Of a stretch of 64,000 bases of DNA, positions 1 to 64,000 are shown in pieces. Each line of letters opens with the position of its first letter. Position 1 is the first letter of the stretch. The notes under the pieces were generated by a model, which was not told where the DNA came from, did not search any database, and worked only from the letters and a program-made list of their open reading frames with translations. The DNA comes from Oscillospiraceae bacterium. Lineage in GTDB: Bacteria > Bacillota > Clostridia > Oscillospirales > Oscillospiraceae. The stretch spans positions 105,875 to 169,874 of the forward strand of contig JAFTXW010000016.1 of NCBI GenBank assembly GCA_017461445.1, in the 5' to 3' direction. Position numbers and translations under genes: made by a program.

Positions 1-1
1 C

Positions 2-142
2 CAGGGCAACACCAAGGGCATGATCAAGGGCCTGAAAAACATCCACCAGTACCCGGAGCAGGATCAGCAGATCAGTATCCTGTCCCAGAAGCTGCTGGAC
101 TGCGAGACGGCCAATATCCGGCAGATGCAGGGTTTTTTGTGA
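2..142 (+). CDS. C-terminal end of an unidentified protein (5' end outside window)
   Basis: An open frame runs from the window edge to a TGA at 140-142 and gives the last 46 residues of a protein ending QMQGFL. The visible part is hydrophilic and probably helical, rich in Gln, Lys and Ile, with no recognisable motif. It lies about 100 bases before the spore-wall cluster on the same strand, so it could belong to the same sporulation region, but that is inference from position only. I do not recognise the family. Confidence 0.6.
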   Translation, partial: QGNTKGMIKGLKNIHQYPEQDQQISILSQKLLDCETANIRQMQGFL

Positions 143-185
143 ATGCAAAGTGCAGAATGCAGAGTGCAAATTTTTCACCATTCTG
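143..185 (+). repeat. short A/G-rich tandem-like repeat
   Basis: Imperfect repetition of units like GAATGCAAAGTGCA and GAATGCAGAGTGCA directly after the stop codon of the preceding gene. An ATG here opens a frame into the next gene, but there is no ribosome binding site and the codons look like repeat sequence, so it is taken as non-coding. Similar purine-rich repeats occur near 33.8, 56.6 and 59.6 kb. Confidence 0.5.
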
Positions 186-247
186 TATCTGCACACTTTT
201 TCTGTCAGCCGCATAGCCTAATGGAGAACCCGAAAGGAGGGATTCTA

Positions 248-628
248 TTGCCCGCCACAGGCTACATACAGGTAAACGCCTACGAAAGCTATGCCCGGCT
301 GCCGCTGGAGAACGTGGCCGTGACCATCACCGCTGCTGACGGCACCGCCATCGCCATGCGGCTGACCAACCGCAACGGCCAGATCGCCCCCATCGAGATC
401 CCGGTGCCCGATAAGGCCGAAAGCCAAACTCCCGATCCCGGGGAGCGGCCCTTTGCGGTGGTAAACCTATATGCCCGGCTGAAGGGCTACGAGCAGGTGG
501 AATCGGAAAACCTGCAGGTATTTGCCGATACCATCACCGACCAGAATCTGGAGATGATCCCCCTTGCTGAACTTCCAAACCAATGGGATCAGACGGTCAT
601 CTTCGATACGCCTCCCCAAAATCTGTAG
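248..628 (+). CDS. small beta-rich protein of the SleC-like spore cortex cluster
   Basis: The protein is 126 residues. The chosen start is the TTG at 248, because AGGAGG lies seven bases before it; in-frame ATGs at 143 and 221 have no comparable site. The N-terminal part (GYIQVNAYESYARLPLENV) reads like a carboxypeptidase-regulatory or Ig-type beta sandwich: a small 'variable parameter' domain with ITAADGT and TNRNGQI turns, followed by a linker and a second strand-rich stretch. There is no signal peptide and no enzyme motif. It stops ten bases before the SleC-like gene and is probably co-transcribed with it, which suggests a spore-wall or cortex-lysis partner. The function is inferred only from context. 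Confidence 0.7.
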   Translation: MPATGYIQVNAYESYARLPLENVAVTITAADGTAIAMRLTNRNGQIAPIEIPVPDKAESQTPDPGERPFAVVNLYARLKGYEQVESENLQVFADTITDQNLEMIPLAELPNQWDQTVIFDTPPQNL

Positions 629-638
629 GAGGTGACCC

Positions 639-1862
639 ATGCCCCCTGTAACGCCTTATATTCCCCAGCGGATCACGGTGCATCTGGGCGCGCCGGATTC
701 CAATGCCCAGAACGTCACCGTCAACTTTGTGGACTATGTAAAAAACGTCGCTTCCAGCGAAATTTATCCCACCTGGGACGAAAGTGCCCTCCGGGCCAAT
801 ATTCTCGCCATCGTATCCTTTGCCCTGAACCGGGTGTACACCGAATTCTACCGCAGCCGGGGCTATGATTTTGAGATCACCAGCTCCACCGCCTACGACC
901 AGTTCTTTGTCAATGGGCGCAGCTACTTCGAGAACGTGGCCCGGCTGGTGGATGAACTATTTAACGATTATCTGCGCCGCCCCGGCTTCGTGGAGCCCCT
1001 GGCGGCAAAATTCTGCAACGGTACCACCGTCACCTGCGAGGGGCTGAGCCAGTGGGGCAGCCAGAATCTGGCCCGGCAGGGTTACACCGCTCCCCAGATT
1101 TTGCGCAGCTACTACGGCAATGTGGAGATCGTGAACAATGCCCCGGTGCAGGGAATCACACAATCCTATCCCGGCGTTCTCCGCCGGGGCACTTCCGGGC
1201 CAAGCGTGGTGGCCATTCAGGTGGCCCTGAACCGCATTTCCCAGAGCTATCCCGCCATTCCCAAAATATCCATGGTGGACGGCATTTTCGGTGCCCAGAC
1301 GGAGGCGGCGGTCAGAAGGTTCCAGCAGATCGTAAATCTGACAGAGGACGGCATTGTGGGCCGGGCCACCTGGTATGCCATCGTGCGCTACTATACCGCC
1401 GTCACCTCCTTATCCGAGCTGCGCAGCCAGGGGCAGCGGTTCTACGCCAACTCCTGGGCCAATTCCAACCCAATTGAGGAAGGAGACCGGGGTGTCAAGG
1501 TAGAACATTTGCAGTATATGCTCTCCACTCTCGCCGCCTACATCCCGGAAATTCCCAATGTGAACATCGACGGTGTCTTCGGTCCCGCCACCAGGGACGC
1601 GGTAATTGCTGCCCAGCGGCGGTTCGGACTGCCCCAGACAGGTGTCGTGAACTTTGACACCTGGGATGAAATCTATGACCAGTATTCCGGCATTGAGACT
1701 ACCAGTTGGCGGGACCCGGAGGATTTCCCCCTGACCTCCCAGATCATCGGCAATCCCCATCCCCGGAACCGCTATTCCCGCTCCACCACCCTGACCCAGT
1801 TCCCCGGCAATGACCTGCGCACCGGGAACCAGGATCCCGTCCGCCAGGAGGTGATACGATGA
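639..1862 (+). CDS. SleC-like spore cortex protein: SpoIID-type domain plus two peptidoglycan-binding domains
   Basis: The protein is 407 residues and begins at ATG 639, with AGGAGG at 627-632. Residues from about 1 to 170 form a conserved clostridial domain that ends in GLSQWGSQNLARQGY...ILRSYYG, the signature of SpoIID/LytB-type lytic transglycosylase domains. Two PG_binding_1 modules follow at about 185-250 and 280-350, each with the pattern D-G-I/V-F-G-x-x-T...A-V-x-x-x-Q. The domain order matches the clostridial spore cortex-lytic protein SleC family. I see no obvious signal peptide. The tail (residues about 360-407) is low-complexity and rich in Pro, Arg and Thr. Its stop overlaps the start of the next PG-binding gene. 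A role in cortex hydrolysis at germination is inferred from family resemblance; whether it is catalytically active cannot be read from the sequence. Confidence 0.75.
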   Translation: MPPVTPYIPQRITVHLGAPDSNAQNVTVNFVDYVKNVASSEIYPTWDESALRANILAIVSFALNRVYTEFYRSRGYDFEITSSTAYDQFFVNGRSYFENVARLVDELFNDYLRRPGFVEPLAAKFCNGTTVTCEGLSQWGSQNLARQGYTAPQILRSYYGNVEIVNNAPVQGITQSYPGVLRRGTSGPSVVAIQVALNRISQSYPAIPKISMVDGIFGAQTEAAVRRFQQIVNLTEDGIVGRATWYAIVRYYTAVTSLSELRSQGQRFYANSWANSNPIEEGDRGVKVEHLQYMLSTLAAYIPEIPNVNIDGVFGPATRDAVIAAQRRFGLPQTGVVNFDTWDEIYDQYSGIETTSWRDPEDFPLTSQIIGNPHPRNRYSRSTTLTQFPGNDLRTGNQDPVRQEVIR

Positions 1863-2392
1863 GACCCATGGAATCCTTTATCGGCCAGCCCATCCGAAGT
1901 TTGCAGACCATGCTGCGGGTCATCGCCGAGGATGACCCCAGCCATGTGCGCATCATTCCCGACGGCATCTACGGCCCGGAGACCGTCTCCGCCGTGTCCA
2001 CCTTCCAGCGAAAGCACGGCCTGCCCGTTACGGGCGTTACCGACCTTGCCACCTGGGAGGCCGTGGTGGAGGCCTATAACCCTGCCCTTATCAACCAGGA
2101 CGCGGCATATCCCCTGGATGTGATCCTGAATCCGGGACAGGTGATCCGCCGGGGCGAGCGGCACCCACACATGTATCTGGTGCAAGCCATGTTGACGGTG
2201 CTGGCGGAAATGTATGCCAGCATAGCCATGCCCGCTCTGACGGGCATTCTGGATGCCCCCACTGCCGACTCCCTGGCCTCCTTCCAATACCTGTCAGGCC
2301 TCCCCATGACCGGGGACCTGGATAAGCATACGTGGAAGCATCTGGTGCTCCAATACCCCCTGGCGGCAAATTTGCAGACAAGACCGGGCTGA
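1859..2392 (+). CDS. peptidoglycan-binding protein with two PGB-like modules
   Basis: The protein is 177 residues and its ATG overlaps the stop of the upstream gene (ATGA), so translation is coupled. Residues about 10-75 form a clear PG_binding_1 module (PDGIYGPETVSAVSTFQRKHG), and residues about 95-165 form a second, more divergent copy (GILDAPTADSLASFQYLSG). It has no catalytic domain and no signal peptide. It most likely works with the SleC-like protein, either adding wall affinity or targeting it to the spore. The sequence after the stop is AT-rich and carries the promoter of the next gene. Confidence 0.75.
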   Translation: MRPMESFIGQPIRSLQTMLRVIAEDDPSHVRIIPDGIYGPETVSAVSTFQRKHGLPVTGVTDLATWEAVVEAYNPALINQDAAYPLDVILNPGQVIRRGERHPHMYLVQAMLTVLAEMYASIAMPALTGILDAPTADSLASFQYLSGLPMTGDLDKHTWKHLVLQYPLAANLQTRPG

Positions 2393-2439
2393 AATTTGTG
2401 AGAAATTTATTAAAATTTGAATTCCTTTTCAAGTTCTAC

Positions 2440-2468
2440 TTGATAATGGCGGCAAATGTGTCTATAAT
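2440..2468 (+). promoter_or_regulatory. sigma-A type promoter of the phosphatidyltransferase gene
   Basis: A TTGATA -35 box (2440-2445) and a TATAAT -10 box (2463-2468) are separated by 17 bases. They lie 50 bases before the ATG at 2519. Confidence 0.75.
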
Positions 2469-2518
2469 ATATCCATTGTGGTAATGGCTGGAAGCATTAC
2501 CTTCGGAGGATACGTCCC

Positions 2519-3100
2519 ATGTTTATCAAAGACTGGAAAAAAGAAATATTTACCATACCTAATCTGCTGAGCCTGTTCCGTCTGGTCCTGATCCCGCTGT
2601 ATGTGGTGATCTACCTGAACGCGGAGGAGCCCGGCGAATATTTTCTGGCGGGTGCCATCCTGGCCGTCTCCTGCCTGACCGACGCCATTGACGGAAAAGT
2701 CGCCCGGCATTTCAATATGATCTCCACCGTGGGAAAAATTCTCGACCCCCTGGCGGATAAACTCACCCAGTTCACCCTGACCTTTTGCCTGTCGCTGAAA
2801 TATCCCATTCTGAACCCGGTGCTGTGTCTGTTTGTCATCAAGGAGGTCTTCCAGCTGATCGCGGGCATCGTAAACCTGCGCAGGGGAAAGATGCTCCCCG
2901 GTGCCCTGATGGCGGGCAAAATCTGCACCACCGTCCTGTTCATCAGCCTGATCGCCCTGGTGCTGTTCCCGGATATGGACCCCATGCTGGTAGACGGCAT
3001 TGCGCTGGTGGATACGGTATTCCTGGTCATCTCTTTCGTCAGCTACATCCTGGCTTACTTTGGGAAAAACACCAAGGTGCAGGATTTGGAACAGAAATAA
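2519..3100 (+). CDS. CDP-alcohol phosphatidyltransferase family membrane protein
   Basis: The protein is 193 residues. The family motif D-x2-D-G-x2-A-R-x8-G-x3-D-x3-D is complete in DAIDGKVARHF...VGKILDPLAD (about residues 59-85), so the metal-binding aspartates are present. Four to six hydrophobic segments are visible, as expected for an integral membrane enzyme that transfers a phosphatidyl group from CDP-diacylglycerol to an alcohol. It is a paralogue of the pgsA gene at 19924, and its substrate (glycerol phosphate, phosphatidylglycerol or another alcohol) cannot be told from sequence. It is a monocistronic unit with its own promoter and terminator. AGGA lies about 10 bases before the ATG. 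Confidence 0.85.
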   Translation: MFIKDWKKEIFTIPNLLSLFRLVLIPLYVVIYLNAEEPGEYFLAGAILAVSCLTDAIDGKVARHFNMISTVGKILDPLADKLTQFTLTFCLSLKYPILNPVLCLFVIKEVFQLIAGIVNLRRGKMLPGALMAGKICTTVLFISLIALVLFPDMDPMLVDGIALVDTVFLVISFVSYILAYFGKNTKVQDLEQK

Positions 3101-3104
3101 CAAG

Positions 3105-3135
3105 AACCGCTGTCAATATTGGCAGCGGTTTTTTG
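3105..3135 (+). terminator. intrinsic terminator of the phosphatidyltransferase gene
   Basis: An eight-base-pair stem AACCGCTG/CAGCGGTT is followed immediately by a T run. Confidence 0.85.
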
Positions 3136-3142
3136 GTGCAAA

Positions 3143-3281
3143 AAAATCAGCAGCGGCCCTACCGGTTTGGGCCGCTGCATTCGTTTCCTCTTTCTCAAGA
3201 CGGGGCGTGTCACGGGTACGCCGTCGGGTTATCCGCAGATATTTCCGCGGCATCGGTTTCCCCCATCCCATCTTCTCTGTA
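3143..3281 (-). ncRNA. candidate standalone small RNA of unknown class
   Basis: On the minus strand a TATAAT box at 3292-3287 is preceded by TGG, giving an extended -10 element (TGGTATAAT). Transcription from about 3281 would end at a 10-bp terminator stem (3178-3150) followed by a T run, giving about 135 nucleotides. The region can fold: GGGTAC near the 5' end is complementary to GTACCC about 75 bases later, and inside it CCGCGGA pairs with TCTGCGG around a four-base loop. A 72-codon open frame passes through, but it reads into the terminator stem and has no proper ribosome binding site. The sequence lacks the SRP RNA loop, and I do not recognise it as tmRNA, 6S RNA or a riboswitch. Confidence 0.45.
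3150..3178 (-). terminator. intrinsic terminator of the candidate small RNA
   Basis: A perfect 10-bp stem (GCAGCGGCCC/GGGCCGCTGC) is followed on the minus strand by TGATTTTTT. Confidence 0.8.
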
Positions 3282-3357
3282 CCCACATTATACCATATCC
3301 TCTGTGCAAATGGTGAAGAAACCTTGAACAAGAAATAAATATTTTATTCAACATTCA

Positions 3358-3392
3358 CAAAACGCGAAATGCCGCCCTTACAGACGGCATTT
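3358..3392 (-). terminator. intrinsic terminator of the membrane protein gene at 3399
   Basis: The stem AAATGCCG/CGGCATTT is followed on the minus strand by CGCGTTTTG. It isolates the small RNA downstream from this gene. Confidence 0.75.
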
Positions 3393-3398
3393 GTCCTT

Positions 3399-3818
3399 TT
3401 ATGCGGGGTATACGTTGCTGAACCAGATCAGCAGGGGCAGGATCAGCGAGAAAATGCTGACCGCCCAGGGGTACAGGGCCTTCTTTGAGAAGAACATCAG
3501 CACCAGGCAGGCAGCCGTCACCGCCAGAGGGCCCATCACTGCGGCGTTGCGGGTGATAAGATCCGCAAAGGCACCGTTGGACTGCAGGTTCACGCCCACC
3601 ATTTCCGGCAGGTTCTCCATATTATAGGATGCCAGCTTCAGGGCATAATACACGACGGGAATGGCCAGCACCACCTTGCGCAGGCGGAACAACACCATGA
3701 CGATCACGCCGATAATGCTTTTGATACGGGAATACAGGGAGCCGGTCTTGTCGATGCGGGAATCCACCTCTTCCCGGACGCTGGTGAGCTTCTCCGTGAT
3801 CATATCCAATTTAACCAT
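3399..3818 (-). CDS. hypothetical membrane protein with three transmembrane segments
   Basis: The protein is 139 residues. The first 30 are charged (MVKLDMITEKLTSVREEVDS) and probably cytoplasmic or amphipathic. Hydrophobic segments follow at about 35-62, 95-112 and 117-135. No motif or named family is recognised. GGAGG precedes the ATG at 3818, and a promoter lies just upstream. It is monocistronic between its own promoter and terminator. Confidence 0.7.
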   Translation of the reverse strand: MVKLDMITEKLTSVREEVDSRIDKTGSLYSRIKSIIGVIVMVLFRLRKVVLAIPVVYYALKLASYNMENLPEMVGVNLQSNGAFADLITRNAAVMGPLAVTAACLVLMFFSKKALYPWAVSIFSLILPLLIWFSNVYPA

Positions 3819-3844
3819 AATCCACCTCCGGGAGCGTTTTTTGT

Positions 3845-3873
3845 ATCATACCATATTTTTTACCGCCTTGCAA
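3845..3873 (-). promoter_or_regulatory. promoter of the membrane protein gene at 3399-3818
   Basis: On the minus strand, a TTGCAA -35 box (3873-3868) and a TATGAT -10 box (3850-3845) have 17-base spacing, followed by GGAGG and ATG. Confidence 0.75.
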
Positions 3874-3968
3874 GACACAGGCGGGAGAATTCAGAAAATG
3901 TTAAAGTCCGTTTTATTGTACCATTCCTTTTGTATACTGATATCACAAAACAAAAGGAGGAATGCCCA

Positions 3969-4148
3969 ATGAAAAAGACCAATCAAAAGTACCGCCATCT
4001 GACCGTCCACTACTATCAGCCCAAGCCCATTTATCCCAATGCCGCAGACCCCAGCTATTTCACCGAAAAGGCACTGGATATCCTCACCGCCATCGTTTCC
4101 GGACTGGGCTTTGCCACCGCCATGCTGTTCCTGATCACCCTGGCCTGA
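3969..4148 (+). CDS. 59-residue single-pass membrane protein
   Basis: The ATG at 3969 is chosen because AAGGAGG lies eight bases before it; the earlier in-frame ATG at 3930 precedes this site. The N-terminal half is polar (MKKTNQKYRHLTVHYYQPKP), and the C-terminal 20 residues form one hydrophobic helix ending in LFLITLA. A TATACT box at 3933-3938 could be its -10 element. The family is unknown, but the strong ribosome site and a hairpin after the stop support a real gene. Confidence 0.7.
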   Translation: MKKTNQKYRHLTVHYYQPKPIYPNAADPSYFTEKALDILTAIVSGLGFATAMLFLITLA

Positions 4149-4158
4149 CGGCACCCAC

Positions 4159-4185
4159 GGCTCCCTCGAAGGAGGGAGCCTTCCT
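4159..4185 (+). terminator. hairpin after the small membrane protein gene
   Basis: A 9-bp stem GGCTCCCTC/GAGGGAGCC with a GAAG loop. The following sequence (TTCCTC) is a weak T tract, so it is either a poor terminator or a palindromic intergenic element. Confidence 0.5.
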
Positions 4186-4230
4186 CTGCCCATAGCTTGC
4201 GCCTGACAGAAAGGAATTAACCGGGGAGGT

Positions 4231-4725
4231 TTATGCCATTTCTTCCAGATCCCGATGGCTGATGATGCGGCAATTTTTGATTTTTCCGTTTTCCACATCC
4301 ATAATAGCTGCGGTTCCGCCATAGCCGCCGCAGCTGCCGGGATTCAGCACCCACAGGCCGTCCTCCTGATAGCACTCCGCCTCATGGGTGTGTCCGTAAA
4401 GCACCGCCTGGACTTTGCACTCCCGGGCGTCACGGATCAGCTTGCCGGTGTACATTTTTACGTTATGCCGGTGACCGTGGGTCATGTACAGCTCCACCCC
4501 AAGCACCCGGTTAATCTGAATATCCTGAATACCGGGCGGGCAGCGGTAGCGGTCACAGTTACCGGGCACCCGGTACAGAGGGATATGGGGATACCGCTCC
4601 TTCAGTGCCTCGCTGTCATCATAATAGTCGCCCAAATGGATCATGGCATCGGGCTTCACCGTCTCCACACAGCTGTACATAAAGCTGAGAGACGCGTGGG
4701 AATCGGATAAAACAAGAATTTTCAT
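4231..4725 (-). CDS. YfcE/MJ0936-type metallophosphoesterase
   Basis: The protein is 164 residues. ATG 4725 is chosen over a GTG at 4734, which would almost touch the AAAGGAC ribosome site. It carries the calcineurin-like signature in order: VLSDSHA, HLGDYYDD, PGNCD, MTHGHRH and YGHTHEAE, which together supply the two-metal site. Family members are small cytoplasmic phosphodiesterases or phosphatases, and the natural substrate is uncertain. Downstream on the minus strand no gene follows closely. The gene is preceded by the AraC regulator gene in the same direction, with a possible -10 box (TATAAT) at about 4761-4756. Confidence 0.88.
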   Translation of the reverse strand: MKILVLSDSHASLSFMYSCVETVKPDAMIHLGDYYDDSEALKERYPHIPLYRVPGNCDRYRCPPGIQDIQINRVLGVELYMTHGHRHNVKMYTGKLIRDARECKVQAVLYGHTHEAECYQEDGLWVLNPGSCGGYGGTAAIMDVENGKIKNCRIISHRDLEEMA

Positions 4726-4782
4726 TTCTGTCACTGTCCTTTTATAAACTGACAGGATTATATCATATACCGCGAAAAAAAG

Positions 4783-5652
4783 CTACTGTTCTTCCCGGTT
4801 TTCCAGGGTGACCTCCCGGAAAAACTTTCGTTTTTCGGAGGGCGTACAGCCATAGATTTCCCGGAAATACTGGCCCAGCATCTTGGGATCCCGGAAGCCG
4901 TGACGCTCCGCGATCTCGCCGATGGGGTCTTCGCTGGTCTCCAGCTCCCGGCAGACCGCCGTTGTACGCACCTGGTACAGGTATTGCAGATAGCTGACAC
5001 CCATGTTTTTCTTAAACAGGCGGCAGAAATACTCCTTGTTCAGACCAATGGCGTTGGCGGCTCCCTCCAGGGTCAGCTCCTCTCCATGGTGCAGCTGGGT
5101 GAACTCCAAAATCGGCTCCAGCCGGGTCATATCGCTGCGCTGGAGCTTTGTCTCCTCCACCGCAAGCTTTTGGGAAAAATGGGTCACCAGGGTGGCGGCA
5201 ATGTCAAAGAGCCGGGCATTGCACTCCAGCTTGCAGGCGGCGGAGGGTTCCTCCAAAAAATGCAGGATGTCCTCCATATCTCCCCGAAGACGCCGGTAGG
5301 CAGCGTCTTTTTCATCGTTTTCGGAATCAAATTTCAGAGAAAAGCTTAGCTGGTCAAAATCCGGTACATACAGGCACATGCGGCTGGGCAGGATGTGAAT
5401 ACACAGGTACACCGCTTCCGGTGAACAGCGGGTCTCATGCACCTCATGGCTGTTGATAAGATACAGGTCGCCGGGCTTTGCGTGAAGGGTCGAATTATCA
5501 AACTTGCAGGTTACCGTTCCCTTTACGATCAAAAGCAGCTCTGCAGCCTGATGCCAGTGGGGCGGCGTATAGGCACTGAGGTTGTTTTCGTATTTAATGC
5601 CGAATCCGGTCTCCTCCAGGTTCGGCAATAATTTATGTTGGTAGTTTTGCAC
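4783..5652 (-). CDS. AraC-family transcriptional regulator with cupin sensor domain
   Basis: The protein is 289 residues and starts at GTG 5652, with AAGGAG seven bases upstream. Residues about 1-110 form an AraC-type cupin ligand-binding domain (HWHQAAELLLIVKGTVTC, PGDLYLINSHEVHE). Residues about 185-285 hold two helix-turn-helix motifs (LEGAANAIGLNKEYFCRLFK and IGEIAERHGFRDPKMLGQYF). It is divergent from the two tandem microprotein genes across a 217-base intergenic region, which makes that region its most likely target; this is inference. The inducer is unknown, but cupin AraC proteins commonly sense sugars or related small molecules. Confidence 0.88.
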   Translation of the reverse strand: MQNYQHKLLPNLEETGFGIKYENNLSAYTPPHWHQAAELLLIVKGTVTCKFDNSTLHAKPGDLYLINSHEVHETRCSPEAVYLCIHILPSRMCLYVPDFDQLSFSLKFDSENDEKDAAYRRLRGDMEDILHFLEEPSAACKLECNARLFDIAATLVTHFSQKLAVEETKLQRSDMTRLEPILEFTQLHHGEELTLEGAANAIGLNKEYFCRLFKKNMGVSYLQYLYQVRTTAVCRELETSEDPIGEIAERHGFRDPKMLGQYFREIYGCTPSEKRKFFREVTLENREEQ

Positions 5653-5757
5653 TATTTAACTCCTTTTTAGCACTTTCAAAGGCTTAATAATTTGTTCATA
5701 ATGTCAATATCCTCCATAGGAAAGTCAATTATACCACTTTTTCCCTGTCTGTCAAGA

Positions 5758-5766
5758 TGCTATAAT
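5758..5766 (+). promoter_or_regulatory. extended -10 promoter element for the microprotein genes
   Basis: The sequence TGCTATAAT (5758-5766) is an extended -10 box without a good -35 box, as expected for an activator-dependent promoter. The leader that follows can form a 10-bp stem with one bulge (5774-5783 with 5799-5809) and a small GACG/CGTC hairpin just before the ribosome binding site of the first microprotein. Confidence 0.55.
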
Positions 5767-5869
5767 AGCCACGCTTCAAGGGAAGCCGTAAGCACACGTC
5801 CCTTGCAAGTTTCATATATAGATTATTCACAGACGATAGAAACGTCGATTATAAAGGAGGTATTTGACT

Positions 5870-5965
5870 ATGTCCCTGAAGAACGCCATTAAGAAGTACT
5901 TCGCCGATATCCTGGTCGAGTACGGTAAGTTCGCTGAGATGGAAGGCCGCACCTGGTACTTCTGA
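5870..5965 (+). CDS. 31-residue microprotein 1, GRTWYF C-terminus
   Basis: The ATG at 5870 has a perfect AAAGGAGG nine bases upstream. The product begins MSLKNAIKKYFADILVEYG and ends EMEGRTWYF. The first two thirds can form an amphipathic helix with a lysine-rich N-terminus. It shares the pattern V-E-Y-G-K-x-x-E-M-x-G-R-T-W-x-F with the next gene, including the stop directly after the aromatic residue, so this is a gene duplication under selection rather than a chance frame. There is no cysteine, lipobox or signal peptide. The function is unknown; a signalling peptide, a membrane-active peptide or a small regulator are all possible. Confidence 0.75.
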   Translation: MSLKNAIKKYFADILVEYGKFAEMEGRTWYF

Positions 5966-6013
5966 TCCCGAACGAAAAATAAACAACGCACACCAATTTG
6001 GAGGTATTATTTT

Positions 6014-6100
6014 ATGAAGAACATCAAGCATTATTTGTATGAGGCCCTGGTAGAGTATGGCAAGCTGGTCGAGATGAACGGCCGCACCTGGCACTTCTAA
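6014..6100 (+). CDS. 28-residue microprotein 2, GRTWHF C-terminus
   Basis: The ATG at 6014 has TTGGAGG ten bases upstream. The product begins MKNIKHYLYEALVEYGKLV and ends EMNGRTWHF. It is a paralogue of the microprotein 49 bases upstream: the two share the 16-residue C-terminal pattern and differ mainly in the N-terminal helix, which also keeps an alternation of Lys and aromatic/aliphatic residues. Both genes end at one strong terminator, so they form a two-gene unit transcribed away from the AraC regulator. I recognise no known family. Confidence 0.75.
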   Translation: MKNIKHYLYEALVEYGKLVEMNGRTWHF

Positions 6101-6110
6101 TGAAAAATCA

Positions 6111-6139
6111 AACTGTCCGCTTCGGCGGACAGTTTTTTT
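6111..6139 (+). terminator. strong intrinsic terminator of the microprotein operon
   Basis: A 10-bp stem AACTGTCCGC/GCGGACAGTT closes a TTCG tetraloop and is followed by a T run. Confidence 0.92.
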
Positions 6140-6205
6140 ATGCACATCTGCCCTTTTCCCGCATATAGTAGTTCAGATACCATTACGCAACAGGGAGGAA
6201 TTTGG

Positions 6206-6424
6206 ATGCGCAACAACGACCCTGCCATGCAGGAGATCCTGCGGCTGGCCCAAAGTCCCGCGGGGCAGCAGCTGCTGACCCTATTGCAGCAAAAGGGCGG
6301 CAACGGATTGCAGCAGGCTGTGGAAAAGGCAGCCGCCGGGGACTATTCCCAGGCAAAGCAAGCCCTTTCAGATCTTATGACGGACCCGGAAGCGAAAAAG
6401 CTCCTGGAGCAGCTGGGGAGGTAA
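6206..6424 (+). CDS. 72-residue helical protein of a conserved-looking three-gene cluster
   Basis: The ATG at 6206 has AGGGAGG eight bases upstream. The protein is soluble and predicted helical (NNDPAMQEILRLAQSPAGQQ...KALLSDLMTDPEAK-like segments with many Gln, Ala and Leu). The pattern 'segment of residues, SPxGQQLL..L' recalls short helical repeats, but I assign no family. It is three bases from the next gene and likely co-translated with it. Function unknown. Confidence 0.7.
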   Translation: MRNNDPAMQEILRLAQSPAGQQLLTLLQQKGGNGLQQAVEKAAAGDYSQAKQALSDLMTDPEAKKLLEQLGR

Positions 6425-6427
6425 TAC

Positions 6428-6787
6428 ATGGACGGAATGGAAGAAAAACTGGGTTCCATATTAAATAATCCCCAGATGATGCAGCAAATCATGGCGATGG
6501 CCCAGAGCCTGGGCCAGTCCGCTCCTGCAGCACCCCCGCAGGAAAAAAGGCAGGAACCGTCGAATCCCATGCCCCAGATCGACCCATCCATGCTGCAGAA
6601 GCTCAGCGGCTTCGCAAATCAAAGCGGCATCGACAGCAACGAGCGGGCATTGCTGAAAGCCCTGGGGCCGTACCTCAGCCGAAGCAAGGTAACCAAGCTG
6701 GAAAACGCCATGCGGGCAGCAAAAATGGCCCGCTTCGCCTCCGCCTTCCTGGGCAGCGGCGGAATGCAGCTACTGACAGGCAGGTGA
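6428..6787 (+). CDS. 119-residue helical protein, second of the three-gene cluster
   Basis: Starts at ATG 6428 with GGGGAGG just upstream, inside the end of the previous gene. The N-terminal helix (LGSILNNPQMMQQIMAMAQS) resembles the end of the upstream protein. A Pro/Gln/Glu-rich linker at about 38-55 follows, then a helical domain at about 58-119 (SGIDSNERALLKALGPYLS and KLENAMRAAKMARFASAFL). It has no signal peptide or enzyme motif. The shared style of the first two proteins suggests they interact. Function unknown. Confidence 0.75.
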   Translation: MDGMEEKLGSILNNPQMMQQIMAMAQSLGQSAPAAPPQEKRQEPSNPMPQIDPSMLQKLSGFANQSGIDSNERALLKALGPYLSRSKVTKLENAMRAAKMARFASAFLGSGGMQLLTGR

Positions 6788-6792
6788 ACACC

Positions 6793-7185
6793 ATGTATAA
6801 CCGCTACATCCCACAAGCCGACGGAACCTACCGCCGCAGCCGTGTCCCGGATCAGGTGCCGCCCCCACCGCCGCCTCCCAGAGAGGAACCGAAGCCCTGT
6901 CCGCCCCCGGAGCCGGAATGCGGACCGGAGCAGCAGGAGCAGAAGCCCCAGCGGCCCCGGCAGCAGAACCGAAGCAGCTGTCCCCCGCCCCGGCGTGAGC
7001 CAAGGCCCCAGAAGCAGGAACCCAGGCAGGAAACAAGCATCACAGGCTTTCTGCGGCAGCTGCTGCCCCGGGATTTTGACACCGGAGATCTGCTGGTAAT
7101 CATTTTACTGCTTCTCATGTCCGGTGACTGCGCTGATGATCAGAACACTGCCCTGCTGACGCTGGTGCTTTACGTTTTTATGTGA
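6793..7185 (+). CDS. proline-rich protein with a hydrophobic acidic-tipped C-terminus
   Basis: The protein is 130 residues from ATG 6793; a GTG at 6784 is in frame but sits on the stop of the previous gene. Residues about 1-85 are extremely rich in Pro, Arg, Gln and Glu (for example PPPPPPREEPKPCPPPEPE). Residues about 98-130 are hydrophobic with acidic breaks (LLVIILLLLMSGDCADDQN then ALLTLVLYVFM). That C-terminal style (a D/E pair between two leucine-rich segments) is seen in small clostridial proteins of unknown role, some encoded near sporulation genes. It likely forms a small operon with the two genes before it. Confidence 0.75.
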   Translation: MYNRYIPQADGTYRRSRVPDQVPPPPPPPREEPKPCPPPEPECGPEQQEQKPQRPRQQNRSSCPPPRREPRPQKQEPRQETSITGFLRQLLPRDFDTGDLLVIILLLLMSGDCADDQNTALLTLVLYVFM

Positions 7186-7212
7186 TTTAAAGAAACCTTA
7201 ATACGACACAAA

Positions 7213-7241
7213 TTGCTTTCTTTCGACAAACTTGGTATACT
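7213..7241 (+). promoter_or_regulatory. promoter of the CHAP-type hydrolase gene
   Basis: A TTGCTT -35 box (7213-7218) and a TATACT -10 box (7236-7241) with 17-base spacing lie 26 bases before the ATG. Confidence 0.7.
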
Positions 7242-7266
7242 ATAAAAAAACTTGTCGGAGGATGCT

Positions 7267-7887
7267 ATGAAGTTAATAGAGAATATCCGAAAAAAGCATA
7301 TCGTAATTTTGATACTGGTTCTGCTGCTTACCCTTCCCCTGCCCCTTACGGCCCTGTGGGAATACTGCCGGGAGCCATCATTCGAGGAAATGGCAATTCG
7401 AAAGAAAGTTGTGGAGACTGCCGAAGGCTGGCTGGGCTGTAACGAAGCGGACGGGAGCCATCAGGCCATCATCGACCTTTACAATACCCAGGAAGTCCTT
7501 CCCCGAAGTTATACCGTCACCTATGAGGACAGCTGGTGCGCCACCTTCGGCAGTGCTGTGGCCATGAAATGCGGCCTGACGGACATCATTCCCACGGAAT
7601 GCAGCTGCGAGCAACAGATCGCCCTGTTCCGGGAATTGGGCCGCTGGCAGGAGCGGGATACCTATCTCCCCCAGACCGGGGACTATATCTTTTATGACTG
7701 GGAAGGCTCTCTCTTTCGCAGCAACAACGGCTGGTCTGACCATGTGGGCATCGTGGTGGATACCTTCGGCCCCTTTCTGAAAGTCATCGAGGGCAATAAG
7801 GACGACAGTGTTGCCTACCGCTACGTGTTTATCCTTCACCCCGGCATCCGGGGTTATGGATTGCCGGATTACGAAAGCAAAGCATAA
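7267..7887 (+). CDS. membrane-anchored CHAP-domain peptidoglycan hydrolase
   Basis: The protein is 206 residues. ATG 7267 follows CGGAGG; the upstream TTG at 7252 overlaps that site. Residues about 10-32 are one hydrophobic segment that works as an uncleaved or cleavable export signal. The rest is a CHAP-type fold: candidate catalytic cysteine in EDSWCATFGSAVA, histidine in WSDHVGIVV, and the usual VIEGNKDD near the end. Such enzymes cut peptide bonds of cell-wall peptidoglycan. It has its own promoter and shares a strong bidirectional hairpin with trpS. Confidence 0.8.
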   Translation: MKLIENIRKKHIVILILVLLLTLPLPLTALWEYCREPSFEEMAIRKKVVETAEGWLGCNEADGSHQAIIDLYNTQEVLPRSYTVTYEDSWCATFGSAVAMKCGLTDIIPTECSCEQQIALFRELGRWQERDTYLPQTGDYIFYDWEGSLFRSNNGWSDHVGIVVDTFGPFLKVIEGNKDDSVAYRYVFILHPGIRGYGLPDYESKA

Positions 7888-7927
7888 AAAACTGCCTGTG
7901 GAATGCTCCACAGGCAGTCGTTTTTTA
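7886..7927. terminator. bidirectional terminator between CHAP hydrolase and trpS
   Basis: A 12-bp stem ACTGCCTGTGGA/TCCACAGGCAGT has T runs on both sides in the appropriate orientation. The trpS stop codon lies within the right-hand flank. Confidence 0.9.
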
Positions 7928-8953
7928 CTTGGCAACAAAGCCCACCTTCTTATATACCTTGCGCAGGGTCTTTTCCGCCACATAGCTGGCCTTCTGGGCA
8001 CCGTCCCGGTAGACAGATTCCAGGTAGCCCTTATCCTTCATCAGCCGCAGGGATTCCTCCCGGATGGGGCGCAGGTGCTCCACGACAGCTTCGCCGACCA
8101 CGGGCTTGAACTTGCCGTAGCCGCAGCCGACGAACTCGTTCTCGATTTCCTCGTAGGTCTTGCCGGTGACGGCGGAGTAAATGGTCATCAGATTGGCAAC
8201 ACCGGGCTTGTTCTCCTTGTCGTAGCGGACGCAGTTTTCCGTATCGGAATCGGTGATGGCCCGCTTGAACTGCTTCATAATGACAGTGGGATCGTCCATC
8301 AGCAGGACACGGCCGGTGTCCTCGTTCTCGGACTTGGACATTTTGGCGGTGGGGTTGGTCAGGCTCATGATCCGGGCGCCCACCTTGGGAACGAAGGGCT
8401 CGGGGATCTTGAACACATCGCCGTAAATACCGTTGAAGCGGCGGGCAATCACATGGGTCAGCTCCACATGCTGCTTCTGATCCTCACCCACGGGCACCAG
8501 ATCGGGCTGGTACAGCAGGATATCGCCGGCCATCAGGCTGGGATAGGTAAAGAGGCCCGCGTTGATGTTGTCGGCATTCTTGGCGGACTTATCCTTGAAC
8601 TGGGTCATGCGGCTCAGCTCGCCGAACATGGAATAGCAGTCCAGCACCCAGCCCAGCTCCGCGTGCTGGTGGACATGGCTCTGGATGAACAGGGTGTTCT
8701 TTTCGGGATCCAGGCCGCAGGCGATGTACTGGGCCAGCTGCTCCAGCGTACGGCGGCGCAGGTCCGCAGGATTCTGGCGGACAGTGATGGCGTGAAGGTC
8801 AGCCATAAAATAGAAGCACTCGTACTGGTCAGCCCGCTCCGCCCAGTTCTTCACGGCACCCAGGTAACTGCCCAGAGTCAGATCGCCGGAGGGCTTGATG
8901 CCGGAAAGCATACGCTTCTTGGGCTGGTTGGTTTCGGTGATGATTTCGCTCAT
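7925..8953 (-). CDS. trpS: tryptophanyl-tRNA synthetase
   Basis: The protein is 342 residues from ATG 8953 (GAGGAAA upstream). It joins tryptophan to tRNA-Trp in the cytoplasm. The class I HIGH region is the variant PSGDLTLGSYLGA (about residues 18-30), and KMSKSENEDTG is the KMSKS loop (about 205). Length and motifs match bacterial TrpRS. It lies 46 bases behind the methyltransferase gene with no hairpin between them, so both are probably transcribed together from the promoter at 10045-10017 and share the leader that carries a Trp-containing uORF. Confidence 0.95.
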   Translation of the reverse strand: MSEIITETNQPKKRMLSGIKPSGDLTLGSYLGAVKNWAERADQYECFYFMADLHAITVRQNPADLRRRTLEQLAQYIACGLDPEKNTLFIQSHVHQHAELGWVLDCYSMFGELSRMTQFKDKSAKNADNINAGLFTYPSLMAGDILLYQPDLVPVGEDQKQHVELTHVIARRFNGIYGDVFKIPEPFVPKVGARIMSLTNPTAKMSKSENEDTGRVLLMDDPTVIMKQFKRAITDSDTENCVRYDKENKPGVANLMTIYSAVTGKTYEEIENEFVGCGYGKFKPVVGEAVVEHLRPIREESLRLMKDKGYLESVYRDGAQKASYVAEKTLRKVYKKVGFVAK

Positions 8954-8999
8954 AGGATTTCCTCTTCTTTCCGAAATAATTGAAAACATTTTAACACAG

Positions 9000-9812
9000 T
9001 TACGGGGATTGCGCAAGGGGATTCTTGCGGAATACGTCCAGAATATGGTGGGAAACACCCACCATGTCCGCCCGCTCGCAGATGGTGAAGTGGTAGCGCA
9101 GGTACAGTTTGAACAGTTCCTTCTCCATTTCATCGATGGCAGTACGCATATAATTGGTCGCCATGTCGGTACCCACATAGTGGAGCCGGGTCACGGGGAA
9201 GCCCTGCATCAGTTCGTCAATGTCCTCTTTTCGGTAAAGCTGGAACAGCTCGGCGGGGTCAGAGGAGGCCTTGAAGGTCTCCATATCCACCAGCTCCATG
9301 TACCGCTGTTCCCGGAGCATTCCCCGGCCGAAGCAGTATTGCACCATGGTGGCATCGTTGCCGCAGTAGGCCGCAAAGATCACACCGCCGGGCTTTGTCA
9401 CCCGGATAGCTTCGGACAGGGCCCGGTGCTGCTCCTCCACCGTGAACAGGTGGTACATGGGGCCCAGCAGCAGGGTCATATCATAGGTATCATCGGAAAA
9501 CATCCCCAAATCCTTGGCGTTTCCCTGCTGAATGGTGATGTTCTCCCCCGGCTGGGTATTCTGTTTGAAAATCTCAATGTTGTGTTCCACCAGCTCCACA
9601 GCGTCTACCGTATAGCCCTTCCGGGCCAGGGTATGGCTGTACCGGCCCGTCGCTGCGCCGATCTCCAGGACGCGCATACCGGGCTGCAGATACTTTTCGA
9701 TGTAGCGCATAGTTGTCAAAAATTCCACGCTGCCGTGCTTCGAGAGCAATCGGCTGTCCTCGTCGTAGCCGGAATAGTAGTCCGTCAGTGCTTTCAGGGT
9801 TTCCATTTTCAT
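9000..9812 (-). CDS. class I SAM-dependent methyltransferase behind an attenuator leader
   Basis: The protein is 270 residues from the start at 9812 (AGGAGG upstream). SAM-binding motif I is VLEIGAATGRYSHTLA (about residues 49-64). The acidic motif II is DAVELVEHN, and YDMTLLLGPMYHLF and VTKPGGVIFAAY are the post-I and motif IV-type strands. The C-terminal 100 residues are helical and probably substrate-specific. The substrate is unknown; proteins like this are annotated as general small-molecule or RNA methyltransferases. The start codon follows a terminator-like hairpin by about 20 bases, so expression depends on antitermination in the leader. It is followed directly by trpS. Confidence 0.85.
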   Translation of the reverse strand: MKMETLKALTDYYSGYDEDSRLLSKHGSVEFLTTMRYIEKYLQPGMRVLEIGAATGRYSHTLARKGYTVDAVELVEHNIEIFKQNTQPGENITIQQGNAKDLGMFSDDTYDMTLLLGPMYHLFTVEEQHRALSEAIRVTKPGGVIFAAYCGNDATMVQYCFGRGMLREQRYMELVDMETFKASSDPAELFQLYRKEDIDELMQGFPVTRLHYVGTDMATNYMRTAIDEMEKELFKLYLRYHFTICERADMVGVSHHILDVFRKNPLAQSP

Positions 9813-9831
9813 ACCTCCTAAAAATAAAAAT

Positions 9832-9865
9832 CGGTGTAAGCCAACAGAAAAGCCAGCTTACACCG
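9832..9865 (-). promoter_or_regulatory. attenuator: intrinsic terminator in the methyltransferase-trpS leader
   Basis: On the minus strand, CGGTGTAAGC (9865-9856) pairs perfectly with GCTTACACCG (9841-9832) and is followed by ATTTTTATTTTT, immediately before the AGGAGG of the methyltransferase. A second copy of GCTTACA at 9920-9914, inside the leader uORF, can pair with the same TGTAAGC (9862-9856) and would then prevent the terminator from forming. Confidence 0.75.
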
Positions 9866-9886
9866 TTACATTCCCAATATGTGCGT

Positions 9887-9988
9887 TTATTCCCGCAAAT
9901 CTGAGCATGACAATGTAAGCCCGTCCCAAGGCCAAAAAGCAGGAACGAACTGCGCTGCGGGATATGCAAAAGCGTTGCAGTTGAACAT
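9887..9988 (-). CDS. 33-residue leader peptide (uORF) with two Trp codons
   Basis: The ATG at 9988 has GGAGGG seven bases upstream and lies about 20 bases after the predicted transcription start. The peptide begins MFNCNAFAYPAAQFVPAFWP and ends WDGLTLSCSDLRE. Trp codons 19 and 21 lie directly before the GCTTACA segment that can act as anti-terminator. A ribosome at the stop codon would cover that segment, while one waiting at the first Trp codon would leave it free. The geometry fits classical tryptophan attenuation. The peptide itself need have no function. Confidence 0.65.
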   Translation of the reverse strand: MFNCNAFAYPAAQFVPAFWPWDGLTLSCSDLRE

Positions 9989-10016
9989 TGTCTTACCCTC
10001 CGCAAAGATTTTTCTT

Positions 10017-10045
10017 ATGGTAACACCGAAAAATGGGAATGTCAA
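10017..10045 (-). promoter_or_regulatory. promoter of the leader-methyltransferase-trpS unit
   Basis: On the minus strand, a perfect TTGACA (10045-10040) is 17 bases from TACCAT (10022-10017). Confidence 0.7.
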
Positions 10046-10058
10046 GCATTTTCCCGGA

Positions 10059-10087
10059 TTGATTTCTTTCCCCGGTTGTGCTATACT
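10059..10087 (+). promoter_or_regulatory. gltX promoter
   Basis: TTGATT (10059-10064), 17 bases, then TATACT (10082-10087) preceded by TGC (extended -10). It is divergent from, and adjacent to, the promoter of the trpS unit. No further gene lies in the interval 9813-10123. Confidence 0.75.
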
Positions 10088-10123
10088 TTATGCTAGAATT
10101 TTATGCAAAAGAGGTAGATACTT

Positions 10124-11767
10124 ATGGATCACAAAGCACTTGCTGAATTGCTTTTCCCGAATGTTACCATGACACCCGAGGAGGTAGAGGCCAAGTTTCC
10201 CCACCGAAATCTCCCTGAGGGCGCAGTAGTCACCCGTATGGCCCCTTCCCCCACTGGCTTTGTTCATATGGGCCATCTGGTGCAGGGCCTGATTTCTGAG
10301 CGCATGGCCCACCAGTCCGGCGGCGTTCTGTTCCTGCGTATTGAGGATACCGATGCCAAGCGTGAGGTTCCCGGTGCTGTGGAGGTTCTCATTGACTCCA
10401 TGAAATATTACGGCATCCAGTTTGATGAGGGTGCTACCATGGACGGCGACAGCGGCAATTATGGCCCCTACCGCCAGCGTCAGCGTGCGGACATTTACCA
10501 TGTGTTTGCCAAAAAACTGGTTTCCGAGGGCCATGCCTATCCCTGCTTCTGCACCGAGGAAGAGCTGTCCACCATGCGTGAACAGCAGGAGGCAAACAAG
10601 GAGACCACCGGCTACTACGGCAAGTATGCCATGTGGCGTGACCGCTCTATGGAGGATATCCAGGCCCAGCTGAACGCAGGCAACCCCTGGGTGCTCCGCT
10701 TCCGCAGTGAGGGCAGCATTGAGAACCAGTTCAAGTTTGACGATCTGGTGAAGGGCAAGCTGACCATCACCGAGAACAATGTGGACCATGTTCTGCTGAA
10801 ATCCGACGGCATCCCCACTTACCACTTTGCCCACGCGGTGGACGACCAGTTAATGCGCACCACCCATGTTGTCCGCGGCGACGAATGGCTGCCCAGCCTG
10901 CCCTTCCACATCCAGCTGTTCAAGACCCTGGGCTTCAAGCTGCCTAAGTATGTCCACATTGGCCCCCTGATGAAGATGGACGGCAATTCCAAGCGCAAGC
11001 TCTCTAAGCGCAAGGATCCCGAGCTGGCCATGACCTATTACACCGCCGAGGGCTTCCCCGCCAAGGCTGTGTATGAATATTTGATGACTGTTCTGAACTC
11101 CAACTTTGAGGACTGGCGGCGGGCAAACGCGGATGCTCCTGCGGACACCTTCAAGTTCAGCCCCAAAAAGCTGAACCCCGCCGGCTCCCTGTTTGACTAC
11201 GCCAAGCTGGTGGACGTTTCCAAGAACGTCATCTCCCGCATGAGTGCGGAAGAAGTCTACGACCTGCTGACCGCATGGGCCCAGGAGTATGACCCCGACT
11301 TCGGTGCCAAGCTCACCGCCGATCCTGACTATGCCAAGCGTATCCTGGCCATCGGCCGTGGCGGTAAGAAGCCCAGAAAGGATCTGGCCGTCTGGAAGGA
11401 TGCCAAGCCCTACATGGGATTCTTCTATGACGAGTATCTGGAAGTACCCCAGTTCGACGAGAAGTTTGACAAGGCTGTGGTCATAGACGTGCTGAACCGC
11501 TTCCTGGAAAAGTTCGACATCAACGACGATTCCAATGTCTGGTTCGAGAAGGTCAAGGCCATCACCACCGAGATTGGCTTCACCACTGACATGAAGGCCT
11601 ACAAGGCTGATCCCACCGCCTTCCCCGGCACTGTGGCGGATGTGTCCACCTTCCTCCGTCAGGCCGTCACCGGAAAGACCAACTCCCCCGACCTGTATAC
11701 CGTCATGCAGATTTTGGGGCACGAGCGTACCGTTGACAGAATCAAGGCTACCATCGCCAAGCTGTAA
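10124..11767 (+). CDS. gltX: glutamyl-tRNA synthetase
   Basis: The protein is 547 residues. It charges tRNA-Glu in the cytoplasm and may also act on tRNA-Gln if the organism uses GatCAB. The HIGH motif is APSPTGFVHMGHL (about residues 39-51), the family signature LRIEDTDAKR follows (about 65), and KLSKRKDPE (about 294) is the KMSKS loop. It is longer than the typical 470-490 residues, matching the long form seen in many Clostridia. GAGG lies nine bases before the ATG. It is monocistronic, with a strong promoter and terminator. Confidence 0.95.
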   Translation: MDHKALAELLFPNVTMTPEEVEAKFPHRNLPEGAVVTRMAPSPTGFVHMGHLVQGLISERMAHQSGGVLFLRIEDTDAKREVPGAVEVLIDSMKYYGIQFDEGATMDGDSGNYGPYRQRQRADIYHVFAKKLVSEGHAYPCFCTEEELSTMREQQEANKETTGYYGKYAMWRDRSMEDIQAQLNAGNPWVLRFRSEGSIENQFKFDDLVKGKLTITENNVDHVLLKSDGIPTYHFAHAVDDQLMRTTHVVRGDEWLPSLPFHIQLFKTLGFKLPKYVHIGPLMKMDGNSKRKLSKRKDPELAMTYYTAEGFPAKAVYEYLMTVLNSNFEDWRRANADAPADTFKFSPKKLNPAGSLFDYAKLVDVSKNVISRMSAEEVYDLLTAWAQEYDPDFGAKLTADPDYAKRILAIGRGGKKPRKDLAVWKDAKPYMGFFYDEYLEVPQFDEKFDKAVVIDVLNRFLEKFDINDDSNVWFEKVKAITTEIGFTTDMKAYKADPTAFPGTVADVSTFLRQAVTGKTNSPDLYTVMQILGHERTVDRIKATIAKL

Positions 11768-11774
11768 GATAATA

Positions 11775-11806
11775 GCCCTCCGGGAAATAACCCGGAGGGC
11801 GTTCTT
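11775..11806. terminator. terminator shared by gltX and the HD-domain gene
   Basis: A perfect 10-bp stem GCCCTCCGGG/CCCGGAGGGC with an AAATAA loop lies between two convergent genes. The T tract on the plus side is short (GTTCTTC). Confidence 0.75.
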
Positions 11807-12462
11807 CATACCAACTGCTGTCCATTGATGCTCAGGTGGAATTCCAGGCCCAGCTTTTTGGCGGCCTGGCGGCACAGGAGCATCCGCTTCATAAAGATCT
11901 CAAAATACTCCATAACGGAGCTGACCTGTGTATCAACGCTGAGCCGCAGGAGGGCGGTTTTAGCTTCCGGGTCGATCTCCAGATGGGAATCGGTAACGGA
12001 GTAGTTGACCCGGTCGTGGATATCCTCCGCGATGTGGGCATTTTTGCGGACACGGCTGCGGCGGACATCGGATTTATCACCGATGATCAGGGCGGCAGCC
12101 ACTGCGTTGACGGGCACGCCGGTGCCCTCATCATGGTTGCCGATGGCAGTGACAATGGCTGCAATCTCCTCTGGCGGGAAATTCATCCGGTCCAGGATGC
12201 GGAAGGCCATCACCGCGCCGCTCTGGCTGTGATCCACCCGGTTCACCACATTGCCGATGTCGTGGAGATATCCGGCGATCTTTGCCAGCTCCACCGTCCG
12301 GGCGGGATAGCCAAGGGTCTCCAGAATGTACCCTGCAATCTCAGCCACCTTCGTCACATGGGCAAAGCTGTGCTCCGTAAAGCCCAGTGCCTCCATGGAC
12401 GCGTCCGCCTGGGCGATATAGACCCGCACCGCGGCATCCTGTTTCACTTCTTCGTAGGTCAT
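11806..12462 (-). CDS. HD-domain metal-dependent phosphohydrolase-like protein
   Basis: The protein is 218 residues. Conserved metal ligands of the HD superfamily are visible: HSFAHV (about residue 31), the HD pair in AGYLHDIGN (about 65-73), IGNHDEG (about 107-113) and GDKSDVRRSR (about 128). It lacks any other domain. The family hydrolyses phosphate esters of nucleotides or similar compounds; the substrate is not predictable here. It has its own promoter, is transcribed divergently from the pullulanase gene and is convergent with gltX. Confidence 0.82.
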   Translation of the reverse strand: MTYEEVKQDAAVRVYIAQADASMEALGFTEHSFAHVTKVAEIAGYILETLGYPARTVELAKIAGYLHDIGNVVNRVDHSQSGAVMAFRILDRMNFPPEEIAAIVTAIGNHDEGTGVPVNAVAAALIIGDKSDVRRSRVRKNAHIAEDIHDRVNYSVTDSHLEIDPEAKTALLRLSVDTQVSSVMEYFEIFMKRMLLCRQAAKKLGLEFHLSINGQQLV

Positions 12463-12490
12463 AGGTATCCCTCTTTCGCATTTTTCTTTC

Positions 12491-12518
12491 AGTATATATG
12501 GTATGAGAAAAAAATCAA
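12491..12518 (-). promoter_or_regulatory. promoter of the HD-domain gene
   Basis: On the minus strand, TTGATT (12518-12513) and TATACT (12496-12491) are separated by 16 bases. Confidence 0.65.
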
Positions 12519-12561
12519 CAGAAACTCTGTAAAAATTTGCTAAACTTTTCGAAACATTTTC

Positions 12562-12590
12562 TTTACAGATACCGCAAACTATGCTATAAT
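12562..12590 (+). promoter_or_regulatory. promoter of the pullulanase-NUDIX gene
   Basis: TTTACA (12562-12567), 17 bases, then TATAAT (12585-12590) with a TGC extended -10. The start codon is 36 bases further on. Confidence 0.8.
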
Positions 12591-12625
12591 TTTCTGGAAT
12601 ATGACTATAAGGAGTACCGCATCCT

Positions 12626-14947
12626 ATGCACGGTTTCTACTCTACCCACGCGTTTGAAAACGCCTTTACCTATATCGGCAATGACCTGGGTGCCGTCTGG
12701 ACGAAGGACAAGACTGCCTTCCGTCTTTGGGCACCCACCGCCAGTGCCGTATCTGTCAACCTCTACCGCAGCGGCACCCAGGGCACCGAAGATCTGATGG
12801 AATCCATTCCCATGGTTTATGATGTCCAGGGTACCTGGATCGCCGAAAAGAATGGGGATATCGCCGGGGTTTATTATACCTACAAGGTCACCGTCGGGGG
12901 CAAGACCATCGAGGCCTGCGACCCCTACGCCCGGACCACCGGTGTCAATGGTAACCGGGCCATGGTTATCGACCTGAACTCCACCAATCCCCAGGGCTGG
13001 GATACGGATACCGACCCCAACGCGGGCAAGGCCGTCACCGATGCGGTGATCTACGAGCTTCATGTCCGGGATCTGTCCATGGACCGCAGCTCCGGCATCA
13101 AAAACAAGGGCAAGTACCTGGGCCTTATCGAAACGGGTACGAAAACCAAGTCCGGCATCCCCACGGGCCTGGATCACATGAAGGCTCTGGGAATCACCCA
13201 CCTGCATCTGCTGCCCGTTTATGACTTTGGCTTCACCGACGAAAGCCGGGAAAAGCCCCAGTTCAACTGGGGTTATGATCCCGTGAACTTCAACGTACCC
13301 GAGGGCTCATACTGTTCCGATCCCTACGCCGGTGCTGTCCGGGTGAAGGAAATGAAGCAGATGGTAAAGGGTCTCCATGATAACGGTATCAGCGTGGTTA
13401 TGGATGTGGTGTACAACCATGTTTACGAGCTGACGGATTTTTGCTTTAACACCATCGTCCCCGGCTATTTCAGCCGCATCGACGCAGCGGGCAAAATTTC
13501 CGATGCCTCCTGCTGCGGCAACGACACCGCCTCCGAGCGGAGCATGGTGCGCAAGTATATCGTAGACAGCGTCAACTACTGGGCAGACGAATACCACATC
13601 GACGGCTTCCGCTTTGACCTGGTGGGTCTCATTGATACCCAGACCATCAATGAGATCGTGGAGACCGTCCACCGGAAGCACCCCAATGTGATCTTCTATG
13701 GTGAGGGCTGGAGCATGAACACCTCCATGACCAAGCCCGGCTATTCCCTCACCGTTCAGGGCAATTCCGCCCAGGTCCCAGGCTTTGCTTTCTTCAGCGA
13801 CACCATCCGGGATCTGCTGCGGGGCTCCGTGTTTGATGATAAGCTGCCCGGCTTCGTATCCGGTGCCGTCTGCTCCCGGGATCAGTTGGATGCCTGCTTT
13901 ATGGGCGTGCCTCTGTGGGCCGCTGCACCCAGCCAGTGCGTCAACTATGTGTCCTGCCATGATAACAACACCCTCATTGACCGTCTGGCTCTGGCAACGC
14001 CCAAGGCAGCCCGTGCCGACCAGGTGAAGATGAACAATCTGGCTGCGGCCTTTACCATGCTGTCCCAAGGCATTCCCTTCATGCAGGCCGGCGAAGAGCT
14101 GCTTCGCACCAAGCCCGCCAAGGGCGGCGGCTTTGATCACAACAGCTACCGTTCCCCCGATTCCGTCAATTCCATCAAGTGGAACGATTTGGATAAGGAA
14201 GAATATGCCAAGACCCTGTCCTATTACAAGGGCCTGATCGCCTTCCGCAAGGCCCACCCTTCCCTGCGGCTGCTGAACCGGGACGACGTGTGGCGCACCA
14301 TTCACCCTGTCCCCAGCGGCAATCCCCACATGGTGGCCTTCCTGATTGACGGAGACGAGGATCAGCGGATCTTCGCCGCCTTCAATGCCGACACCCATGG
14401 TGTCAGCATCACCCTGCCCGAGGGAAAGTGGGATGTGTGTATTCGGGATGACGCGGCCGGTACCGAACCTCTGGCAAACCTGGGCGGTTCCGTCACTGTG
14501 TCCCCCATCTCCGCCCTGGTGCTGACCCAGAAAAAGGCCGCAAAACCCGTGGACGTGGTGGCAGCCCTGATTTGGGAGAAGGATAAGTTCCTGATCTGCC
14601 AGCGTCCCGCAACCAAGGCCCGTGGCCTGCTGTGGGAATTTGTCGGCGGCAAGGTGGAGCCCGGCGAGACCATGGCCCAGGCACTGGTCAGGGAATGCAA
14701 AGAGGAGTTGGACGTAACTGTAGGGGTGGAAAACCAGTTCATGCAGGTGATCCACGAATACCCCGATATTCTGATCCGGCTGACCCTGTTCCACTGCACC
14801 ATCCCCCACGGCTTCCCCCGTGCCCTGGAGCATAATGACATCCGCTGGATCCACCCCAGTGAAATGGACGACTACCAGTTCTGCCCCGCCGATGCGGATA
14901 TTCTGAAAGAAATCAAACGTGTATATGGAAATAAGAAGCCGCTCTGA
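12626..14947 (+). CDS. type I pullulanase fused to a C-terminal NUDIX (MutT-like) domain
   Basis: The protein is 773 residues. Residues about 10-100 are a CBM48-type domain. Residues about 110-560 are a GH13 catalytic barrel with the type I marker NWGYDPVNF, then DVVYNH (about 260), nucleophile Asp in DGFRFDLVG (about 330), acid/base Glu in FYGEGW (about 360) and SCHDNNT (about 445). It debranches alpha-1,6 links of glycogen, starch or pullulan. With no signal peptide it should act in the cytoplasm. From about residue 637 an uninterrupted NUDIX domain follows, with a full Nudix box (GGKVEPGETMAQALVRECKE continuing ELDV) and a MutT-like N-terminal strand AALIWEKDKFLICQRP. The linkage is one frame with no stop or start preference at the junction. 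Confidence 0.92.
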   Translation: MHGFYSTHAFENAFTYIGNDLGAVWTKDKTAFRLWAPTASAVSVNLYRSGTQGTEDLMESIPMVYDVQGTWIAEKNGDIAGVYYTYKVTVGGKTIEACDPYARTTGVNGNRAMVIDLNSTNPQGWDTDTDPNAGKAVTDAVIYELHVRDLSMDRSSGIKNKGKYLGLIETGTKTKSGIPTGLDHMKALGITHLHLLPVYDFGFTDESREKPQFNWGYDPVNFNVPEGSYCSDPYAGAVRVKEMKQMVKGLHDNGISVVMDVVYNHVYELTDFCFNTIVPGYFSRIDAAGKISDASCCGNDTASERSMVRKYIVDSVNYWADEYHIDGFRFDLVGLIDTQTINEIVETVHRKHPNVIFYGEGWSMNTSMTKPGYSLTVQGNSAQVPGFAFFSDTIRDLLRGSVFDDKLPGFVSGAVCSRDQLDACFMGVPLWAAAPSQCVNYVSCHDNNTLIDRLALATPKAARADQVKMNNLAAAFTMLSQGIPFMQAGEELLRTKPAKGGGFDHNSYRSPDSVNSIKWNDLDKEEYAKTLSYYKGLIAFRKAHPSLRLLNRDDVWRTIHPVPSGNPHMVAFLIDGDEDQRIFAAFNADTHGVSITLPEGKWDVCIRDDAAGTEPLANLGGSVTVSPISALVLTQKKAAKPVDVVAALIWEKDKFLICQRPATKARGLLWEFVGGKVEPGETMAQALVRECKEELDVTVGVENQFMQVIHEYPDILIRLTLFHCTIPHGFPRALEHNDIRWIHPSEMDDYQFCPADADILKEIKRVYGNKKPL

Positions 14948-14962
14948 TGAGCGGCTTCTTTG
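14935..14962 (+). terminator. terminator overlapping the pullulanase-NUDIX stop codon
   Basis: A 10-bp stem GAAGCCGCTC/GAGCGGCTTC around TGAT, followed by TTT; the stop codon is in the loop. Confidence 0.8.
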
Positions 14963-15006
14963 CATAGTTCGGCACAAACCGCAAAAGCTATGTCCGGGGT
15001 GATGAT

Positions 15007-15162
15007 ATGAAGAAGAAAAAGAACGACTGTGTCCGACTGGACCCGGAGGAGCGGCTGTGCCCTGCCTTTGACAGCACTTCCATCAAGCTTTTCGCTGCCC
15101 CGGACCGGGAGGAGATGGGCGTATACGTCGTAGACAACTGTGCCGAAGAGCATATGCAGTAG
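15007..15162 (+). CDS. 51-residue hypothetical protein
   Basis: The frame starts MKKKKNDCVRLDPEERLCPA and ends NCAEEHMQ. Codon use is like the neighbouring genes and it contains three cysteines, but the ribosome site (GGGGTGATG) is poor. It lies between the pullulanase terminator and the promoter of the kinase-like gene. A start at 15002 gives an immediate stop, so 15007 is the only sensible one. The family is unknown; a real small gene is likely but not certain. Confidence 0.5.
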   Translation: MKKKKNDCVRLDPEERLCPAFDSTSIKLFAAPDREEMGVYVVDNCAEEHMQ

Positions 15163-15221
15163 CAGAGGCATCTCCTCTGCTGCCGCATTGTTACTTTTCT
15201 CCAAATTTCTTATCTTTTTAT

Positions 15222-15250
15222 TTGACATCCGCAGTCAGTTTGACTATAAT
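15222..15250 (+). promoter_or_regulatory. consensus sigma-A promoter of the cytidylate kinase-like gene
   Basis: Perfect TTGACA (15222-15227) and perfect TATAAT (15245-15250) with 17-base spacing. Confidence 0.9.
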
Positions 15251-15292
15251 ATAGAAAAGAGAAGCACAGCATTCTCGGAAGGAGGCATTTCA

Positions 15293-15904
15293 ATGGAAAA
15301 GAAAATCATCACCATCAGCCGTGAGTTTGGTTCCGGCGGACGCACCATCGGACGCATGGTGGCAGAAAAGCTTGGCATCCCCTTCTATGACAAGGAGCTG
15401 GTTGACCAGATCGCCCTGGAATCCGGCTTCGCGCCTAAGTATGTGGAGGAGCACGGCGAGCATTCCCCCGGCAGCAGCCTGTTCTCTTATGCCTTCGCCC
15501 CCCAGGGGGTTCCCGGCGTGATGAACGGCCTATCCACCGCCGACTTCCTGTGGAACATCCAGTGCAGCGTCATCCTGCAGCTGGCGGACAAGGGCCCCTG
15601 CGTCATCGTGGGCCGCAACGCCGACTACATCCTGAAGGACCGCCCTGACGCGCTCCACGCCTATGTCTTCGCCGACACCCCCTACCGGGCAGAACGCATT
15701 GTGCGGCTCTACGGCGAGTCCGAAAAGAGCCCTGAAGCCCGTTTGAACGAAAAGGACAAACGCCGCCGGGTGAATTACCAGCACTATACCGGCCGCACCT
15801 GGGGCCAGGCTCAGAACTACGACATCTGCCTGGACACCGGCGTGCTCGGCATCGAACAGTGCCGGGATATCCTGGTCAGCATTGTGGAAAATTCCAGAAA
15901 GTAA
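15293..15904 (+). CDS. cytidylate kinase-like family protein
   Basis: The protein is 203 residues from ATG 15293 (AAGGAGG upstream). The N-terminus ITISREFGSGGRTIGRMVAE is the modified P-loop typical of the Cytidylate_kin2 family. GPCVIVGRNADYIL and the Arg-rich lid KDKRRRVNYQHYTG follow. Family members resemble nucleoside monophosphate kinases, but their true substrate has not been settled as far as I know. It is monocistronic, driven by the best promoter in the window, so expression is probably high. Confidence 0.85.
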   Translation: MEKKIITISREFGSGGRTIGRMVAEKLGIPFYDKELVDQIALESGFAPKYVEEHGEHSPGSSLFSYAFAPQGVPGVMNGLSTADFLWNIQCSVILQLADKGPCVIVGRNADYILKDRPDALHAYVFADTPYRAERIVRLYGESEKSPEARLNEKDKRRRVNYQHYTGRTWGQAQNYDICLDTGVLGIEQCRDILVSIVENSRK

Positions 15905-15916
15905 TACATACGCAAA

Positions 15917-15952
15917 TGCCCTGCACCATAACCGGTGCAGGGCACTTTCATT
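15917..15952. terminator. bidirectional terminator between the kinase-like gene and DUF4317
   Basis: A perfect 11-bp stem TGCCCTGCACC/GGTGCAGGGCA, followed by CTTTCATTT on the plus side, between convergent genes. Confidence 0.8.
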
Positions 15953-17106
15953 TACAAAACAGGAGCCGCTTCCTTATCGTTAATGTTGATGCTGACGCCG
16001 TTGACTTCCACGTCCTCGTCGGCACAGATCATGATGTACTTAATGCCGCCGATGATGCGGGTCTCAATCAGGTCGCTGCGGGTGGGGTCACACTTGATGA
16101 CCACATCGGGAGTCTTGATTTCAAAATGCTTGTTGTCGATCACGTTCTTGGGGTGCAGGTCCGCTTCAAAGCCGAACACCTCGTCGTAGTCCACGCTGAA
16201 CTTCGCCACATGCTCGTCGGAGACACCGCAGGAAGCCAGCACCTCCTTTACGTCCTCTTTAGAAACCATCAAAGGCTCGGGAACCTTGGCCTCCTTGTGC
16301 ATTTCGATCCGCTGGCAGATCTGGTCATGGACGGTCTGCACTACATCCAGGCTGCACTCCTCACCAAGAGAGGTGGTGAGCAGGGCCTCAAAGGACTTCT
16401 TCTGCTCGGCAGCGGGCTTGGGGATGGGGGCATTGAACAGGGCCTCCACCAGAGCCTCCTGGCTGTCCTTGATGTCCTTGGTGTAGTAGAGGGCATTGTA
16501 GATATTGGTGGAGCGGTCATCAAAGGCCGGGAACAGGAAGCCCAGGGTGGGGGCAGATACGCTCTGGATCATGGCACCGTCGTGGAACAGCTTCTCCTCG
16601 GGTACATAGTGCAGGGTCGCCTTGGCCTGCTTCACAGGGCAGATAGCACAGACCACATAGCGGTAGGTCTCCTCGGACTGATCCCGCTGAAAGGAATCAT
16701 CCTTGCTCTTAAAGGGCACATCATAGGCATCGCAGCCCAGGAGGATCAAGTAGTTATTCTCCATCTGGACGGAATCGATGATTTTCTGGTAAAAGCCACG
16801 GCGGAATTCCTCGTCCTGCAGCTTTTCGGTGCGCAGATCCATCAGCAGCTGGTGCTCGGGAGAACCTGCCACCTGGGAGGTCTTAAAGGTGATGTCAATG
16901 AGATTCTTACCAATGGAACCGGAGAGGGCCCGGCGCAGGAGGGCAAAATACTTGTCCGATTCGTTCTCGGGCATCATGCCGGTAGACTGCCGGAATTCAG
17001 TGATGATCTCCTTATTTTCGTTGACGTAGCAGCCGTAAATGGCCGTCATATTGCTGCGGTCCCGGCGCAGATGCCGCCGAACCTCGCCAATTTCCTTATC
17101 GTTCAT
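15952..17106 (-). CDS. DUF4317 family protein
   Basis: The protein is 384 residues from ATG 17106; upstream in-frame codons have no ribosome site. The N-terminus MNDKEIGEVRRHLRRDRSNM, with INGCYV-type text (IYGCYVNENKEII), is characteristic of DUF4317, a family frequent in Clostridia. It is a soluble alpha/beta protein with a charged middle (KSKDDSFQRDQSEE) and a beta-rich C-terminus (FEIKTPDVVIKCDP). No catalytic motif is evident. An extended -10 promoter lies upstream. Function unknown. Confidence 0.85.
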   Translation of the reverse strand: MNDKEIGEVRRHLRRDRSNMTAIYGCYVNENKEIITEFRQSTGMMPENESDKYFALLRRALSGSIGKNLIDITFKTSQVAGSPEHQLLMDLRTEKLQDEEFRRGFYQKIIDSVQMENNYLILLGCDAYDVPFKSKDDSFQRDQSEETYRYVVCAICPVKQAKATLHYVPEEKLFHDGAMIQSVSAPTLGFLFPAFDDRSTNIYNALYYTKDIKDSQEALVEALFNAPIPKPAAEQKKSFEALLTTSLGEECSLDVVQTVHDQICQRIEMHKEAKVPEPLMVSKEDVKEVLASCGVSDEHVAKFSVDYDEVFGFEADLHPKNVIDNKHFEIKTPDVVIKCDPTRSDLIETRIIGGIKYIMICADEDVEVNGVSININDKEAAPVL

Positions 17107-17139
17107 GGTGTTACCTCGCTTATGTAAAAATGCCAGAGC

Positions 17140-17148
17140 ATTATAGCA
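17140..17148 (-). promoter_or_regulatory. extended -10 promoter element of the DUF4317 gene
   Basis: On the minus strand TGCTATAAT (17148-17140) lies 33 bases before the ATG; the -35 region (TGGATT) is weak. Confidence 0.55.
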
Positions 17149-17172
17149 TAGATACGAGGAAAAATCCAGTAC

Positions 17173-17202
17173 AAAAACCAGGGAGGGCATCTCTGCCCTC
17201 CC
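17173..17202 (-). terminator. terminator of the anti-sigma-like gene
   Basis: On the minus strand, the stem GGGAGGGCA/TGCCCTCCC is followed by TGGTTTTTG. Confidence 0.8.
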
Positions 17203-17211
17203 CTTGCGCGC

Positions 17212-19233
17212 TTATTCCGTTCCCCGCATGATGTCCCGGGTTTCGATGGTGATTTTCTTGTAGCCATCCATGATTTCGTTCGCCTCGGCTTCGGTGATGG
17301 GATCCATCATACCGCAGCCGCCAGCCTGGTGGAACCAGGGATTCTCCGCATCCACCTCTGCGTTGTAGCTTACCAGCTCGATGCAATCCAGTTCCCCGCC
17401 GTCTACAACGCTGTAGCTGTAAATACTGCTGGCCGCACCGCTGGAGCCTTCATAGGCGATCACATTGTTTTCGCACAAATAATAGCGGATACGCTCGCCG
17501 CTGGAGAGCAGGCTGATAACGCCATCGTTCTGCCGGGTATACAGATCATAGATCAGCTCCCCGTCGGACACGATCAGTTCCTCATAGCCGTTGCCGTCCA
17601 GATCGATATAGGTATAGCCGATATCCTGAATATCCTCCAGAGATGCGGTCAGATAACTGATACCCTTTTTCTGGCAGGTCTCCATATCCCAGTCCTCAGT
17701 AAAGGCAAAGGCATATTTCTCCAAAATCTCCACATAGCTGCCGTCCGTAAAGGTTGGCTCGGTGGTGTCAGGCTCCTCCACCTTGCTGTCTGTGTCGATA
17801 AAGGTCAGATAATCAAGGGAAATTTCCACATAGGAATCCACGATCTCCATAGCCTCCTCTTCGGACACGGCCTCCGTTTTGATCTTCCGGGGGCCAGCCT
17901 CCCAGCCGTCATCTGTGCGGATGACCACCTGTTCTTCCAGCAGGTCGATACCGTCGGACAGGCGGAAGAAGGTATAGTCAGTGGCTTTCATATCGGTGTA
18001 GCCCGTGTGCTTGATGATATTGTTTTCGCACAGAACGTAGGGATCCTTCTCTCCCGCGCAGAGCAGGTGCATCAAGCCCACCTCGTCATTGTAAGTGAAC
18101 AGATCAAAGATCACATTGTCCGTGCCCACCAGCAGCTCCTCATAGCCGTTGCCGTCCAGATCCATCAGGCAGTAGCCCAAATCCTCCGGGTTCCGAAGAT
18201 ACAAGGGAAGATAACTCAGGTCATTGTTGTGATACTGGTCAATATTCCAATTCTGCTCCACGGCAGTCTGATACTTTTCCAGGATGTAGGAATATTCCTC
18301 CGGGAGCCAAACCTTGCCCGGTGTCAGGGAGTAATCGAAGGTCTCCGCAAAGGCTTCCAGGGCTTCCCGGGACATGGTTTGCTCGCCGTGGACAATATCA
18401 CCGACCCTTAGTGATTTGACAATGACAAGGACAAATGCATCCTCCTGTTCCGCAAAAACCAAGCCTTCATCATCCGTTACAAAAAAGAAAAGCGATTGAT
18501 CATGAGAACTGGTATACTCCCAGCACTCGAATTTTGTCAAGTCTCCATACCTCCACAAAACACGCGGAAAATATTCCTTTGGGAAATGGAAATACCCATA
18601 TTCCACAGGATACTGCCAGAGGCTGTCCTCATAGAGCATCGTGGTACTCCCCTCGTAGGAAAAATATCCCTCTTTCTGGTAGGCTCCTCTATCGTTTTCA
18701 TGTATTACCCCCTCTATCGGGTAAAACAATTCCCCGATCCCAGATTCCTGTACAAACAGGGGGAAATCCTCCTGTAGGCAGGGGAGCAGGAGCTTCAAAC
18801 CATAACGTTCACAGATTTCGTCCAGCTTAGCGACATCCCCACTGGATTGGCAGCAATATTCCAAATAAGGCGATACGATTCCACTGCTTTCTGCATACGC
18901 TATATCTGAATCTCCCAGGTGCTCACACCATTCCAATCCAGCCCGATAAAAATCGGATTCCAGCAGCCAGTCTGCTGCCCCACTGTTCTGCTGAATCACA
19001 TCGGAACGGCCCATTCTTCCCAGCACGAACATACCGCCCAAGAGCACGCAGACCAGCAGAGCGGCTGCGGCAACGGTGCCAAAGCGGCTGGGATGGGTCT
19101 GCTTCTGAACGTAGCGTCCGGGGTGGGAATCGGTTACGGGTGTTTCAGACAGAATGGCAGCGAGCATCTTGTCCTTCTGAGACCGAGTTGGGGTCATCAT
19201 GTCGTAAGCGTTTCGGATTTCGGATCGTTTCAT
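17212..19233 (-). CDS. membrane-anchored anti-sigma-like protein with two extracellular calcium-loop-type repeats
   Basis: The protein is 673 residues; its ATG overlaps the stop of the ECF sigma gene. Residues 1-47 are cytoplasmic (MKRSEIRNAYDMMTPTRSQK, then KMLAAIL), the position where anti-sigma factors hold their partner. One transmembrane helix follows at about 50-72. The outside part has a DUF4367-like region at about 80-310 (EICERYGLKLLLP, ALEAFAETFDYSL). Then come two homologous units, each carrying an Asp-rich loop, DLDGNGYEELLVG and DLDGNGYEELIVS. DNA of the 18.4-19.0 kb part looks more AT-rich than its flanks. It probably senses an envelope or extracellular signal for the sigma factor. 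Confidence 0.75.
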   Translation of the reverse strand: MKRSEIRNAYDMMTPTRSQKDKMLAAILSETPVTDSHPGRYVQKQTHPSRFGTVAAAALLVCVLLGGMFVLGRMGRSDVIQQNSGAADWLLESDFYRAGLEWCEHLGDSDIAYAESSGIVSPYLEYCCQSSGDVAKLDEICERYGLKLLLPCLQEDFPLFVQESGIGELFYPIEGVIHENDRGAYQKEGYFSYEGSTTMLYEDSLWQYPVEYGYFHFPKEYFPRVLWRYGDLTKFECWEYTSSHDQSLFFFVTDDEGLVFAEQEDAFVLVIVKSLRVGDIVHGEQTMSREALEAFAETFDYSLTPGKVWLPEEYSYILEKYQTAVEQNWNIDQYHNNDLSYLPLYLRNPEDLGYCLMDLDGNGYEELLVGTDNVIFDLFTYNDEVGLMHLLCAGEKDPYVLCENNIIKHTGYTDMKATDYTFFRLSDGIDLLEEQVVIRTDDGWEAGPRKIKTEAVSEEEAMEIVDSYVEISLDYLTFIDTDSKVEEPDTTEPTFTDGSYVEILEKYAFAFTEDWDMETCQKKGISYLTASLEDIQDIGYTYIDLDGNGYEELIVSDGELIYDLYTRQNDGVISLLSSGERIRYYLCENNVIAYEGSSGAASSIYSYSVVDGGELDCIELVSYNAEVDAENPWFHQAGGCGMMDPITEAEANEIMDGYKKITIETRDIMRGTE

Positions 19234-19718
19234 TTGGTCTCACCTCCAAGGATGGTTCGCAGCCGGGCACGGGCACGGGACAGGCGGCTTCGGACGGTAG
19301 CTTCCGGGCAATGGAGATGCTGTGCGATCTCCGCCGTGGAATAGCCCTCGTAATAGTACAGATAGACCGCCGTTTTGTAGTCCTTCGGTAACGCGAAGAT
19401 GGCCTGCAGCAGCTCGGCGTTTCCTTCGCCGCTTTCCTGGGCCAGCTCCAGGCAGTCCCCGATGTCCTCATGCCGTCGCCACCACTTTTTCAGGTTGTCC
19501 TTGCAAAGGTTGGACGCGGTGACGATGAGCCAGGCTTTTTCGTGTTTTTCGTTTTCAAACTCCTTGTCTGCCGAGAGCAGCCGCAGGAAGGTCTCCTGCA
19601 CCATATCCTCGGCATCGGCCCGGTTCTTCATAAAAGAATAGCAGAGCCGGTAGACAGTGTCTACGTGACGGTTGTATACTAAGGTGATGTCCTTATTTGT
19701 GCGCAGCAAAGAAGGCAT
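19230..19718 (-). CDS. ECF-type RNA polymerase sigma factor
   Basis: The protein is 162 residues. ATG 19718 is chosen because GAGGAGG lies seven bases before it; a GTG at 19727 touches that site. Sigma region 2 (VYRLCYSFMKNRADAEDMVQ, then ETFLRLL) and region 4 (YYYEGYSTAEIAQHLHCPEA with TVRSRLSRARARLR) are clear. It directs core polymerase to a small regulon and probably to its own gene. Translational coupling with the membrane protein downstream marks the two as a sigma/anti-sigma pair. Confidence 0.92.
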   Translation of the reverse strand: MPSLLRTNKDITLVYNRHVDTVYRLCYSFMKNRADAEDMVQETFLRLLSADKEFENEKHEKAWLIVTASNLCKDNLKKWWRRHEDIGDCLELAQESGEGNAELLQAIFALPKDYKTAVYLYYYEGYSTAEIAQHLHCPEATVRSRLSRARARLRTILGGETK

Positions 19719-19794
19719 TTCCGTCACCTCCTCTCATAATGGATACGATTGGGCGGGGCAAAATGTTGCAGTTTTTTCAAAAAAGAAAAAAGCC

Positions 19795-19905
19795 TGTCAT
19801 CCCGAGCAAGCGTCAGCGCGTCGAGGGATCCTCGCACTCCCGTTACTGCTAAGCAGAAAATCGGTGCGAAGATCCCTCGACTCACTTCGTTCGCTCGGGA
19901 TGACA
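19795..19905. repeat. palindromic MITE/REP-like intergenic element
   Basis: Left arm 19795-19837 (TGTCATCCCGAGC...GTCGAGGGATC) and right arm 19864-19905 (GATCCCTCGACTCACTTCG...GCTCGGGATGACA) are inverted copies of about 40 bases with a few mismatches around a 26-base centre. It contains no coding capacity. Elements of this style (TGTCATCCxGAGC at both ends) are common between genes in several bacterial phyla. Confidence 0.8.
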
Positions 19906-19923
19906 AGCTTTGGGGATATTCTG

Positions 19924-20454
19924 TTAATCCCACAGGCATTTCCAGTTCTGGATGAAATACTCCACGCCGGAGTAGACAGTGGTGATGACGATGACGGCAA
20001 TAACCAGCCAGTTGAGGATGGCGATGCCGGGCAGGGCCATCATGGCACACAGGCCTACCATGGTGCTGGCGGTCTTGACCTTACCGCTCCATCCGGCAGC
20101 GATGACGGTGCCCTTCTGGACGGCCACCAGCCGCAGGCCCGTGACAGCGAACTCCCGGGTCAGCACGATCATCAGCGCCCAGGCAGGGAATACGCCCCAC
20201 TCGCAGAACATGGTCATGGCGGCAATGGTCAGCAACTTGTCCGCCAGGGGATCCAAAAACTTGCCGAAATCGGTGGTCTGGTTATAGTGGCGGGCGATGT
20301 AGCCGTCAATGTAGTCCGTCAGGCTGGCCACCATGAAGATCACCAGAGAGATCCACATCCACAGTCCTGCCTGACCACCGGATAAGTACATGGTCGCCAT
20401 AAACGCGGGGATCATGGCAACTCTCGCTAAGGTAATCTTACTTGCCGTTGTCAT
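19924..20454 (-). CDS. pgsA: CDP-diacylglycerol-glycerol-3-phosphate 3-phosphatidyltransferase
   Basis: The protein is 176 residues. The CDP-alcohol transferase motif is complete: DYIDGYIARHYNQTTDFGKF, then LDPLADK (about residues 47-74). Four or five membrane helices are visible, and LTREFAVTGLRLVA matches PgsA proteins in particular. It makes phosphatidylglycerol phosphate, the precursor of phosphatidylglycerol. Its start overlaps the rimO stop by four bases, giving a rimO-pgsA operon, an arrangement seen in other Firmicutes. The paralogue at 2519 is less typical. Confidence 0.92.
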   Translation of the reverse strand: MTTASKITLARVAMIPAFMATMYLSGGQAGLWMWISLVIFMVASLTDYIDGYIARHYNQTTDFGKFLDPLADKLLTIAAMTMFCEWGVFPAWALMIVLTREFAVTGLRLVAVQKGTVIAAGWSGKVKTASTMVGLCAMMALPGIAILNWLVIAVIVITTVYSGVEYFIQNWKCLWD

Positions 20455-21788
20455 ACCTCGTCCTCCTCAAGCACATAGCCGGACAGGTCGCCGTCTACGC
20501 AGCCATCGATCCGAACCTTCACAAAATCGCCCTCCCGGATGGGCTCCTGGGATGCCAGCCAGACCCGTCCATCAATGTCGGGGGAATCGGCGTAGGTGCG
20601 GCCATAGAACTGCTCCAGCTCCTCGTCATAGCCATCCACCAAAACATCCAAGGTCTTGCCCATCATGGCGGCGTTGTAGTCGTCCATGATGCGGGACTGG
20701 AGCATCTCGATCAGTTCGGCCCGCTTCTGGGCCGTCTCATTGTCGGGATACTCCATTTCAAAGGCAGGGGTGCCCTCCTGGGGCGAGAAGGCAAATGCAC
20801 CGACCCGCTCCAGCCGCTGCTCCCGCAGGAAATCGCACAGCTCCTGGAACTCTTCCTCCCCTTCACCGGGCAGGCCGGTAATGAGGCTGGTACGGATAAC
20901 CAGGCCGGGAATGCGGCTTCTCAGCTTGGCGAACAGCTCCCGCAGGAAGTCCCCGTCACCACGGCGGTTCATCAGCTTCAATATCTTGCTGTTGCAATGC
21001 TGGATGGGAATATCCAGATACTTGACGATCTTAGGCTCCGTTGCCATGACCTCAATGAAATCATCGTCGATCTCGTCGGGATAGACATAGTGGACACGGA
21101 TCCATTTCAGCTCCTCAATTTTGCACAGCTCCCGCAGCAGCTCAGGCAGCAACCGCTTGCGGCCAGGCAGATCGGTGCCGTAGCGGCTGGTATCCTGGGC
21201 CACCACGATCAGCTCTTTCACGCCGCTGGCTGCCAGCAGCCGGGCTTCGTAGAGCACATCGTCCATCTGACGGCTGCGGTATCTGCCGCGAAGGTAGGGA
21301 ATGATACAGTAGGAGCAGCGGTTGTCGCAGCCTTCCGCGATCTTGAGGAAGGCATAATGCTCGGGAGTGGTCATGACCCGGCCCGTCTCTTGCTCGGGAG
21401 CATCGATGGAGCCGAAATCCTCCACCTGCCGCTCGTCCAAAAGTGCTTCAATGGCGGGAACAATCTCCGTATAGCTGCCGGTGCCCATAATGCCGTCCAC
21501 CTCGGGCATCTCCTTGAGGATATCACCCTGATACCGCTGGGACATGCAGCCGGTGACCAGAATTTTGCCCACCAGCCCCTGGGCTTTCAGGGCGGCAGCC
21601 TGCAGAATGTGGTCAATAGCTTCGGCATTTGCTGAATCGATAAATCCGCAGGTGTTGATAACCACAACGTCGCAGCCTACGATATCTGGCTTGACGGTGT
21701 GCCCGGCTTCCTGGACGCGGTACATCATCCGCTCGCAGTCCACCTGATTCTTGGCACAGCCAAGAGAAATAAATCCAATATTTGCCAT
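20451..21788 (-). CDS. rimO: ribosomal protein S12 methylthiotransferase RimO
   Basis: The protein is 445 residues from ATG 21788 (GGAG upstream). It is a radical-SAM enzyme that methylthiolates an aspartate of ribosomal protein S12. The N-terminal UPF0004 domain has SLGCAKNQVDCE and NTCGFI. The radical-SAM cysteines are in GCDNRCSYCIIPYLRGRYRS (about 148-167), and the C-terminal TRAM domain (about 375-445) is present with LVDGYDEE. It ends by overlapping pgsA. The longer frame toward 21923 lacks a ribosome site. Confidence 0.95.
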   Translation of the reverse strand: MANIGFISLGCAKNQVDCERMMYRVQEAGHTVKPDIVGCDVVVINTCGFIDSANAEAIDHILQAAALKAQGLVGKILVTGCMSQRYQGDILKEMPEVDGIMGTGSYTEIVPAIEALLDERQVEDFGSIDAPEQETGRVMTTPEHYAFLKIAEGCDNRCSYCIIPYLRGRYRSRQMDDVLYEARLLAASGVKELIVVAQDTSRYGTDLPGRKRLLPELLRELCKIEELKWIRVHYVYPDEIDDDFIEVMATEPKIVKYLDIPIQHCNSKILKLMNRRGDGDFLRELFAKLRSRIPGLVIRTSLITGLPGEGEEEFQELCDFLREQRLERVGAFAFSPQEGTPAFEMEYPDNETAQKRAELIEMLQSRIMDDYNAAMMGKTLDVLVDGYDEELEQFYGRTYADSPDIDGRVWLASQEPIREGDFVKVRIDGCVDGDLSGYVLEEDEV

Positions 21789-21867
21789 AAAAAACTCCAA
21801 TCCACAAAATAAACTTATCTGTACAAAAATCACCCGATGGCAAACGAAGATTTTTGAAATGACGCAC

Positions 21868-22236
21868 TTATTTTGAATAAAGAATTTCGATATTTCCTTC
21901 GGTAAAGCCTGCGCCAACACCATGCTTACTTTTCAAAGCATCTGCATATTGGCCTTTTTCCAGATATTCCTTCAAAGTAGATAGCATTTCCGCAAATACA
22001 ACATCCCAGCTTGCTTCTTTTGTCCACTTGAATTCCTGCGTTCGAGATTCAAAATCCGTAATTTCATCACAGGCCCAGTCCTCGTCATCTACATCGAAAC
22101 GGCTGGCTCCAATCAGTTCCATAGACCAATGAAGATTATCACAACCGTCATAGAGGTTGAAACAAAATGCAGTAACTTCTTCGGGGATACTCTGTAGAGG
22201 CAGGTTATCTATCCATTTTGAAACTTCTTCGTACAT
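21868..22236 (-). CDS. 122-residue acidic hypothetical protein, possibly immunity-like
   Basis: The protein is acidic and rich in aromatic residues (NLYDGCDNLHWSMELIGASR, DVDDEDWACDEITDF, GVGAGFTEGNIEILY). The style resembles small solitary proteins that accompany polymorphic toxins as immunity proteins, but I cannot name a family. The DNA is clearly more AT-rich than recX and rimO on either side, and the gene interrupts an otherwise housekeeping block, which suggests acquisition by transfer. No toxin gene is adjacent. The ribosome site (GGAGGAGC) is good. Confidence 0.7.
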   Translation of the reverse strand: MYEEVSKWIDNLPLQSIPEEVTAFCFNLYDGCDNLHWSMELIGASRFDVDDEDWACDEITDFESRTQEFKWTKEASWDVVFAEMLSTLKEYLEKGQYADALKSKHGVGAGFTEGNIEILYSK

Positions 22237-22251
22237 AAGTAATGCTCCTCC

Positions 22252-22878
22252 TCAGTCATCCGGAAAATCGTCCGTCTCCACCGCAATCAAATTCAATCCT
22301 TCCCGAATGGTTCGGTAGCTATGTCCGCGGCGAATCAGCGCGTCGATGGCCCGTTTCACCTGCTTTTCGTCGGAATCCGCATCCAGACGGCTGTGGAGAA
22401 AAGATGTGATCTTCTCCATCTGATCCGGGTAGTCCGCCAGGGCTTCCTCCCAATATTCCTTGGGAATGCGTTTTTCGTAGAGGGCCTGCTTCGCTCTTGC
22501 GAGACCATAGCCCTTGCTGATGCAGGAGTGCACCACCTGCTCGGCGGTATTGCGGTCGTCCACCAGATGAAGATCCTCCATCCACTGCACTGCTTCCTTG
22601 GCCTGGGTGGGGTCCTCCCCTTTTCGCACCAGCCGTTCCTCCAGATCCCGGCGGGACACGCTGGTAGCAGACACAATACGAACCGCCCGCATCTTCGCCG
22701 ACATCTGCCCCGCCGCATTTCGGAGGGCTTCTGCCTGTGCATCAGAAAGCTCCAGTCCGGTGTAAAGACCGAAATCCTCCACCGTCTGGCGGTATAGCCC
22801 CAGCTTCAAACCGTCGTCGAAGGTCACCCAGTAGCGTCCGGCCCGGTCAGGGGTGGTTTTTAAGGAATCAATCCTCAT
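22252..22878 (-). CDS. recX: recombination regulator RecX
   Basis: The protein is 208 residues. It is a helical-repeat protein with the RecX hallmarks [40 protein letters not shown] and [13 protein letters not shown]. It binds and modulates RecA filaments. The start overlaps the 3' end of recA by 11 bases, so the two are translated from one message. The acidic C-terminus (VETDDFPDD) is in line with the family. Confidence 0.9.
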
Positions 22879-23974
22879 CGTCGAAGTCGTCCGCGCTGAC
22901 GGCTACCGCCTTCTCCGCGGCCTTGGCAGGTGCCTTGGGAGCACCGCCGTTCAACTTCCACAGATTCTCCCGAACCTGGGCTTCCACCTTTTCGGCGATC
23001 TCGGGGTTGGCCATCAGATATTCCTTCACGGAGTTGGCTCCCTGGCCGATGCGCTCGTCCCCCATGGAGAACCAGCTGCCGGATTTCTGGACGATGTCCA
23101 TCTGGACTGCCAGATCCACCAGCTCGCTCCACTTGGAAATGCCCTGGCCGTACATAATATCGAAGTAGGCTTCCCGGAAGGGAGGGGCCACCTTGTTCTT
23201 GACCACCTTGACACGGGTCTTGTTGCCGATGACGTTGCCGCCCTCCTTGATGGACTCCACACGGCGCACATCCAGACGGACGGAGGAATAGAACTTCAGG
23301 GCGTTGCCACCGGTGGTGGTCTCGGGATTGCCGTACATAACGCCGATCTTCATACGCAGCTGGTTGATGAAGATGACCACGCAGTTGGTCTTGGCAATGG
23401 TGCCTGCCAGCTTCCGCAGAGCCTGGGACATCAGTCTTGCCTGCAGACCCACGAAGGTATCGCCCATCTCGCCCTCGATTTCCTGCTTGGGAACCAGAGC
23501 GGCAACGGAGTCCACGACCACCGCGTCCACCGCACCGGAACGAACCAGGGCATCGGTAATTTCCAATGCCTGCTCACCGGTGTCAGGCTGGGAAACCAGC
23601 AGGTTATCGGTATCCACACCCAGAGCCGCGGCATAAACGGGATCCAGAGCATGCTCCGCGTCCACGAAGGCCACTTCACCGCCCCGCTTCTGGGCTTCCG
23701 CCAGAATGTGCAGGGCCAGGGTGGTCTTACCGGAGGATTCGGGGCCATAGATTTCAATGATACGGCCCTTGGGCACACCACCGATGCCAAGAGCGGCATC
23801 CAGCGCCAGGGAGCCGGTGGGGATGGCCTCCACGTTCATTTCGGGCCGGTCACCCAGGCGCATGACGGTACCCTTGCCGAAATTCTTGTCGATCTGGGAC
23901 AGGGCGGTCTGCAGGGCCTTCTTCTTATCGGATGCAGGAGCCGGTGCTTCGTAAGCAGTCTTTTTCGTTGCCAT
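22868..23974 (-). CDS. recA: recombinase RecA
   Basis: The protein is 368 residues, slightly longer than average because of an Ala/Lys-rich tail ([20 protein letters not shown]). Walker A is GPESSGKTT (about 74-82), Walker B is [12 protein letters not shown] (about 150), and the DNA-binding loops [20 protein letters not shown] are present. It performs homologous pairing and strand exchange and activates the SOS response. It follows prmC by two bases and has no separate promoter that I can see, so it may be expressed from further upstream. Confidence 0.97.
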
Positions 23975-23976
23975 AT

Positions 23977-24852
23977 TTACTCTTCCTTCCTGCCGTACCT
24001 CGCCAGCACGGCTCTTTCTCTGTCGTTATAGTCTCTGGTACGTTCCAGAATGGTATACCCGTTTTCCGCCAAAATGCGGCACACATCGTCCCCCTGGCCC
24101 ATGCCGAATTCCAGGGCCAGATAACCGCCGGGCTTCAGGGCGGAGGTAAAGTTTGCGGCAATGGCGCGGTAAAAATCCAGGCCATCCTCGCCGCCGTAGA
24201 GAGCCATATGAGGCTCAAAGTTCTTCACGCTGGGGGGAAGCTCCTGCATTTCCTGCCCCGTGATATAGGGAGGATTGGAGACAATCATATCAAATTTGCC
24301 CAGGAAGGCGGGAGCAGGCTTCAGGGCATCCACCTGGACGCAGCGCACCCGGCCGCTGAGCTTGTTTTTCGTTGTATTTTCCTTAGCTACGGCCAGGGCC
24401 TCCTTACTTAGATCCGCAAGGGTCACCTTAGCATCCTTCACTTTGGTGGCTACTGCCAGGCCAATGCAGCCGGAGCCGCAGCAAAGGTCTAAAATTCTTG
24501 GGTCCTGATCCAGGAACAGGCCCTGGCTGATGGCAAGCTGGGCCACGGCACAGGTATCGTCCCGGGGGATCAATACGTTTTTGTCCACCCGCAGTGTCAG
24601 GCCGTAAAAATCCCATTCCCCCAGCACATAGGCAAGGGGCTCCCCCGTCAGCAGCCGCCTCACGCCATCGTCCATGGCCTTGCAGACTGCCTCGGAGGCA
24701 TACAGCTCCCGGTCTGCCAGGATCGCCTCCTGGCTCTTGCCGGAAACATGGCACAGAAGCTGCCGAGCCAAAAATCCAGCAGTGTGCGCATCCTCTGTCT
24801 CCAGAAGCGCACGGCGGGCATCCACATAGAGTGCGCCATATTGCTTTACCAT
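23977..24852 (-). CDS. prmC: peptide chain release factor N5-glutamine methyltransferase PrmC
   Basis: The protein is 291 residues. The N-terminal helical bundle (about 1-75) is followed by a SAM-methyltransferase fold with [16 protein letters not shown] (motif I) and the diagnostic NPPYITGQE (about 190). It methylates the GGQ glutamine of RF1 and RF2. Its start overlaps the end of the DUF1385 gene by seven bases. The order DUF1385-prmC is common in Clostridia, although prfA is usually also nearby and is not seen here. Confidence 0.93.
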
Positions 24853-25847
24853 CGGTCTGCCCCCTCTTCCTCAGGCAGCACAGCCTGGACGGCGGCAATG
24901 CCCACCTCAATCATGGAATCGTCGGGCTCGTTGGTGGTGAAATTCTGCATCCACATGCCGGGAGCAGAAAGGAGCTTCGTAAGCCAGTTATCATGGCGGC
25001 CCACCCAACGGTTGATCTCATAGGTGATGCCAACCACAACAGGCAGCAGAAGCAGCTTGAACGCGATCATGATCAGCCGGTAGCCGAAGCTGCCCCGGAT
25101 GGCTTCCAGTGCCGGGAACACCGCCAGCAGCGCGGAGGATGCCACGGAGAACACCAGAATGGAAATGACCATCACCACCAGCAGGAAGCTGGTACCGCAC
25201 CGGGGGTGCAGCCGGGTCTGCTTCCGGACATTTTCCACCGTCAGGGGCAGTCCCGCTTCGTAACAGCGGATGGTTTTGTGCTCCGCGCCGTGATAAGCAA
25301 ATACCCGCTTCATCTCCCCCATCCGGGAAATCAGCAGCATATAGGCCAGAAAAATGACCATACGCACCAGGCCCTCAAAAAGGTTCAGCACTAGAGTGTT
25401 GGGTATCCAGTTATCAAAGAAGGAGCTGACCACCATGGGGAGCAGGAAGAACAGCAGTATGGAAAGACCCAGACCCATAGCCACGGCTACGCCGATAATG
25501 GCTTGCTGGAACTTTTCATTGCCCAGCTTTTCCTCCAGCCATTTGTCCAGCTTGGAGGGCTCCTCCTGCATCTCCTCGGGAGCCAGGTCGGCGGAGCGCA
25601 TCAATGCCTTGACGCCTGTCACCTGGGAATCCAAAAAGCCGAACACGCCTCGGAAAAAGGGCCAGTTTTTAAAGGATTTGGGGGGATTCAGCTTCCGGTC
25701 GCTGACCTCGATGGTGAGGCCGTCCTTGCCCCGGACAACCACTGCGTCCTTCTTGGGACCCCGCATCATAATGCCCTCGATCAAGGCCTGACCGCCAATC
25801 ATGGTTTTGAATTTTTCACAGCAGGGCTGGGTTTCTTTGTTTGCCAT
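24846..25847 (-). CDS. DUF1385 (YqhQ-like) membrane protein
   Basis: The protein is 333 residues. The family signature GGQALIEGIMMRGPKKDAVV lies at about 17-36. At least four membrane segments are visible (about 122-145, 160-180, 225-250, 265-290). Conserved MKRVFAYHGAEHKTIRCYEA and HPRCGTSFLL sit between helices and contain His and Cys residues that could bind a metal. The function is unknown, and the gene commonly sits next to prmC in Clostridia. The last 40 residues are acidic and specific to this protein. Confidence 0.9.
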   Translation of the reverse strand: MANKETQPCCEKFKTMIGGQALIEGIMMRGPKKDAVVVRGKDGLTIEVSDRKLNPPKSFKNWPFFRGVFGFLDSQVTGVKALMRSADLAPEEMQEEPSKLDKWLEEKLGNEKFQQAIIGVAVAMGLGLSILLFFLLPMVVSSFFDNWIPNTLVLNLFEGLVRMVIFLAYMLLISRMGEMKRVFAYHGAEHKTIRCYEAGLPLTVENVRKQTRLHPRCGTSFLLVVMVISILVFSVASSALLAVFPALEAIRGSFGYRLIMIAFKLLLLPVVVGITYEINRWVGRHDNWLTKLLSAPGMWMQNFTTNEPDDSMIEVGIAAVQAVLPEEEGADRW

Positions 25848-25871
25848 AGATTCTTTCGCGTTCCTTTCCGG

Positions 25872-27293
25872 TCAACCGGCAGGCAGGCGCACCGTTACCA
25901 AAGTGCCGCCGCCCTGGGCATTTTCCAGGGTCAGTGTGCCGCCGTGGAGCTCCACGATCTCGTCGCATACCGCAAGACCGATGCCCGTACCCCGGGCCTT
26001 GGAGCTGCCTTTGTAGAATTTCTTTTTTACCAGGGGCAGCTCGTCCTCGGGGATGCCGGGGCCGTAGTCCCGTATCCGCACCACCACGCAGCCGTTATCA
26101 TAGCCCATAGAGGCCTCCACGCGCTTGCCCTCACCGCCATGCTTGGCGGCATTATCGAGAATATTCAGGAACACCTGCCGCAGCCGCTTGGCATCGCCGG
26201 GGATCTCGGGAATATCCTCGTCATTGTCGATATAATGGAGTTTGATGCCGTCCTGGCTCAGGCGGCTGGAATAGAGGTATACCGTATCCTCAAATTCCCC
26301 CCGAATGTCCGTGGGCTCCACGGTCAGGGTCATACGCCCATCCTGCATCCGGGTGAAGTCCAGCAGTTCCATGACCATCTCCGTCAGCCGCTTGGCCTCG
26401 CCGGAAATGATCTTCATACCCTGCCGGGTACCGGCATCCATATTTTCATCCGCAAGCAGGGTTTCGCTCCAGCCGTTGATCACAGTCAGGGGCGTCCGCA
26501 GCTCATGGGACAGCTGGGAGATAAACTCGGCCTGCATTTTTTCATTCTGGCTGATTTTGTTGGAAAGCTCGTTGATGGTTTCCGCCAATTCGCCGATCTC
26601 ATCCTGATAGCGGGTATGGATCTGGGTGCCGTAGCTGCCCGCGGAGATACGCTTGGCCTTTTCCGTAATCTCAGCCACGGGTACCAGAATGGAGCGGATA
26701 TAGTAGCCGCTGCTCAGCAGCACCACCGCCAGGATCACCAGCAGCACCAGAAAGCACACCAGTGCGACAAAGAAGATCTGCCTGTCCACCAGCCGGGTGG
26801 AGGTCACATAGCGCAGTACGCCGATGACCTGTCCGCTGCTGTAGATCACAGGGCTGGACACCGCCATGATCCGTTCCCCCGTCACCGGATCCCGGCCCAC
26901 ATAGGGCACGATATCCCGGGAACTCATGGCCGACTGGATTTCCGGAGTGCTGGGGGATTCCCCGGCCCACTGGCCTACGGAGGAGACAACAAGCATCCCC
27001 TTGTCATTGATGAACTGCAGTTCGATCCGGTCCCGTTCGGCAAAGGTCTGGGCATAGGTAACGCAGGTTTGATAGAAGCCGTTGTAGCTCTGGCCCATGG
27101 ATTCGGTGAAGAACTCCGTGGTAACAGCCGCCCGGTCCTCCATATCCGCCTGCAGATTGGAATAATAATAGGCCGAGAAGGAGGCCGTTACCGCCAGCAC
27201 ACACACAAGCCCCAGGGCAAACACCACACCGGCGGTGTTCAGCAGCCAGCGGCTGCGCAGGCCGCCAGCCTTCCGTTTGGAATCCTTAGCCAT
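25872..27293 (-). CDS. sensor histidine kinase with extracytoplasmic sensor domain
   Basis: The protein is 473 residues. Transmembrane helices at about 18-40 and 178-205 flank an outside domain of the single-Cache kind (ATTEFFTESMGQSYNGFY, SSPVIYSSGQVIGVLRYV). HAMP lies at about 205-258. Phospho-acceptor His is in SHELRTPLT (about 262), and the ATPase has N, G1 and G2 boxes (NAAKHGGEG, DYGPGIPE, GTGIGLAV). It is encoded seven bases after its response regulator. The signal is unknown. No metal- or antibiotic-resistance gene is adjacent; the upstream lipoprotein may supply the cue. Confidence 0.93.
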   Translation of the reverse strand: MAKDSKRKAGGLRSRWLLNTAGVVFALGLVCVLAVTASFSAYYYSNLQADMEDRAAVTTEFFTESMGQSYNGFYQTCVTYAQTFAERDRIELQFINDKGMLVVSSVGQWAGESPSTPEIQSAMSSRDIVPYVGRDPVTGERIMAVSSPVIYSSGQVIGVLRYVTSTRLVDRQIFFVALVCFLVLLVILAVVLLSSGYYIRSILVPVAEITEKAKRISAGSYGTQIHTRYQDEIGELAETINELSNKISQNEKMQAEFISQLSHELRTPLTVINGWSETLLADENMDAGTRQGMKIISGEAKRLTEMVMELLDFTRMQDGRMTLTVEPTDIRGEFEDTVYLYSSRLSQDGIKLHYIDNDEDIPEIPGDAKRLRQVFLNILDNAAKHGGEGKRVEASMGYDNGCVVVRIRDYGPGIPEDELPLVKKKFYKGSSKARGTGIGLAVCDEIVELHGGTLTLENAQGGGTLVTVRLPAG

Positions 27294-27299
27294 GCTCCC

Positions 27300-27986
27300 T
27301 TACGCGCCCCACTTGTAGCCAAGACCCCAGACAGTGGTGATATAGGTGGGGTTGGCGGTATCATCCTCGATCTTGATGCGCAGACGGCGGATGTTCACGT
27401 CCACGATCTTCAGTTCGCCCTCATAATCCCGGCCCCAGACGGCGGACAGGATATCCTCCCGGGACAATGCCCTGCCGGGATTCTGCATAAAGAGCTTTAA
27501 AATGGCATATTCCACCTGGGTCAGGCGGATGCGGTTTCCGGCCTTTTCCAGGGTATGATTGCGGGTATTCATCACGAAGGGGCCCTGGGTCAGCAGCTCG
27601 GAATTGGCACTGCTGTCTCCGCCGATGCGGCGGTACAGGGCATCGATGCGGGCGGTCAGCTCCGCGGGAGAGAAGGGCTTGGTCACATAATCGTCGGCAC
27701 CTGTCATCAGGCCGGTGACCTTATCCATCTCCTGGCTCCGGGCGGTGAGCATGATGATGCCGATCTGCTTGCTGGTGGCCCGAATACGGCGGCAGACCTC
27801 AAAGCCGTCGATGTCCGGGAGCATGATGTCCAGAATGGCAACGCCGATATCGGGATGCTCCGCCAGACGGTCCAGGGCCTCCTGGCCGGTGCCCGCCTCG
27901 ATGGCCTCATAGCCCGCCCGGGTCAGATTGATGACCACAAAGCTGCGGATGTTGACTTCATCTTCCAAAATCAGAACTTTTTTCAT
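27300..27986 (-). CDS. OmpR/PhoB-family response regulator
   Basis: The protein is 228 residues. The receiver domain has the acidic pocket in LILEDE, phospho-acceptor Asp in VAILDIMLPDIDG (about 53) and Lys in YVTKPFSP (about 104). The C-terminal winged helix (about 130-226) has RLTQVEYAILKLF, SREDILSAVWG and TVWGLGYKW. It is cognate to the kinase that follows it. The lipoprotein gene precedes it by ten bases, so all three form one operon. Confidence 0.94.
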   Translation of the reverse strand: MKKVLILEDEVNIRSFVVINLTRAGYEAIEAGTGQEALDRLAEHPDIGVAILDIMLPDIDGFEVCRRIRATSKQIGIIMLTARSQEMDKVTGLMTGADDYVTKPFSPAELTARIDALYRRIGGDSSANSELLTQGPFVMNTRNHTLEKAGNRIRLTQVEYAILKLFMQNPGRALSREDILSAVWGRDYEGELKIVDVNIRRLRIKIEDDTANPTYITTVWGLGYKWGA

Positions 27987-27996
27987 ATTCTACCTC

Positions 27997-29322
27997 TTAA
28001 GAATTTCCAGAATTCCACGCTTCGTAGATCAGGTGGAAGTTTTCTCTGAGTATATCTTCGGTAATGCCGTATCCAGTGGCAATTTCCTCCAGCCGGACGG
28101 CGTAGATCACGCTGTCGGCACTGCACAGAAGAACGCGTCCGTCGGTCTGTGCCTGGGTCTCCCGGTCGCTGCCGGTGAGGGCATAAAGGGTGTACAGGGG
28201 CTCGGCACTTTCAAACTCCTCATCCCACAGATAGAAGGCATAGGTGTTGCCCACCTGCTCCACCGTTACCCGGTGTGCCCACTGGCTGTCCAGTCCCACA
28301 TACCAGCCGCCCTGATAATTGTGGAAGGAATAGAGCTTGTCCGTTTCCGCTCCTTCCTCGTCCAGGGAGAACCAGCGGATCAGATACTGGTTCAGGCTGT
28401 TTCCCTCAGGATTCAGGGGATACATACCAATGAGGCTTGGCAGCTCCAATACGCCGTCGCTGTCCACATCACTGCCGTACACATAATAATTTCGCAATGT
28501 CTTGACGCTGTTGCCTGATTCCCCAGACAGGGAGATGTTGGCAAACCGCCCCTCCCGCAGGGCAAGTACATCGGTCATGATGGAGCTTTCGTCCACGGCA
28601 CTGGCGATGTAGACCGCAGGCGTGCCTCCTTCCAGGCGGCTGACGATGACCCGCATGATGCTCTCCGCCCGCTGGGACAGCTCTGCTTCCAGGGAACGCT
28701 CCAATACGCCGTCCCGGATGCTGTAAAGCACCGCAATACCGTTGATGCGGTCCTCGGTTCCGGGCTGAATCACCAGAAGCTCCTTCCCCCCGTCGCTGTC
28801 CAGGTCACAGGTCATGAACCGGGTATAGCCCACACTCATCAGCTGCTGGACTTCTCCCTCCCGAATGCCGTAAACGGAGACGCTGCGCAGCACCTGGTCG
28901 CTGACCTGACGGCCGACGATGATCTCAAGCCCCGGCTCTCCATCCATATCCACATATTCCACCTGCTCAAAGGCGGAACCGGTGCTGTCGATGATCTGCA
29001 AAAGCCGGGCCTTGCCGTCATCGTCCTGGGTGAAGATCAGGATCTTCATGGGCTTTTCGGAACTGCCCTTTGCAAATACCAGATATTCCTCCTGCCCGTC
29101 GCCGGTCAGGTCCGCCATCTGGACAGTCTGTAAATTTTCCCCCGCCTGAGGTGCGGAATAGGTCATTTCCCCTGCCATAGCATTGTCGATGGCCACCTGC
29201 AGATCGTTGTATTCCTCCGACCGCCGGGGAAGGCTGTACATTTCGTACACAGTCAGCGGTGCGCAGCCGCTGAGCAGCACAGACGCAAGAACCAACGCCG
29301 TCAGCAATATTCTCTTTTTCAC
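27997..29322 (-). CDS. lipoprotein with repeated Asp-rich (VCBS/FG-GAP-like) motifs, first gene of a two-component operon
   Basis: The protein is 441 residues from GTG 29322 (GGAG eight bases upstream). It has a lipoprotein signal peptide with lipobox LLSGC (Cys about 20), so it is anchored outside the membrane. Repeats such as MADLTGDGQEEYLVF, VDMDGEPGLEIIVG and DLDSDGGKELLVI recall calcium-binding beta-propeller blades. The gene directly precedes the response regulator and kinase genes, which suggests it is the sensory or accessory subunit of that system. The anti-sigma-like protein at 17212 has similar loops. Confidence 0.82.
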   Translation of the reverse strand: MKKRILLTALVLASVLLSGCAPLTVYEMYSLPRRSEEYNDLQVAIDNAMAGEMTYSAPQAGENLQTVQMADLTGDGQEEYLVFAKGSSEKPMKILIFTQDDDGKARLLQIIDSTGSAFEQVEYVDMDGEPGLEIIVGRQVSDQVLRSVSVYGIREGEVQQLMSVGYTRFMTCDLDSDGGKELLVIQPGTEDRINGIAVLYSIRDGVLERSLEAELSQRAESIMRVIVSRLEGGTPAVYIASAVDESSIMTDVLALREGRFANISLSGESGNSVKTLRNYYVYGSDVDSDGVLELPSLIGMYPLNPEGNSLNQYLIRWFSLDEEGAETDKLYSFHNYQGGWYVGLDSQWAHRVTVEQVGNTYAFYLWDEEFESAEPLYTLYALTGSDRETQAQTDGRVLLCSADSVIYAVRLEEIATGYGITEDILRENFHLIYEAWNSGNS

Positions 29323-29346
29323 GGCATCAGCTCCTCTCAAACGGAT

Positions 29347-29355
29347 ATTATAACA
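29347..29355 (-). promoter_or_regulatory. extended -10 element for the lipoprotein-regulator-kinase operon
   Basis: On the minus strand TGTTATAAT (29355-29347) precedes the GTG start by 25 bases; the -35 region is weak. It lies between the dnaE stop codon and the operon. Confidence 0.5.
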
Positions 29356-29376
29356 CAATATACGGGAAAAGGAAAG

Positions 29377-32300
29377 TTATTTCAGCACAACATTTGCTTC
29401 ACCCAGCACATTTTTCAGCTCGGTAAGCATATTTTCCATAATAACGCACCGGGTACCACGCCGCTGCTTGGTATCAGTAAAGTAAAGCACCACGCCGCAG
29501 TCGCCGGGGAACATATTCAGGATCGCCTTGATCTTGGGATACAGCTTCCCCTGCTCGCCGGGCAGCCGCAGGTACAGCGTTCCGTTTTTGGGTGCGCTGC
29601 TCCGGGGCATGGACTGCGGCTCGGGATTTCCCTCGGCATAGTCCGAAATGGGCCGGGCCCGGTTGATCACGATCTGGGGCTCCTTGTCATCCCGGAGGGA
29701 TAAGCGGCCTGTAATGACCACAGCACTGTTTTCCCGCAAGTAGCCGCCATACTGGCTCAGCACATTGGAGAAGGCCAGCATTTCGATGGAAGCGGTATCA
29801 TCCTCCACGGTGACATAGGACATCATGGAATTATTCCGGGTGGTCTTCATCTTTACATTCTGGACGATACCTGCCACGCTGACGATCTGGTCATCGGTGA
29901 AGGTACTCTCCTCCCCCATCAGGTTTCCGATGGGCACCACATGGGTGTTTCGCAGGAGGGCCCGGTAATCGTCCATGGGATGGCCGGAGATATAAATACC
30001 GGTGGTCTCCTTCTCCATCGCCATCAGCTCCGCCCGGCTCTTTTCGGGCAGCTTGGGGATCGGGATCCGGGCAGCGGCATCGTCCTCTTCCAGCATGGCA
30101 AAGAGTCCCATCTGTCCATCCAGATTTCGCTTCCGGGTGGAGGAAACGGTGTCCATCATCCGGTCGTACACTGCCAGCAGCTCGCTGCGGTGGTGCCCAA
30201 AGCAGTCCATGGCACCGCACTTGATGAAGTTTTCCACAGCGCGCTTGTTCAGCTCGCCCTCACCCATCCGCTCCAGAAAATCCTCCAGGGATTTGAAGGG
30301 CCCGCCCTCGGTGCGCTTGGCTACCATGTTGCGGATCAGGCCAATGCCCACATTTTTGACAGCACCCAGGCCAAACCGAATAGAATCCCCCTCCACGGAG
30401 AATTTGTCCACAGAGTGGTTGATATCCGGGGGCAGGACAGGGATGCCCAGCTCCTTCAGCTCGGCAATGTAGCCGGAGATTTTTGTAGCGGAATCCAGCA
30501 CGGAGGTCATCAGCGCGGCCATATACTGCCGGGGATAGTGGCATTTCAGGTAGGCCGTCTGATAGGATACCACCGCGTAGCACACGGCATGGGCCTTATT
30601 AAATGCGTAATTGGCAAAGTCAACGATTTCATCGTAAATGGACTGGGCCACCTGCTCGGAAACGCCGTGGCCGATACAGCCGGTGATATTCTGAGCCGGG
30701 TCACCGTAAACAAAGACCTTCCGCTCCGCCTCGATGACCTTCATTTTCTTCTTGGAAATGGCCCGGCGGATGTTGTCTGCCTGGCCCATGGTATAGCCGC
30801 CCAGGGAGCGGAAAATTTCGATAACCTGCTCCTGATAGACGATACAGCCGTAGGTGACCTTCAAAATCGGCTCCAAAAGGGGTGTTTTGTAGGTGATCTT
30901 CCGAGGATCCAGCTTGTTGGCAATGAAGGTAGGGATGGAATCCATGGGGCCAGGGCGGTACAGTGCTACGATAGCCGTCATATCTTCAATGGACGTGGGC
31001 TTCATGTTGACACATACACCGGTGATGCCTGCGGATTCCAGCTGGAACACACCCTGGGTCTTGCCCTCCGCCAGCATGGCGAAAGTCTCCGGATCATCGT
31101 CTCGCACCTTGTCGATATCGAAATCCGGGTCAAGCTCCCGAATCTGCCGCTCCGCGTCCTCAATGACCGTCAGGTTCCGCAGGCCCAGGAAGTCCATTTT
31201 CAGAAGGCCCAGCTCCTCGATGGTAGTCATGGTGTACTGGGTGACGATGGTATCGTCGTTCCGGCTCAGGGGCAGATAGGTGCTGACCGGATCGGCGGTG
31301 ATGACCACGCCCGCGGCATGGGTAGAGGTATTCCGGGGCATACCCTCCAGACTCATGGCGGTGTCGATGAGCTTTTTCACCCGCTCATCGTTATCGTACA
31401 TCTCCTTGAGCTTAGGGCTGACTTCAAGGGCTTCTTTCAGCGTAATGTGCAGGGTGGTGGGAACCAATTTCGCCACCACATCGGTTTCTGCATAGGTGAA
31501 ATTCAACGCACGGCCCACATCCCGGATGGCACCCCTTGCGGCCATGGTGCCGAAGGTAGCGATCTGCGCCACATGATCCGCACCGTACTTGCGCATAACA
31601 TACTCAATGACCTCGGGCCGCCGCTCCTGGCAGAAGTCCGTATCAAAGTCGGGCATACTGACACGCTCGGGGTTCAGGAACCGCTCGAAGATCAGCGCGT
31701 ACTTCATAGGGTCCACTTCCGTGATGTGCATACAGTAGGCCACGATGGAAGCCGCACCGGAGCCACGGCCGGGACCGACAGGAATGCCCTGCTCCTTGGC
31801 GTAGCGGATGAAATCCCATACGATCAGATAATAGTTGACGTAGCCCATACGGCTAATAACGCCGATCTCATATTCCAGCCGCTCCTTGTAGCTTTCCGGG
31901 GGATTCTCATACCGCTCCCGGAAGCCATTCATACACAGCTCACGGAAGTATTCCTCGTTGGTATAGCCCTCGGGCACCGGAAAGGAGGGCAGGTGGTATT
32001 CGTGGAAGGTAAATTCCAGATTGCAGCGGTCAGCAATTTTGACGGTATTCTCAAAGGCCTCACTGCAGTTCGGGAACAGCTGCCGCAACTCTTCCTCGCT
32101 CTTAAGGTAGAATTCCTCGGTCTGAAATTTCATGCGGTTTTCGTCGTCTACGGTCTTGCCGGTCTGGATGCACAGCAGAACATCCTGCATGGCGGCATCC
32201 TCTTTGCGCAGATAGTGGGCATCGTTGGTGACCACCAGGGGCAGCCCCGTCTCCCGGGCCAGGCGCATAACGCCCTGGTTCACGGGCCGCTGCTCCTCGA

Positions 32301-32835
32301 TGCCGTGATCCTGAAGCTCCAGGTAGAAATTACCCTCGCCGAAGATGTTCGCCATTCTCAGGGCATATTTCTTCGCCGAATCGTAATCCTCCTCCATCAG
32401 ATACTGGGGGATGGCACCCGCCAGACAGGCGGACAGGGCAATAAGACCCTCGTGATGCCGTTCCAGCAGCTCCAGATCCACTCTGGGCTTTCCATAGAAG
32501 CCGTTGATAAAGGCCTCCGAGACAAGCAGGCACAGGTTTTCATAACCCGTCCGGTTCTCGCACAGCAGCACCAGATGGTAAGGGTCATTGTCAATGCCGT
32601 GGACACGGTCGCTCATACGGCGGCGGGTCACATAGACCTCGCAGCCGATGATGGGCTTGATCCCTGCGACCTTTGCGGCTTTATAAAAATCGATACAGCC
32701 GTACATGACGCCGTGGTCGGTGATGGCAATGGCGGATTGCCCCAGCTCCTTCACACGGTCCATCATGCCGTCGATACGGCAGGCACCGTCCAGAAGGCTG
32801 TATTCGGTATGGACATGCAAATGCACAAAACTCAT
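29377..32835 (-). CDS. dnaE: DNA polymerase III subunit alpha (DnaE type)
   Basis: The protein is 1152 residues. The PHP domain opens with FVHLHVHTEYSLLDGACRID (about 3-22). The polymerase active-site motif PDFDTDF lies at about 395, helix-hairpin-helix motifs at about 830-900, and an OB-fold in the last 180 residues (VASIAGIVQNVKMKTTRN-like, with YVTVEDDTASIEMLAF). Length and domain order match DnaE rather than PolC. It is the replicative or lagging-strand polymerase of the holoenzyme. Its start overlaps whiA by four bases (whiA-dnaE operon). Confidence 0.95.
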   Translation of the reverse strand: MSFVHLHVHTEYSLLDGACRIDGMMDRVKELGQSAIAITDHGVMYGCIDFYKAAKVAGIKPIIGCEVYVTRRRMSDRVHGIDNDPYHLVLLCENRTGYENLCLLVSEAFINGFYGKPRVDLELLERHHEGLIALSACLAGAIPQYLMEEDYDSAKKYALRMANIFGEGNFYLELQDHGIEEQRPVNQGVMRLARETGLPLVVTNDAHYLRKEDAAMQDVLLCIQTGKTVDDENRMKFQTEEFYLKSEEELRQLFPNCSEAFENTVKIADRCNLEFTFHEYHLPSFPVPEGYTNEEYFRELCMNGFRERYENPPESYKERLEYEIGVISRMGYVNYYLIVWDFIRYAKEQGIPVGPGRGSGAASIVAYCMHITEVDPMKYALIFERFLNPERVSMPDFDTDFCQERRPEVIEYVMRKYGADHVAQIATFGTMAARGAIRDVGRALNFTYAETDVVAKLVPTTLHITLKEALEVSPKLKEMYDNDERVKKLIDTAMSLEGMPRNTSTHAAGVVITADPVSTYLPLSRNDDTIVTQYTMTTIEELGLLKMDFLGLRNLTVIEDAERQIRELDPDFDIDKVRDDDPETFAMLAEGKTQGVFQLESAGITGVCVNMKPTSIEDMTAIVALYRPGPMDSIPTFIANKLDPRKITYKTPLLEPILKVTYGCIVYQEQVIEIFRSLGGYTMGQADNIRRAISKKKMKVIEAERKVFVYGDPAQNITGCIGHGVSEQVAQSIYDEIVDFANYAFNKAHAVCYAVVSYQTAYLKCHYPRQYMAALMTSVLDSATKISGYIAELKELGIPVLPPDINHSVDKFSVEGDSIRFGLGAVKNVGIGLIRNMVAKRTEGGPFKSLEDFLERMGEGELNKRAVENFIKCGAMDCFGHHRSELLAVYDRMMDTVSSTRKRNLDGQMGLFAMLEEDDAAARIPIPKLPEKSRAELMAMEKETTGIYISGHPMDDYRALLRNTHVVPIGNLMGEESTFTDDQIVSVAGIVQNVKMKTTRNNSMMSYVTVEDDTASIEMLAFSNVLSQYGGYLRENSAVVITGRLSLRDDKEPQIVINRARPISDYAEGNPEPQSMPRSSAPKNGTLYLRLPGEQGKLYPKIKAILNMFPGDCGVVLYFTDTKQRRGTRCVIMENMLTELKNVLGEANVVLK

Positions 32836-33746
32836 GGCTTTGCCTCCTTTGCCAGCTGGACAAGCCGCTTCATCCGGTTGTTCATGGCGGGCTTGGTAAT
32901 GGCAGGCTCCATCATGGAAGCCAGCTCGGTAAGGGTTGCCTCAGGATTTGCCTCCCGGGCCTTCGCCGCCTGCTGCAGCTTTCCGGGAAGGCTTTCCAGA
33001 ATGCCCCGCTCTTTCAGAATGCGGATGGCGGAGATCTGCTCCTGGGCCGCCTCCACTACCTTGGAAAGGTTGGCATCGTCGCAGTTGCAGCGGCGGTTCA
33101 CTTTGTTGTTCAGCTCTTTTTCCAGCCGGGCTTCCATAATGCCCATCGCCGCAACGGGAGCACCCAAGTATGTAAGGTAATCGGAAATCAGCTCGCTCTG
33201 CTTCAGGTAAAGCACCTGTCCCCCGCCCCGCTGGGCGGTTTTGGGATAGAAGCCCATGACCTCCTGCATCAGGGCATAGGTCTCCCGGGCCACGCTCTGG
33301 TGGGTGGTGGCGATCTCCATGTGATAGCCCTTACCAGGGTCGGTCACACTGCCGCCTGCCAGAAACGCGCCCCGCAGGAAAGCTCCCTTGCAGCAGTCCT
33401 CCTCCACCACAGGCAGATTCACATGGAGGGCCACAGTATCCGCCATATCAAAGCCAAAGGAGGCCATGATTTCGTCGATCTTTTCTTCGTCCCAGATCTG
33501 GAACACCAGCTTTCCGGGAGCCTCCAGGCTAGGATAGCTGTCGAAGGAGACATCAAAAGCCTTCTTAAAGAGCTTCGGCAGAATATAGGCAAATTCCCGG
33601 CTTTCCGTGATGATCTTGATTCCCTCCGCCGTAAAGCTGTTGCAGTAGAGCAGGATGCCGAAGCACTGGGCCAGAGCGCAGCAGTGGTTATGGGGCAGAA
33701 TGCGGCAGACCTCCGCCTTGGCGGACGCAGAGAAGGACACGGCCAT
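32832..33746 (-). CDS. whiA: DNA-binding protein WhiA
   Basis: The protein is 304 residues. The N-terminal half is a degenerate LAGLIDADG homing-endonuclease fold (GAFLRGAFLAGGSVTDPGKG, about 115-134), and the C-terminal helix-turn-helix follows (about 215-300; NATL-type ANPEATLTELASMM). WhiA is conserved in Gram-positive bacteria and affects sporulation or cell division. In many Firmicutes it is encoded with rapZ and yvcK; those are not visible here, and murB lies upstream instead. Confidence 0.93.
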   Translation of the reverse strand: MAVSFSASAKAEVCRILPHNHCCALAQCFGILLYCNSFTAEGIKIITESREFAYILPKLFKKAFDVSFDSYPSLEAPGKLVFQIWDEEKIDEIMASFGFDMADTVALHVNLPVVEEDCCKGAFLRGAFLAGGSVTDPGKGYHMEIATTHQSVARETYALMQEVMGFYPKTAQRGGGQVLYLKQSELISDYLTYLGAPVAAMGIMEARLEKELNNKVNRRCNCDDANLSKVVEAAQEQISAIRILKERGILESLPGKLQQAAKAREANPEATLTELASMMEPAITKPAMNNRMKRLVQLAKEAKP

Positions 33747-33767
33747 TGGGAGGCCCCCTTTCTTTGT

Positions 33768-33800
33768 AAGTTGAAAATTGAAAATGGAAAGTTGAAAGTT
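33768..33800. repeat. purine-rich short repeat between murB and whiA
   Basis: Repeated units like GTTGAAAATTGAAAATGGAA and GTTGAAAGTT fill the 54-base gap. They belong to the same kind of degenerate short repeat as those at 143, 56590 and 59599. Confidence 0.55.
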
Positions 33801-34712
33801 TTACCAGATGCGAATTTCCGGTTCAATGCGGATGCCGGAATTCTCAAAAACCTTGTCGGAAACTTCACGCAGAAGATTCTTGACATCGTTCGCGGTTGCG
33901 CCGCCCAGGTTGACGGCAAAGCCGGCGTGCTTGGTGGAGATGGCCGCGCCGCCCACCTGGTAGCCCTTCAGCCCTGCCTGATCGATGAGGGCCGCAGCGT
34001 AGCCGCCAACTGGCCGCTTGAAGGCGGAGCCAGCAGAGGGCAGATCCAAGGGCTGGGAAGCGGAACGCTTACCGATCAACTCCTTCATTCTGGCCTTGAT
34101 CTCCTCCGTAGGCTTGGGTTCCAGCGCGAAATCCGCGCTGATGACGATGCCCGGCTGCTCCTCCAGAATGCTGTGGCGGTAGGAGAAGCCCATTTTATCA
34201 GCCGACAAAGTTCGCATATTGCCCGCCATGTCCATGACCTCCACCTGGGTACAGACCTGGCAGATTTCGCCGCCGTAGGCACCGGCGTTCATATAAACGC
34301 CGCCGCCCACCGTACCGGGGATGCCGTGGGCAAATTCCAGTCCGCCCAGGCCCAGATTGGCCGCAAAAACAGCCGCCCGGCTCATGGTCACACCGGCCAT
34401 CACCCGAATGTGGGTATCGTCCAGCCGCTCCATACCGTCCAGGCAGTCCTTCAGGCAGATGACCAGGCCGGAAATGCCTTCGTCGGGGGCCAGCACATTG
34501 GTTCCTGCACCTAAAATAGCAAATTTCGTGTCCAATAAAGCGAACGTTTTTAAAAGTTTCGCCAGCTCCTCCCTGTTTTTCGGGAAGGCCATCACCTCCG
34601 CCCCGCCGCCGATGCGGAAGGAGGTGTGCTTTGCCATGGGCTCGTCAAAACGCAGCTCCATTTCGGGCAGAAAAGCGGAAATTTTCCGCTGAAAATCAGT
34701 CAATTCGGTCAT
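33801..34712 (-). CDS. murB: UDP-N-acetylmuramate dehydrogenase (UDP-N-acetylenolpyruvoylglucosamine reductase)
   Basis: The protein is 303 residues from ATG 34712 (CGGAGG upstream). It is an NADPH-dependent FAD enzyme that reduces enolpyruvyl-UDP-GlcNAc to UDP-MurNAc in peptidoglycan synthesis. FAD-binding GAGTNVLAPDEGISGLVI (about 82-99), GIPGTVGGGVYMNAGAYGGE (about 130-149) and the catalytic serine region SAGSAFKRP (about 226) are visible. It is short like type II MurB. It is followed by whiA and dnaE on the same strand, with only a repeat between. Confidence 0.95.
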   Translation of the reverse strand: MTELTDFQRKISAFLPEMELRFDEPMAKHTSFRIGGGAEVMAFPKNREELAKLLKTFALLDTKFAILGAGTNVLAPDEGISGLVICLKDCLDGMERLDDTHIRVMAGVTMSRAAVFAANLGLGGLEFAHGIPGTVGGGVYMNAGAYGGEICQVCTQVEVMDMAGNMRTLSADKMGFSYRHSILEEQPGIVISADFALEPKPTEEIKARMKELIGKRSASQPLDLPSAGSAFKRPVGGYAAALIDQAGLKGYQVGGAAISTKHAGFAVNLGGATANDVKNLLREVSDKVFENSGIRIEPEIRIW

Positions 34713-34797
34713 AAACGCCTCCGGGTGTAAACTCTTAATCAGTATAGCATATTCCGAACGAATTTGCAATTATGACAAACATGAAATTTATGTTACA

Positions 34798-34828
34798 AAA
34801 GGGGCACGTTTCACAACGCACCCCTTCT
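34798..34828 (-). terminator. terminator of the XRE regulator gene
   Basis: On the minus strand, AAGGGGTGCGT pairs with ACGTGCCCCTT (one G-T pair), followed by TTGT. Confidence 0.6.
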
Positions 34829-34829
34829 T

Positions 34830-35339
34830 TTATTGCTTTCCCGACCCATCAAAAGCCCGGGCCTCCACATAGGTCATCATCTGATTCCGCTCGACGCAGT
34901 AATACACCAGGCTCGCGGCGGCATAACCCACCGCCCAAAGCGGTTCCCGTTTCACAATACACACCGCCAGCAGGCCCCAGATCAGCACCCGTATCACCAA
35001 ACAAGTCCAGAAATGGTCCTTCTTCCATTTCCCCTTGTAGAATTCCACCCTCTCTTCCAGAGAAAAAGGACTGGATTTCAAAGCGGTTTTGATATTTTCC
35101 TCCGCCTTTTCCCGGTAGGCCTCCCCTGTCAAACGTTCTGCGCTGAGGATCTCGTTGATAGTGATGCCGTACAACTCGCTTAAGCCCTGCAGCATCTCCA
35201 CCGGCGGCAGATAGTATCCCTTCTCCCAGCGGGATACGGTTTTGTTGGTGACCCCCAGCTTTTCCCCCAGCTGCTCCTGGGTCATCCCCTGCTCCCTGCG
35301 CAGGCTGGCTAAGAATTTTCCAATGGCAATGGTATCCAT
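34830..35339 (-). CDS. XRE-family helix-turn-helix regulator with C-terminal membrane segments
   Basis: The protein is 169 residues. The ATG at 35339 is preferred because GGGAGG is six bases away; an ATG at 35345 directly abuts that site. Residues about 5-60 form the HTH_3 domain (REQGMTQEQLGEKLGVTNKT, VSRWEKGYYLP). The C-terminal 60 residues hold two hydrophobic helices (LVIRVLIWGLLAVCIV, AVGYAAASLVYYCV). The combination suggests a membrane-tethered regulator. The target is unknown; it is followed by murB and preceded by LCP genes. Confidence 0.85.
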   Translation of the reverse strand: MDTIAIGKFLASLRREQGMTQEQLGEKLGVTNKTVSRWEKGYYLPPVEMLQGLSELYGITINEILSAERLTGEAYREKAEENIKTALKSSPFSLEERVEFYKGKWKKDHFWTCLVIRVLIWGLLAVCIVKREPLWAVGYAAASLVYYCVERNQMMTYVEARAFDGSGKQ

Positions 35340-35413
35340 ATCCATCCTCCCTTCCGTTTGGGACGATCATACCATATCAGGGTCAAAAAGTCTTCCCCAC
35401 AAACAGCGAATTG

Positions 35414-35450
35414 GCAAAAAATCCTCCACTGCAAAACACAGTGGAGGATT
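35414..35450 (-). terminator. terminator of the third LCP gene
   Basis: On the minus strand, the 12-bp stem AATCCTCCACTG/CAGTGGAGGATT is followed by TTTTTTGCC. Confidence 0.88.
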
Positions 35451-35456
35451 TGAAGA

Positions 35457-36602
35457 TTATTCCGCAGGCACCGTGGTTTCGGTCGGCTCGATCACATCGG
35501 TTTCGGCGATGGCCATCAGCAGTTCCCGGTTCTTTTCCACATCGGGCACCAGCACGCCGGAATTGACACCGTAGATTTCCACCATCTGGCCGGAGTAGGT
35601 GCCCTCGGCGGGGCACTGGTTAGATACGATGCTCAGCTCCGGCAGGATCGGCAGCAGCTCCAGAGCAAACTTGGTGATCACATCAGAGGACATGTCCGTC
35701 TTTACCAGGGGAAGAATGGTTGTCAGCATATTGTTCAGCTGGGTCAGGCTCATAGTGCGGCACTTTTCCAGGATGGAGGAAATCATCTTACGCTGACGAT
35801 CCGTCCGGTTGAAGTCGTTGTCACCGGCAAAAGCACTGCGGGTACGGGCATAGGCCAGAGCCGCCGCGCCGTCCAGGTGGTTTGTTCCCTTTTTGTAAGC
35901 ACCATTCAGATCCGTATTTTTGTTCAGGTGGGTAGCTTCCGCCTCGGTCAGTTCCACATCCACGCCGCCCAGGGCGTTGATAACCTCCTGAAAGGCGACA
36001 AAATCCACCTCCACATTATAGTCCACATCCACACCGAACTGCTCCAGCAGCAGAAGATCCAGCATCTCCATGGCACCCTTGGTATCGCCCCAGGCATAGC
36101 CCAGTGCGTAGCAGGTATTGATGCGGTTTTTGCCGCAGGTTTTACCCGCATAATCGGGCAATTTGATGTACATATCCCGCTGGAAGGAAGTAAGGGTCAG
36201 GGTCTTGGTTTTCAAATTCAGGGTCGCCAGGATCATGGTATCCGCCAGCTTGGCTGTCTCACCATCCCGGGACTGCTGTCCAACCAGCATCACGTTGATG
36301 ATCTCGCCAGTGGTTTCAGGCACACTCACCGTTGGTTGGGTCTCCCCTTCCGTAGCATTCTCCAGCTCCGCGTCCAGATAGCCTTCGCCCAGGATAGCTG
36401 CCAGCTCCTCCCGGGAGGGATTCTTTTCCACATATTCCGCCTCGCCCACCAGGCTGAGGACGTAGTTATAATAGCCGAGACCACCGCCGATGGCTGTAGC
36501 CAGAATTGCCACGATCAGGATCAGCACGACCAGCAGTATCTTCTTTTTTCTGCCGCCCGCCTTCGGCGCGTGGGAATTTAAATAACGTCCGCCTTTGCAC
36601 AT
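35457..36602 (-). CDS. LytR-CpsA-Psr (LCP) family cell-wall glycopolymer ligase, copy 3
   Basis: The protein is 381 residues from ATG 36602 (CGGAGG upstream). A short basic cytoplasmic tail with KGGRYL is followed by a transmembrane helix (about 20-45). The LCP domain (about 110-350) has FQRDMYIKLPDYAG, NVEVDFVAFQEVINALGGVD and the arginine-rich YARTRSAFAGDNDFNRTDRQ that contacts the polyprenyl phosphate substrate. It attaches wall teichoic acid or a related polymer to peptidoglycan. It is closely related to the next gene (shared KGGRYL, NTCYALGYAWGDTKGAMEML). It ends in its own terminator. Confidence 0.92.
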   Translation of the reverse strand: MCKGGRYLNSHAPKAGGRKKKILLVVLILIVAILATAIGGGLGYYNYVLSLVGEAEYVEKNPSREELAAILGEGYLDAELENATEGETQPTVSVPETTGEIINVMLVGQQSRDGETAKLADTMILATLNLKTKTLTLTSFQRDMYIKLPDYAGKTCGKNRINTCYALGYAWGDTKGAMEMLDLLLLEQFGVDVDYNVEVDFVAFQEVINALGGVDVELTEAEATHLNKNTDLNGAYKKGTNHLDGAAALAYARTRSAFAGDNDFNRTDRQRKMISSILEKCRTMSLTQLNNMLTTILPLVKTDMSSDVITKFALELLPILPELSIVSNQCPAEGTYSGQMVEIYGVNSGVLVPDVEKNRELLMAIAETDVIEPTETTVPAE

Positions 36603-36683
36603 AGAGAACCTCCGGGAAACAATTTTTTACATTTTCTCACATTACGGGAGCCTCCGCCACACGCGGCAGCAGAGGTTCGGATA

Positions 36684-37859
36684 TTATTCGGTGGGTGCCG
36701 TTGTTTCTGCGGCTTCCAGAATGTCAGCTTCGGCAATGGCCATCAGAAGCTCCCTGTTCTTTGCCACATTGGGCATAATACAGCCCTGGGCAACGTCATA
36801 AATCTCAATGATCTGGCTGCTGTAGGTACCCTCGGCGGGGCACTGGTTGGAGACGATCTGCAGATCGGCAATGATAGGCAGCAGCTCCAGCGCGTAGGTA
36901 GTGATCACATCCTTGGGCATGTCGGTGATGATCATGGGCAAAATCTTTGTCAGCATGTCGTTCAGCTGGGTCAGGCTCATGGTCTTGCACTCTTCCAGAA
37001 CCTTGGTGATGACACTTCTCTGGCGGCTGGCCCGCTTAAAATCGTTGTCATCCGCGGAGGATTTGCGCATACGGGCGTAGTTCAGTGCAGCCTCGCCATC
37101 CAGCGTTACGGTGCCGGCTTCGAATTCCCGTTTTGTATCGGAGTAATTCAGACCGGTGAGATATTCTGCCTCCGCCTCGGTCAGCTCCACTTCGATACCG
37201 CCCAGGGCGTTAATGACCTCCTGGAAGGCAGTGAAGTCCACCTCCACATTGTAGTCCACATTCACGCCGAACTGCTCCAGCATCAGCTTGTCCAGCATTT
37301 CCATAGCACCTTTGGTGTCGCCCCAGGCATAGCCCAGTGCGTAGCAGGTATTGATCTTGTTATGTCCGCAGGTGTGACCCTTATAATTGGGAAGCTTGAT
37401 GTACATATCCCGCAGGAAGGAGGTCAGGGTAAGGGTTTTTGTTTCAACATTCAACGTGGCAAGGATCATACTGTCCGCCATGCGGGATTCCTCACCCACC
37501 CGGTAGGCCTGACCCACCAGCATGATGTTGATGATCTTGCCTGTCTTGGTCAGATCGGGATCATAGGGTTCGGTAACCGCGGGCTCGGTGGCTTCCGTTT
37601 CCCCGCTGGGAGCCGTGGGAACCTTGCCATTGCTGTTCAGGTACCCCGCGCCAAGGATAGCCGCGATATCCTCGTCCGAAGGGTTCTTCTCCACATACTG
37701 CGCCTGACCCACAAGGCCCAGCACATAATCATAATAAAAAACACCTGCGCCGATGCCAACCACCAACAAAGCAACCACGCAGATCAGAACGATCATGACG
37801 GCCTTCTTTTTGGGGCTTGCTGCCGGCTTTTGTTGTAGGTAGCGTCCGCCTTTGCTCAT
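36684..37859 (-). CDS. LytR-CpsA-Psr (LCP) family cell-wall glycopolymer ligase, copy 2
   Basis: The protein is 391 residues from ATG 37859 (AGGAGG upstream; the frame to 37889 lacks such a site). It has the same architecture as its neighbours: N-terminal KGGRYLQQ, membrane helix at about 25-48, a Thr/Pro/Glu-rich stretch (TAPSGETEATEPAVTEP) and the LCP domain (about 120-365) with FLRDMYIKLPNYKGHTCGHN and YARMRKSSADDNDFKRASRQ. It is a recent duplicate of copy 3. A promoter lies directly upstream. Confidence 0.92.
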   Translation of the reverse strand: MSKGGRYLQQKPAASPKKKAVMIVLICVVALLVVGIGAGVFYYDYVLGLVGQAQYVEKNPSDEDIAAILGAGYLNSNGKVPTAPSGETEATEPAVTEPYDPDLTKTGKIINIMLVGQAYRVGEESRMADSMILATLNVETKTLTLTSFLRDMYIKLPNYKGHTCGHNKINTCYALGYAWGDTKGAMEMLDKLMLEQFGVNVDYNVEVDFTAFQEVINALGGIEVELTEAEAEYLTGLNYSDTKREFEAGTVTLDGEAALNYARMRKSSADDNDFKRASRQRSVITKVLEECKTMSLTQLNDMLTKILPMIITDMPKDVITTYALELLPIIADLQIVSNQCPAEGTYSSQIIEIYDVAQGCIMPNVAKNRELLMAIAEADILEAAETTAPTE

Positions 37860-37897
37860 AGGTAACCTCCTAGGGATATGGTTTTCCATTAAATTAT

Positions 37898-37926
37898 ATT
37901 ATACCATCAAACCTATGTAAATACAA
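37898..37926 (-). promoter_or_regulatory. promoter of LCP copy 2 (with copy 3 downstream)
   Basis: On the minus strand, TTGTAT (37926-37921), 17 bases, then TATAAT (37903-37898) with TGG as extended -10. Confidence 0.7.
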
Positions 37927-37960
37927 GCTCTTTTTTCGCCCCGCGCCCCCGCACTTCCGC

Positions 37961-37995
37961 AAAAGATCCTCCATTGCGCACAACAATGGAGGATC
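37961..37995 (-). terminator. terminator of LCP copy 1
   Basis: On the minus strand, the 12-bp stem GATCCTCCATTG/CAATGGAGGATC is followed by TTTTGC. The stem is similar to that after LCP copy 3, as if terminators were duplicated with the genes. Confidence 0.85.
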
Positions 37996-38008
37996 CGGAC
38001 AACAATGG

Positions 38009-39166
38009 TCATTCTTCTTCAGCTTCTACCAGGCCGATGGATTCGCGCAGCAGTTCACCGTTCTTCTGCAGATTGCAGTCGATCATATACTGCAGTATGC
38101 CGTCCACATCCACTTCAACAGACCAGTAGGTGCCGTCAAAGGGAATGGCCTGGGACTGGATCTTTACGTCGGAGAGCTTAGGCAGGAACTCGAAAATATA
38201 GTTGGTAATTTCGGAGTTGGTCATATCCGTGACGATCATAGAAGCAACTGTGGTAGCCAGCTCGTGCAGCTCCATCAGGCTGACATCCCGGACACTGTCG
38301 ATCACGGAGGTAATGATCTCCCGCTGACGCTCCGTACGCTGGCGGTCGCCGTCGATTTTTCTCATCCGCGCATAGGTCAGTGCCTGATAGCCGTCCAGAC
38401 GATTGGTTCCCACGGTCAAATTCTTACTGTACTCGGGTATTGTATCCTGCAAATACTTCAGCTCCGCTTCGCTGATCTCCACTTTCACGCCGCCAAGTTT
38501 ATTGATAATCTTCTCGACGGATTCAAAGTCGACCTCTATGGTATGGTCGATCTTAACACCAAAGTTCTGCTCAATGCACAGGGCCAGCATTTCCATACTG
38601 CCCTTGACTTCTCCGGTCCAGTAGCTGCCCAGGTGATAGACGTTGTTTATCCGGTTAAAGCCCTGGGTATGTCCTGCATAGGCAGGGATCACAACGCGCA
38701 TGTCCCGCTGTAAGGATGTCAGTGTCAGGGTATTGGTCTCCCGGTTGATGCTGCAAAGGATCATGGAATCCGCCAGACGGTAGTCTTCCCCGGCGCGGGA
38801 TGCCTGACCGACCAACATAATGTTGGTGATATTCTGGTCAGAAACGACTTCCGGCCAGGTATTTTCGGGAGAGGTCTCTGCCGGGGCTGCTCCATCCAGA
38901 GAAGTGCCAGAGTTGGAAATCGAACCGATGGGATTCAGCATTGCTTCGATCTCCTCGTCGGACATGCTGGGCAATGTAATATCCTGCGGACCAGTCATCA
39001 TACTCAAAATTGTGTTCCAGTAGATCACCACAGCAACAACTGCCGCAAGGATCAGTGCCAGAAAAACCAGCAGAATGATCAAAACCGGCTTTTTCCCCTT
39101 TGACGCAGGCGTATCGGACATCTGTGATTTTTTAGGCTTCTTTATATAATGGCCCTGATAGCGCAT
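38009..39166 (-). CDS. LytR-CpsA-Psr (LCP) family cell-wall glycopolymer ligase, copy 1
   Basis: The protein is 385 residues from ATG 39166 (GGGAGG upstream). Its N-terminus is different (MRYQGHYIKKPKKSQMSDTP); a membrane helix at about 28-50 follows. The LCP domain (about 110-360) holds LQRDMRVVIPAYAGHTQGFN, YARMRKIDGDRQRTERQRE and the GGVKVEISEAEL region. It is the most divergent of the three copies and has its own promoter and terminator, so it is probably regulated separately from copies 2 and 3. Confidence 0.92.
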   Translation of the reverse strand: MRYQGHYIKKPKKSQMSDTPASKGKKPVLIILLVFLALILAAVVAVVIYWNTILSMMTGPQDITLPSMSDEEIEAMLNPIGSISNSGTSLDGAAPAETSPENTWPEVVSDQNITNIMLVGQASRAGEDYRLADSMILCSINRETNTLTLTSLQRDMRVVIPAYAGHTQGFNRINNVYHLGSYWTGEVKGSMEMLALCIEQNFGVKIDHTIEVDFESVEKIINKLGGVKVEISEAELKYLQDTIPEYSKNLTVGTNRLDGYQALTYARMRKIDGDRQRTERQREIITSVIDSVRDVSLMELHELATTVASMIVTDMTNSEITNYIFEFLPKLSDVKIQSQAIPFDGTYWSVEVDVDGILQYMIDCNLQKNGELLRESIGLVEAEEE

Positions 39167-39202
39167 AAAAACCTCCCGGGAGCAATGGTTTCAATTTCGT
39201 GC

Positions 39203-39231
39203 ATTATACCATTTTTCCCCCGGTAATGCAA
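39203..39231 (-). promoter_or_regulatory. promoter of LCP copy 1
   Basis: On the minus strand, TTGCAT (39231-39226), 17 bases, then TATAAT (39208-39203) with TGG as extended -10. Confidence 0.78.
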
Positions 39232-39267
39232 GCTGCTTAATCATATTCCAATATTTTCTTAAGAAAT

Positions 39268-39296
39268 GCAGCAAGGGCAGCCCTTCGGCTGCCCCT
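39268..39296 (-). terminator. hairpin after the ferredoxin-like gene
   Basis: On the minus strand, GGGCAGCC and GGGCTGCCC pair around GAA. The following T tract is weak (CTGCATTTCTT). Confidence 0.6.
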
Positions 39297-39311
39297 GTAT
39301 TCGGCACTTTT

Positions 39312-39698
39312 TTACTTTTCCACGATCTCCAGAACTTCCATGGGGCAGGCCTTGACGCAGATGCCGCAGGCGATGCACTTGGAAACGGGGCCGTCGTCCT
39401 TCTTGACCATGACCTTCATGGGGCAGGCCTCGACACACTTGCCGCAGCCGACGCACTTCTTCTTGTTGATCATGTACACACCGGTCTTGGGGTTCTGGGT
39501 AATGGCCTCGTGCTCACAGGCCTTCATGCACTTGCCGCACTGGATGCACACCATGGGCTTGGCGCCGGTGCCCTTGGCAACGATCTGGACACAGCTCAGG
39601 GTCACATCGAATTCCTTATAGAAAGCCTCAGAGCAGGCCTGAGCACACTGCAGGCAGGCCATACATTCCACATTTTTCTTAACAGCGAGCTTCTTCAT
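39312..39698 (-). CDS. 4Fe-4S ferredoxin-type protein with four cysteine motifs
   Basis: The protein is 128 residues. Four CxxCxxCxxxC motifs are present: CMACLQCAQAC (about 12), CIQCGKCMKAC (about 51), CVGCGKCVEAC (about 82) and CIACGICVKAC (about 108). That is enough for up to four [4Fe-4S] clusters. It resembles the electron-transfer subunits of multi-component oxidoreductases, but no catalytic subunit is encoded beside it, so it may be a freestanding electron carrier. The first motif deviates in spacing from the following text (QACSEAFYKEF instead of a Pro-rich turn). It has a good promoter and AGGAGA before ATG. Confidence 0.9.
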   Translation of the reverse strand: MKKLAVKKNVECMACLQCAQACSEAFYKEFDVTLSCVQIVAKGTGAKPMVCIQCGKCMKACEHEAITQNPKTGVYMINKKKCVGCGKCVEACPMKVMVKKDDGPVSKCIACGICVKACPMEVLEIVEK

Positions 39699-39736
39699 AG
39701 CAGAGAACTCTCCTTTATCTTTATTAGTACGGTTTC

Positions 39737-39765
39737 ATTATACACGGGGCAGAGAGAAAAATCAA
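39737..39765 (-). promoter_or_regulatory. promoter of the ferredoxin-like gene
   Basis: On the minus strand, TTGATT (39765-39760), 17 bases, then TATAAT (39742-39737). Confidence 0.75.
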
Positions 39766-39947
39766 CGGGAATTTATGCATTTTGAAACTTTTTGTAGTTA
39801 CCCTTCGCTAACTTCCATTTCATTTCCGAAGTTTTTAAAACTTTTCCCCTTCTTCCTCTTTAAAAAATCTGGGCACATTTTCCAGCGTAAAGCGCATGAT
39901 CCGGGAAATAATAGGTCTGAAACCACAAAAACATGGAGGTTACAATA

Positions 39948-40244
39948 ATGAAAAAGATCAGCATTCTGGCTCTTACCCTCGTCCTTACCGCAGCAATGTT
40001 CACCGGCTGCGGCTGCCGGAACAGCAAGCCCATGGACACTGTCCCCACCACTCGCCCCGCTACGGTGCCTACCACGGAAGCCACCAGAGAAACCACCGTA
40101 CCCACTACCCATGCCACTGAGCCGTACACCGATGCAACCATCGACAATGGCAACGGCCCCCTGAGCACTGACAACACCGATACCACCAACGCCACCGAAA
40201 ATGGCGGTACCGCAGGCCGCTCCCGCCGGATGCCCATGGGCTGA
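39948..40244 (+). CDS. small Thr/Pro-rich lipoprotein
   Basis: The protein is 98 residues from ATG 39948 (TGGAGG upstream). The signal peptide MKKISILALTLVLTAAMFTG runs to a lipobox cysteine (TGC). The mature part is unstructured and dominated by Thr, Pro, Ala and Asn (TTRPATVPTTEATRETT, DNTDTTNATENGG) and ends RSRRMPMG. Such proteins coat the outer face of the membrane and may be O-glycosylated; no specific role can be assigned. It is followed by an unusual series of four to five hairpins. Confidence 0.75.
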   Translation: MKKISILALTLVLTAAMFTGCGCRNSKPMDTVPTTRPATVPTTEATRETTVPTTHATEPYTDATIDNGNGPLSTDNTDTTNATENGGTAGRSRRMPMG

Positions 40245-40251
40245 TTCCTAC

Positions 40252-40285
40252 TGATTCTCAATCAAAGGTTTTGATATGAGAATCA
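40252..40285. repeat. palindrome 1 downstream of the lipoprotein gene
   Basis: TGATTCTCAATCAAA pairs with TTTGAT-AT-GAGAATCA (one two-base bulge) around GGT. Confidence 0.7.
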
Positions 40286-40295
40286 TATGAGACGG

Positions 40296-40330
40296 GATTT
40301 TGCTATTTTCTTTCCGAAAATAGCAAAATC
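40296..40330. repeat. palindrome 2, 14-bp perfect AT-rich stem
   Basis: GATTTTGCTATTTT (40296-40309) is the exact inverse of AAAATAGCAAAATC (40317-40330). Confidence 0.85.
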
Positions 40331-40331
40331 G

Positions 40332-40360
40332 GCAATGCCGTCAGGCAGTGCTCTTTTTTA
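40332..40360 (+). terminator. intrinsic terminator downstream of the lipoprotein gene
   Basis: GCAATGCC/GGCAGTGC (one mismatch) with a GTCA loop, followed by TCTTTTTT. Confidence 0.75.
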
Positions 40361-40387
40361 TTAGAAATTAAAGATTTCTAATAAAAA
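40355..40387. repeat. palindrome 3, 14-bp perfect AT-rich stem
   Basis: TTTTTATTAGAAAT (40355-40368) is the exact inverse of ATTTCTAATAAAAA (40374-40387), overlapping the T tract of the terminator before it. Confidence 0.8.
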
Positions 40388-40403
40388 GTAGTATCAAAAA
40401 TAT

Positions 40404-40433
40404 GTAGGGGTCGATGCCCACATCGACCCCTAC
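40404..40433. repeat. palindrome 4, 13-bp perfect stem
   Basis: GTAGGGGTCGATG (40404-40416) and CATCGACCCCTAC (40421-40433) with a CCCA loop. It may also be the terminator of the convergent glutaredoxin gene, although it lacks a good T tract on that side. Confidence 0.85.
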
Positions 40434-40440
40434 CGTATTG

Positions 40441-40683
40441 TTACGTAAATTCTTCCCAATCCAGCGTGATGCTGTCATCCTCCCGCAGGATGCAGGGGAT
40501 ACCGATCCTTCCCTCTTTGCGGATCTCGTCAAAAATCGGTGCTTCCCGGAGAATCAGAAATTCCTTCAGATTTTTCAGGCTTTCGGAAAAATCCAGGTAT
40601 TCGTATTCTACTCCCGCCCTGTCCAAATCCTCACGGCATTGGACGCAGTCCGGGCAGCGCATACTTCCATAAATTTTCAGCAT
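40441..40683 (-). CDS. glutaredoxin-like protein
   Basis: The protein is 80 residues. The redox motif CPDC lies at about 10-13 in YGSMRCPDCVQCRE, with an extra Cys three residues later, and a cis-Pro is present in GRIGIPCILRED. Both match a small thioredoxin-fold glutaredoxin. It is a cytoplasmic thiol-disulfide reductant. It follows the PyrF-like gene by 11 bases on the same strand and is probably co-transcribed with it, which is an unexplained pairing. Confidence 0.85.
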   Translation of the reverse strand: MLKIYGSMRCPDCVQCREDLDRAGVEYEYLDFSESLKNLKEFLILREAPIFDEIRKEGRIGIPCILREDDSITLDWEEFT

Positions 40684-40694
40684 GGATTTCCTCC

Positions 40695-41573
40695 TTACAG
40701 GATCGTAACATATCTTGTCAGTTTTTTCTTCATACGCTCAGCAGCAGCGGAAGCATGGGTCAGGAAGTCCCGCCCGTCACTTTCCGCCTGCTTCCAGGCG
40801 CAGGTAATGGCCGCTCCGCAGCAGACCACTGCGCCGTGGCCGAATTTGTCGAAGGCATAGGAACAGTTCCTCGCGTTGGAACTGGGATAGTCCAGGCCGT
40901 CCACCAGCAGGAACAGCTTGGGATATTTTGTCCGAAGGGTGCGCAGGCTGTCGGCGGAGCTGGCTGCCGCCATAACACCCACCCGGGGATAGCCGAACTT
41001 CCCCGCCGTTTCCGCGCCGTAGCGGTTCACATAGTCGGCAGCGGCGGTGTGAACCATGCGGGAGCCGAACAGCAGATCCTGCAATTCCGATGCGGATTTG
41101 TTAGCCGTCCGAACCACCACGAAAATATCCTTCTTCCCTTCTGCGCAGTATGGCAGGAATGCCTTGATAATATCAGTGCCCAGATACCCGGGGATCACCA
41201 GACCGTCACAGGGATACAGGCTCCCCTCCCCGAATACCGCCTCTGCTGTGGCCTTTGCCAGCATGGGGGACAGTATTTCCGGTGCATCCAGGATGACGTA
41301 ATACCCAAGGCTTGCCGCCGTTTTTAAAGTCCCGGTCAGCTGCGCCAAGCCCTCGGGCCCCAGCAGGGCAAAGCAGGAGAAGCTGACCCGCACAGTGGGT
41401 ACCGCGCCCTTGAGCTCCGTCAGCAGCTCCCGGCAGAAGCGGCCGTAGGCGGCAGGGATGCTGCCCTCCTCCTCCAGAATATGGGGAGGCAGGTCTGCCA
41501 TAGGCATTGCCAGCTCCACCATGGAGGGATTCTTGGTTTTTCGGATCTTTTCCTGCAAACTATCAACAGCCAT
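40695..41573 (-). CDS. PyrF-like (type 2 orotidine-5'-phosphate decarboxylase fold) protein lacking catalytic residues
   Basis: The protein is 292 residues, the size of type 2 OMP decarboxylase, and aligns along its whole length. Examples are N-terminal SLQEKIRKTKNPSMVELAM, GYLGTDIIKAFL and the well-kept IFVVVRTANKSASELQDL. But the family VGLD becomes VELA, and the catalytic D-x-K-R-x-D-I strand becomes LDAPEILS, with Lys and the second Asp lost. The first catalytic Lys (KVQ) is Arg (RVSF), and the phosphate-binding GxGAQGG and SSRG segments are absent. It is therefore probably not a decarboxylase. A regulatory, binding or new catalytic role is possible. Confidence 0.8.
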   Translation of the reverse strand: MAVDSLQEKIRKTKNPSMVELAMPMADLPPHILEEEGSIPAAYGRFCRELLTELKGAVPTVRVSFSCFALLGPEGLAQLTGTLKTAASLGYYVILDAPEILSPMLAKATAEAVFGEGSLYPCDGLVIPGYLGTDIIKAFLPYCAEGKKDIFVVVRTANKSASELQDLLFGSRMVHTAAADYVNRYGAETAGKFGYPRVGVMAAASSADSLRTLRTKYPKLFLLVDGLDYPSSNARNCSYAFDKFGHGAVVCCGAAITCAWKQAESDGRDFLTHASAAAERMKKKLTRYVTIL

Positions 41574-41694
41574 CGTGATACCCCCGAAGCTTTTTTCTTA
41601 TTGTATCACAACTTTTTCCCGCTGAAAAGACAAAAACCTTCCAGAAATGAATTTTTTCACAATGGTTATACTAGCATTGAAAGGAGGGAGAAGC

Positions 41695-41868
41695 ATGAAT
41701 GCAAAAGGATGGGCGATCACGGCGGGTCTCAGTGCTGCTGCCGGTGCCGTGGCAGTTCTGATGATGCCCCGGCAGAACCCGGTCCGCCGCCTGGCCCACA
41801 AGGCCGCCAACAAGGCCGAGGACTTCGCCTGGAAAATGGAAGATAAGATGAATCAGATGGATTTCTGA
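41695..41868 (+). CDS. 57-residue YtxH-like membrane-associated protein
   Basis: ATG 41695 is preceded by AAGGAGGG. The N-terminal helix (WAITAGLSAAAGAVAVLMMP) is hydrophobic and Gly/Ala-rich. The second half is a charged helix (RLAHKAANKAEDFAWKMEDK). This is the architecture of small YtxH-type proteins, which are often stress-related. It is monocistronic, with a terminator directly after it. Function not established. Confidence 0.75.
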   Translation: MNAKGWAITAGLSAAAGAVAVLMMPRQNPVRRLAHKAANKAEDFAWKMEDKMNQMDF

Positions 41869-41871
41869 CAA

Positions 41872-41903
41872 AAACCGGGAGGAAATATCCTCCCGGTTTG
41901 CTT
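41872..41903. terminator. bidirectional terminator between the YtxH-like and anti-sigma genes
   Basis: A 12-bp stem AAACCGGGAGGA/TCCTCCCGGTTT with an AATA loop, T-rich on the plus side (GCTTTATT). Confidence 0.85.
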
Positions 41904-41906
41904 TAT

Positions 41907-42974
41907 TCAGATGGCTTTGTCCTGCTTCTTCAGTACATGCAGCTGATACCACAGCAGTGCCGTCAGCCCCGTAAAAATGGATTCTACAACAATGTAGCCG
42001 GGCCACTTATAGTCTGCCATCAAATCCACAATGATAATGTCGCCGCTTGTAACCAGAAGTGTGGAGAAAAGGATGCCGCCGCAGAGAATAGCCAGTCGAA
42101 CCAGTATCTCCTTTGTTTGCCCACTCTTCCGCCGGGCCATAAACATGAACGCCAGCATCAGCACCAGCACACCGAAGAACAGGAAGGTAAATCCATAAGA
42201 TGCGTCCACAAGCTTACCGGTAGGTAGCGTATCATCACTGCCCCAAATCAATGTCTCTGCACTGCCGTCACGGATGTTCACATACCAGTGATTTTCATCC
42301 GCGGGCTTGTATACCCACTCACCTTCCCCTTCCTGGCAAGTCTCCGGGTTATAGGGAATAAAATCCCCGTCATTGGTTTTCCAGGTGCCATACTCAATGT
42401 AAACCTGATTGAACCGATCCCAGTCTTCCTGCGTGATTTCCTCAATCTCAAACCTTTCCTTAATGTATGCTTCCAGTTCTTCCTGGGTCATTGCCGCAAT
42501 CTTTTTATCCTCGATTTTGCCCATGAGCCAGTCATACCGCGTGGTGTGATACAGATGCGCATAATGGTTCTCTTCCTTATAGCCCCAGCCTGCGCACCCC
42601 ACATAGCCGTTGGCACGGTCGATTGCCAAGCCGCCGTCCGCCCGAAGCTCCACGCCCTCAATGGCTTCTTCGGCAGTCAGATAATAGGGTGTCATCATAA
42701 ACACAACAGCCGTCACAAAAACCGTCAGTGCTGTCATAACAGCCGTCGCCGCTGTCAGAATGCGCCTTTGACGAATGGCATGCCCTACCCGTTTCAGCGA
42801 GGTCAAATCCACCTCCACCGGCACCTTTTCTGCCTTTTTCAGCACGCCCAGCTCCTTGGTGCAGCTGTCGCATTCGCACAGGTGCTCGTCCACCATATCC
42901 CGGGTGGCGTTGCTTACCATATCCTCCGCATACAGCGGCAGGATATCTCGGATAATGTCGCAGGAAACCTTCAT
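41907..42974 (-). CDS. zinc-finger (zf-HC2) anti-sigma factor, multi-pass membrane protein
   Basis: About 355 residues. An ATG at 42980 overlaps the sigma stop (ATGA), but the ATG at 42974 is seven bases from GGAGG and is preferred. The N-terminal anti-sigma zinc finger H-x3-C-x2-C is present as DEHLCECDSCTKEL (about 29-42). Membrane helices lie at about 72-94, 265-285, 295-312 and 322-345, with an outside region between the first two (about 95-260) rich in acidic and aromatic residues. It holds the sigma factor inactive until a signal is received. The signal is unknown. Confidence 0.85.
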   Translation of the reverse strand: MKVSCDIIRDILPLYAEDMVSNATRDMVDEHLCECDSCTKELGVLKKAEKVPVEVDLTSLKRVGHAIRQRRILTAATAVMTALTVFVTAVVFMMTPYYLTAEEAIEGVELRADGGLAIDRANGYVGCAGWGYKEENHYAHLYHTTRYDWLMGKIEDKKIAAMTQEELEAYIKERFEIEEITQEDWDRFNQVYIEYGTWKTNDGDFIPYNPETCQEGEGEWVYKPADENHWYVNIRDGSAETLIWGSDDTLPTGKLVDASYGFTFLFFGVLVLMLAFMFMARRKSGQTKEILVRLAILCGGILFSTLLVTSGDIIIVDLMADYKWPGYIVVESIFTGLTALLWYQLHVLKKQDKAI

Positions 42975-42976
42975 AT

Positions 42977-43456
42977 TCATTCCTCCATTTTGTCCCGAAT
43001 TTTCTGGCGCGCCCGGTGGTAGGTCACGCAGGCCCAGTTGGCCGTGCGTCCAAACAGGCTGCCAATATCCTCAAAGGAGAGCTGGCCGAAGATGCGCAGG
43101 GAGAAGACCTCCTTGTATGGCTCCGGCAGATCGTGGAGCACCCGGTGGATGGCCATGGCCTGGTGCCTGTCCTCCACCCGCTCCTCGATGGAACGGGACG
43201 GGTCCGGGATCTGGACTTCTTCGACATCCTTCGTGGGCCTCGTCTTTCTCAGATGGGACAGGTAGTAGTTTCTCCCCATAGTACAAAGCCAGGTGCGGAT
43301 ATCGCAGTCACCCCGGAATTTGGGCAGGGCCTTCAACGCCTGGAAAAACACCTGCTCTGTCAGCTCCTCCGCCAAAACATCGTCATGGCAGATGGCCCGC
43401 AGATACAGCTCCACATCCCGGAAGTATGTACGGTAGATGCTCTCAAACTCCGTCAC
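42977..43456 (-). CDS. ECF-type RNA polymerase sigma factor
   Basis: The protein is 159 residues and starts at GTG 43456 with AAGGAGG seven bases upstream. Region 2 (ELTEQVFFQALKALPKFRGD, RTWLCTMGRNYYLSHLRK) and region 4 (LRIFGQLSFEDIGSLFGRTA, VTYHRARQKIRDKM) are typical of ECF sigmas. It is co-translated with its anti-sigma factor. It is the second such pair in this window, and the two sigmas are not close duplicates. Confidence 0.92.
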   Translation of the reverse strand: MTEFESIYRTYFRDVELYLRAICHDDVLAEELTEQVFFQALKALPKFRGDCDIRTWLCTMGRNYYLSHLRKTRPTKDVEEVQIPDPSRSIEERVEDRHQAMAIHRVLHDLPEPYKEVFSLRIFGQLSFEDIGSLFGRTANWACVTYHRARQKIRDKMEE

Positions 43457-43525
43457 GTTCTCACCTCCTTCACCTATTAGACGCAGGAGTTACGGAATTC
43501 TTACAGGATTTTCAAAAAACTTTCA

Positions 43526-43561
43526 GAAAATATACAGGGCGGAGACAAGCCTCCGCCCTGT
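43526..43561 (-). terminator. terminator of the ClpC-like gene
   Basis: On the minus strand, the 11-bp stem ACAGGGCGGAG/CTCCGCCCTGT is followed by ATATTTTC. Confidence 0.8.
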
Positions 43562-43571
43562 GGATAAAATC

Positions 43572-45875
43572 TTACACAATATTCAGCTTCACCGCATCCT
43601 CTTCCACAAGGATGTGGATAGCGGAAATGGGATTCTCGAAGGAATCGATGATGGCCTCGGAAATGGGGTCTTCCAGCTCCTTCTGGATGGTGCGGCGGAG
43701 GTTCCGGGCACCGTAGACGGTGGAATAAGCCTTCTTCACCAGCAGCTGGCGCACATCCTCGCTCCAGCTGAGGGCCAGGCCACGGCTTTCCAGGCTGGTT
43801 TTCAGCTCAGCAAGCATAATATCGGCAATGCCCAGGAAGTTCTCCTCCGTCAGGTGGTTGAAGGTGATGATCTCGTCAACACGGTTGATGAACTCCGGCC
43901 GCAGGAACTCCCGCAGGGCCTTCATGGTCTTTTCCTTCACCATGTCGTTCTCGGTACGGCCAAAGCCCAAGCCGCCCACCCGGCCCTCGGAGCCGGCGTT
44001 GGAGGTCATAACGATGATGGTGTTCTCGAAGTTCACAACACGGCCCTGGGCATCGGTAATGCGTCCGTCGTCCAGCACCTGCAGCAGCACGTTCAGCACG
44101 TCTGGATGAGCCTTTTCGATCTCGTCAAAGAGAACAACGCTGTAGGGACGGCGGCGGATCTTCTCCGTCAGCTGGCCCGCCTCGTCATAGCCTACATAGC
44201 CGGGAGGAGAGCCGATCAGCTTGGAAACGGTGTGCTTCTCCATGTACTCGGACATATCCAGCCGGATCAGGCTGTCCACGCTGTCAAACAGGTCGTTTGC
44301 CAGCTGCTTGACCAGCTCCGTCTTGCCAACGCCGGTGGGGCCCACGAAAATGAAGGACACGGGCCGCTTCTTGGGGCTGATGCCCACACGGTTGCGGCGG
44401 ATGGCACGGGAAACGGCATCCACAGCCTCGTCCTGGCCCACAATATGGGTTTTCAGACGGGCGGACAGGCCCTTGATCTGCTCATATTCCTGGGCCTTGA
44501 TCTTGGAGGCGGGGATTTTCGTCCACAGCTCAATAATCCGGGCCAAGTTCTCCATGGTCACGGCGGGGGCAGGCAGCTTTTCCAGCTCCTCGATCTGTGC
44601 CGCCAGCTGCAAAAGCTTGCTGCGGATGATGGCAAGACGCTCGTAATTCTGGTTCTCGGTATCCTCGTTGAGCATCCGCAGCTCAAGTTCATAGTCGTCC
44701 CGCTCCTTTTTCAGCTCAGCAAGCTGGGAAATCTCCTTGCACTGCAGGTTCACATCGGAGCAGGCTTCGTCCAGCAGGTCGATGGCCTTGTCAGGCAGGA
44801 AACGGTCGGTGATGTACCGCTCGGACAGCACCACGCACTGGTGGGCGATCTCGGGAGAAATCTCCACGCCGTGGAACTCGGAATAAGCCTTGGCGATACC
44901 CTGCATGATCTGGCTGGCCTCGGCGATGGTAGGCTCCGCAACGGACACAGGCTGGAAGCGGCGCTCCAGGGCGGCATCCTTCTCGATATACTTGCGGTAC
45001 TCCGCAAAGGTAGTGGCGCCAATGACCTGAATTTCGCCACGGGACAGGGCGGGCTTCAGGATATTGGCGGCGTTCATGCTGCCCTCGGCATCGCCCGCAC
45101 CCACCAGATTGTGGACTTCGTCAATGACCAGAATGATGTTGCCGCACTCCTTGATCTCGCCGATCAGGCTCTTCATGCGGCTCTCGAACTGACCCCGGAA
45201 CTGGGTTCCTGCCACCAGGGCAGTCAGATCCAGCAGGAACACTTCCTTGTCCCGCAGCTTATAGGGCACCTCCCCGGCGGCGATCCGCTGGGCCAGGCCC
45301 TCGGCGATGGCGGTTTTACCAACACCAGGCTCGCCGATCAGGCAGGGGTTATTCTTCTGGCGGCGGTTCAGGATCTGAATGACACGCTCCGTCTCCACAT
45401 CCCGCCCAATGACCTTGTCAAGCTTCCCTGCTCTTGCACGGCCCGTCAGGTCCATGCAGTAGCTGTCCAGGAACTTGTGCTTCTTGTTCTTTTTCTTCTT
45501 ACTGCCCTCTTCCTCCTTGGGTTCCTCCTTCTTGGGAGGCCGGGGAGGCTGTGCGGGCAGACTGCTGTTGTTATTGGCACCGCCGAACAGCTGGTTCAGC
45601 AGGGGGAAAGTCGCGGTCTGGCTGTCAATCTCGTCGTCATCGTTATCGTCGCTGCTGTCCCGCTGACCGAACATGCTGCTCATTTCGTCGCTGAGCAGGT
45701 CCAGGTCCTCCTCAGAAATGCCCATCTGCTTCACCGCCTGGTCGATCTGGGGAATGCCCAGACTCCGGGCGCATTTCAGGCAGTAGCCCTCATTCATGGT
45801 AACGCCGTTCTCCATCTTGGTAATGAAGACAACGGCAATATTCTTCTTACACTTGCTGCACATTTTAGGCTGCAT
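43572..45875 (-). CDS. ClpC-type ATP-dependent unfoldase with an N-terminal McsA-like zinc finger
   Basis: The protein is 767 residues from ATG 45875. Residues about 1-35 are [20 protein letters not shown]...[10 protein letters not shown], two CxxC pairs like the first zinc finger of McsA. The usual Clp_N repeats are missing. An acidic linker (about 60-85) and a Lys/Glu/Pro stretch follow. D1 AAA has GEPGVGKT (about 184) and ILVIDEVHN; a coiled-coil region is at about 385-440; D2 AAA has GPTGVGKT (about 512) and [11 protein letters not shown]. The tripeptide LGF in [11 protein letters not shown] (about 634) sits where the ClpP-docking loop is expected. It likely feeds substrates to ClpP. Confidence 0.9.
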
Positions 45876-45943
45876 TAAAAACTCACTCCTTTTCGATGCA
45901 GTATAACATATTACCATCGAAAAATGAAAAACAAATTATGAAT

Positions 45944-46723
45944 TTACACCGTCCAGTCACTGCCGCACTCGAATTTTGCGATGCCGTCGTCGTACCACAG
46001 ATGGGTCATGTATAGTCCTCCGGGGGGCACGGTAGGGCCGGCGGCGGTGCGGTTGCCGGATTCCAGAATTTTGCCGATCTCTTCCGGTTTGATCTTTCCC
46101 TCGGAGGCATAAACCACGGTGCCCGCCATGGCCCGGGCCATGTTATACAGGAAACCGTTGGCGCAGACCTTCAGGGTGATCAGATTCCCCTGCCGCTCCA
46201 CATTGTAATAATATACGGTGCGGACAGTGGATTTTACATCGGTGCCCACACTCCGCACGGCGGCAAAATCATGGGTGCCTACAAACTGGCTGGCTGCCGC
46301 CTGCATGATTTTCTCGTCCAGGTGCTTGGGATAAAACCAGGCCCGGTTGACGTAGAAGGGATCCTTCAGGCGGGAATTATAGATCTGATAGGTATACTCC
46401 TTGCGGACGCAGGAGCCGATGGCGTTGAAATTCTCGTGAACCTCAAAGGCATTGGTCACAACGATGTCGCAGGGCAGATGGGTATTCAGGGCATAGGGCA
46501 GCCGCTCCACAGGGATGGTGGAGGTGGTGCGGAAGTTTGCCACGTAGCACCGGGCGTGGACACCCGCATCCGTCCGGCCGCAGCCAGTAACATGAACGGG
46601 ATGCCCAACGATCATGGCGGCGGCCTTTTCCACCGTTTCAGCAACGGTTGGCAGGTTTTTCTGAACCTGCCAACCGTGATAGTCTGTACCAAGATATGTC
46701 AAAAACAAAGCGATATTCCGCAT
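45944..46723 (-). CDS. truA: tRNA pseudouridine(38-40) synthase TruA
   Basis: The protein is 259 residues. ATG 46723 (GAGGA upstream) is preferred over a GTG at 46735 that overlaps the ecfT stop. Catalytic Asp is in GCGRTDAGVHARCYV (about 48-62); YLGTDYHGWQVQ (about 10) and the C-terminal GFLYNMARAMAGTVV complete the family pattern. It modifies the anticodon stem-loop of several tRNAs. The order ecfA1-ecfA2-ecfT-truA is the classic Firmicutes arrangement that often continues into rplM-rpsI, which are not here. Confidence 0.96.
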   Translation of the reverse strand: MRNIALFLTYLGTDYHGWQVQKNLPTVAETVEKAAAMIVGHPVHVTGCGRTDAGVHARCYVANFRTTSTIPVERLPYALNTHLPCDIVVTNAFEVHENFNAIGSCVRKEYTYQIYNSRLKDPFYVNRAWFYPKHLDEKIMQAAASQFVGTHDFAAVRSVGTDVKSTVRTVYYYNVERQGNLITLKVCANGFLYNMARAMAGTVVYASEGKIKPEEIGKILESGNRTAAGPTVPPGGLYMTHLWYDDGIAKFECGSDWTV

Positions 46724-46731
46724 AGCATTCC

Positions 46732-47538
46732 TCACAGGCCGAAACTGCCCAGCACGGCCACAGCCACGATCATCAGCGCGCCGATGCCGAAGGCTGTCAG
46801 GTCATTGCGGTGATAGTGCAGCAGCTTCATTTTGGTTCTGCCTTCGCCGCCCTGGTAGCAGCGGCACTCCATAGCGGTGGCCAGCTCGTCAGCACGGCGG
46901 AAGGCCCCGATGAACAGGGGCACCAGAATGGGGATCAGGGCCTTGGCCCGGTCAATGAGGGAGCCGTTTTCGAAGTCGGCACCACGGGCCTTCTGGGCAC
47001 ACATAATTTTGTCCGTCTCCTCGATGAGGGTGGGGATGAACCGCAGGGCGATGCACATCATCATGGACAGCTCATGCACGGGCACGCCAATCTTTTTCAA
47101 AGGATTCATCAGGCTCTCCAGGCCGTCAGTCAGGGAGATGGGAGAGGTGGTGTAGGTCAGCAGGAAGGTGCAGGTGATCAGCATCAGGATGCGAAGCACC
47201 ATGAAGAAGGCCCGGGTCAGGCCTCCCAGAGTGATAGTAATGACCCAGAAATCCACCAGGACGGGCCCCTCCTGGGTGAAGAACAGGTTCAGAACGCCCG
47301 TAAACACAAGAATCATCACCAGCGGCTTCATACCTTTGACGATAGACTTGGGCGGGATGGTGGAAACCTTGATGACCGCAACCAGCAGCACCAGCAGCAT
47401 GCCGTAGGAAAGGATCCCCTTTGCCATAAACAGTGCCACGATGTAAACGACCAGCATAATGAGCTTCGTCCGGGGATCCAGCCGGTGGATCACGGAATTG
47501 CCCGGGAAATACTGGCCCAGGGTAATGTCTTTCAGCAT
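46732..47538 (-). CDS. ecfT: energy-coupling factor transporter transmembrane protein EcfT
   Basis: The protein is 268 residues. Five or so membrane helices are visible. The two coupling-helix Ala-Arg-type motifs are QKARGADFENG (about 185) and MECRCYQGGEG (about 225), which contact the ATPases. It opens LGQYFPGNSVIHRLDPRTKL, as usual for EcfT. It is the scaffold of a group II ECF importer for vitamins, used by several S components encoded elsewhere; no S component is in this window. It overlaps ecfA2 by seven bases. Confidence 0.95.
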   Translation of the reverse strand: MLKDITLGQYFPGNSVIHRLDPRTKLIMLVVYIVALFMAKGILSYGMLLVLLVAVIKVSTIPPKSIVKGMKPLVMILVFTGVLNLFFTQEGPVLVDFWVITITLGGLTRAFFMVLRILMLITCTFLLTYTTSPISLTDGLESLMNPLKKIGVPVHELSMMMCIALRFIPTLIEETDKIMCAQKARGADFENGSLIDRAKALIPILVPLFIGAFRRADELATAMECRCYQGGEGRTKMKLLHYHRNDLTAFGIGALMIVAVAVLGSFGL

Positions 47539-48395
47539 TTTGCGGCACCTCCCCGGATAGCTTTCAGTGCATCGACCGCCTGGCCGATGGTATAGACATT
47601 GGGCACTTCCACGCCCATTTTCCGCAGCTCCAGGAACACCTGAGTCACCTGGGGAATGTTCAGCCCCATTTCCACCAGCTCCTCGGCGTGGGTGAATACC
47701 TCCGCCGGGGTGGCATCCATGGCAAGGTGGGAGCCGTTCATCACCAGCAGTCGGTCGGTAAGCCGGGCCACATCCTCCATGGAGTGGGAAACCATCATAA
47801 TGGTGGCGTTCTTCGCCTTACGGTAGCTTTCGATATTGCCCAGAATTTCCGCCCGGCCGATGGGGTCAAGACCGGCGGTGGGCTCGTCCAGGATCAGCAC
47901 CTCCGGCTCCATGGCGATGACGCCCGCAATGGCGACACGCCGCTTCTGTCCGCCGGAAAGATCAAAGGGAGACACCTGCAGCTGATTTTCCGTCAGGCCC
48001 ACAAAGCCCGCGGCCTCCCGGACACGGCGGTCGATCTCGTCCTCCTTCAGGCCCATGTTTTTGGGGCCAAAGGCGATATCCCGGTAGACCGTTTCCTCAA
48101 ACAACTGGTACTCGGGATACTGGAACACCAGTCCCACCCGGAACCGGGCCTGCCGGGTCAGCTTCTTGTCGGACCAGATATCCTGCCCATCCAGCAAAAC
48201 CTGACCGGAGGTAGGCTTTAACAGGCCGTTCAGCTGCTGCATCAGGGTAGATTTGCCGGAGCCGGTATGGCCGATAATGCCGATAAATTCGCCCCGGTTC
48301 ACAGCAAAGGACACGTTATCCAGAGCCTGATGCTCAAAGGGTGTGCCGATACTATATATATAATTCAGATTCTTAACTTCCAGAATCGGTTCCAT
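47532..48395 (-). CDS. ecfA2: energy-coupling factor transporter ATPase EcfA2
   Basis: The protein is 287 residues. Walker A is GHTGSGKST (about 37), the ABC signature LSGGQKRRVAIAG (about 145), Walker B VLILDEPTAGLD (about 165) and the H-loop MVSHSMEDV. The C-terminal dimerisation domain with GLNIPQVTQV follows. It lies 19 bases after ecfA1, so the ATPase pair A1/A2 drives vitamin import with EcfT. Confidence 0.95.
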   Translation of the reverse strand: MEPILEVKNLNYIYSIGTPFEHQALDNVSFAVNRGEFIGIIGHTGSGKSTLMQQLNGLLKPTSGQVLLDGQDIWSDKKLTRQARFRVGLVFQYPEYQLFEETVYRDIAFGPKNMGLKEDEIDRRVREAAGFVGLTENQLQVSPFDLSGGQKRRVAIAGVIAMEPEVLILDEPTAGLDPIGRAEILGNIESYRKAKNATIMMVSHSMEDVARLTDRLLVMNGSHLAMDATPAEVFTHAEELVEMGLNIPQVTQVFLELRKMGVEVPNVYTIGQAVDALKAIRGGAAKC

Positions 48396-48414
48396 TTCTA
48401 TTCCTCCCAGCGGG

Positions 48415-49269
48415 TCAGGCCTTTACCATATCATAAAGTGCCTGCGCGCATTCTTTGGGGTCCAGTTTGTCTAAGGGCAGCTCAAAGCCCTCTTTGTTCA
48501 GCTCCCAGCACAGCTCCACGGATTCGGGAGCAGCCAGGCCAATGTTATGCAGCAGCTCCACCTGGGAGAAAACCTGCTTCGGCGTGCCGTCTGCGGCCAC
48601 CTTGCCCTTGTGGAGAACCACAACGCGGCCCGCCTTGGCAGCCTCATCCATGTGGTGGGTAATCAGCACCACGGTAATGCCCTTCTCCCGGTTCAGCCGT
48701 CCGACGGTTTCAATGACCTCCCGGCGGCCTCTGGGGTCCAGCATGGCGGTGGGCTCATCCAGTACGATACACTTGGGTTCCATGGCGATGACGCCCGCAA
48801 TGGCGATGCGCTGCTTCTGTCCGCCGGAAAGCAGATGGGGGGCGTGCTCCCGGTATTCGTACATTCCCACCTGCTTTAGGGCCTTATCCACCCGGTGGCG
48901 AATTTCGGGGCTGGAAATGCCCAGATTTTCCGGGCCGAAGGCCACATCCTCCTCCACCACGTTGGCAACGATCTGATTATCCGGGTTCTGGAAGACCATA
49001 CCCACATTGCGGCGAACCGACATGATCCGCTCCTCGTTGGAGGTGTCGATGCCGCAGACCCAGACCTTGCCGCCGGAGGGAAGCAGGATGGAATTGAAAT
49101 GCTTGGCAAGGGTGGATTTTCCGCAGCCGTTTGTGCCCAGGATGGCAACAAAACTGCCCTCCTCCACCGTCAGGTTCATATCCTCAAATACGGCGACGCC
49201 GGGCGTGTCGTCCACGCCCGGATAGGTATACGCCAGATGCTCTACAGAAATAATGTTGCTCAAAGTCAT
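48415..49269 (-). CDS. ecfA1: energy-coupling factor transporter ATPase EcfA1
   Basis: About 284 residues. The start is uncertain: ATG 49269 directly abuts GGAGGG, while a TTG two codons later (49263) has ideal spacing. It is annotated at the ATG because the protein matches from SNIISVEHLAYTYPG onward either way. Walker A is GTNGCGKST, the signature is LSGGQKQRIAIAG, Walker B is CIVLDEPTAMLD, and the switch His is in LITHHMDEA. It begins immediately after the rRNA methyltransferase gene. Confidence 0.94.
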   Translation of the reverse strand: MTLSNIISVEHLAYTYPGVDDTPGVAVFEDMNLTVEEGSFVAILGTNGCGKSTLAKHFNSILLPSGGKVWVCGIDTSNEERIMSVRRNVGMVFQNPDNQIVANVVEEDVAFGPENLGISSPEIRHRVDKALKQVGMYEYREHAPHLLSGGQKQRIAIAGVIAMEPKCIVLDEPTAMLDPRGRREVIETVGRLNREKGITVVLITHHMDEAAKAGRVVVLHKGKVAADGTPKQVFSQVELLHNIGLAAPESVELCWELNKEGFELPLDKLDPKECAQALYDMVKA

Positions 49270-49276
49270 CCCTCCA

Positions 49277-50149
49277 TCAGGGTGTCCATCTGCCGGTGGC
49301 ACCGCAGGGCAGCACCAGGCCGGATTCGCTTACAGGCAGGCCCAGTTCCCCGGCCGCGGTCTGTCCGCCGTGCTTCTGTCCAAATACTACATCGGAAGCG
49401 TAGGCCACCGCGGAGGGTGCCAGGCCGGTGGTATAGGAATTGATGATGACAAACAGTGGATCGTCCGTCAGCAGCTTCACCGTTTCCAGGAGGAAGGGAT
49501 AGAAGCTGGTCTCCATCTTCCAGATCTCGCCGCTGGGGCCCCGGCCATAGCTGGGGGGATCCATGATGATACCGTCGTAACGGCGTCCCCGGCGGATCTC
49601 CCGCTGGATGAACTTGGCGCAGTCGTCCACGATCCAGTGAATGGGCTTGTCTGCCAGGCAGGAGGCCACAGCATTTTCCTTGGCCCAGGCCACCATACCC
49701 TTGGACGCATCCACATGGTAGACCTCCGCGCCGCCAGCTGCCGCCGCCAGTGTCGCGCCGCCGGAATAGGCGAACAGGTTCAGCACCCGGACAGGACGGT
49801 GGGCAGCAGCCCCCGCCACCTTTTCCCGGATAAAATCCCAGTTGGCTGCCTGCTCCGGGAACACACCGGTATGCTTAAAGTTCATGGGCTTGACGTTGAA
49901 GGTCAGGTAATCCTTGTATTTGATCTGCCAACGCTCCGGCAGCTGGTGATCGGACCAGCGTCCGCCGCCGGTATTGGAGCGGACATAGCGGGCATCGTAT
50001 TTCTTCCATTCCTTCGCGCTGTGGGGGGTATTCCAGATCACCTGGGGGTCAGGCCGCACCAGGATATACTTTCCCCACCGCTCCAGACGCTCCCCGTCGG
50101 AAGCATCCAGAACCTCGTAATCTTTCCATTCATCGGAAATCCAAAGCAT
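49277..50149 (-). CDS. class I SAM-dependent rRNA methyltransferase (RlmI/RlmK-like)
   Basis: The protein is 290 residues. SAM motif I is VLNLFAYSGGATLAAAAGGA (about 120-139), and the catalytic strand is IIMDPPSYGRGP (about 195), as in RlmI and related 23S rRNA methyltransferases. It lacks an N-terminal PUA domain and is shorter than RlmI, so the precise target base is uncertain. It is encoded between the class A PBP and ecfA1 on the same strand, probably in the same transcript as the ECF genes. Confidence 0.88.
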   Translation of the reverse strand: MLWISDEWKDYEVLDASDGERLERWGKYILVRPDPQVIWNTPHSAKEWKKYDARYVRSNTGGGRWSDHQLPERWQIKYKDYLTFNVKPMNFKHTGVFPEQAANWDFIREKVAGAAAHRPVRVLNLFAYSGGATLAAAAGGAEVYHVDASKGMVAWAKENAVASCLADKPIHWIVDDCAKFIQREIRRGRRYDGIIMDPPSYGRGPSGEIWKMETSFYPFLLETVKLLTDDPLFVIINSYTTGLAPSAVAYASDVVFGQKHGGQTAAGELGLPVSESGLVLPCGATGRWTP

Positions 50150-50189
50150 TGGGTCTCCTCCTTCTCTCTATATAAGATAGCGGAACGTA

Positions 50190-52964
50190 TCATTCATCGG
50201 CTTCGCCGCCGGCCTCGGGGGCAGGAGGTGTTGTTTCAGCGGGTGCTTCGGGAGTAGTCTCGCCGCCTTCCTGCTCCTGCTTATCCTGCTCCGCCTTTTC
50301 CTGCTCTTCCTTTTCCTTCTGGTACTTTTCCCAGGCTTCCTTGGTGTGGACAGTGCAGCACAGGTAAGGCTCGGTGTTGTCGGGATAGCTGTTCTTAAAG
50401 CCATGCCATGCGCCGTCGGTGTAGTACACATAGCCGTCATCATAGTAGGTTGCCAGCAGTCCCACGTTCATGGCACTCTTGATCTCGCTGACCTCGGCAC
50501 TGTTCAGCTTCACCAGTGCCTTGGATGTGATCTCCACATCCTCAAACTTGCCGCAGTATTCGGTGGCGACACCGCCGCCGGTCACACAGTATTCCACATT
50601 GGTGTGCTTGTCGCAGGTGCCGTAGGGAACATCGTCAGGATAAACCATAGCGGTAGACACACGGCTCTCGCCTCTTGCGTCATTGCTGCAGGCGGCCGTT
50701 GCGATCTTGCCGGAATCCAGACACACGGATACGCTGCGCATGGCGTTTCCGTTAAAGAGACCCGTGTAAGGTAAACCCTGATGGACAGGCATCATTACCT
50801 TACGCCACAACTGGGCGGCAGGGTTGGTACCCAGGCTAATCTGCTCAGGCTGATCGTAGCCGCACCAGACAGCGGCGGTATAGTGGGCAGTGTAGCCGCA
50901 GAACCAGCGGTCACGGTTGCTGGAAGTGGTGCCGGTCTTGCCCGCAATGGCCTGGCCGCCGAAGATGGCCGCGCCGCCGGTGCCGTTGTTGGCGGCATGG
51001 TACAGGCAGTAGTTCATATAGTTGACGGTCTTTTCGCTGAGGACCTGCTTGGTGTCCTGGGTGTTGTCCACCACCAGCTGGCCCTGGCTGTTGTAGATCT
51101 TGGTGTAAAGCCGGGCCTCCCGGTATTCGCCGTTGTTGGCAAAAGTGGCGTAGGCCGCGCTCATTTCCCGAACGGTAACACCCAGGGTCAATGCGCCCAG
51201 TGCCAGAGGTGCCTGGGCAATATCGGACTGGATCTGGCCGTTATAGGCGGTGTAGCTCTCCACCAAATTGTGAAGGCCCAGATTGTACTTGGCAAAGTCA
51301 AAGGCATACAGCGCGCCCGTTTCGTTCAGGGTACGGACGGACATGGTATTGACGGAAGAAACGATGCCGCTGAACACGGTTCTGGCATAGTTATACTTTC
51401 GGTTGTCGTTCTTGGGCCAGTTGCCGCCGCTGTAGGTGACAGGCAGGTCCTTCAGCACCGTAGCGGGGCTCACCGCACCGGACTCAAAAGCAGGAGCGTA
51501 AACCGAAATGGGCTTCTGCGAGGAACCGGTCTGGAGCCGTGCCTGAGTAGCGCGGTTGTATGCCAGGAAATCATTCTTTTCGCCTACGCCGCCGGACAGG
51601 GCCACCACGTCACCGGTTCTGTTGTCGATGACTACAATGGCGGACTGAAGCTGCTGGGCACTGCGGGTAGCGGGGATATTGGAAAGATCCTGATAAACAG
51701 AATCCACTTTTTCCTGCACATCCATGTCCAGGGTGGTATAAATGTGGTAGCCGCCGGTACGGATACGCTCCAGATAGACCTCCCGGGTACTATCATTCAG
51801 ATTTTCCCACTCATAGCCGTCCTGCTCTGCCAGGTAGCTGGCGAAATCGATCAGAACCGCGTCCACAAACCAGGAGTAAATATGCTGAGACGCACTGGTC
51901 TGAACGGGGGTGAGATTGCCGCATTCGGGGCAGTAGTGGTTGTTTCCCTCATTGCGGAAGGTTGCCACGATGCCCTGATAGCCGCAGGTCTCGTTTTCAC
52001 AGACAGCCCAGCGGTCCTGGTCGGCGATGCCTTCCTTGAAGACCATCTCCTGGGCCACTGCCTCGTCGTATTCCGCCTTGGTCAGATAGCCCTGGTTGTA
52101 CATTTCAGAAAGGACCGTCAGCTGACGGCAGCGGTTACGGCCCGCGCCGTCCCGTTCCTCCTTCTCCCACATATACACACTCTTGGAATAGGGGTTAAAG
52201 ATGGAAGGGTTGTTGGTGATACTGATCAGGGAGGCGCACTCGGCCACGGTCAGGCTCTGCAGTTCCTTGCCGAAATACTCCGCCGCCGCACTCTTGACAC
52301 CGTAGCAGCCCCGGCCCAGATAGATCCGGTTCAGGTACTCCACCATGATCTCATCCTTGGTGTTTACCTGCTCGCAGAACTGGGCACGGAAAATCTCCAT
52401 GACCTTACGCTGCACGGTAACGCTCTTTTCCTCCGTGGAGTTTTTGATAAGCTGCTGGGTGATGGTGGAGCCGCCAAAATCGCCGTTGCCGAAGAACATA
52501 TTGACGCAGGCTTTCACGGTGGTAATCCAGTCAACGCCCTGATGTTCATAGAAACGCTTGTCCTCAATGGCCACGGCGGCATCGATCAGTGCCTGGGGAA
52601 TCTCGTCCAGAGTTGCCACCTGGCGGTCCATCATGGTGTAGATCTGCTGCAGCTCCTGAATATCGCCGTTTTTGTCCACATAGTACAGGAAGGAGGTCTC
52701 CTCCATACCATAATCTTCAATGGACCAGTTTTGCGCCTCCGGCAGGATATCCTCCTGCAGATAGTCGCCCAGGATACCCACAAAGACTACGCCGCAAACC
52801 ACGATGATCATCAGCACCGTAGCCGCTGCGCCGATGGCGATCTTCACAACGGAGAAGGCCACGGATACCAGAGTGTATAGCAGCTTAAGCAGCCAGTGGG
52901 GATCCCACTCCTGGCGGGGCTTCTTCTCTCTCCTTCTGGGTTTCTTTTCGTTTTCCATATCCAT
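50190..52964 (-). CDS. class A penicillin-binding protein (PBP1A-like, bifunctional)
   Basis: The protein is 924 residues from ATG 52964 (GGAGG ten bases upstream). A basic tail and membrane helix (about 25-65) are followed by the GT51 transglycosylase (IEDKRFYEHQGVDW about 133, GGSTITQQLIKN about 165). A region with a CxxC-type zinc-ribbon insert (CENETCGYQG...CPEC) at about 325-360 comes next, then the transpeptidase with SSQKP (SxxK), SVN and AGKTGTTSS. The tail (about 870-924) is low-complexity, with many Glu, Gln, Lys and Pro. It polymerises and crosslinks peptidoglycan. The cysteine insert between GT51 and transpeptidase is unusual. Confidence 0.93.
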   Translation of the reverse strand: MDMENEKKPRRREKKPRQEWDPHWLLKLLYTLVSVAFSVVKIAIGAAATVLMIIVVCGVVFVGILGDYLQEDILPEAQNWSIEDYGMEETSFLYYVDKNGDIQELQQIYTMMDRQVATLDEIPQALIDAAVAIEDKRFYEHQGVDWITTVKACVNMFFGNGDFGGSTITQQLIKNSTEEKSVTVQRKVMEIFRAQFCEQVNTKDEIMVEYLNRIYLGRGCYGVKSAAAEYFGKELQSLTVAECASLISITNNPSIFNPYSKSVYMWEKEERDGAGRNRCRQLTVLSEMYNQGYLTKAEYDEAVAQEMVFKEGIADQDRWAVCENETCGYQGIVATFRNEGNNHYCPECGNLTPVQTSASQHIYSWFVDAVLIDFASYLAEQDGYEWENLNDSTREVYLERIRTGGYHIYTTLDMDVQEKVDSVYQDLSNIPATRSAQQLQSAIVVIDNRTGDVVALSGGVGEKNDFLAYNRATQARLQTGSSQKPISVYAPAFESGAVSPATVLKDLPVTYSGGNWPKNDNRKYNYARTVFSGIVSSVNTMSVRTLNETGALYAFDFAKYNLGLHNLVESYTAYNGQIQSDIAQAPLALGALTLGVTVREMSAAYATFANNGEYREARLYTKIYNSQGQLVVDNTQDTKQVLSEKTVNYMNYCLYHAANNGTGGAAIFGGQAIAGKTGTTSSNRDRWFCGYTAHYTAAVWCGYDQPEQISLGTNPAAQLWRKVMMPVHQGLPYTGLFNGNAMRSVSVCLDSGKIATAACSNDARGESRVSTAMVYPDDVPYGTCDKHTNVEYCVTGGGVATEYCGKFEDVEITSKALVKLNSAEVSEIKSAMNVGLLATYYDDGYVYYTDGAWHGFKNSYPDNTEPYLCCTVHTKEAWEKYQKEKEEQEKAEQDKQEQEGGETTPEAPAETTPPAPEAGGEADE

Positions 52965-53060
52965 AGGGAATAACCTCCAATACCGCGGCCCGGGGGCCGG
53001 CATGGTACATCTTGTTTAAATTATAACCTGGAATCATATCTGCATAACACCAGTCGTAAC

Positions 53061-53069
53061 ATTATAACA
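53061..53069 (-). promoter_or_regulatory. extended -10 element upstream of the class A PBP gene
   Basis: On the minus strand TGTTATAAT (53069-53061); a second TATAAT lies at 53025-53020. Either could drive the PBP gene. Confidence 0.45.
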
Positions 53070-53150
53070 TACCCTGTCCAAAAACGAAAGCCCCAAATTA
53101 TTAATAAAGATTAAAATCTCGGACACAATAGACACAAAGGAGGCAGGAAT

Positions 53151-53381
53151 ATGAATAGAATAAGACGGTACGCATGGTGCATCCCCCTTTTGCTTGGCTT
53201 CCTTCTTGGAAACCACAATGGATATATCGCCCTGTGGGAGGACGGGAAGGCAGAACCCAGGCAGATTTTCCCCTACACGGTCGCTTCCCTGCCCCCGGCG
53301 GATCAGAAAGCCCTGGAGGAGGGTATCCGCTTAAAGGACGCGGGAGAGCTGCTGCAGCTGCTGGAAGATTATCTGTCCTAA
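53151..53381 (+). CDS. small exported protein resembling the BofC C-terminal domain
   Basis: The protein is 76 residues with AAAGGAGG upstream. An N-terminal hydrophobic segment (YAWCIPLLLGFLLG) is followed by a mature part GYIALWEDGKAEPRQIFPYT and LPPADQKALEEGIRLKDAGE, ending LLEDYLS. This pattern (a strand pair followed by 'L..DQ..LE.GI...D...L..LLEDY') is shared by many clostridial proteins and recalls the C-terminal domain of the sporulation protein BofC. The function is not known; secretion or membrane association is likely. Confidence 0.7.
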   Translation: MNRIRRYAWCIPLLLGFLLGNHNGYIALWEDGKAEPRQIFPYTVASLPPADQKALEEGIRLKDAGELLQLLEDYLS

Positions 53382-53413
53382 AATCGACCCGTTTTTCTGT
53401 ACAAAATTCCCTC

Positions 53414-53442
53414 TTGATTTTGCATGCCGCAGGCATTACAAT
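53414..53442 (+). promoter_or_regulatory. promoter of the DUF1292 gene
   Basis: TTGATT (53414-53419), 17 bases, then TACAAT (53437-53442), followed by GGAGG and ATG at 53479. Confidence 0.7.
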
Positions 53443-53478
53443 AGAGCCATTCAAGAAATCGATCACGGAGGACAGCTT

Positions 53479-53760
53479 ATGGCAGATCAGTATGGCTCCG
53501 ATTTCATCACCATTGTGGATGAAGACGGCACCGAGTTCGAGCTGGAGGTGCTCAGCACGCTGGAATACGACGGCAATACCTACATGGCTGTGATCCCCGC
53601 GGGAGAGAGCCTGGAAGAGCTGGAGCTGGAGGTTTCCATCCTCAAGTCCATCGAAGAAGACGGCGAGCCTATTCTCTGCGCCATTGAGGACGAGGAAGAG
53701 CTGCGGGCCGTTTATGACCTCATTATGGATTCCCTCTACGAGGAAGAGGACGAAGAATAA
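53479..53760 (+). CDS. DUF1292 domain-containing protein
   Basis: The protein is 93 residues, very acidic. The family text FITIVDEDGTEFELEVLSTL and YDGNTYMAVIPA is clear. DUF1292 (YrzB-type) proteins are small soluble Firmicutes proteins of unknown role, often encoded with ruvX and yrzL. RuvX is 3 kb downstream here but on the opposite strand. The acidic C-terminus (YEEEDEE) is typical. 6S RNA follows directly and may share its transcript. Confidence 0.92.
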   Translation: MADQYGSDFITIVDEDGTEFELEVLSTLEYDGNTYMAVIPAGESLEELELEVSILKSIEEDGEPILCAIEDEEELRAVYDLIMDSLYEEEDEE

Positions 53761-53765
53761 CTAAT

Positions 53766-53998
53766 TTATATTTCCTGCTTGGTGCGTAGCGTGTCCTTTT
53801 GGACCCACATTTTTTAATCGGGACGTTAGACTTCCCGGCCTGTTTGCAGACCTCCCGCCCCCGCTTTGACGTGGGGTGGATGTTGGGAGCAGTAACGGTC
53901 GTGAGCGGCATCCCACCTGCCATTTCGTGCAGGTCATAATCGGATGCGTTACGGCTAAAGCGGGGTGCATGGGGAGCTTCGGCTCCCCATGTTTTTTT
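53766..53998 (+). ncRNA. ssrS: 6S RNA
   Basis: The 5' region ATTTCCTGCTTGGTGCGTAG followed by CGTGT...CCCACATTT closely follows the Firmicutes 6S start (ATTTCCTTGCGGTGTTCGTA...CCCACATTT). The ends pair: CCTGCTT (53774-53780) with AAGCGGG, and CGTAGCG with CGTTACG, enclosing a long, interrupted hairpin with a central bubble. A GC-rich terminator (53968-53991) with a TTCG loop and T run ends it. 6S RNA binds sigma-A RNA polymerase and damps transcription in stationary phase. The exact 5' end is not certain; no clear promoter separates it from the DUF1292 gene. From its end to 54081 I see nothing. Confidence 0.78.
53968..53998 (+). terminator. 6S RNA terminator
   Basis: A 10-bp stem CATGGGGAGC/GCTCCCCATG with a TTCG loop and a run of seven T. 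Confidence 0.9.
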
Positions 53999-54081
53999 GC
54001 CATTTTCAGCCTCGGTTTAACATTCACCCTGTTAAGCTGTAAATTTTTTTCTTTTTTCGCCAAATTGGCGCACTTTGCCCC

Positions 54082-54110
54082 TTGCAACCGAAAAAGAAAT
54101 CGGTTATAAT
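54082..54110 (+). promoter_or_regulatory. promoter of the PPIC-type foldase gene
   Basis: TTGCAA (54082-54087), 17 bases, then TATAAT (54105-54110), 67 bases before the ATG. Confidence 0.8.
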
Positions 54111-54176
54111 ACCCGGGTCTATGCGTTATTTAACGATCGCGCGGAATATCACAAGCAAATGAGAGGATATGATCAC

Positions 54177-55817
54177 ATGAGTGCATCCAGCAAGAAAAAG
54201 CTTCGCAATGAGCAGGAAGCTGTCAAGCTCACCGAGCGGCAGCTGGCTGAGCAGAAGGAGGCAAAGAAAGTCAAGGCCTATACCGTTGCTTTTGCGGCAG
54301 TTATGGTGGTAATCGTCGCCATCTTCCTGGTGGCCGCCATTTCCAACTTCGTCACCGCCAGCGGCATCCGGGAAAAGAATACCGTAGCCATGACCGTTGG
54401 CGAGACCGAGATCAGCAACGCCGAGCTGAATTACTTCTTTATCGACACCGTCAACACCTTCTATTCCCAGAACGGCAGCTACGCCAGCCTCTTCGGCCTG
54501 GACGTGACCAAGCCCCTGGACGAGCAGGTCTTTGACACCACCACCGGCGACACCTGGGCCGACTACTTCCTGGATTCCGCCAAGGATTCCGCCCACTCTG
54601 TCTACGCCATGGCCGAAGCCGCTGAAGCCGCCGGCCACACCCTGACCGAGGACGAGCAGGCCAGCATGGAGTCCACTCTCCAGTACCTGTCCGCCTACGC
54701 AGGCCTGTACGGCTACTCCGATACCGAAAGCTACCTGAAGGCTATGTACGGCAACGGTGCCAGCGAGAAGAGCTATACCGCCTATGTGGAGAAGTCCATC
54801 CTGGCTGACTCCTACTATAATGCCTACCAGGCATCCCTCAGCTTCGACGACGCCGCCCTGCGGGAGGCCGAGGCTGAGAACTACAACGGCTACTCCTCCT
54901 ACACCTACAGCTACTACTACCTGGCAGCCAGCCGCTTCCTGGAAGGCGGCACCACCAGCGAGGACGGCACCACCGTCACCTACTCCGACGAGGAAAAGGC
55001 CGCTTCCATTGAAGCCGCCGAGGAGGCTGCAAAGTCCCTGATCGACGAGAAGGTCACCTCCATTGAGACCTTTGACCTGGCCATCGGTGCGCTGGATGTG
55101 AACGAGGGCACCACTGCCGCAAGCACCTACTGCGAGGATACCCTGTACAGCTCCGTCGGCTCCACCATCGTTGACTGGGTCAGCGATGAGAGCCGCCAGG
55201 CAGGCGATAAGACCTACATCCCCAGCACCTCCACCTCCACCAACGAGGACGGCGAGGAAGTCACTGCCGTTACCGGCTACTATGTTGTCCTGTTCGAGAG
55301 CAGCAACGACAACAACTTCGCCATGAAGAACGTCCGTCACATTCTGGCTGAGTTTGAAGGCGGTACCACCGATGAAGATGGCCACACCGTCTACTCCGAC
55401 GAAGAGAAGGCAGCTGCCAAGGCTGAGGCAGAGGCTCTGCTGGAGGAGTGGAAGTCCGGCGACGCTACCGAGGATTCCTTCGCCGCTCTGGCAAACGAGA
55501 AGTCTGACGACGGCGACGGCACCACCGGCGGCCTGTACGAGAACATTATCCCCTCCTCCGACTATGTGGAGAACTTCCTGAACTGGACGCTGGAAGCTAC
55601 CACTCCCGGCGAGACCGGCATCATCGAGACCGAGTACGGCTACCATGTCATGTACTTCGTGGGCGACAGCGAGCTGACCTACCGCGACTACATGATTGAG
55701 AACCACCTGACCGCCGATGCCATGAACACCTGGTACGAGGAAGTGCTGGCTTCCGTCACTGCTACCGACGGCAATACCTCCTACGTCACCACCGGCTTGA
55801 TTCTCAGCAACGGCTAA
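54177..55817 (+). CDS. membrane-anchored PpiC/PrsA-type peptidyl-prolyl isomerase (foldase)
   Basis: The protein is 546 residues from ATG 54177 (GAGAGG upstream). A charged cytoplasmic tail (about 1-35) and a membrane helix (AVMVVIVAIFLVAAISNFVT) are followed by SurA/PrsA-like helical regions (about 65-330; AMTVGETEISNAELNYFF). The parvulin domain lies at about 385-510, with NVRHILAEFEGG, TTGGLYENI and ETEYGYHVMYFVGD. It helps fold exported proteins outside the membrane. It lacks a lipobox, unlike PrsA of Bacillus. Codon bias (almost only preferred codons, Ser/Thr/Asp/Glu-rich) suggests high expression. Confidence 0.9.
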   Translation: MSASSKKKLRNEQEAVKLTERQLAEQKEAKKVKAYTVAFAAVMVVIVAIFLVAAISNFVTASGIREKNTVAMTVGETEISNAELNYFFIDTVNTFYSQNGSYASLFGLDVTKPLDEQVFDTTTGDTWADYFLDSAKDSAHSVYAMAEAAEAAGHTLTEDEQASMESTLQYLSAYAGLYGYSDTESYLKAMYGNGASEKSYTAYVEKSILADSYYNAYQASLSFDDAALREAEAENYNGYSSYTYSYYYLAASRFLEGGTTSEDGTTVTYSDEEKAASIEAAEEAAKSLIDEKVTSIETFDLAIGALDVNEGTTAASTYCEDTLYSSVGSTIVDWVSDESRQAGDKTYIPSTSTSTNEDGEEVTAVTGYYVVLFESSNDNNFAMKNVRHILAEFEGGTTDEDGHTVYSDEEKAAAKAEAEALLEEWKSGDATEDSFAALANEKSDDGDGTTGGLYENIIPSSDYVENFLNWTLEATTPGETGIIETEYGYHVMYFVGDSELTYRDYMIENHLTADAMNTWYEEVLASVTATDGNTSYVTTGLILSNG

Positions 55818-55831
55818 GCAAGTGAATAAAG

Positions 55832-55873
55832 AACACCTCCCGTGGAAATCCTTTCCGCAGGAGGTGTTTTTTT
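55832..55873 (+). terminator. foldase terminator whose 3' arm supplies the next ribosome binding site
   Basis: AACACCTCC...GGAGGTGTT closes a longer stem with inner GTGGAAA/TTTCC pairs, followed by seven T. The GGAGG of the 3' arm lies eight bases before the TTG start of the next gene, and that TTG is in the T run. Confidence 0.8.
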
Positions 55874-56231
55874 GCGCGAAACGAAACATTTGGGCCTGAT
55901 CCTGGCAGGACTGGGAGCCGGGGCCGTCAACGGCCTGTTTGGTGCGGGAGGCGGCATGGTGCTGGTACCCCTGCTGACATTGCTGACGCCCCTTGACGAC
56001 AGCCAGATCTTCCCCGCTTCCATATCCATCATCCTGCCCATCTGCCTGGTGTCCCTGACTGTCACCGCGTTTACGGAGGGTATCGCCTGGGGACAGGCTC
56101 TCCCCTATCTCATCGGCAGCGGCATCGGCGGCATTGCGGCAGGGCTTTGGGGCAAAAAGATCCCGGTGAAGTGGCTTCACCGGGGACTTGGCATTCTGAT
56201 TTTGTGGGGAGGGTACCGGTATCTATGCTAG
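55872..56231 (+). CDS. TauE/SafE (TSUP) family transporter, N-terminal-type half
   Basis: The protein is 119 residues. The start is TTG 55872, because GGAGG is eight bases upstream; the frame from ATG 55842 reads through the terminator stem. It is made of about four membrane helices with the family's GLGAGAVNGLFGAGGGMVLV (about 11-30) in the first. Full TauE/SafE proteins have two such halves in about 250 residues; here each half is a gene. These proteins move sulfite, sulfoacetate or other anions. Its stop overlaps the second half's start by seven bases. Confidence 0.82.
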   Translation: MRETKHLGLILAGLGAGAVNGLFGAGGGMVLVPLLTLLTPLDDSQIFPASISIILPICLVSLTVTAFTEGIAWGQALPYLIGSGIGGIAAGLWGKKIPVKWLHRGLGILILWGGYRYLC

Positions 56232-56593
56232 AATCCTTCCCTGTCATTCTGATCGTAAGCACCCTGCTGGGCTTTCTGGCGGGGCTTGGCATTGGCGGAG
56301 GAAGCCTGTTGATCCTGTGGCTGACCATGGTTCTGGGCATGGAGCACACCGTAGCCCGGGGGATCAACCTGCTGTTCTTCCTCCCCGCCGCCGTCATCGC
56401 CTGCTTCTTCCGCTGGAAGCAGGGCAGCATCGACTGGAAACTGATCCTCCCCGCGATCCTCAGCGGCTGCCTCGCCGCAGCCCTCTTCTCCTGGCTGGGC
56501 ACAGTTTTCGACACCGGGCTGCTGAAAAAACTTTTCGGCGGGCTGCTGATCCTAACTGGAATCAGAGAACTTCTGTACCGGGAGCGAAATTAG
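56225..56593 (+). CDS. TauE/SafE (TSUP) family transporter, second half
   Basis: The protein is 122 residues from ATG 56225. It has about four helices with the matching signature LLGFLAGLGIGGGSLLI near the N-terminus (about 14-30), HTVARGINLLFFLPAAVIAC and a C-terminal helix GGLLILTGIREL. It starts inside the last codons of the first half and must be made with it, so the working unit is probably a heterodimer of the two half-transporters. The substrate is unknown. Confidence 0.82.
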   Translation: MLESFPVILIVSTLLGFLAGLGIGGGSLLILWLTMVLGMEHTVARGINLLFFLPAAVIACFFRWKQGSIDWKLILPAILSGCLAAALFSWLGTVFDTGLLKKLFGGLLILTGIRELLYRERN

Positions 56594-56655
56594 GAGTTAG
56601 GAATGAGGAATTAGGAATTATTCCAGCGCAGGAACATTCCTCACTCCTAACTTCC
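56590..56655. repeat. purine-rich repeats forming an inverted pair
   Basis: TTAGGAGTTAGGAATGAGGA and further TTAGGAATT units are mirrored by TTCCTCACTCCTAAC, giving a stem of about 15 bp. They lie between the TauE half and ruvX (convergent) and may double as a terminator for both. Confidence 0.6.
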
Positions 56656-56661
56656 AAACGT

Positions 56662-57075
56662 TCAGCGTTTGCGGAACGCCAGATACCCTTCCAGAATCAG
56701 CGACGCCGCTACCGCGTCCACGGTATTCTTCCGCTTTTTTCCGTGATAATTGTGCTGGGACAGAATATTGTGGGCTTCCACAGTGGTGCGCCGCTCGTCC
56801 CACATGGCAACGGGCAGGCCGGTGGCTTCCTTCAGGATCTCCGCAAACTCCCGGCAGAGCTCCGCACGGGGGCCTTCGCTGCCGTCCATGTTTTTGGGCA
56901 GACCCACAACGATCTCCCCCACTTCATTTTCCTTTGCCAGACGGACGATATCCGCCAGTGCCTTCTCCCGGTTCCGGCTGGGCACCACGGTGGTGGAGCC
57001 TACGATAGAGCACAGCAGATCAGAAATGGCAACCCCCGTCCGGGCATCGCCGTAGTCGATTCCCATGATACGCAT
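56662..57075 (-). CDS. ruvX: Holliday junction resolvase-like protein RuvX (YqgF)
   Basis: The protein is 137 residues. RNase H-like fold with the first acidic strand GIDYGDARTGVAISD (about 4-18), the family's EIVVGLPKNMDGSEGPRA (about 54) and DERRTTVEAHNIL (about 97). The catalytic Asp near the C-terminus is present in VDAVAASLIL. It acts in pre-16S rRNA processing and possibly recombination. It stands alone here, apart from alaS and DUF1292, with which it is often linked. Confidence 0.93.
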   Translation of the reverse strand: MRIMGIDYGDARTGVAISDLLCSIVGSTTVVPSRNREKALADIVRLAKENEVGEIVVGLPKNMDGSEGPRAELCREFAEILKEATGLPVAMWDERRTTVEAHNILSQHNYHGKKRKNTVDAVAASLILEGYLAFRKR

Positions 57076-57144
57076 AAATTTTCTCCTTTTACTGTTTTTC
57101 TTTTACTATACTACATTTTTTACAAAAAACAAGTAAAATTCTTA

Positions 57145-57173
57145 TTGACAATCACCACCCCCTGTGATAGAAT
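57145..57173 (+). promoter_or_regulatory. promoter of the rpmG-secE-nusG-rplKA operon
   Basis: Perfect TTGACA (57145-57150), 17 bases, then TAGAAT (57168-57173). A leader of about 130 bases with a TGAAAAAGG/CCTTTTTCA hairpin precedes rpmG. Confidence 0.85.
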
Positions 57174-57307
57174 GATTTTACCTGTGAAAAAGGGCTTTTT
57201 TTATGCGCCTTTTTCAGCCCCGGAGCGGTAATTTGTAGTTGACCGTTCTCTAAATTTCAAACTAGACGGGGTGATACAGGGAGGCAATTTTTAAGGAGGT
57301 GCCGTTA

Positions 57308-57457
57308 ATGCGCGTTAAAGTCACTATGAGATGCTCTGAGTGCAAGCAGAGAAACTACAACACCATGAAGAACAAGAAGAACGACCCCGACCGTCTCGAG
57401 ATGAAGAAGTACTGCAGATTCTGCAGAAAGCACACCACTCACAACGAGACCAAGTAA
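57308..57457 (+). CDS. rpmG: 50S ribosomal protein L33
   Basis: The protein is 49 residues from ATG 57308 (AAGGAGG upstream). It has CSECKQRNY and [15 protein letters not shown], the two CxxC pairs of zinc-binding L33. It is the first gene of the classic rpmG-secE-nusG-rplK-rplA order and shows strongly preferred codons. Confidence 0.97.
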
Positions 57458-57472
57458 GGAGGCGCCTGTATC

Positions 57473-57703
57473 ATGGCTGAAGTCAAGAAGGAAAACTGGT
57501 TCAAGAGAACCTGGGCCGGCGTCAAGAAGTACTTCCGCGAGCTGCGCAGCGAGCTGAAGAAGGTCGTGTGGCCCACCCCCCAGCAGGTGCTGAAGAATGC
57601 TGCCATCGTTGTGTGCGCTGTTCTCGTGATCGGCGTATTCATTTGGCTGTTCGACTTTGTTGCCGAGTTCGGCATCAAGGCTCTGATCAGTGCTTTTAAC
57701 TAA
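57473..57703 (+). CDS. secE: protein translocase subunit SecE
   Basis: The protein is 76 residues. An amphipathic helix with the conserved ELRSELKKVVWPTPQQ is followed by a single membrane helix (AAIVVCAVLVIGVFIWLFDF). It clamps SecY in the SecYEG channel. It lies 15 bases after rpmG and 11 before nusG. Confidence 0.97.
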   Translation: MAEVKKENWFKRTWAGVKKYFRELRSELKKVVWPTPQQVLKNAAIVVCAVLVIGVFIWLFDFVAEFGIKALISAFN

Positions 57704-57714
57704 GGTATAACATC

Positions 57715-58245
57715 ATGGCAGAAACTGCAAAGTGGTATGTAGTGCATACCTACTCCGGTTATGAAAACACTGTAAAGGCTACCATCGAAAAGACCGTCGA
57801 GTCCCGTCAGCTGCACGACCAGATCCTGGCTGTCTCCATTCCTCTGGAGACCGTCACCGAGATCACCGAGTCCGGTGTCAGCAAGACCTACGACCGGAAG
57901 GTCTACCCCGGCTATGTGCTGGTGAAGATGGTCTACAGTGACGATACCTGGCATGTTATCCGGAACATCCGCGGAGTGACCGGCTTCGTGGGAACTTCCA
58001 GCAACGACCCCACTCCCCTCACCGAAGAGGAAGTCTACGCCATGGGCGTGGAAAAGAAGGAGATCATCGTCAACTATACCGTCGGCGATACTGTCCGCAT
58101 CATGGACGGCCCCCTGTCTTCCTTCACCGGCACAGTCGAGAGTGTCGAGGTCGAAAACAACACGGTCAACGTCATCGTTTCCATGTTTGGCCGTGAGACC
58201 TCCGTCGAGTTTGAGCTCGACCAGGTTGAGGTCGTATCCCAGTAA
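57715..58245 (+). CDS. nusG: transcription termination/antitermination factor NusG
   Basis: The protein is 176 residues. The N-terminal NGN domain opens with KWYVVHTYSGYENTVKATIE and has VYPGYVLVKM. The C-terminal KOW domain starts at about 120 with GDTVRIMDGPLSSFTGTVES. It binds RNA polymerase and couples transcription to translation or Rho. It is followed by the first L1-site-like leader. Confidence 0.97.
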   Translation: MAETAKWYVVHTYSGYENTVKATIEKTVESRQLHDQILAVSIPLETVTEITESGVSKTYDRKVYPGYVLVKMVYSDDTWHVIRNIRGVTGFVGTSSNDPTPLTEEEVYAMGVEKKEIIVNYTVGDTVRIMDGPLSSFTGTVESVEVENNTVNVIVSMFGRETSVEFELDQVEVVSQ

Positions 58246-58274
58246 ACGCATCGGACCGATCATTCGGTCGGAAC

Positions 58275-58326
58275 GTGGGAGGGGCTGAGGCCCCGCAAAA
58301 AATGCGAGCTTTCGCATATTACCACA
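58275..58326 (+). promoter_or_regulatory. L1-stalk-like leader upstream of rplK (putative L1 autoregulatory site)
   Basis: GTGGGAG at 58275 and ACCAC at 58321 flank two small hairpins (GGGGC/GCCCC and TGCGA/TCGCA). The 23S rRNA binding site of protein L1 has the same pieces, GGTGGGAG...TACCACC. This is the place (just before rplK) where L1 represses its own operon in other bacteria. Confidence 0.75.
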
Positions 58327-58348
58327 TTTTATTCAGGAGGTGCTTATT

Positions 58349-58774
58349 ATGGCACAGAAAGTCACTGGCATTATCAAGCTTCAGATCAACGCCGCAAAGG
58401 CAACCGCTTCCCCCCCTGTCGGCCCCGCTCTGGGTCAGCACGGCGTTAACATCGCTGCATTCATCAAGGAATTCAACGCCCGCACCAAGGATATGGAGGG
58501 CTACAAGATTCCCGTAGTCATCACTGTCTACGCTGACCGCAGCTTCACCTTCATCACCAAGACTCCTCCGACCCCCATGCTGATCATGAAGGCTATCGGT
58601 CTGGAGAAGGGCTCCGGCGTTCCCAACAAGACCAAGGTCGGCACCATCACCAAGGCTCAGATCGCCGAGATCGCCAAGACCAAGATGCCTGACCTGAACT
58701 GCCCCACTCTGGAGGCAGCTGAAAGCCAGGTTGCCGGTACCTGCCGCTCCATGGGCGTTACCGTCGTCGATTGA
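58349..58774 (+). CDS. rplK: 50S ribosomal protein L11
   Basis: The protein is 141 residues from ATG 58349 (AGGAGG upstream). It has the L11 signatures [20 protein letters not shown] (about 10-29) and KTPPTPMLI. It forms the GTPase-associated centre with 23S rRNA. It is co-transcribed with rplA and carries an L1-site-like leader in front. Confidence 0.98.
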
Positions 58775-58808
58775 TATTTGCTATCCGGGATAAGTTGAAC
58801 CCGGAAAT

Positions 58809-58834
58809 GTGGGAGGATTTTTCCGCATCACCAC
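58809..58834 (+). promoter_or_regulatory. second L1-stalk-like element, between rplK and rplA
   Basis: GTGGGAGGA, a T-rich loop, TTCC and CACCAC: a shorter copy of the same L1-type site, placed 20 bases before the rplA start where it could also block translation. Confidence 0.65.
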
Positions 58835-58853
58835 TATAAGGAGGATAATTACA

Positions 58854-59546
58854 TTGTTTAGAGGCAAAAAGTATCAGGAGAGCGCGAAGCTGATCGACCG
58901 CTCTGTTCAGTATGATCCCAACGAGGCCCTGGATCTGGTTGTGAAGGGTGCTTCCGCTAAGTTCGACGAGACCGTCGAGCTGCACATCAAGCTGGGCGTT
59001 GACTCCCGTCACGCTGACCAGCAGGTCCGTGGCGCAGTTGTCCTGCCCAACGGCACCGGCAAGACCCGCCGCGTTCTGGTCTTCACCAAGGACGCCAAGG
59101 TTGAGGACGCAAAGGCTGCCGGCGCAGACTATGTCGGCGGCATGGATCTGGTTGAGAAGATCACCAAGGAGAACTGGTTCGAGTTCGATGTGGTCGTCGC
59201 CTCCCCCGACATGATGGGCATTGTTGGCCGTCTGGGTAAGGTTCTGGGCCCCAAGGGTCTGATGCCCTCCCCCAAGGCCGGCACCGTGACCCCCAACGTC
59301 GGCGCGGCTGTCAAGGAGATCAAGGCTGGTAAGGTCGAGTACCGTCTGGACAAGACCAACATCATCCACTGCCCCATCGGCAAGGTTTCCTTCGGCGCAG
59401 AGAAGCTGCAGGAGAACATGGACACCCTGGTCAAGGCTGTTGTGAAGGCAAAGCCCGCAGCTGCCAAGGGTCAGTATATCCGTTCCTGCACCGTCGCTTC
59501 CACCATGGGCCCCGGCGTCAAGGTCAACACCACCAAGTATCTGTAA
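58854..59546 (+). CDS. rplA: 50S ribosomal protein L1
   Basis: The protein is 230 residues, the standard L1 length. The start is TTG 58854, with AAGGAGG nine bases upstream; earlier in-frame codons read through the L1-site element. It has [17 protein letters not shown] (about 125) and [14 protein letters not shown]. It binds the L1 stalk and represses its own mRNA. The TTG start may keep translation modest and sensitive to this control. A terminator follows, so rplJ-rplL are transcribed separately. Confidence 0.97.
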
Positions 59547-59560
59547 TTTGATACGATCCA

Positions 59561-59596
59561 CACCCACAGGCACCCGCCTGTGGGTGTTTTCATTTT
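59561..59596 (+). terminator. terminator after rplA
   Basis: An 11-bp stem CACCCACAGGC/GCCTGTGGGTG followed by TTTTCATTTT. Confidence 0.88.
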
Positions 59597-59598
59597 CA

Positions 59599-59634
59599 GT
59601 TAGGAATTAGGAGATAGAAATGAGGAATTGCTTT
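59599..59634. repeat. purine-rich short repeat after the rplA terminator
   Basis: AGTTAGGAATTAGGAGATAG and AAATGAGGAATTG: the same type of degenerate TTAGGA units as at 56590. Confidence 0.55.
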
Positions 59635-59723
59635 ATTCTTTCTTCATTTTCCTTTAAGATTTTCTTACGCCGATTGACACACCCCTTAAAATTTGTAATA
59701 ATATTCCAAAAGGAGGTATTTTT

Positions 59724-60086
59724 ATGAAAAAGGTTCTCATTCCCCTTCTGCTGCTTTCCCTGCTGCTGTGCGCCTGCTCCGGCGTGCCGGATATTGATGT
59801 GGACGCCATCCTGACCCAGGTGGTGGAGAGCATCGACTGGGCCCAGCTGCAGGAGACTCTCAAGGACGGTGCCGATGCCGTGGTAGAAAAGTACCCCGCA
59901 CTGAAGCCCCTGACCAGCCGCGAGGATATGCAGCAGCTGCTGAAGGATCACGGCCTGAAGCTCATCGGCAAGTACCTGGAAAGCACCGACCCCGCGACCC
60001 AGGAAAACGCCCAAAAGCTGGGTGCCATCATCAAGATCCTCTCCCCCGAACTTACCGACGAGGTGGATACGGTTCTGGGGGAATAA
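59724..60086 (+). CDS. lipoprotein of the cluster inserted between rplA and rplJ
   Basis: The protein is 120 residues with AAAGGAGG upstream. The signal peptide MKKVLIPLLLLSLLLCACSG has a lipobox (LCAC). The mature part is helical and acidic (DIDVDAILTQVVESIDWAQL, REDMQQLLKDHGLKLIGKYL). No family is recognised. It is 32 bases before the next exported protein and is probably the first gene of a four-gene cluster. Confidence 0.78.
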   Translation: MKKVLIPLLLLSLLLCACSGVPDIDVDAILTQVVESIDWAQLQETLKDGADAVVEKYPALKPLTSREDMQQLLKDHGLKLIGKYLESTDPATQENAQKLGAIIKILSPELTDEVDTVLGE

Positions 60087-60118
60087 ATCCATAATATTAT
60101 TTTGGAAAGGGTGGTAGT

Positions 60119-61555
60119 ATGAAGAAATCCCGCGTTGTGATCTCCACTATTCTGGCCCTGTGCCTGCTGGCTCTGCTGCTTGTGCTGGGCACCGGGCTGC
60201 TGCGCTTCGGCTGGGTGGATATCCCCTATCAGGAGATTGTCTCCGCAAAGATCAGCAATACCCTTCAGGACGGCTTCCAGTTCGAGGTCACCGATCCCTA
60301 TCACATCGAAACCCTGACAAAGGCACTGGACGACCTGGGCCCCATGGTCAACACGCCGAAGGGAAAGCAGAATGGTTCCCTGTACTCCCTGACCTTCAAG
60401 ACCGCAGAAGGACAGACTTACGCCATGAGCATCCGGGACGAAAAACACTTGACCACCGGCGGCCGTCGCTACAGTACCGATCTGGAACCCATTATCCGCA
60501 TCGTTGCGTCTCTCGAGGAAACCGCGAGGGCCGGAGAACGGGAAAAGCTTTCTGATCTGTTTTACCGCGCGCTCTATGAGCAAACCCTGGAGCTGGGCCG
60601 GGAGCTGGCAGAAGCCTTCTCCGATACTCCCGAGGAATTCCTGACACTGCTGGCCCTGGAAAGCTACGAAATCCGCGGCGCGGTCCAAACCCTCTTGACC
60701 CAGTATCACACCGACGTGGGCAGTACCCTGACCCTTATCCAGTTTCTGCTGGATATGCTCCCCGGCATGTCTGAAAAATTTTCCGGTCAGGAACGCGGTA
60801 TTGTCTTCAATTTGCTGATTACCTGTCCCGTTGATGTGTCCAACGCAGGGGCCGATTTTACCTACAGCCTGCTGGATGCTTTCCCTTACACCGATGCGGC
60901 CCTTACCACCCAGTGTAACTACATACTTTCCCTCTTATTTGAAAAGGATCCCGCTGGGCTGGTCAAAATCATCGCCCAGGAGGATGCCCCATTCCGGGAA
61001 TCCCTTGCCTATGACCTAGTCTATTCTGTAACCTACTCCTCCCGCATCACGAAGTTCCTCGAAAACGTGAATATCCTGTCCCAGGATGATACCCTGACGG
61101 AAGCTGAACAGGAAGTCGTTGCCCAACTCATGGCAAATCTGGCGGAATATGACGAAGAAGCCCTGAACCCGCCCGAGACCATCGCCCCCATAGACGAAAC
61201 CCAGGCTGTGGAAACAGCTACTTCTGAATATTTTGTTTATGAGTTTGAAGACGGTGCCCTTAGACTTTTTATGGAACCCGCTGAAAAAATACAGCGTTTT
61301 ACCGTAGATTTAAAAACACATACACAGCAAATCAATGTATATTGGGAACATATCCCGGAAGATGTTGTTATCACCGTGTCCTTTTACCGTGACAGCTTCC
61401 TGAACGAGCCATTCTGTACAGGTACACTTTCCTCTCAGAATCAGTCTGTTCATTGCGGCTCTCTTTCTTCCGATGAAATTTACATAGTCGGCCTGGAGAT
61501 ACCTGATTTAAAGGACTTTATTGCCGTTTACGTCACCGATCAGCCCGTAAAGTAA
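60119..61555 (+). CDS. exported or membrane-anchored protein with helical domain, cluster gene 2
   Basis: The protein is 478 residues. An N-terminal hydrophobic segment (VVISTILALCLLALLLVLGT) is followed by a beta-rich region (about 35-135; LYSLTFKTAEGQTYAMSIRD). A helical domain at about 155-350 repeats an element like SGQERGIVFNLL...DAALTTQCNYILSLLFEKDP. A final beta region (about 370-478) ends PDLKDFIAVYVTDQPVK. The helical domain is homologous to that of the next gene. It has no motif I can name. Confidence 0.75.
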   Translation: MKKSRVVISTILALCLLALLLVLGTGLLRFGWVDIPYQEIVSAKISNTLQDGFQFEVTDPYHIETLTKALDDLGPMVNTPKGKQNGSLYSLTFKTAEGQTYAMSIRDEKHLTTGGRRYSTDLEPIIRIVASLEETARAGEREKLSDLFYRALYEQTLELGRELAEAFSDTPEEFLTLLALESYEIRGAVQTLLTQYHTDVGSTLTLIQFLLDMLPGMSEKFSGQERGIVFNLLITCPVDVSNAGADFTYSLLDAFPYTDAALTTQCNYILSLLFEKDPAGLVKIIAQEDAPFRESLAYDLVYSVTYSSRITKFLENVNILSQDDTLTEAEQEVVAQLMANLAEYDEEALNPPETIAPIDETQAVETATSEYFVYEFEDGALRLFMEPAEKIQRFTVDLKTHTQQINVYWEHIPEDVVITVSFYRDSFLNEPFCTGTLSSQNQSVHCGSLSSDEIYIVGLEIPDLKDFIAVYVTDQPVK

Positions 61556-61614
61556 GCAAGCTGCCAACAATCCGTTTTGCTTATTCCCCAAATAAAACAG
61601 AAAGGAGCATCACC

Positions 61615-62520
61615 ATGAAAACCACCTTTCGCACTTCTATTTTATTCCTGCTGATCCTTTCCCTGCTCCTTCCCCTCCCTGCCCATGCGGAGGAAGTCTC
61701 CCTTGACGAGCTGTTCCGGCAGGCCGTGGAAAGCACTGAAACTGAAACGCTTCCCATGCGTCTGCATGATGCTTTCTATGCTGACACGGACGGCTTTATC
61801 GCTCTTCTTGCGCAGGAGGATATGCTTGTGCAAGAAAGCGTCTGCCGCATGGTAGCGCAGCACAGTGGTGGCAGCGGGGAATATATCCAGTATGTGCTGT
61901 CCCTGCTCCCGGAATACAGCCCTCAGGAAAGAGGAAGCACGCTGTTTCTTCTTCTGAATGTCAAAGCCGATCTCAGTAATGCGCCCGATGACTTCTCTCA
62001 AACCCTGTTTACTGCGCTAGAATACAGCGACGGTGCACTGACGACCCGCTGCTATTCTCTGATGGCAGACTTACTGGAAACAGACCCCTTCGGTCTGGTC
62101 GCGGATATTGTCCAGGAGGATGCTCATTTTCAGGACTCTGCCGTAACCATCCTGGCCCTCGAAAACTACTGCTGGGACGGCCTGACCATGGACGACGCGT
62201 TCCATCAAAGCCTTGCTGTGCTGAACAAAAGCGAGAATCTGACAGAACCGGAACGCAGCTTTGTAGACCGGCTGACTGCCGAAGTAGCAAGACTGGAACA
62301 GGAAGCGGAAGCCTACCGCATTGCAGCTACGGAGACTACCGTTCCCCCCGAACCCACGAACCCCGCCATGCCTACGGGGACCACCCCTTCCCCCACTGAG
62401 ACCCCGGAAGTGGTCACCACCGTTTCCGAAGAAACGGACTACACTCCAATTCTGATCGCCGCAGTCTGCGTTGCTATGCTGGCTGTAGTCATCGCGGCAT
62501 CAAAAAAGCATGGCGTTTGA
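61615..62520 (+). CDS. secreted protein with C-terminal membrane anchor, cluster gene 3 (paralogue of gene 2)
   Basis: The protein is 301 residues with AAAGGAG upstream. A signal peptide ends PLPAHAEE (about 26). The helical domain (about 30-225) matches that of the previous gene: YSPQERGSTLFLLLNVKADL, ALEYSDGALTTRCYSLMADL, LETDPFGLVADIVQEDAHFQ. A Thr/Pro/Glu-rich stalk (about 240-275) leads to a membrane helix (YTPILIAAVCVAMLAVVIAA) and a basic end. It is therefore displayed on the outer surface. Function unknown. Confidence 0.78.
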   Translation: MKTTFRTSILFLLILSLLLPLPAHAEEVSLDELFRQAVESTETETLPMRLHDAFYADTDGFIALLAQEDMLVQESVCRMVAQHSGGSGEYIQYVLSLLPEYSPQERGSTLFLLLNVKADLSNAPDDFSQTLFTALEYSDGALTTRCYSLMADLLETDPFGLVADIVQEDAHFQDSAVTILALENYCWDGLTMDDAFHQSLAVLNKSENLTEPERSFVDRLTAEVARLEQEAEAYRIAATETTVPPEPTNPAMPTGTTPSPTETPEVVTTVSEETDYTPILIAAVCVAMLAVVIAASKKHGV

Positions 62521-62554
62521 CATCAAATAAGTCTTGTTTGAAAGGATGGTCGGT

Positions 62555-63101
62555 ATGAGAAAACACGGTACATCGTACTTGCTGCGGCAATCCTCCTGTT
62601 ACTGGGGATCGCTATCTTTGCTGCATCCCGTGATGGAATACAAACCGAAAATGACAAAGAAGAAATGATCGTACGGCAAAATGTGGACCCGGAGTTTGTT
62701 ACCGCTCCCTGTGAGACTGTATACTTTGAGGACCGCAACTTCTCCATGGCCAGTGCTGAAAACAGCTCAACACCTTACGCGCTTACTCGAATGCAATTTG
62801 CAAACGAAAGTCCCATGGTATTTGTGGTCAGCAGCGAAGACTATGTGTTTGCAGCCGGAGAGACGGTTTCCCTTTTTCTGAAAATCTGCGTCTGGTCGCC
62901 GGAGCACCAGGAAATCGAAATCGGTTTCTGGAATACGAAGACAGGAACGACATATACAAAAATGTATAGCGATGGCTCCCTCAAAAAACCATCGCCTACC
63001 CTGACCTGCCTGCTGGGACATACAAATTGATCGTTGTAAACAATGGTACGGCAAAACTTACTACAGGCTATATGCTATACGATGTTAAAAAGAATATCTG
63101 A
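62555..63101 (+). pseudogene. frameshifted membrane-anchored protein, cluster gene 4
   Basis: The coding signal changes frame twice. The ATG at 62555 (AAGGATGG upstream) is in one frame. The frame from 62557 gives a signal-anchor segment YIVLAAAILLLLGIAIFAAS with no start of its own and continues to about 62985 through VYFEDRNFSMASAENS and FLKICVWSPEHQEIEIGFWN. After the A run at about 62985-62990 the natural end (DLPAGTYKLIVVNNG, YMLYDVKKNI) is in a third frame. Both breaks sit in short A runs and each restores with one extra base. It is either a decayed gene or two homopolymer errors. Confidence 0.7.
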
Positions 63102-63177
63102 CGGTTTTACTTTTTCAGGGAGAAGCACTGCGCCACCCTGATTCAACAAAATTATTTACTTTTTTCAAAAATTGTAC

Positions 63178-63206
63178 TTGACAAACGCACCCTCATCTGT
63201 TAATAT
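63178..63206 (+). promoter_or_regulatory. promoter of rplJ-rplL
   Basis: Perfect TTGACA (63178-63183), 17 bases, then TAATAT (63201-63206). Confidence 0.8.
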
Positions 63207-63209
63207 ATA

Positions 63210-63322
63210 CGAGTTGCCAAAGACAGCAGGTTCCGCAAGGAGTAAGTCCTGCCGAGGTGCGCTTAACTGTTTTGATTGTTTGCGTGTCTTTCTGTCTTCT
63301 GGCAGGAAGACACTTTTTTATT
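63210..63322 (+). promoter_or_regulatory. L10 leader (ribosomal protein L10 autoregulatory RNA)
   Basis: The segment CCAAAGACAGCAGGTTCCGC, then AAGGAGTAAGTCCTGCCGAG, matches the L10-binding leader found before rplJ in Firmicutes. A terminator-like hairpin (GTGTCTT, 63284-63290, with AAGACAC, 63307-63313, then a T run) sits just before the rplJ ribosome site, allowing attenuation when L10-L12 is in excess. Confidence 0.88.
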
Positions 63323-63338
63323 TTCGGAGGTGAAAATT

Positions 63339-63860
63339 ATGCCCAACGCAAAGGTTCTTGAGAGCAAGAAGGCAGTTGTCGAGGCCCTGACCGGCAAGAT
63401 CCAGGAAGCTACTTCCGTCGTCTTCGTCGACTACAAGGGTATCACTGTTGCTCAGGACACCGAGCTGCGTAAGCAGTTCCGCGAAGCAGGCGTTGAATAC
63501 ACCGTTGTTAAGAACACCCTGACCAATTTCGCCACTAAGAATGCTGGCTACGATTTCTCTGAGGTTCTGAACGGTACCACCGCTATGGCTTCCACCACCG
63601 GCGACCCCATCGCCCCTGCTCGTATCGTTTGCGAGTTCGCCAAGAAGAACAAGCTGAAGACCCTGAACATCAAGGGTGGCGTTGTTGAGGGCTCCGTGCT
63701 GTCCGCTGATCAGCTGAACGGCTTCGGTGAGCTGCCCAGCAAGAACGCTCTGGTCGCTTCTGTCCTGGGTACCTTCCTGGCACCTATCTCCAGCCTGGCC
63801 TGTGTTCTGGATCAGATCCGCGAACAGAAGGAAGGCGGCTCTGCTGCTGCAGAAGCCTAA
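63339..63860 (+). CDS. rplJ: 50S ribosomal protein L10
   Basis: The protein is 173 residues from ATG 63339 (CGGAGG upstream); the frame to 63276 runs through the leader hairpin. It has LESKKAVVEALTGKIQEATS, VVFVDYKGITVAQDTELRKQ and the C-terminal L12-binding helix. It forms the base of the L12 stalk and, with L12, binds its own leader. It is separated from rplA by 3.8 kb of unrelated genes. Confidence 0.97.
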   Translation: MPNAKVLESKKAVVEALTGKIQEATSVVFVDYKGITVAQDTELRKQFREAGVEYTVVKNTLTNFATKNAGYDFSEVLNGTTAMASTTGDPIAPARIVCEFAKKNKLKTLNIKGGVVEGSVLSADQLNGFGELPSKNALVASVLGTFLAPISSLACVLDQIREQKEGGSAAAEA

Positions 63861-63914
63861 TCGCATAACCCTACAAACCATCTAACTCAACACATATTTA
63901 GGAGGATTATTAAA

Positions 63915-64000
63915 ATGGCTAGTGAAAAGATCACTGCTCTGGTTGAGCAGGTTAAGGAACTGACCGTCCTGGAGCTGTCCGAACTGGTCCACACTCTGGA
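63915..64000 (+). CDS. rplL: 50S ribosomal protein L7/L12 (5' part, runs off the window)
   Basis: Starts at ATG 63915 with AGGAGG upstream. The first residues, MASEKITALVEQVKELTVLE then LSELVHTL, are the typical L7/L12 N-terminal dimerisation helix. It is encoded 54 bases after rplJ as usual; the C-terminal domain lies beyond the edge. Confidence 0.95.
   Translation, partial: MASEKITALVEQVKELTVLELSELVHTL

Follow-up and report, generated by a model that had tools for sequence, protein, structure and literature searches.

The window analysed here, the whole stretch of 64,000 nucleotides from an Oscillospiraceae bacterium, carries on its minus strand a gene for a class I SAM-dependent methyltransferase (hereafter MTase) that is preceded by a short leader ORF and a terminator and followed by trpS. 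The gltX gene lies upstream of the leader and is transcribed divergently. The elements of this locus are as follows, with the kind of evidence in brackets where it applies.

10017..10045, minus strand: promoter, sigma-70-type, TTGACA-17-TACCAT, with TG ahead of the second hexamer (promoter scan)
9986..9996, minus strand: segment 1, the leader ORF start region, complementary to the 3' half of segment 2 (fold and covariation)
9887..9988, minus strand: leader ORF of 33 codons, MFNCNAFAYPAAQFVPAFWPWDGLTLSCSDLRE, with a GGAGG ribosome site
9932..9934, minus strand: Trp codon 19, 12 nt 5' of segment 2, widely conserved (leader comparison)
9926..9928, minus strand: Trp codon 21, kept in few relatives (leader comparison)
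9905..9922, minus strand: segment 2, GGGCTTACATTGTCATGC, whose 5' half pairs with the terminator 5' arm and whose 3' half pairs with segment 1
9852..9865, minus strand: segment 3, the terminator 5' arm (terminator scan, covariation)
9832..9845, minus strand: segment 4, the terminator 3' arm, followed by a T run (terminator scan, covariation)
9000..9812, minus strand: MTase, class I SAM-dependent methyltransferase, first gene after the attenuator
8988..9016, minus strand: promoter-like sequence of trpS, TTGCGC-17-TAAAAT, overlapping the MTase stop codon (sequence resemblance)
7925..8953, minus strand: trpS, a neighbour gene and not an evident target of the switch

A first-pass annotation of this DNA had described a promoter, a 33-codon leader ORF with a ribosome site and Trp codons 19 and 21, and all of these are present on the minus strand. 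The promoter match is weak by itself, as the same scan gave 3 promoter-like sites against 1.8 expected from shuffles. The GCTTACA segment was also found behind the second Trp codon of the leader, but it starts 5 bases past that codon rather than the 6 reported. The perfect 10-bp terminator proved to be the core of a 14-pair stem, counting G-U pairs (9865-9832), and the first ATG of the MTase lies 20 bases past it, as had been said. The terminator scan of the window lists no terminator between MTase and trpS, in agreement with the hairpin-free junction described before. Two elements go beyond that description, namely the promoter-like sequence of trpS and the pairing of segment 2 with the leader start region. 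The predicted fold of the leader has an energy of -65.4 kcal/mol, compared to -52.8 +/- 4.05 kcal/mol in dinucleotide shuffles (z -3.1), and it beats 200 of 200 of them. Rfam gave no match at the leader at the gathering level; no T-box match was found in the window, where the sole match at that level is an L10 leader (63199-63328). When six leader loci were searched with E values up to 1, none of the leaders was matched, and three matches fell elsewhere in the loci.

Relatives of the MTase occur in 40 of the 136 genomes of the genus (E 1e-30), and 66 loci were collected on named genome contigs, 33 of which entered alignment A1. After removal of identical sequences this gave 74 distinct upstream regions, 73 of them from relatives of at least 50% identity and one (L091) at 40%. 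A leader ORF of the same layout is present in 60 of the 74. None was seen in the remaining 14, among which L044 and L045 are too short to tell.

Comparison of these leaders supports a putative four-segment attenuator, strongly for the 1:2 and 3:4 pairings and modestly for 2:3. The covariation set comprised 64 of 80 leaders (14 of the CCTC type, L094 and L207 were left out), and whole partner segments were shuffled in 1000 rounds, with relatedness uncorrected. Under this scheme, we counted 34 compensatory cells for 1:2 (14.0 +/- 2.8 in shuffles, reached in 0 of 1000) and 87 for 3:4 (24.1 +/- 5.9, again reached in 0 of 1000). For 2:3 there were 14 (8.5 +/- 1.8, reached by 1 of 1000), and the number of 2:3 pair types was matched by 44 of 1000 shuffles. 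Paired cells amounted to 83.5%, 92.4% and 93.3% for 1:2, 2:3 and 3:4, respectively, percentages that are partly built in because segments 2 and 3 were registered by their similarity to the consensus; when the partners were slid by one to three bases, at most 54.1% of cells remained paired in the 64 leaders. Neither 1:2 nor 2:3 is complete: four outer columns of the former are unpaired in 19 to 27 of the 64 leaders and one column of the latter in 31. In ten leaders of a divergent group both partners of 1:2 are swapped together, so that GAGGTA at the ribosome site goes with TACCTC in segment 2. Moreover, the nucleotides of segment 2 are conserved across all three leader reading frames (frame 0, n=48; frame 2, n=10; frame 1, n=2), hence the segment is constrained as RNA. 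When leaders were folded without the terminator 3' arm, to mimic a transcript still being made, all 79 of them had segment 2 paired with segment 3, a result partly built in, since both segments were used to recognise leaders (the leader ORFs of L050 and L086 were chosen by hand); in the window this antiterminator fold has a predicted energy of -26.4 kcal/mol. The attenuator logic of the first-pass annotation, in which the segment past the Trp codons has alternative partners, is supported by compensatory changes in the 64 leaders.

A Trp codon starts 10-12 nt 5' of segment 2 in 41 of 60 MTase leaders, and one lies within -1..+2 codons of this sensor site in 47 of 60. From the general geometry of the ribosome, one with the sensor codon in its A site would cover little beyond the first bases of segment 2, and the distance seen in the sequences fits a ribosome that would be paused with its A site at the Trp codon. 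The first-pass annotation had proposed to look in orthologous leaders for conserved Trp codons and compensatory changes; both turned up, with the difference that wide conservation holds for a single Trp and that Trp 21 here is lineage-specific. Trp at the sensor site is missing from L071, L072, L080 and L196, and in the ten leaders of the WLAQ type it lies 33-39 nt away, with 0 of 10 having Trp at the site. Outside the WLAQ type, Trp stands at the site in 44 of 47 MTase leaders versus 2 of 19 leaders before other genes (Fisher p 7e-11, relatedness uncorrected). The seven leaders of the gltX-trpS group have 2, 3, 2, 2, 2, 1 and 2 Trp codons (mean 2.0; L010, whose ORF runs on, was omitted), compared to a mean of 1.03 in 40 other MTase leaders, and because this group is a single clade its extra Trp codons count as one event. 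Purifying selection on the leader peptide is weak at most (dN/dS 0.42-1.07 in six overlapping groups).

The same switch was found before other genes. A segment-2 pattern gave 47 sites at up to one mismatch in the 136 genus genomes, 31 of them exact, whereas the reversed control gave 8. RNA model R1, built from 31 of 79 leaders, recovered 37 sites in 31 of these genomes and added no gene class. By reading, 20 of the 37 precede an MTase, 15 precede other enzymes, one precedes trpS alone (L155) and one lies at a contig end. Among the other enzymes are GNAT acetyltransferases, GNAT-methyltransferase fusions, PNP_UDP phosphorylases and other methyltransferases, as well as a small protein without Pfam match that we read as kinase-like from its P-loop; at the L156/L201 leader this kinase-like class is uncertain, and the first ORF there starts like the second methyltransferase. 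Two of the GNATs matched NCBIfam models of RimJ/RimL-type and antibiotic acetyltransferases well below the cut-off. Several leaders of this kind share a backbone, e.g. NAVDNKSGN, with some MTase leaders. The codon after the sensor site specifies His in 9 of 13 GNAT leaders versus 8 of 57 MTase leaders, and the exact motif P-x-H-T-(V/I) occurs in 5 of 13 versus 0 of 57. Class-wide, the segment-2 pattern (up to one mismatch) was met in 72 of 391 genomes; inspection of 30 such loci by reading yielded a convincing leader in none, and an exact site in G237 has no leader. Real leaders were found at one site in G381 and at two in G170. Among 400 family genomes, 9 have an exact match to the pattern.

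The switch is linked to the MTase rather than to trpS. Within flanks of 1.5-3 kb (less at contig ends), 8 of the 74 distinct loci have gltX and/or trpS next to the MTase, and these all belong to the genus of the window. Of the 77 leaders to which a gene was assigned, one has trpS as the first gene after the switch. Conversely, in the stretch examined around 30 trpS loci of the genus, the MTase is present in 3, gltX without the MTase is nearby in 23, and 4 have neither. Just 5' of trpS there is a promoter-like sequence of the form TTGCn-N17-TAnAAT, also in trpS loci that lack the MTase; the best match starts with TTGC in 26 of 37 rows (three duplicate pairs included), and several of the others are shifted matches in the same stretch. 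It is present in 5 of the 6 distinct MTase-bearing trpS loci examined, L036 being the one without it. The cassette thus appears to be an insertion with gltX on one side and the trpS promoter on the other, and trpS need not depend on the attenuator; trpS appears to have its own promoter downstream of the MTase, although resemblance is not proof of activity. In one genome (L155) trpS itself, with no MTase in between, comes right after a Trp-rich leader, and the promoter-like sequence is located 3' of the terminator even there. We thus rejected control of trpS by tryptophan as the main reading. For this claim of the first-pass annotation, the adjacency in only 8 of 74 loci, the promoter-like sequence 5' of trpS and the Trp-less switches elsewhere are all unfavourable. 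That annotation had itself held that a separate trpS promoter with no read-through would speak against it, and a candidate for such a promoter, recognised by resemblance, does follow the MTase; it had said the same of leaders that keep the terminator and lose the Trp codons, and the switch is indeed kept without Trp in the four leaders named above and in 17 of 19 leaders of other enzymes.

As to the MTase itself, it matched no curated equivalog and has only generic family matches. With the NCBIfam model of CmoM, a tRNA cmo5U34 methyltransferase, it scored below the curated cut-off (NF008264, 20.1 bits against 366). In fold searches the predicted fold of the MTase is closest to that tRNA enzyme, and a predicted CmoM-like fold does not show resistance. 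Neither the 15 PDB sequence matches nor the best 50 matches of each fold search included AviRa or another known rRNA methyltransferase of resistance, which excludes nothing; an evernimicin-resistance enzyme, EmtA, is described in PMC3812183 and PMC9749270. Mobile carriage of the MTase was also rejected. At E 1e-30 a single plasmid record carries a relative (Subdoligranulum, L129), with no leader in the 420 bases upstream of it; at E 1e-5 there are 28 plasmid records, only 4 of them covering 80% of the query. One phage record carries a relative at 40%, and the viral contigs searched contain none. A relative from Enterococcus raffinosus (L130, 27% identity) has no such leader. In 38 of 57 leader-bearing loci a gene was found after the MTase, and by eye these are 23 GNATs, 7 of the phosphodiesterase type, 2 nucleoside phosphorylases, 3 trpS and 3 others; Pfam confirmed the type in six examples, including phosphodiesterase / nucleotide pyrophosphatase.

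We consider it probable that the leader attenuates transcription of the MTase under the control of the ribosome and is inducible by stalling, with a drug as the likely cause of the stall and the MTase as a likely defence. In the absence of a stall, the ribosome would clear the leader ORF, segment 2 would pair with segment 1, and segments 3 and 4 would form the terminator, so we infer that transcription in the cell would end before the MTase. If instead the A site of a stalled ribosome held the conserved Trp codon, segment 2, lying immediately ahead, would stay free and could pair with segment 3, by which the terminator would be broken and the MTase made. The likeliest inducer would be a translation-acting antibiotic by which ribosomes are arrested or starved at Trp codons; the best fit is a drug that either stalls them there or depletes Trp-tRNA. 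The MTase, often in an operon with GNAT acetyltransferases, may then serve as a defence, and it is because of the set of genes after the switch that we favour defence against a translation-directed antibiotic over tryptophan economy.

Several other explanations may be considered. In a classical tryptophan attenuator, Trp shortage would lower charged tRNA-Trp and stall the ribosome, so that the MTase, and trpS by readthrough, would be raised. The spacing between the Trp codon and segment 2, which suits a ribosome with this codon in its A site, speaks for such a device, and the higher Trp count in the seven leaders of the gltX-trpS group, the Trp-rich leader before trpS in L155 and the trpS-like and gltX-like genes lying a few kb from the leaderless MTase relative of L129 all point the same way. 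On the other hand, adjacency to trpS or gltX is confined to a few loci of one genus, trpS is hardly ever first after the switch, its promoter-like sequence follows the MTase (and, in L155, the terminator), a single Trp is widely conserved, and switches without Trp precede GNATs and other enzymes. We regard tryptophan attenuation as unlikely, and drug-induced stalling fits better than tryptophan control of trpS.

It might also be that the switch responds to any translation inhibitor by which ribosomes are slowed ahead of segment 2, and that the peptide sequence matters little. The weak selection on leader peptides and the persistence of the switch while the sensor-site residue varies agree with such a general sensor, and the E. 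coli topAI leader is reported to sense several drug classes (PMC12121999). However, Trp is kept in distant MTase leaders of different frames, in contrast to the leaders of other genes (relatedness uncorrected), and we find this explanation rather improbable. Finally, intergenic intrinsic terminators are common, and the hairpin could simply end some upstream transcript, with the small ORF being incidental; as the upstream gltX is divergent, and as leader, segment 2 and terminator recur together with compensatory changes, this would be very surprising. Drug-induced stalling before the MTase remains our preferred reading.

Leader-peptide attenuation as a kind is well known. In E. coli trpL, a leader ORF with Trp codons is followed by exclusive 1:2 plus 3:4 versus 2:3 pairings. 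The locus described here resembles it in its leader ORF with Trp codons and in the same set of exclusive pairings, so that a choice between antiterminator and terminator follows a presumably translated leader ORF with a Trp codon at freeing distance. It differs in that the gene is a methyltransferase and not one of Trp biosynthesis, segment 1 is the leader start region and not the Trp codons, and there is usually one Trp codon; control of a gene for Trp supply or Trp-tRNA charging was not seen across relatives. Arrest on a leader studied with orthosomycins (Mangano 2022, Nat Chem Biol) reportedly depends on the incoming aminoacyl-tRNA, and that leader ORF is said to be a possible controller of a resistance gene. 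By analogy, such arrest would be a precedent for a direct drug stall at Trp codons, and if that leader were the same as the one here, the methyltransferase part would already be known.

Another known system is tlrB (yxjB) of B. subtilis, which, according to PMC6851288, has a tylosin-inducible leader where a stall with a critical A-site residue prevents termination. Its 9-residue peptide has an RYR motif, a hairpin sequesters the SD sequence of the resistance gene, the enzyme is RlmAII, and the terminator base is occupied by the stalled ribosome itself (PMC6851288). The two systems share a leader peptide, a terminator and a methyltransferase, and an A-site stall is what we propose here; the present leader is set apart by its Trp site, its longer peptide and its 2:3 antiterminator. 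Ribosome-mediated transcription attenuation of resistance genes is also described for bmrCD and mef/msr(D) in PMC4191407 and PMC4335068, which concern transporters and other leaders. With systems of the erm, tlrB and bmrCD type our locus has in common a leader ORF, probably translated, before the controlled gene and an RNA rearrangement with comparative support. The smtA motif was rejected as a candidate, being a different RNA that is confined to Thioalkalivibrio (PMC11109978). In the open-licence PMC literature, to which the search was limited, we recognised no earlier description of this leader and none of a switch that stays constant while sensor codons and enzymes are exchanged.

Our best reading of the sequences is that these stall-inducible attenuators before resistance-like enzymes may form a new family. 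A bolder idea, which we offer as tentative and on balance doubtful, is that the family is modular, i.e., that a constant four-segment RNA switch has its sensor codons exchanged together with the downstream enzyme. In this scenario, Trp would mark the MTase and His one codon further on would mark GNAT acetyltransferases, each sensor reporting that its own aminoacyl-tRNA is stalled or uncharged under the matching antibiotic, for example a nucleotide-like synthetase inhibitor or an A-site drug. Acetyltransferase, methyltransferase, nucleoside phosphorylase and nucleotide pyrophosphatase would be the matching defences, and Trp-rich leaders beside trpS would place the gene of the drug's target in the same spot. 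The attractive but poorly supported view that the attenuator controls trpS is corrected here. If stall-inducible control of the MTase and its kin is true, gut Clostridia carry a family of inducible leaders that can be recognised from sequence and of which we saw no account in the open-licence literature searched. Such leaders would point to unrecognised resistance-like enzymes, and their sensor codons would tell at which step the natural inducer interferes with translation.

In many leaders, for instance those of loci L131 and L142, CTCTTTTT lies directly 3' of segment 2, so that a T run trails the 1:2 hairpin. To judge from this sequence arrangement, the 1:2 hairpin together with its T run might be able to pause or end transcription by itself. 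In the divergent leaders L081-L088, L093 and L097, a WLAQ(Y/H)D stretch is conserved and segments 1 and 2 pair differently; in seven of these loci the next gene codes for a protein of the phosphodiesterase type, about 370 residues long (assigned by eye, one case being confirmed by Pfam).

At about 1410-1700 of locus L155 (genome G082), a leader that has the same switch and several Trp codons is found directly upstream of trpS; the methyltransferase is absent there, and a promoter-like sequence for trpS lies downstream of the leader's terminator. This leader may be either a relic or a working trpS control.

At loci L010 and L038 the leader ORF has no stop ahead of the methyltransferase and continues in frame into it, which may be an assembly error or real. 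At L201/L156 (genome G083, contig C81) the first ORF past the leader resembles the second methyltransferase type at its start and the kinase-like protein at its end, such as a deletion fusing two genes might leave.

Two other structured RNAs were recognized, one in the window and one at a relative's locus:

Window 63199-63328, plus strand: ribosomal protein L10 leader (Rfam RF00557, 57.9 bits)
L092 5239-5345: DUF3800-I RNA (Rfam RF02969, 91 bits)

In the Subdoligranulum variabile record (L129, 2480-8795), trpS-like and gltX-like genes are divergent and a methyltransferase relative lies 2.7 kb past gltX (gene names by eye); a leader was looked for at this relative and not found. The arrangement hints at an older neighbourhood. 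No leader was found either at the methyltransferase relatives of a Treponema MAG (L079, 54% identity) and of Petroclostridium (L067, 62%), and their presence in such distant hosts suggests transfer between lineages.
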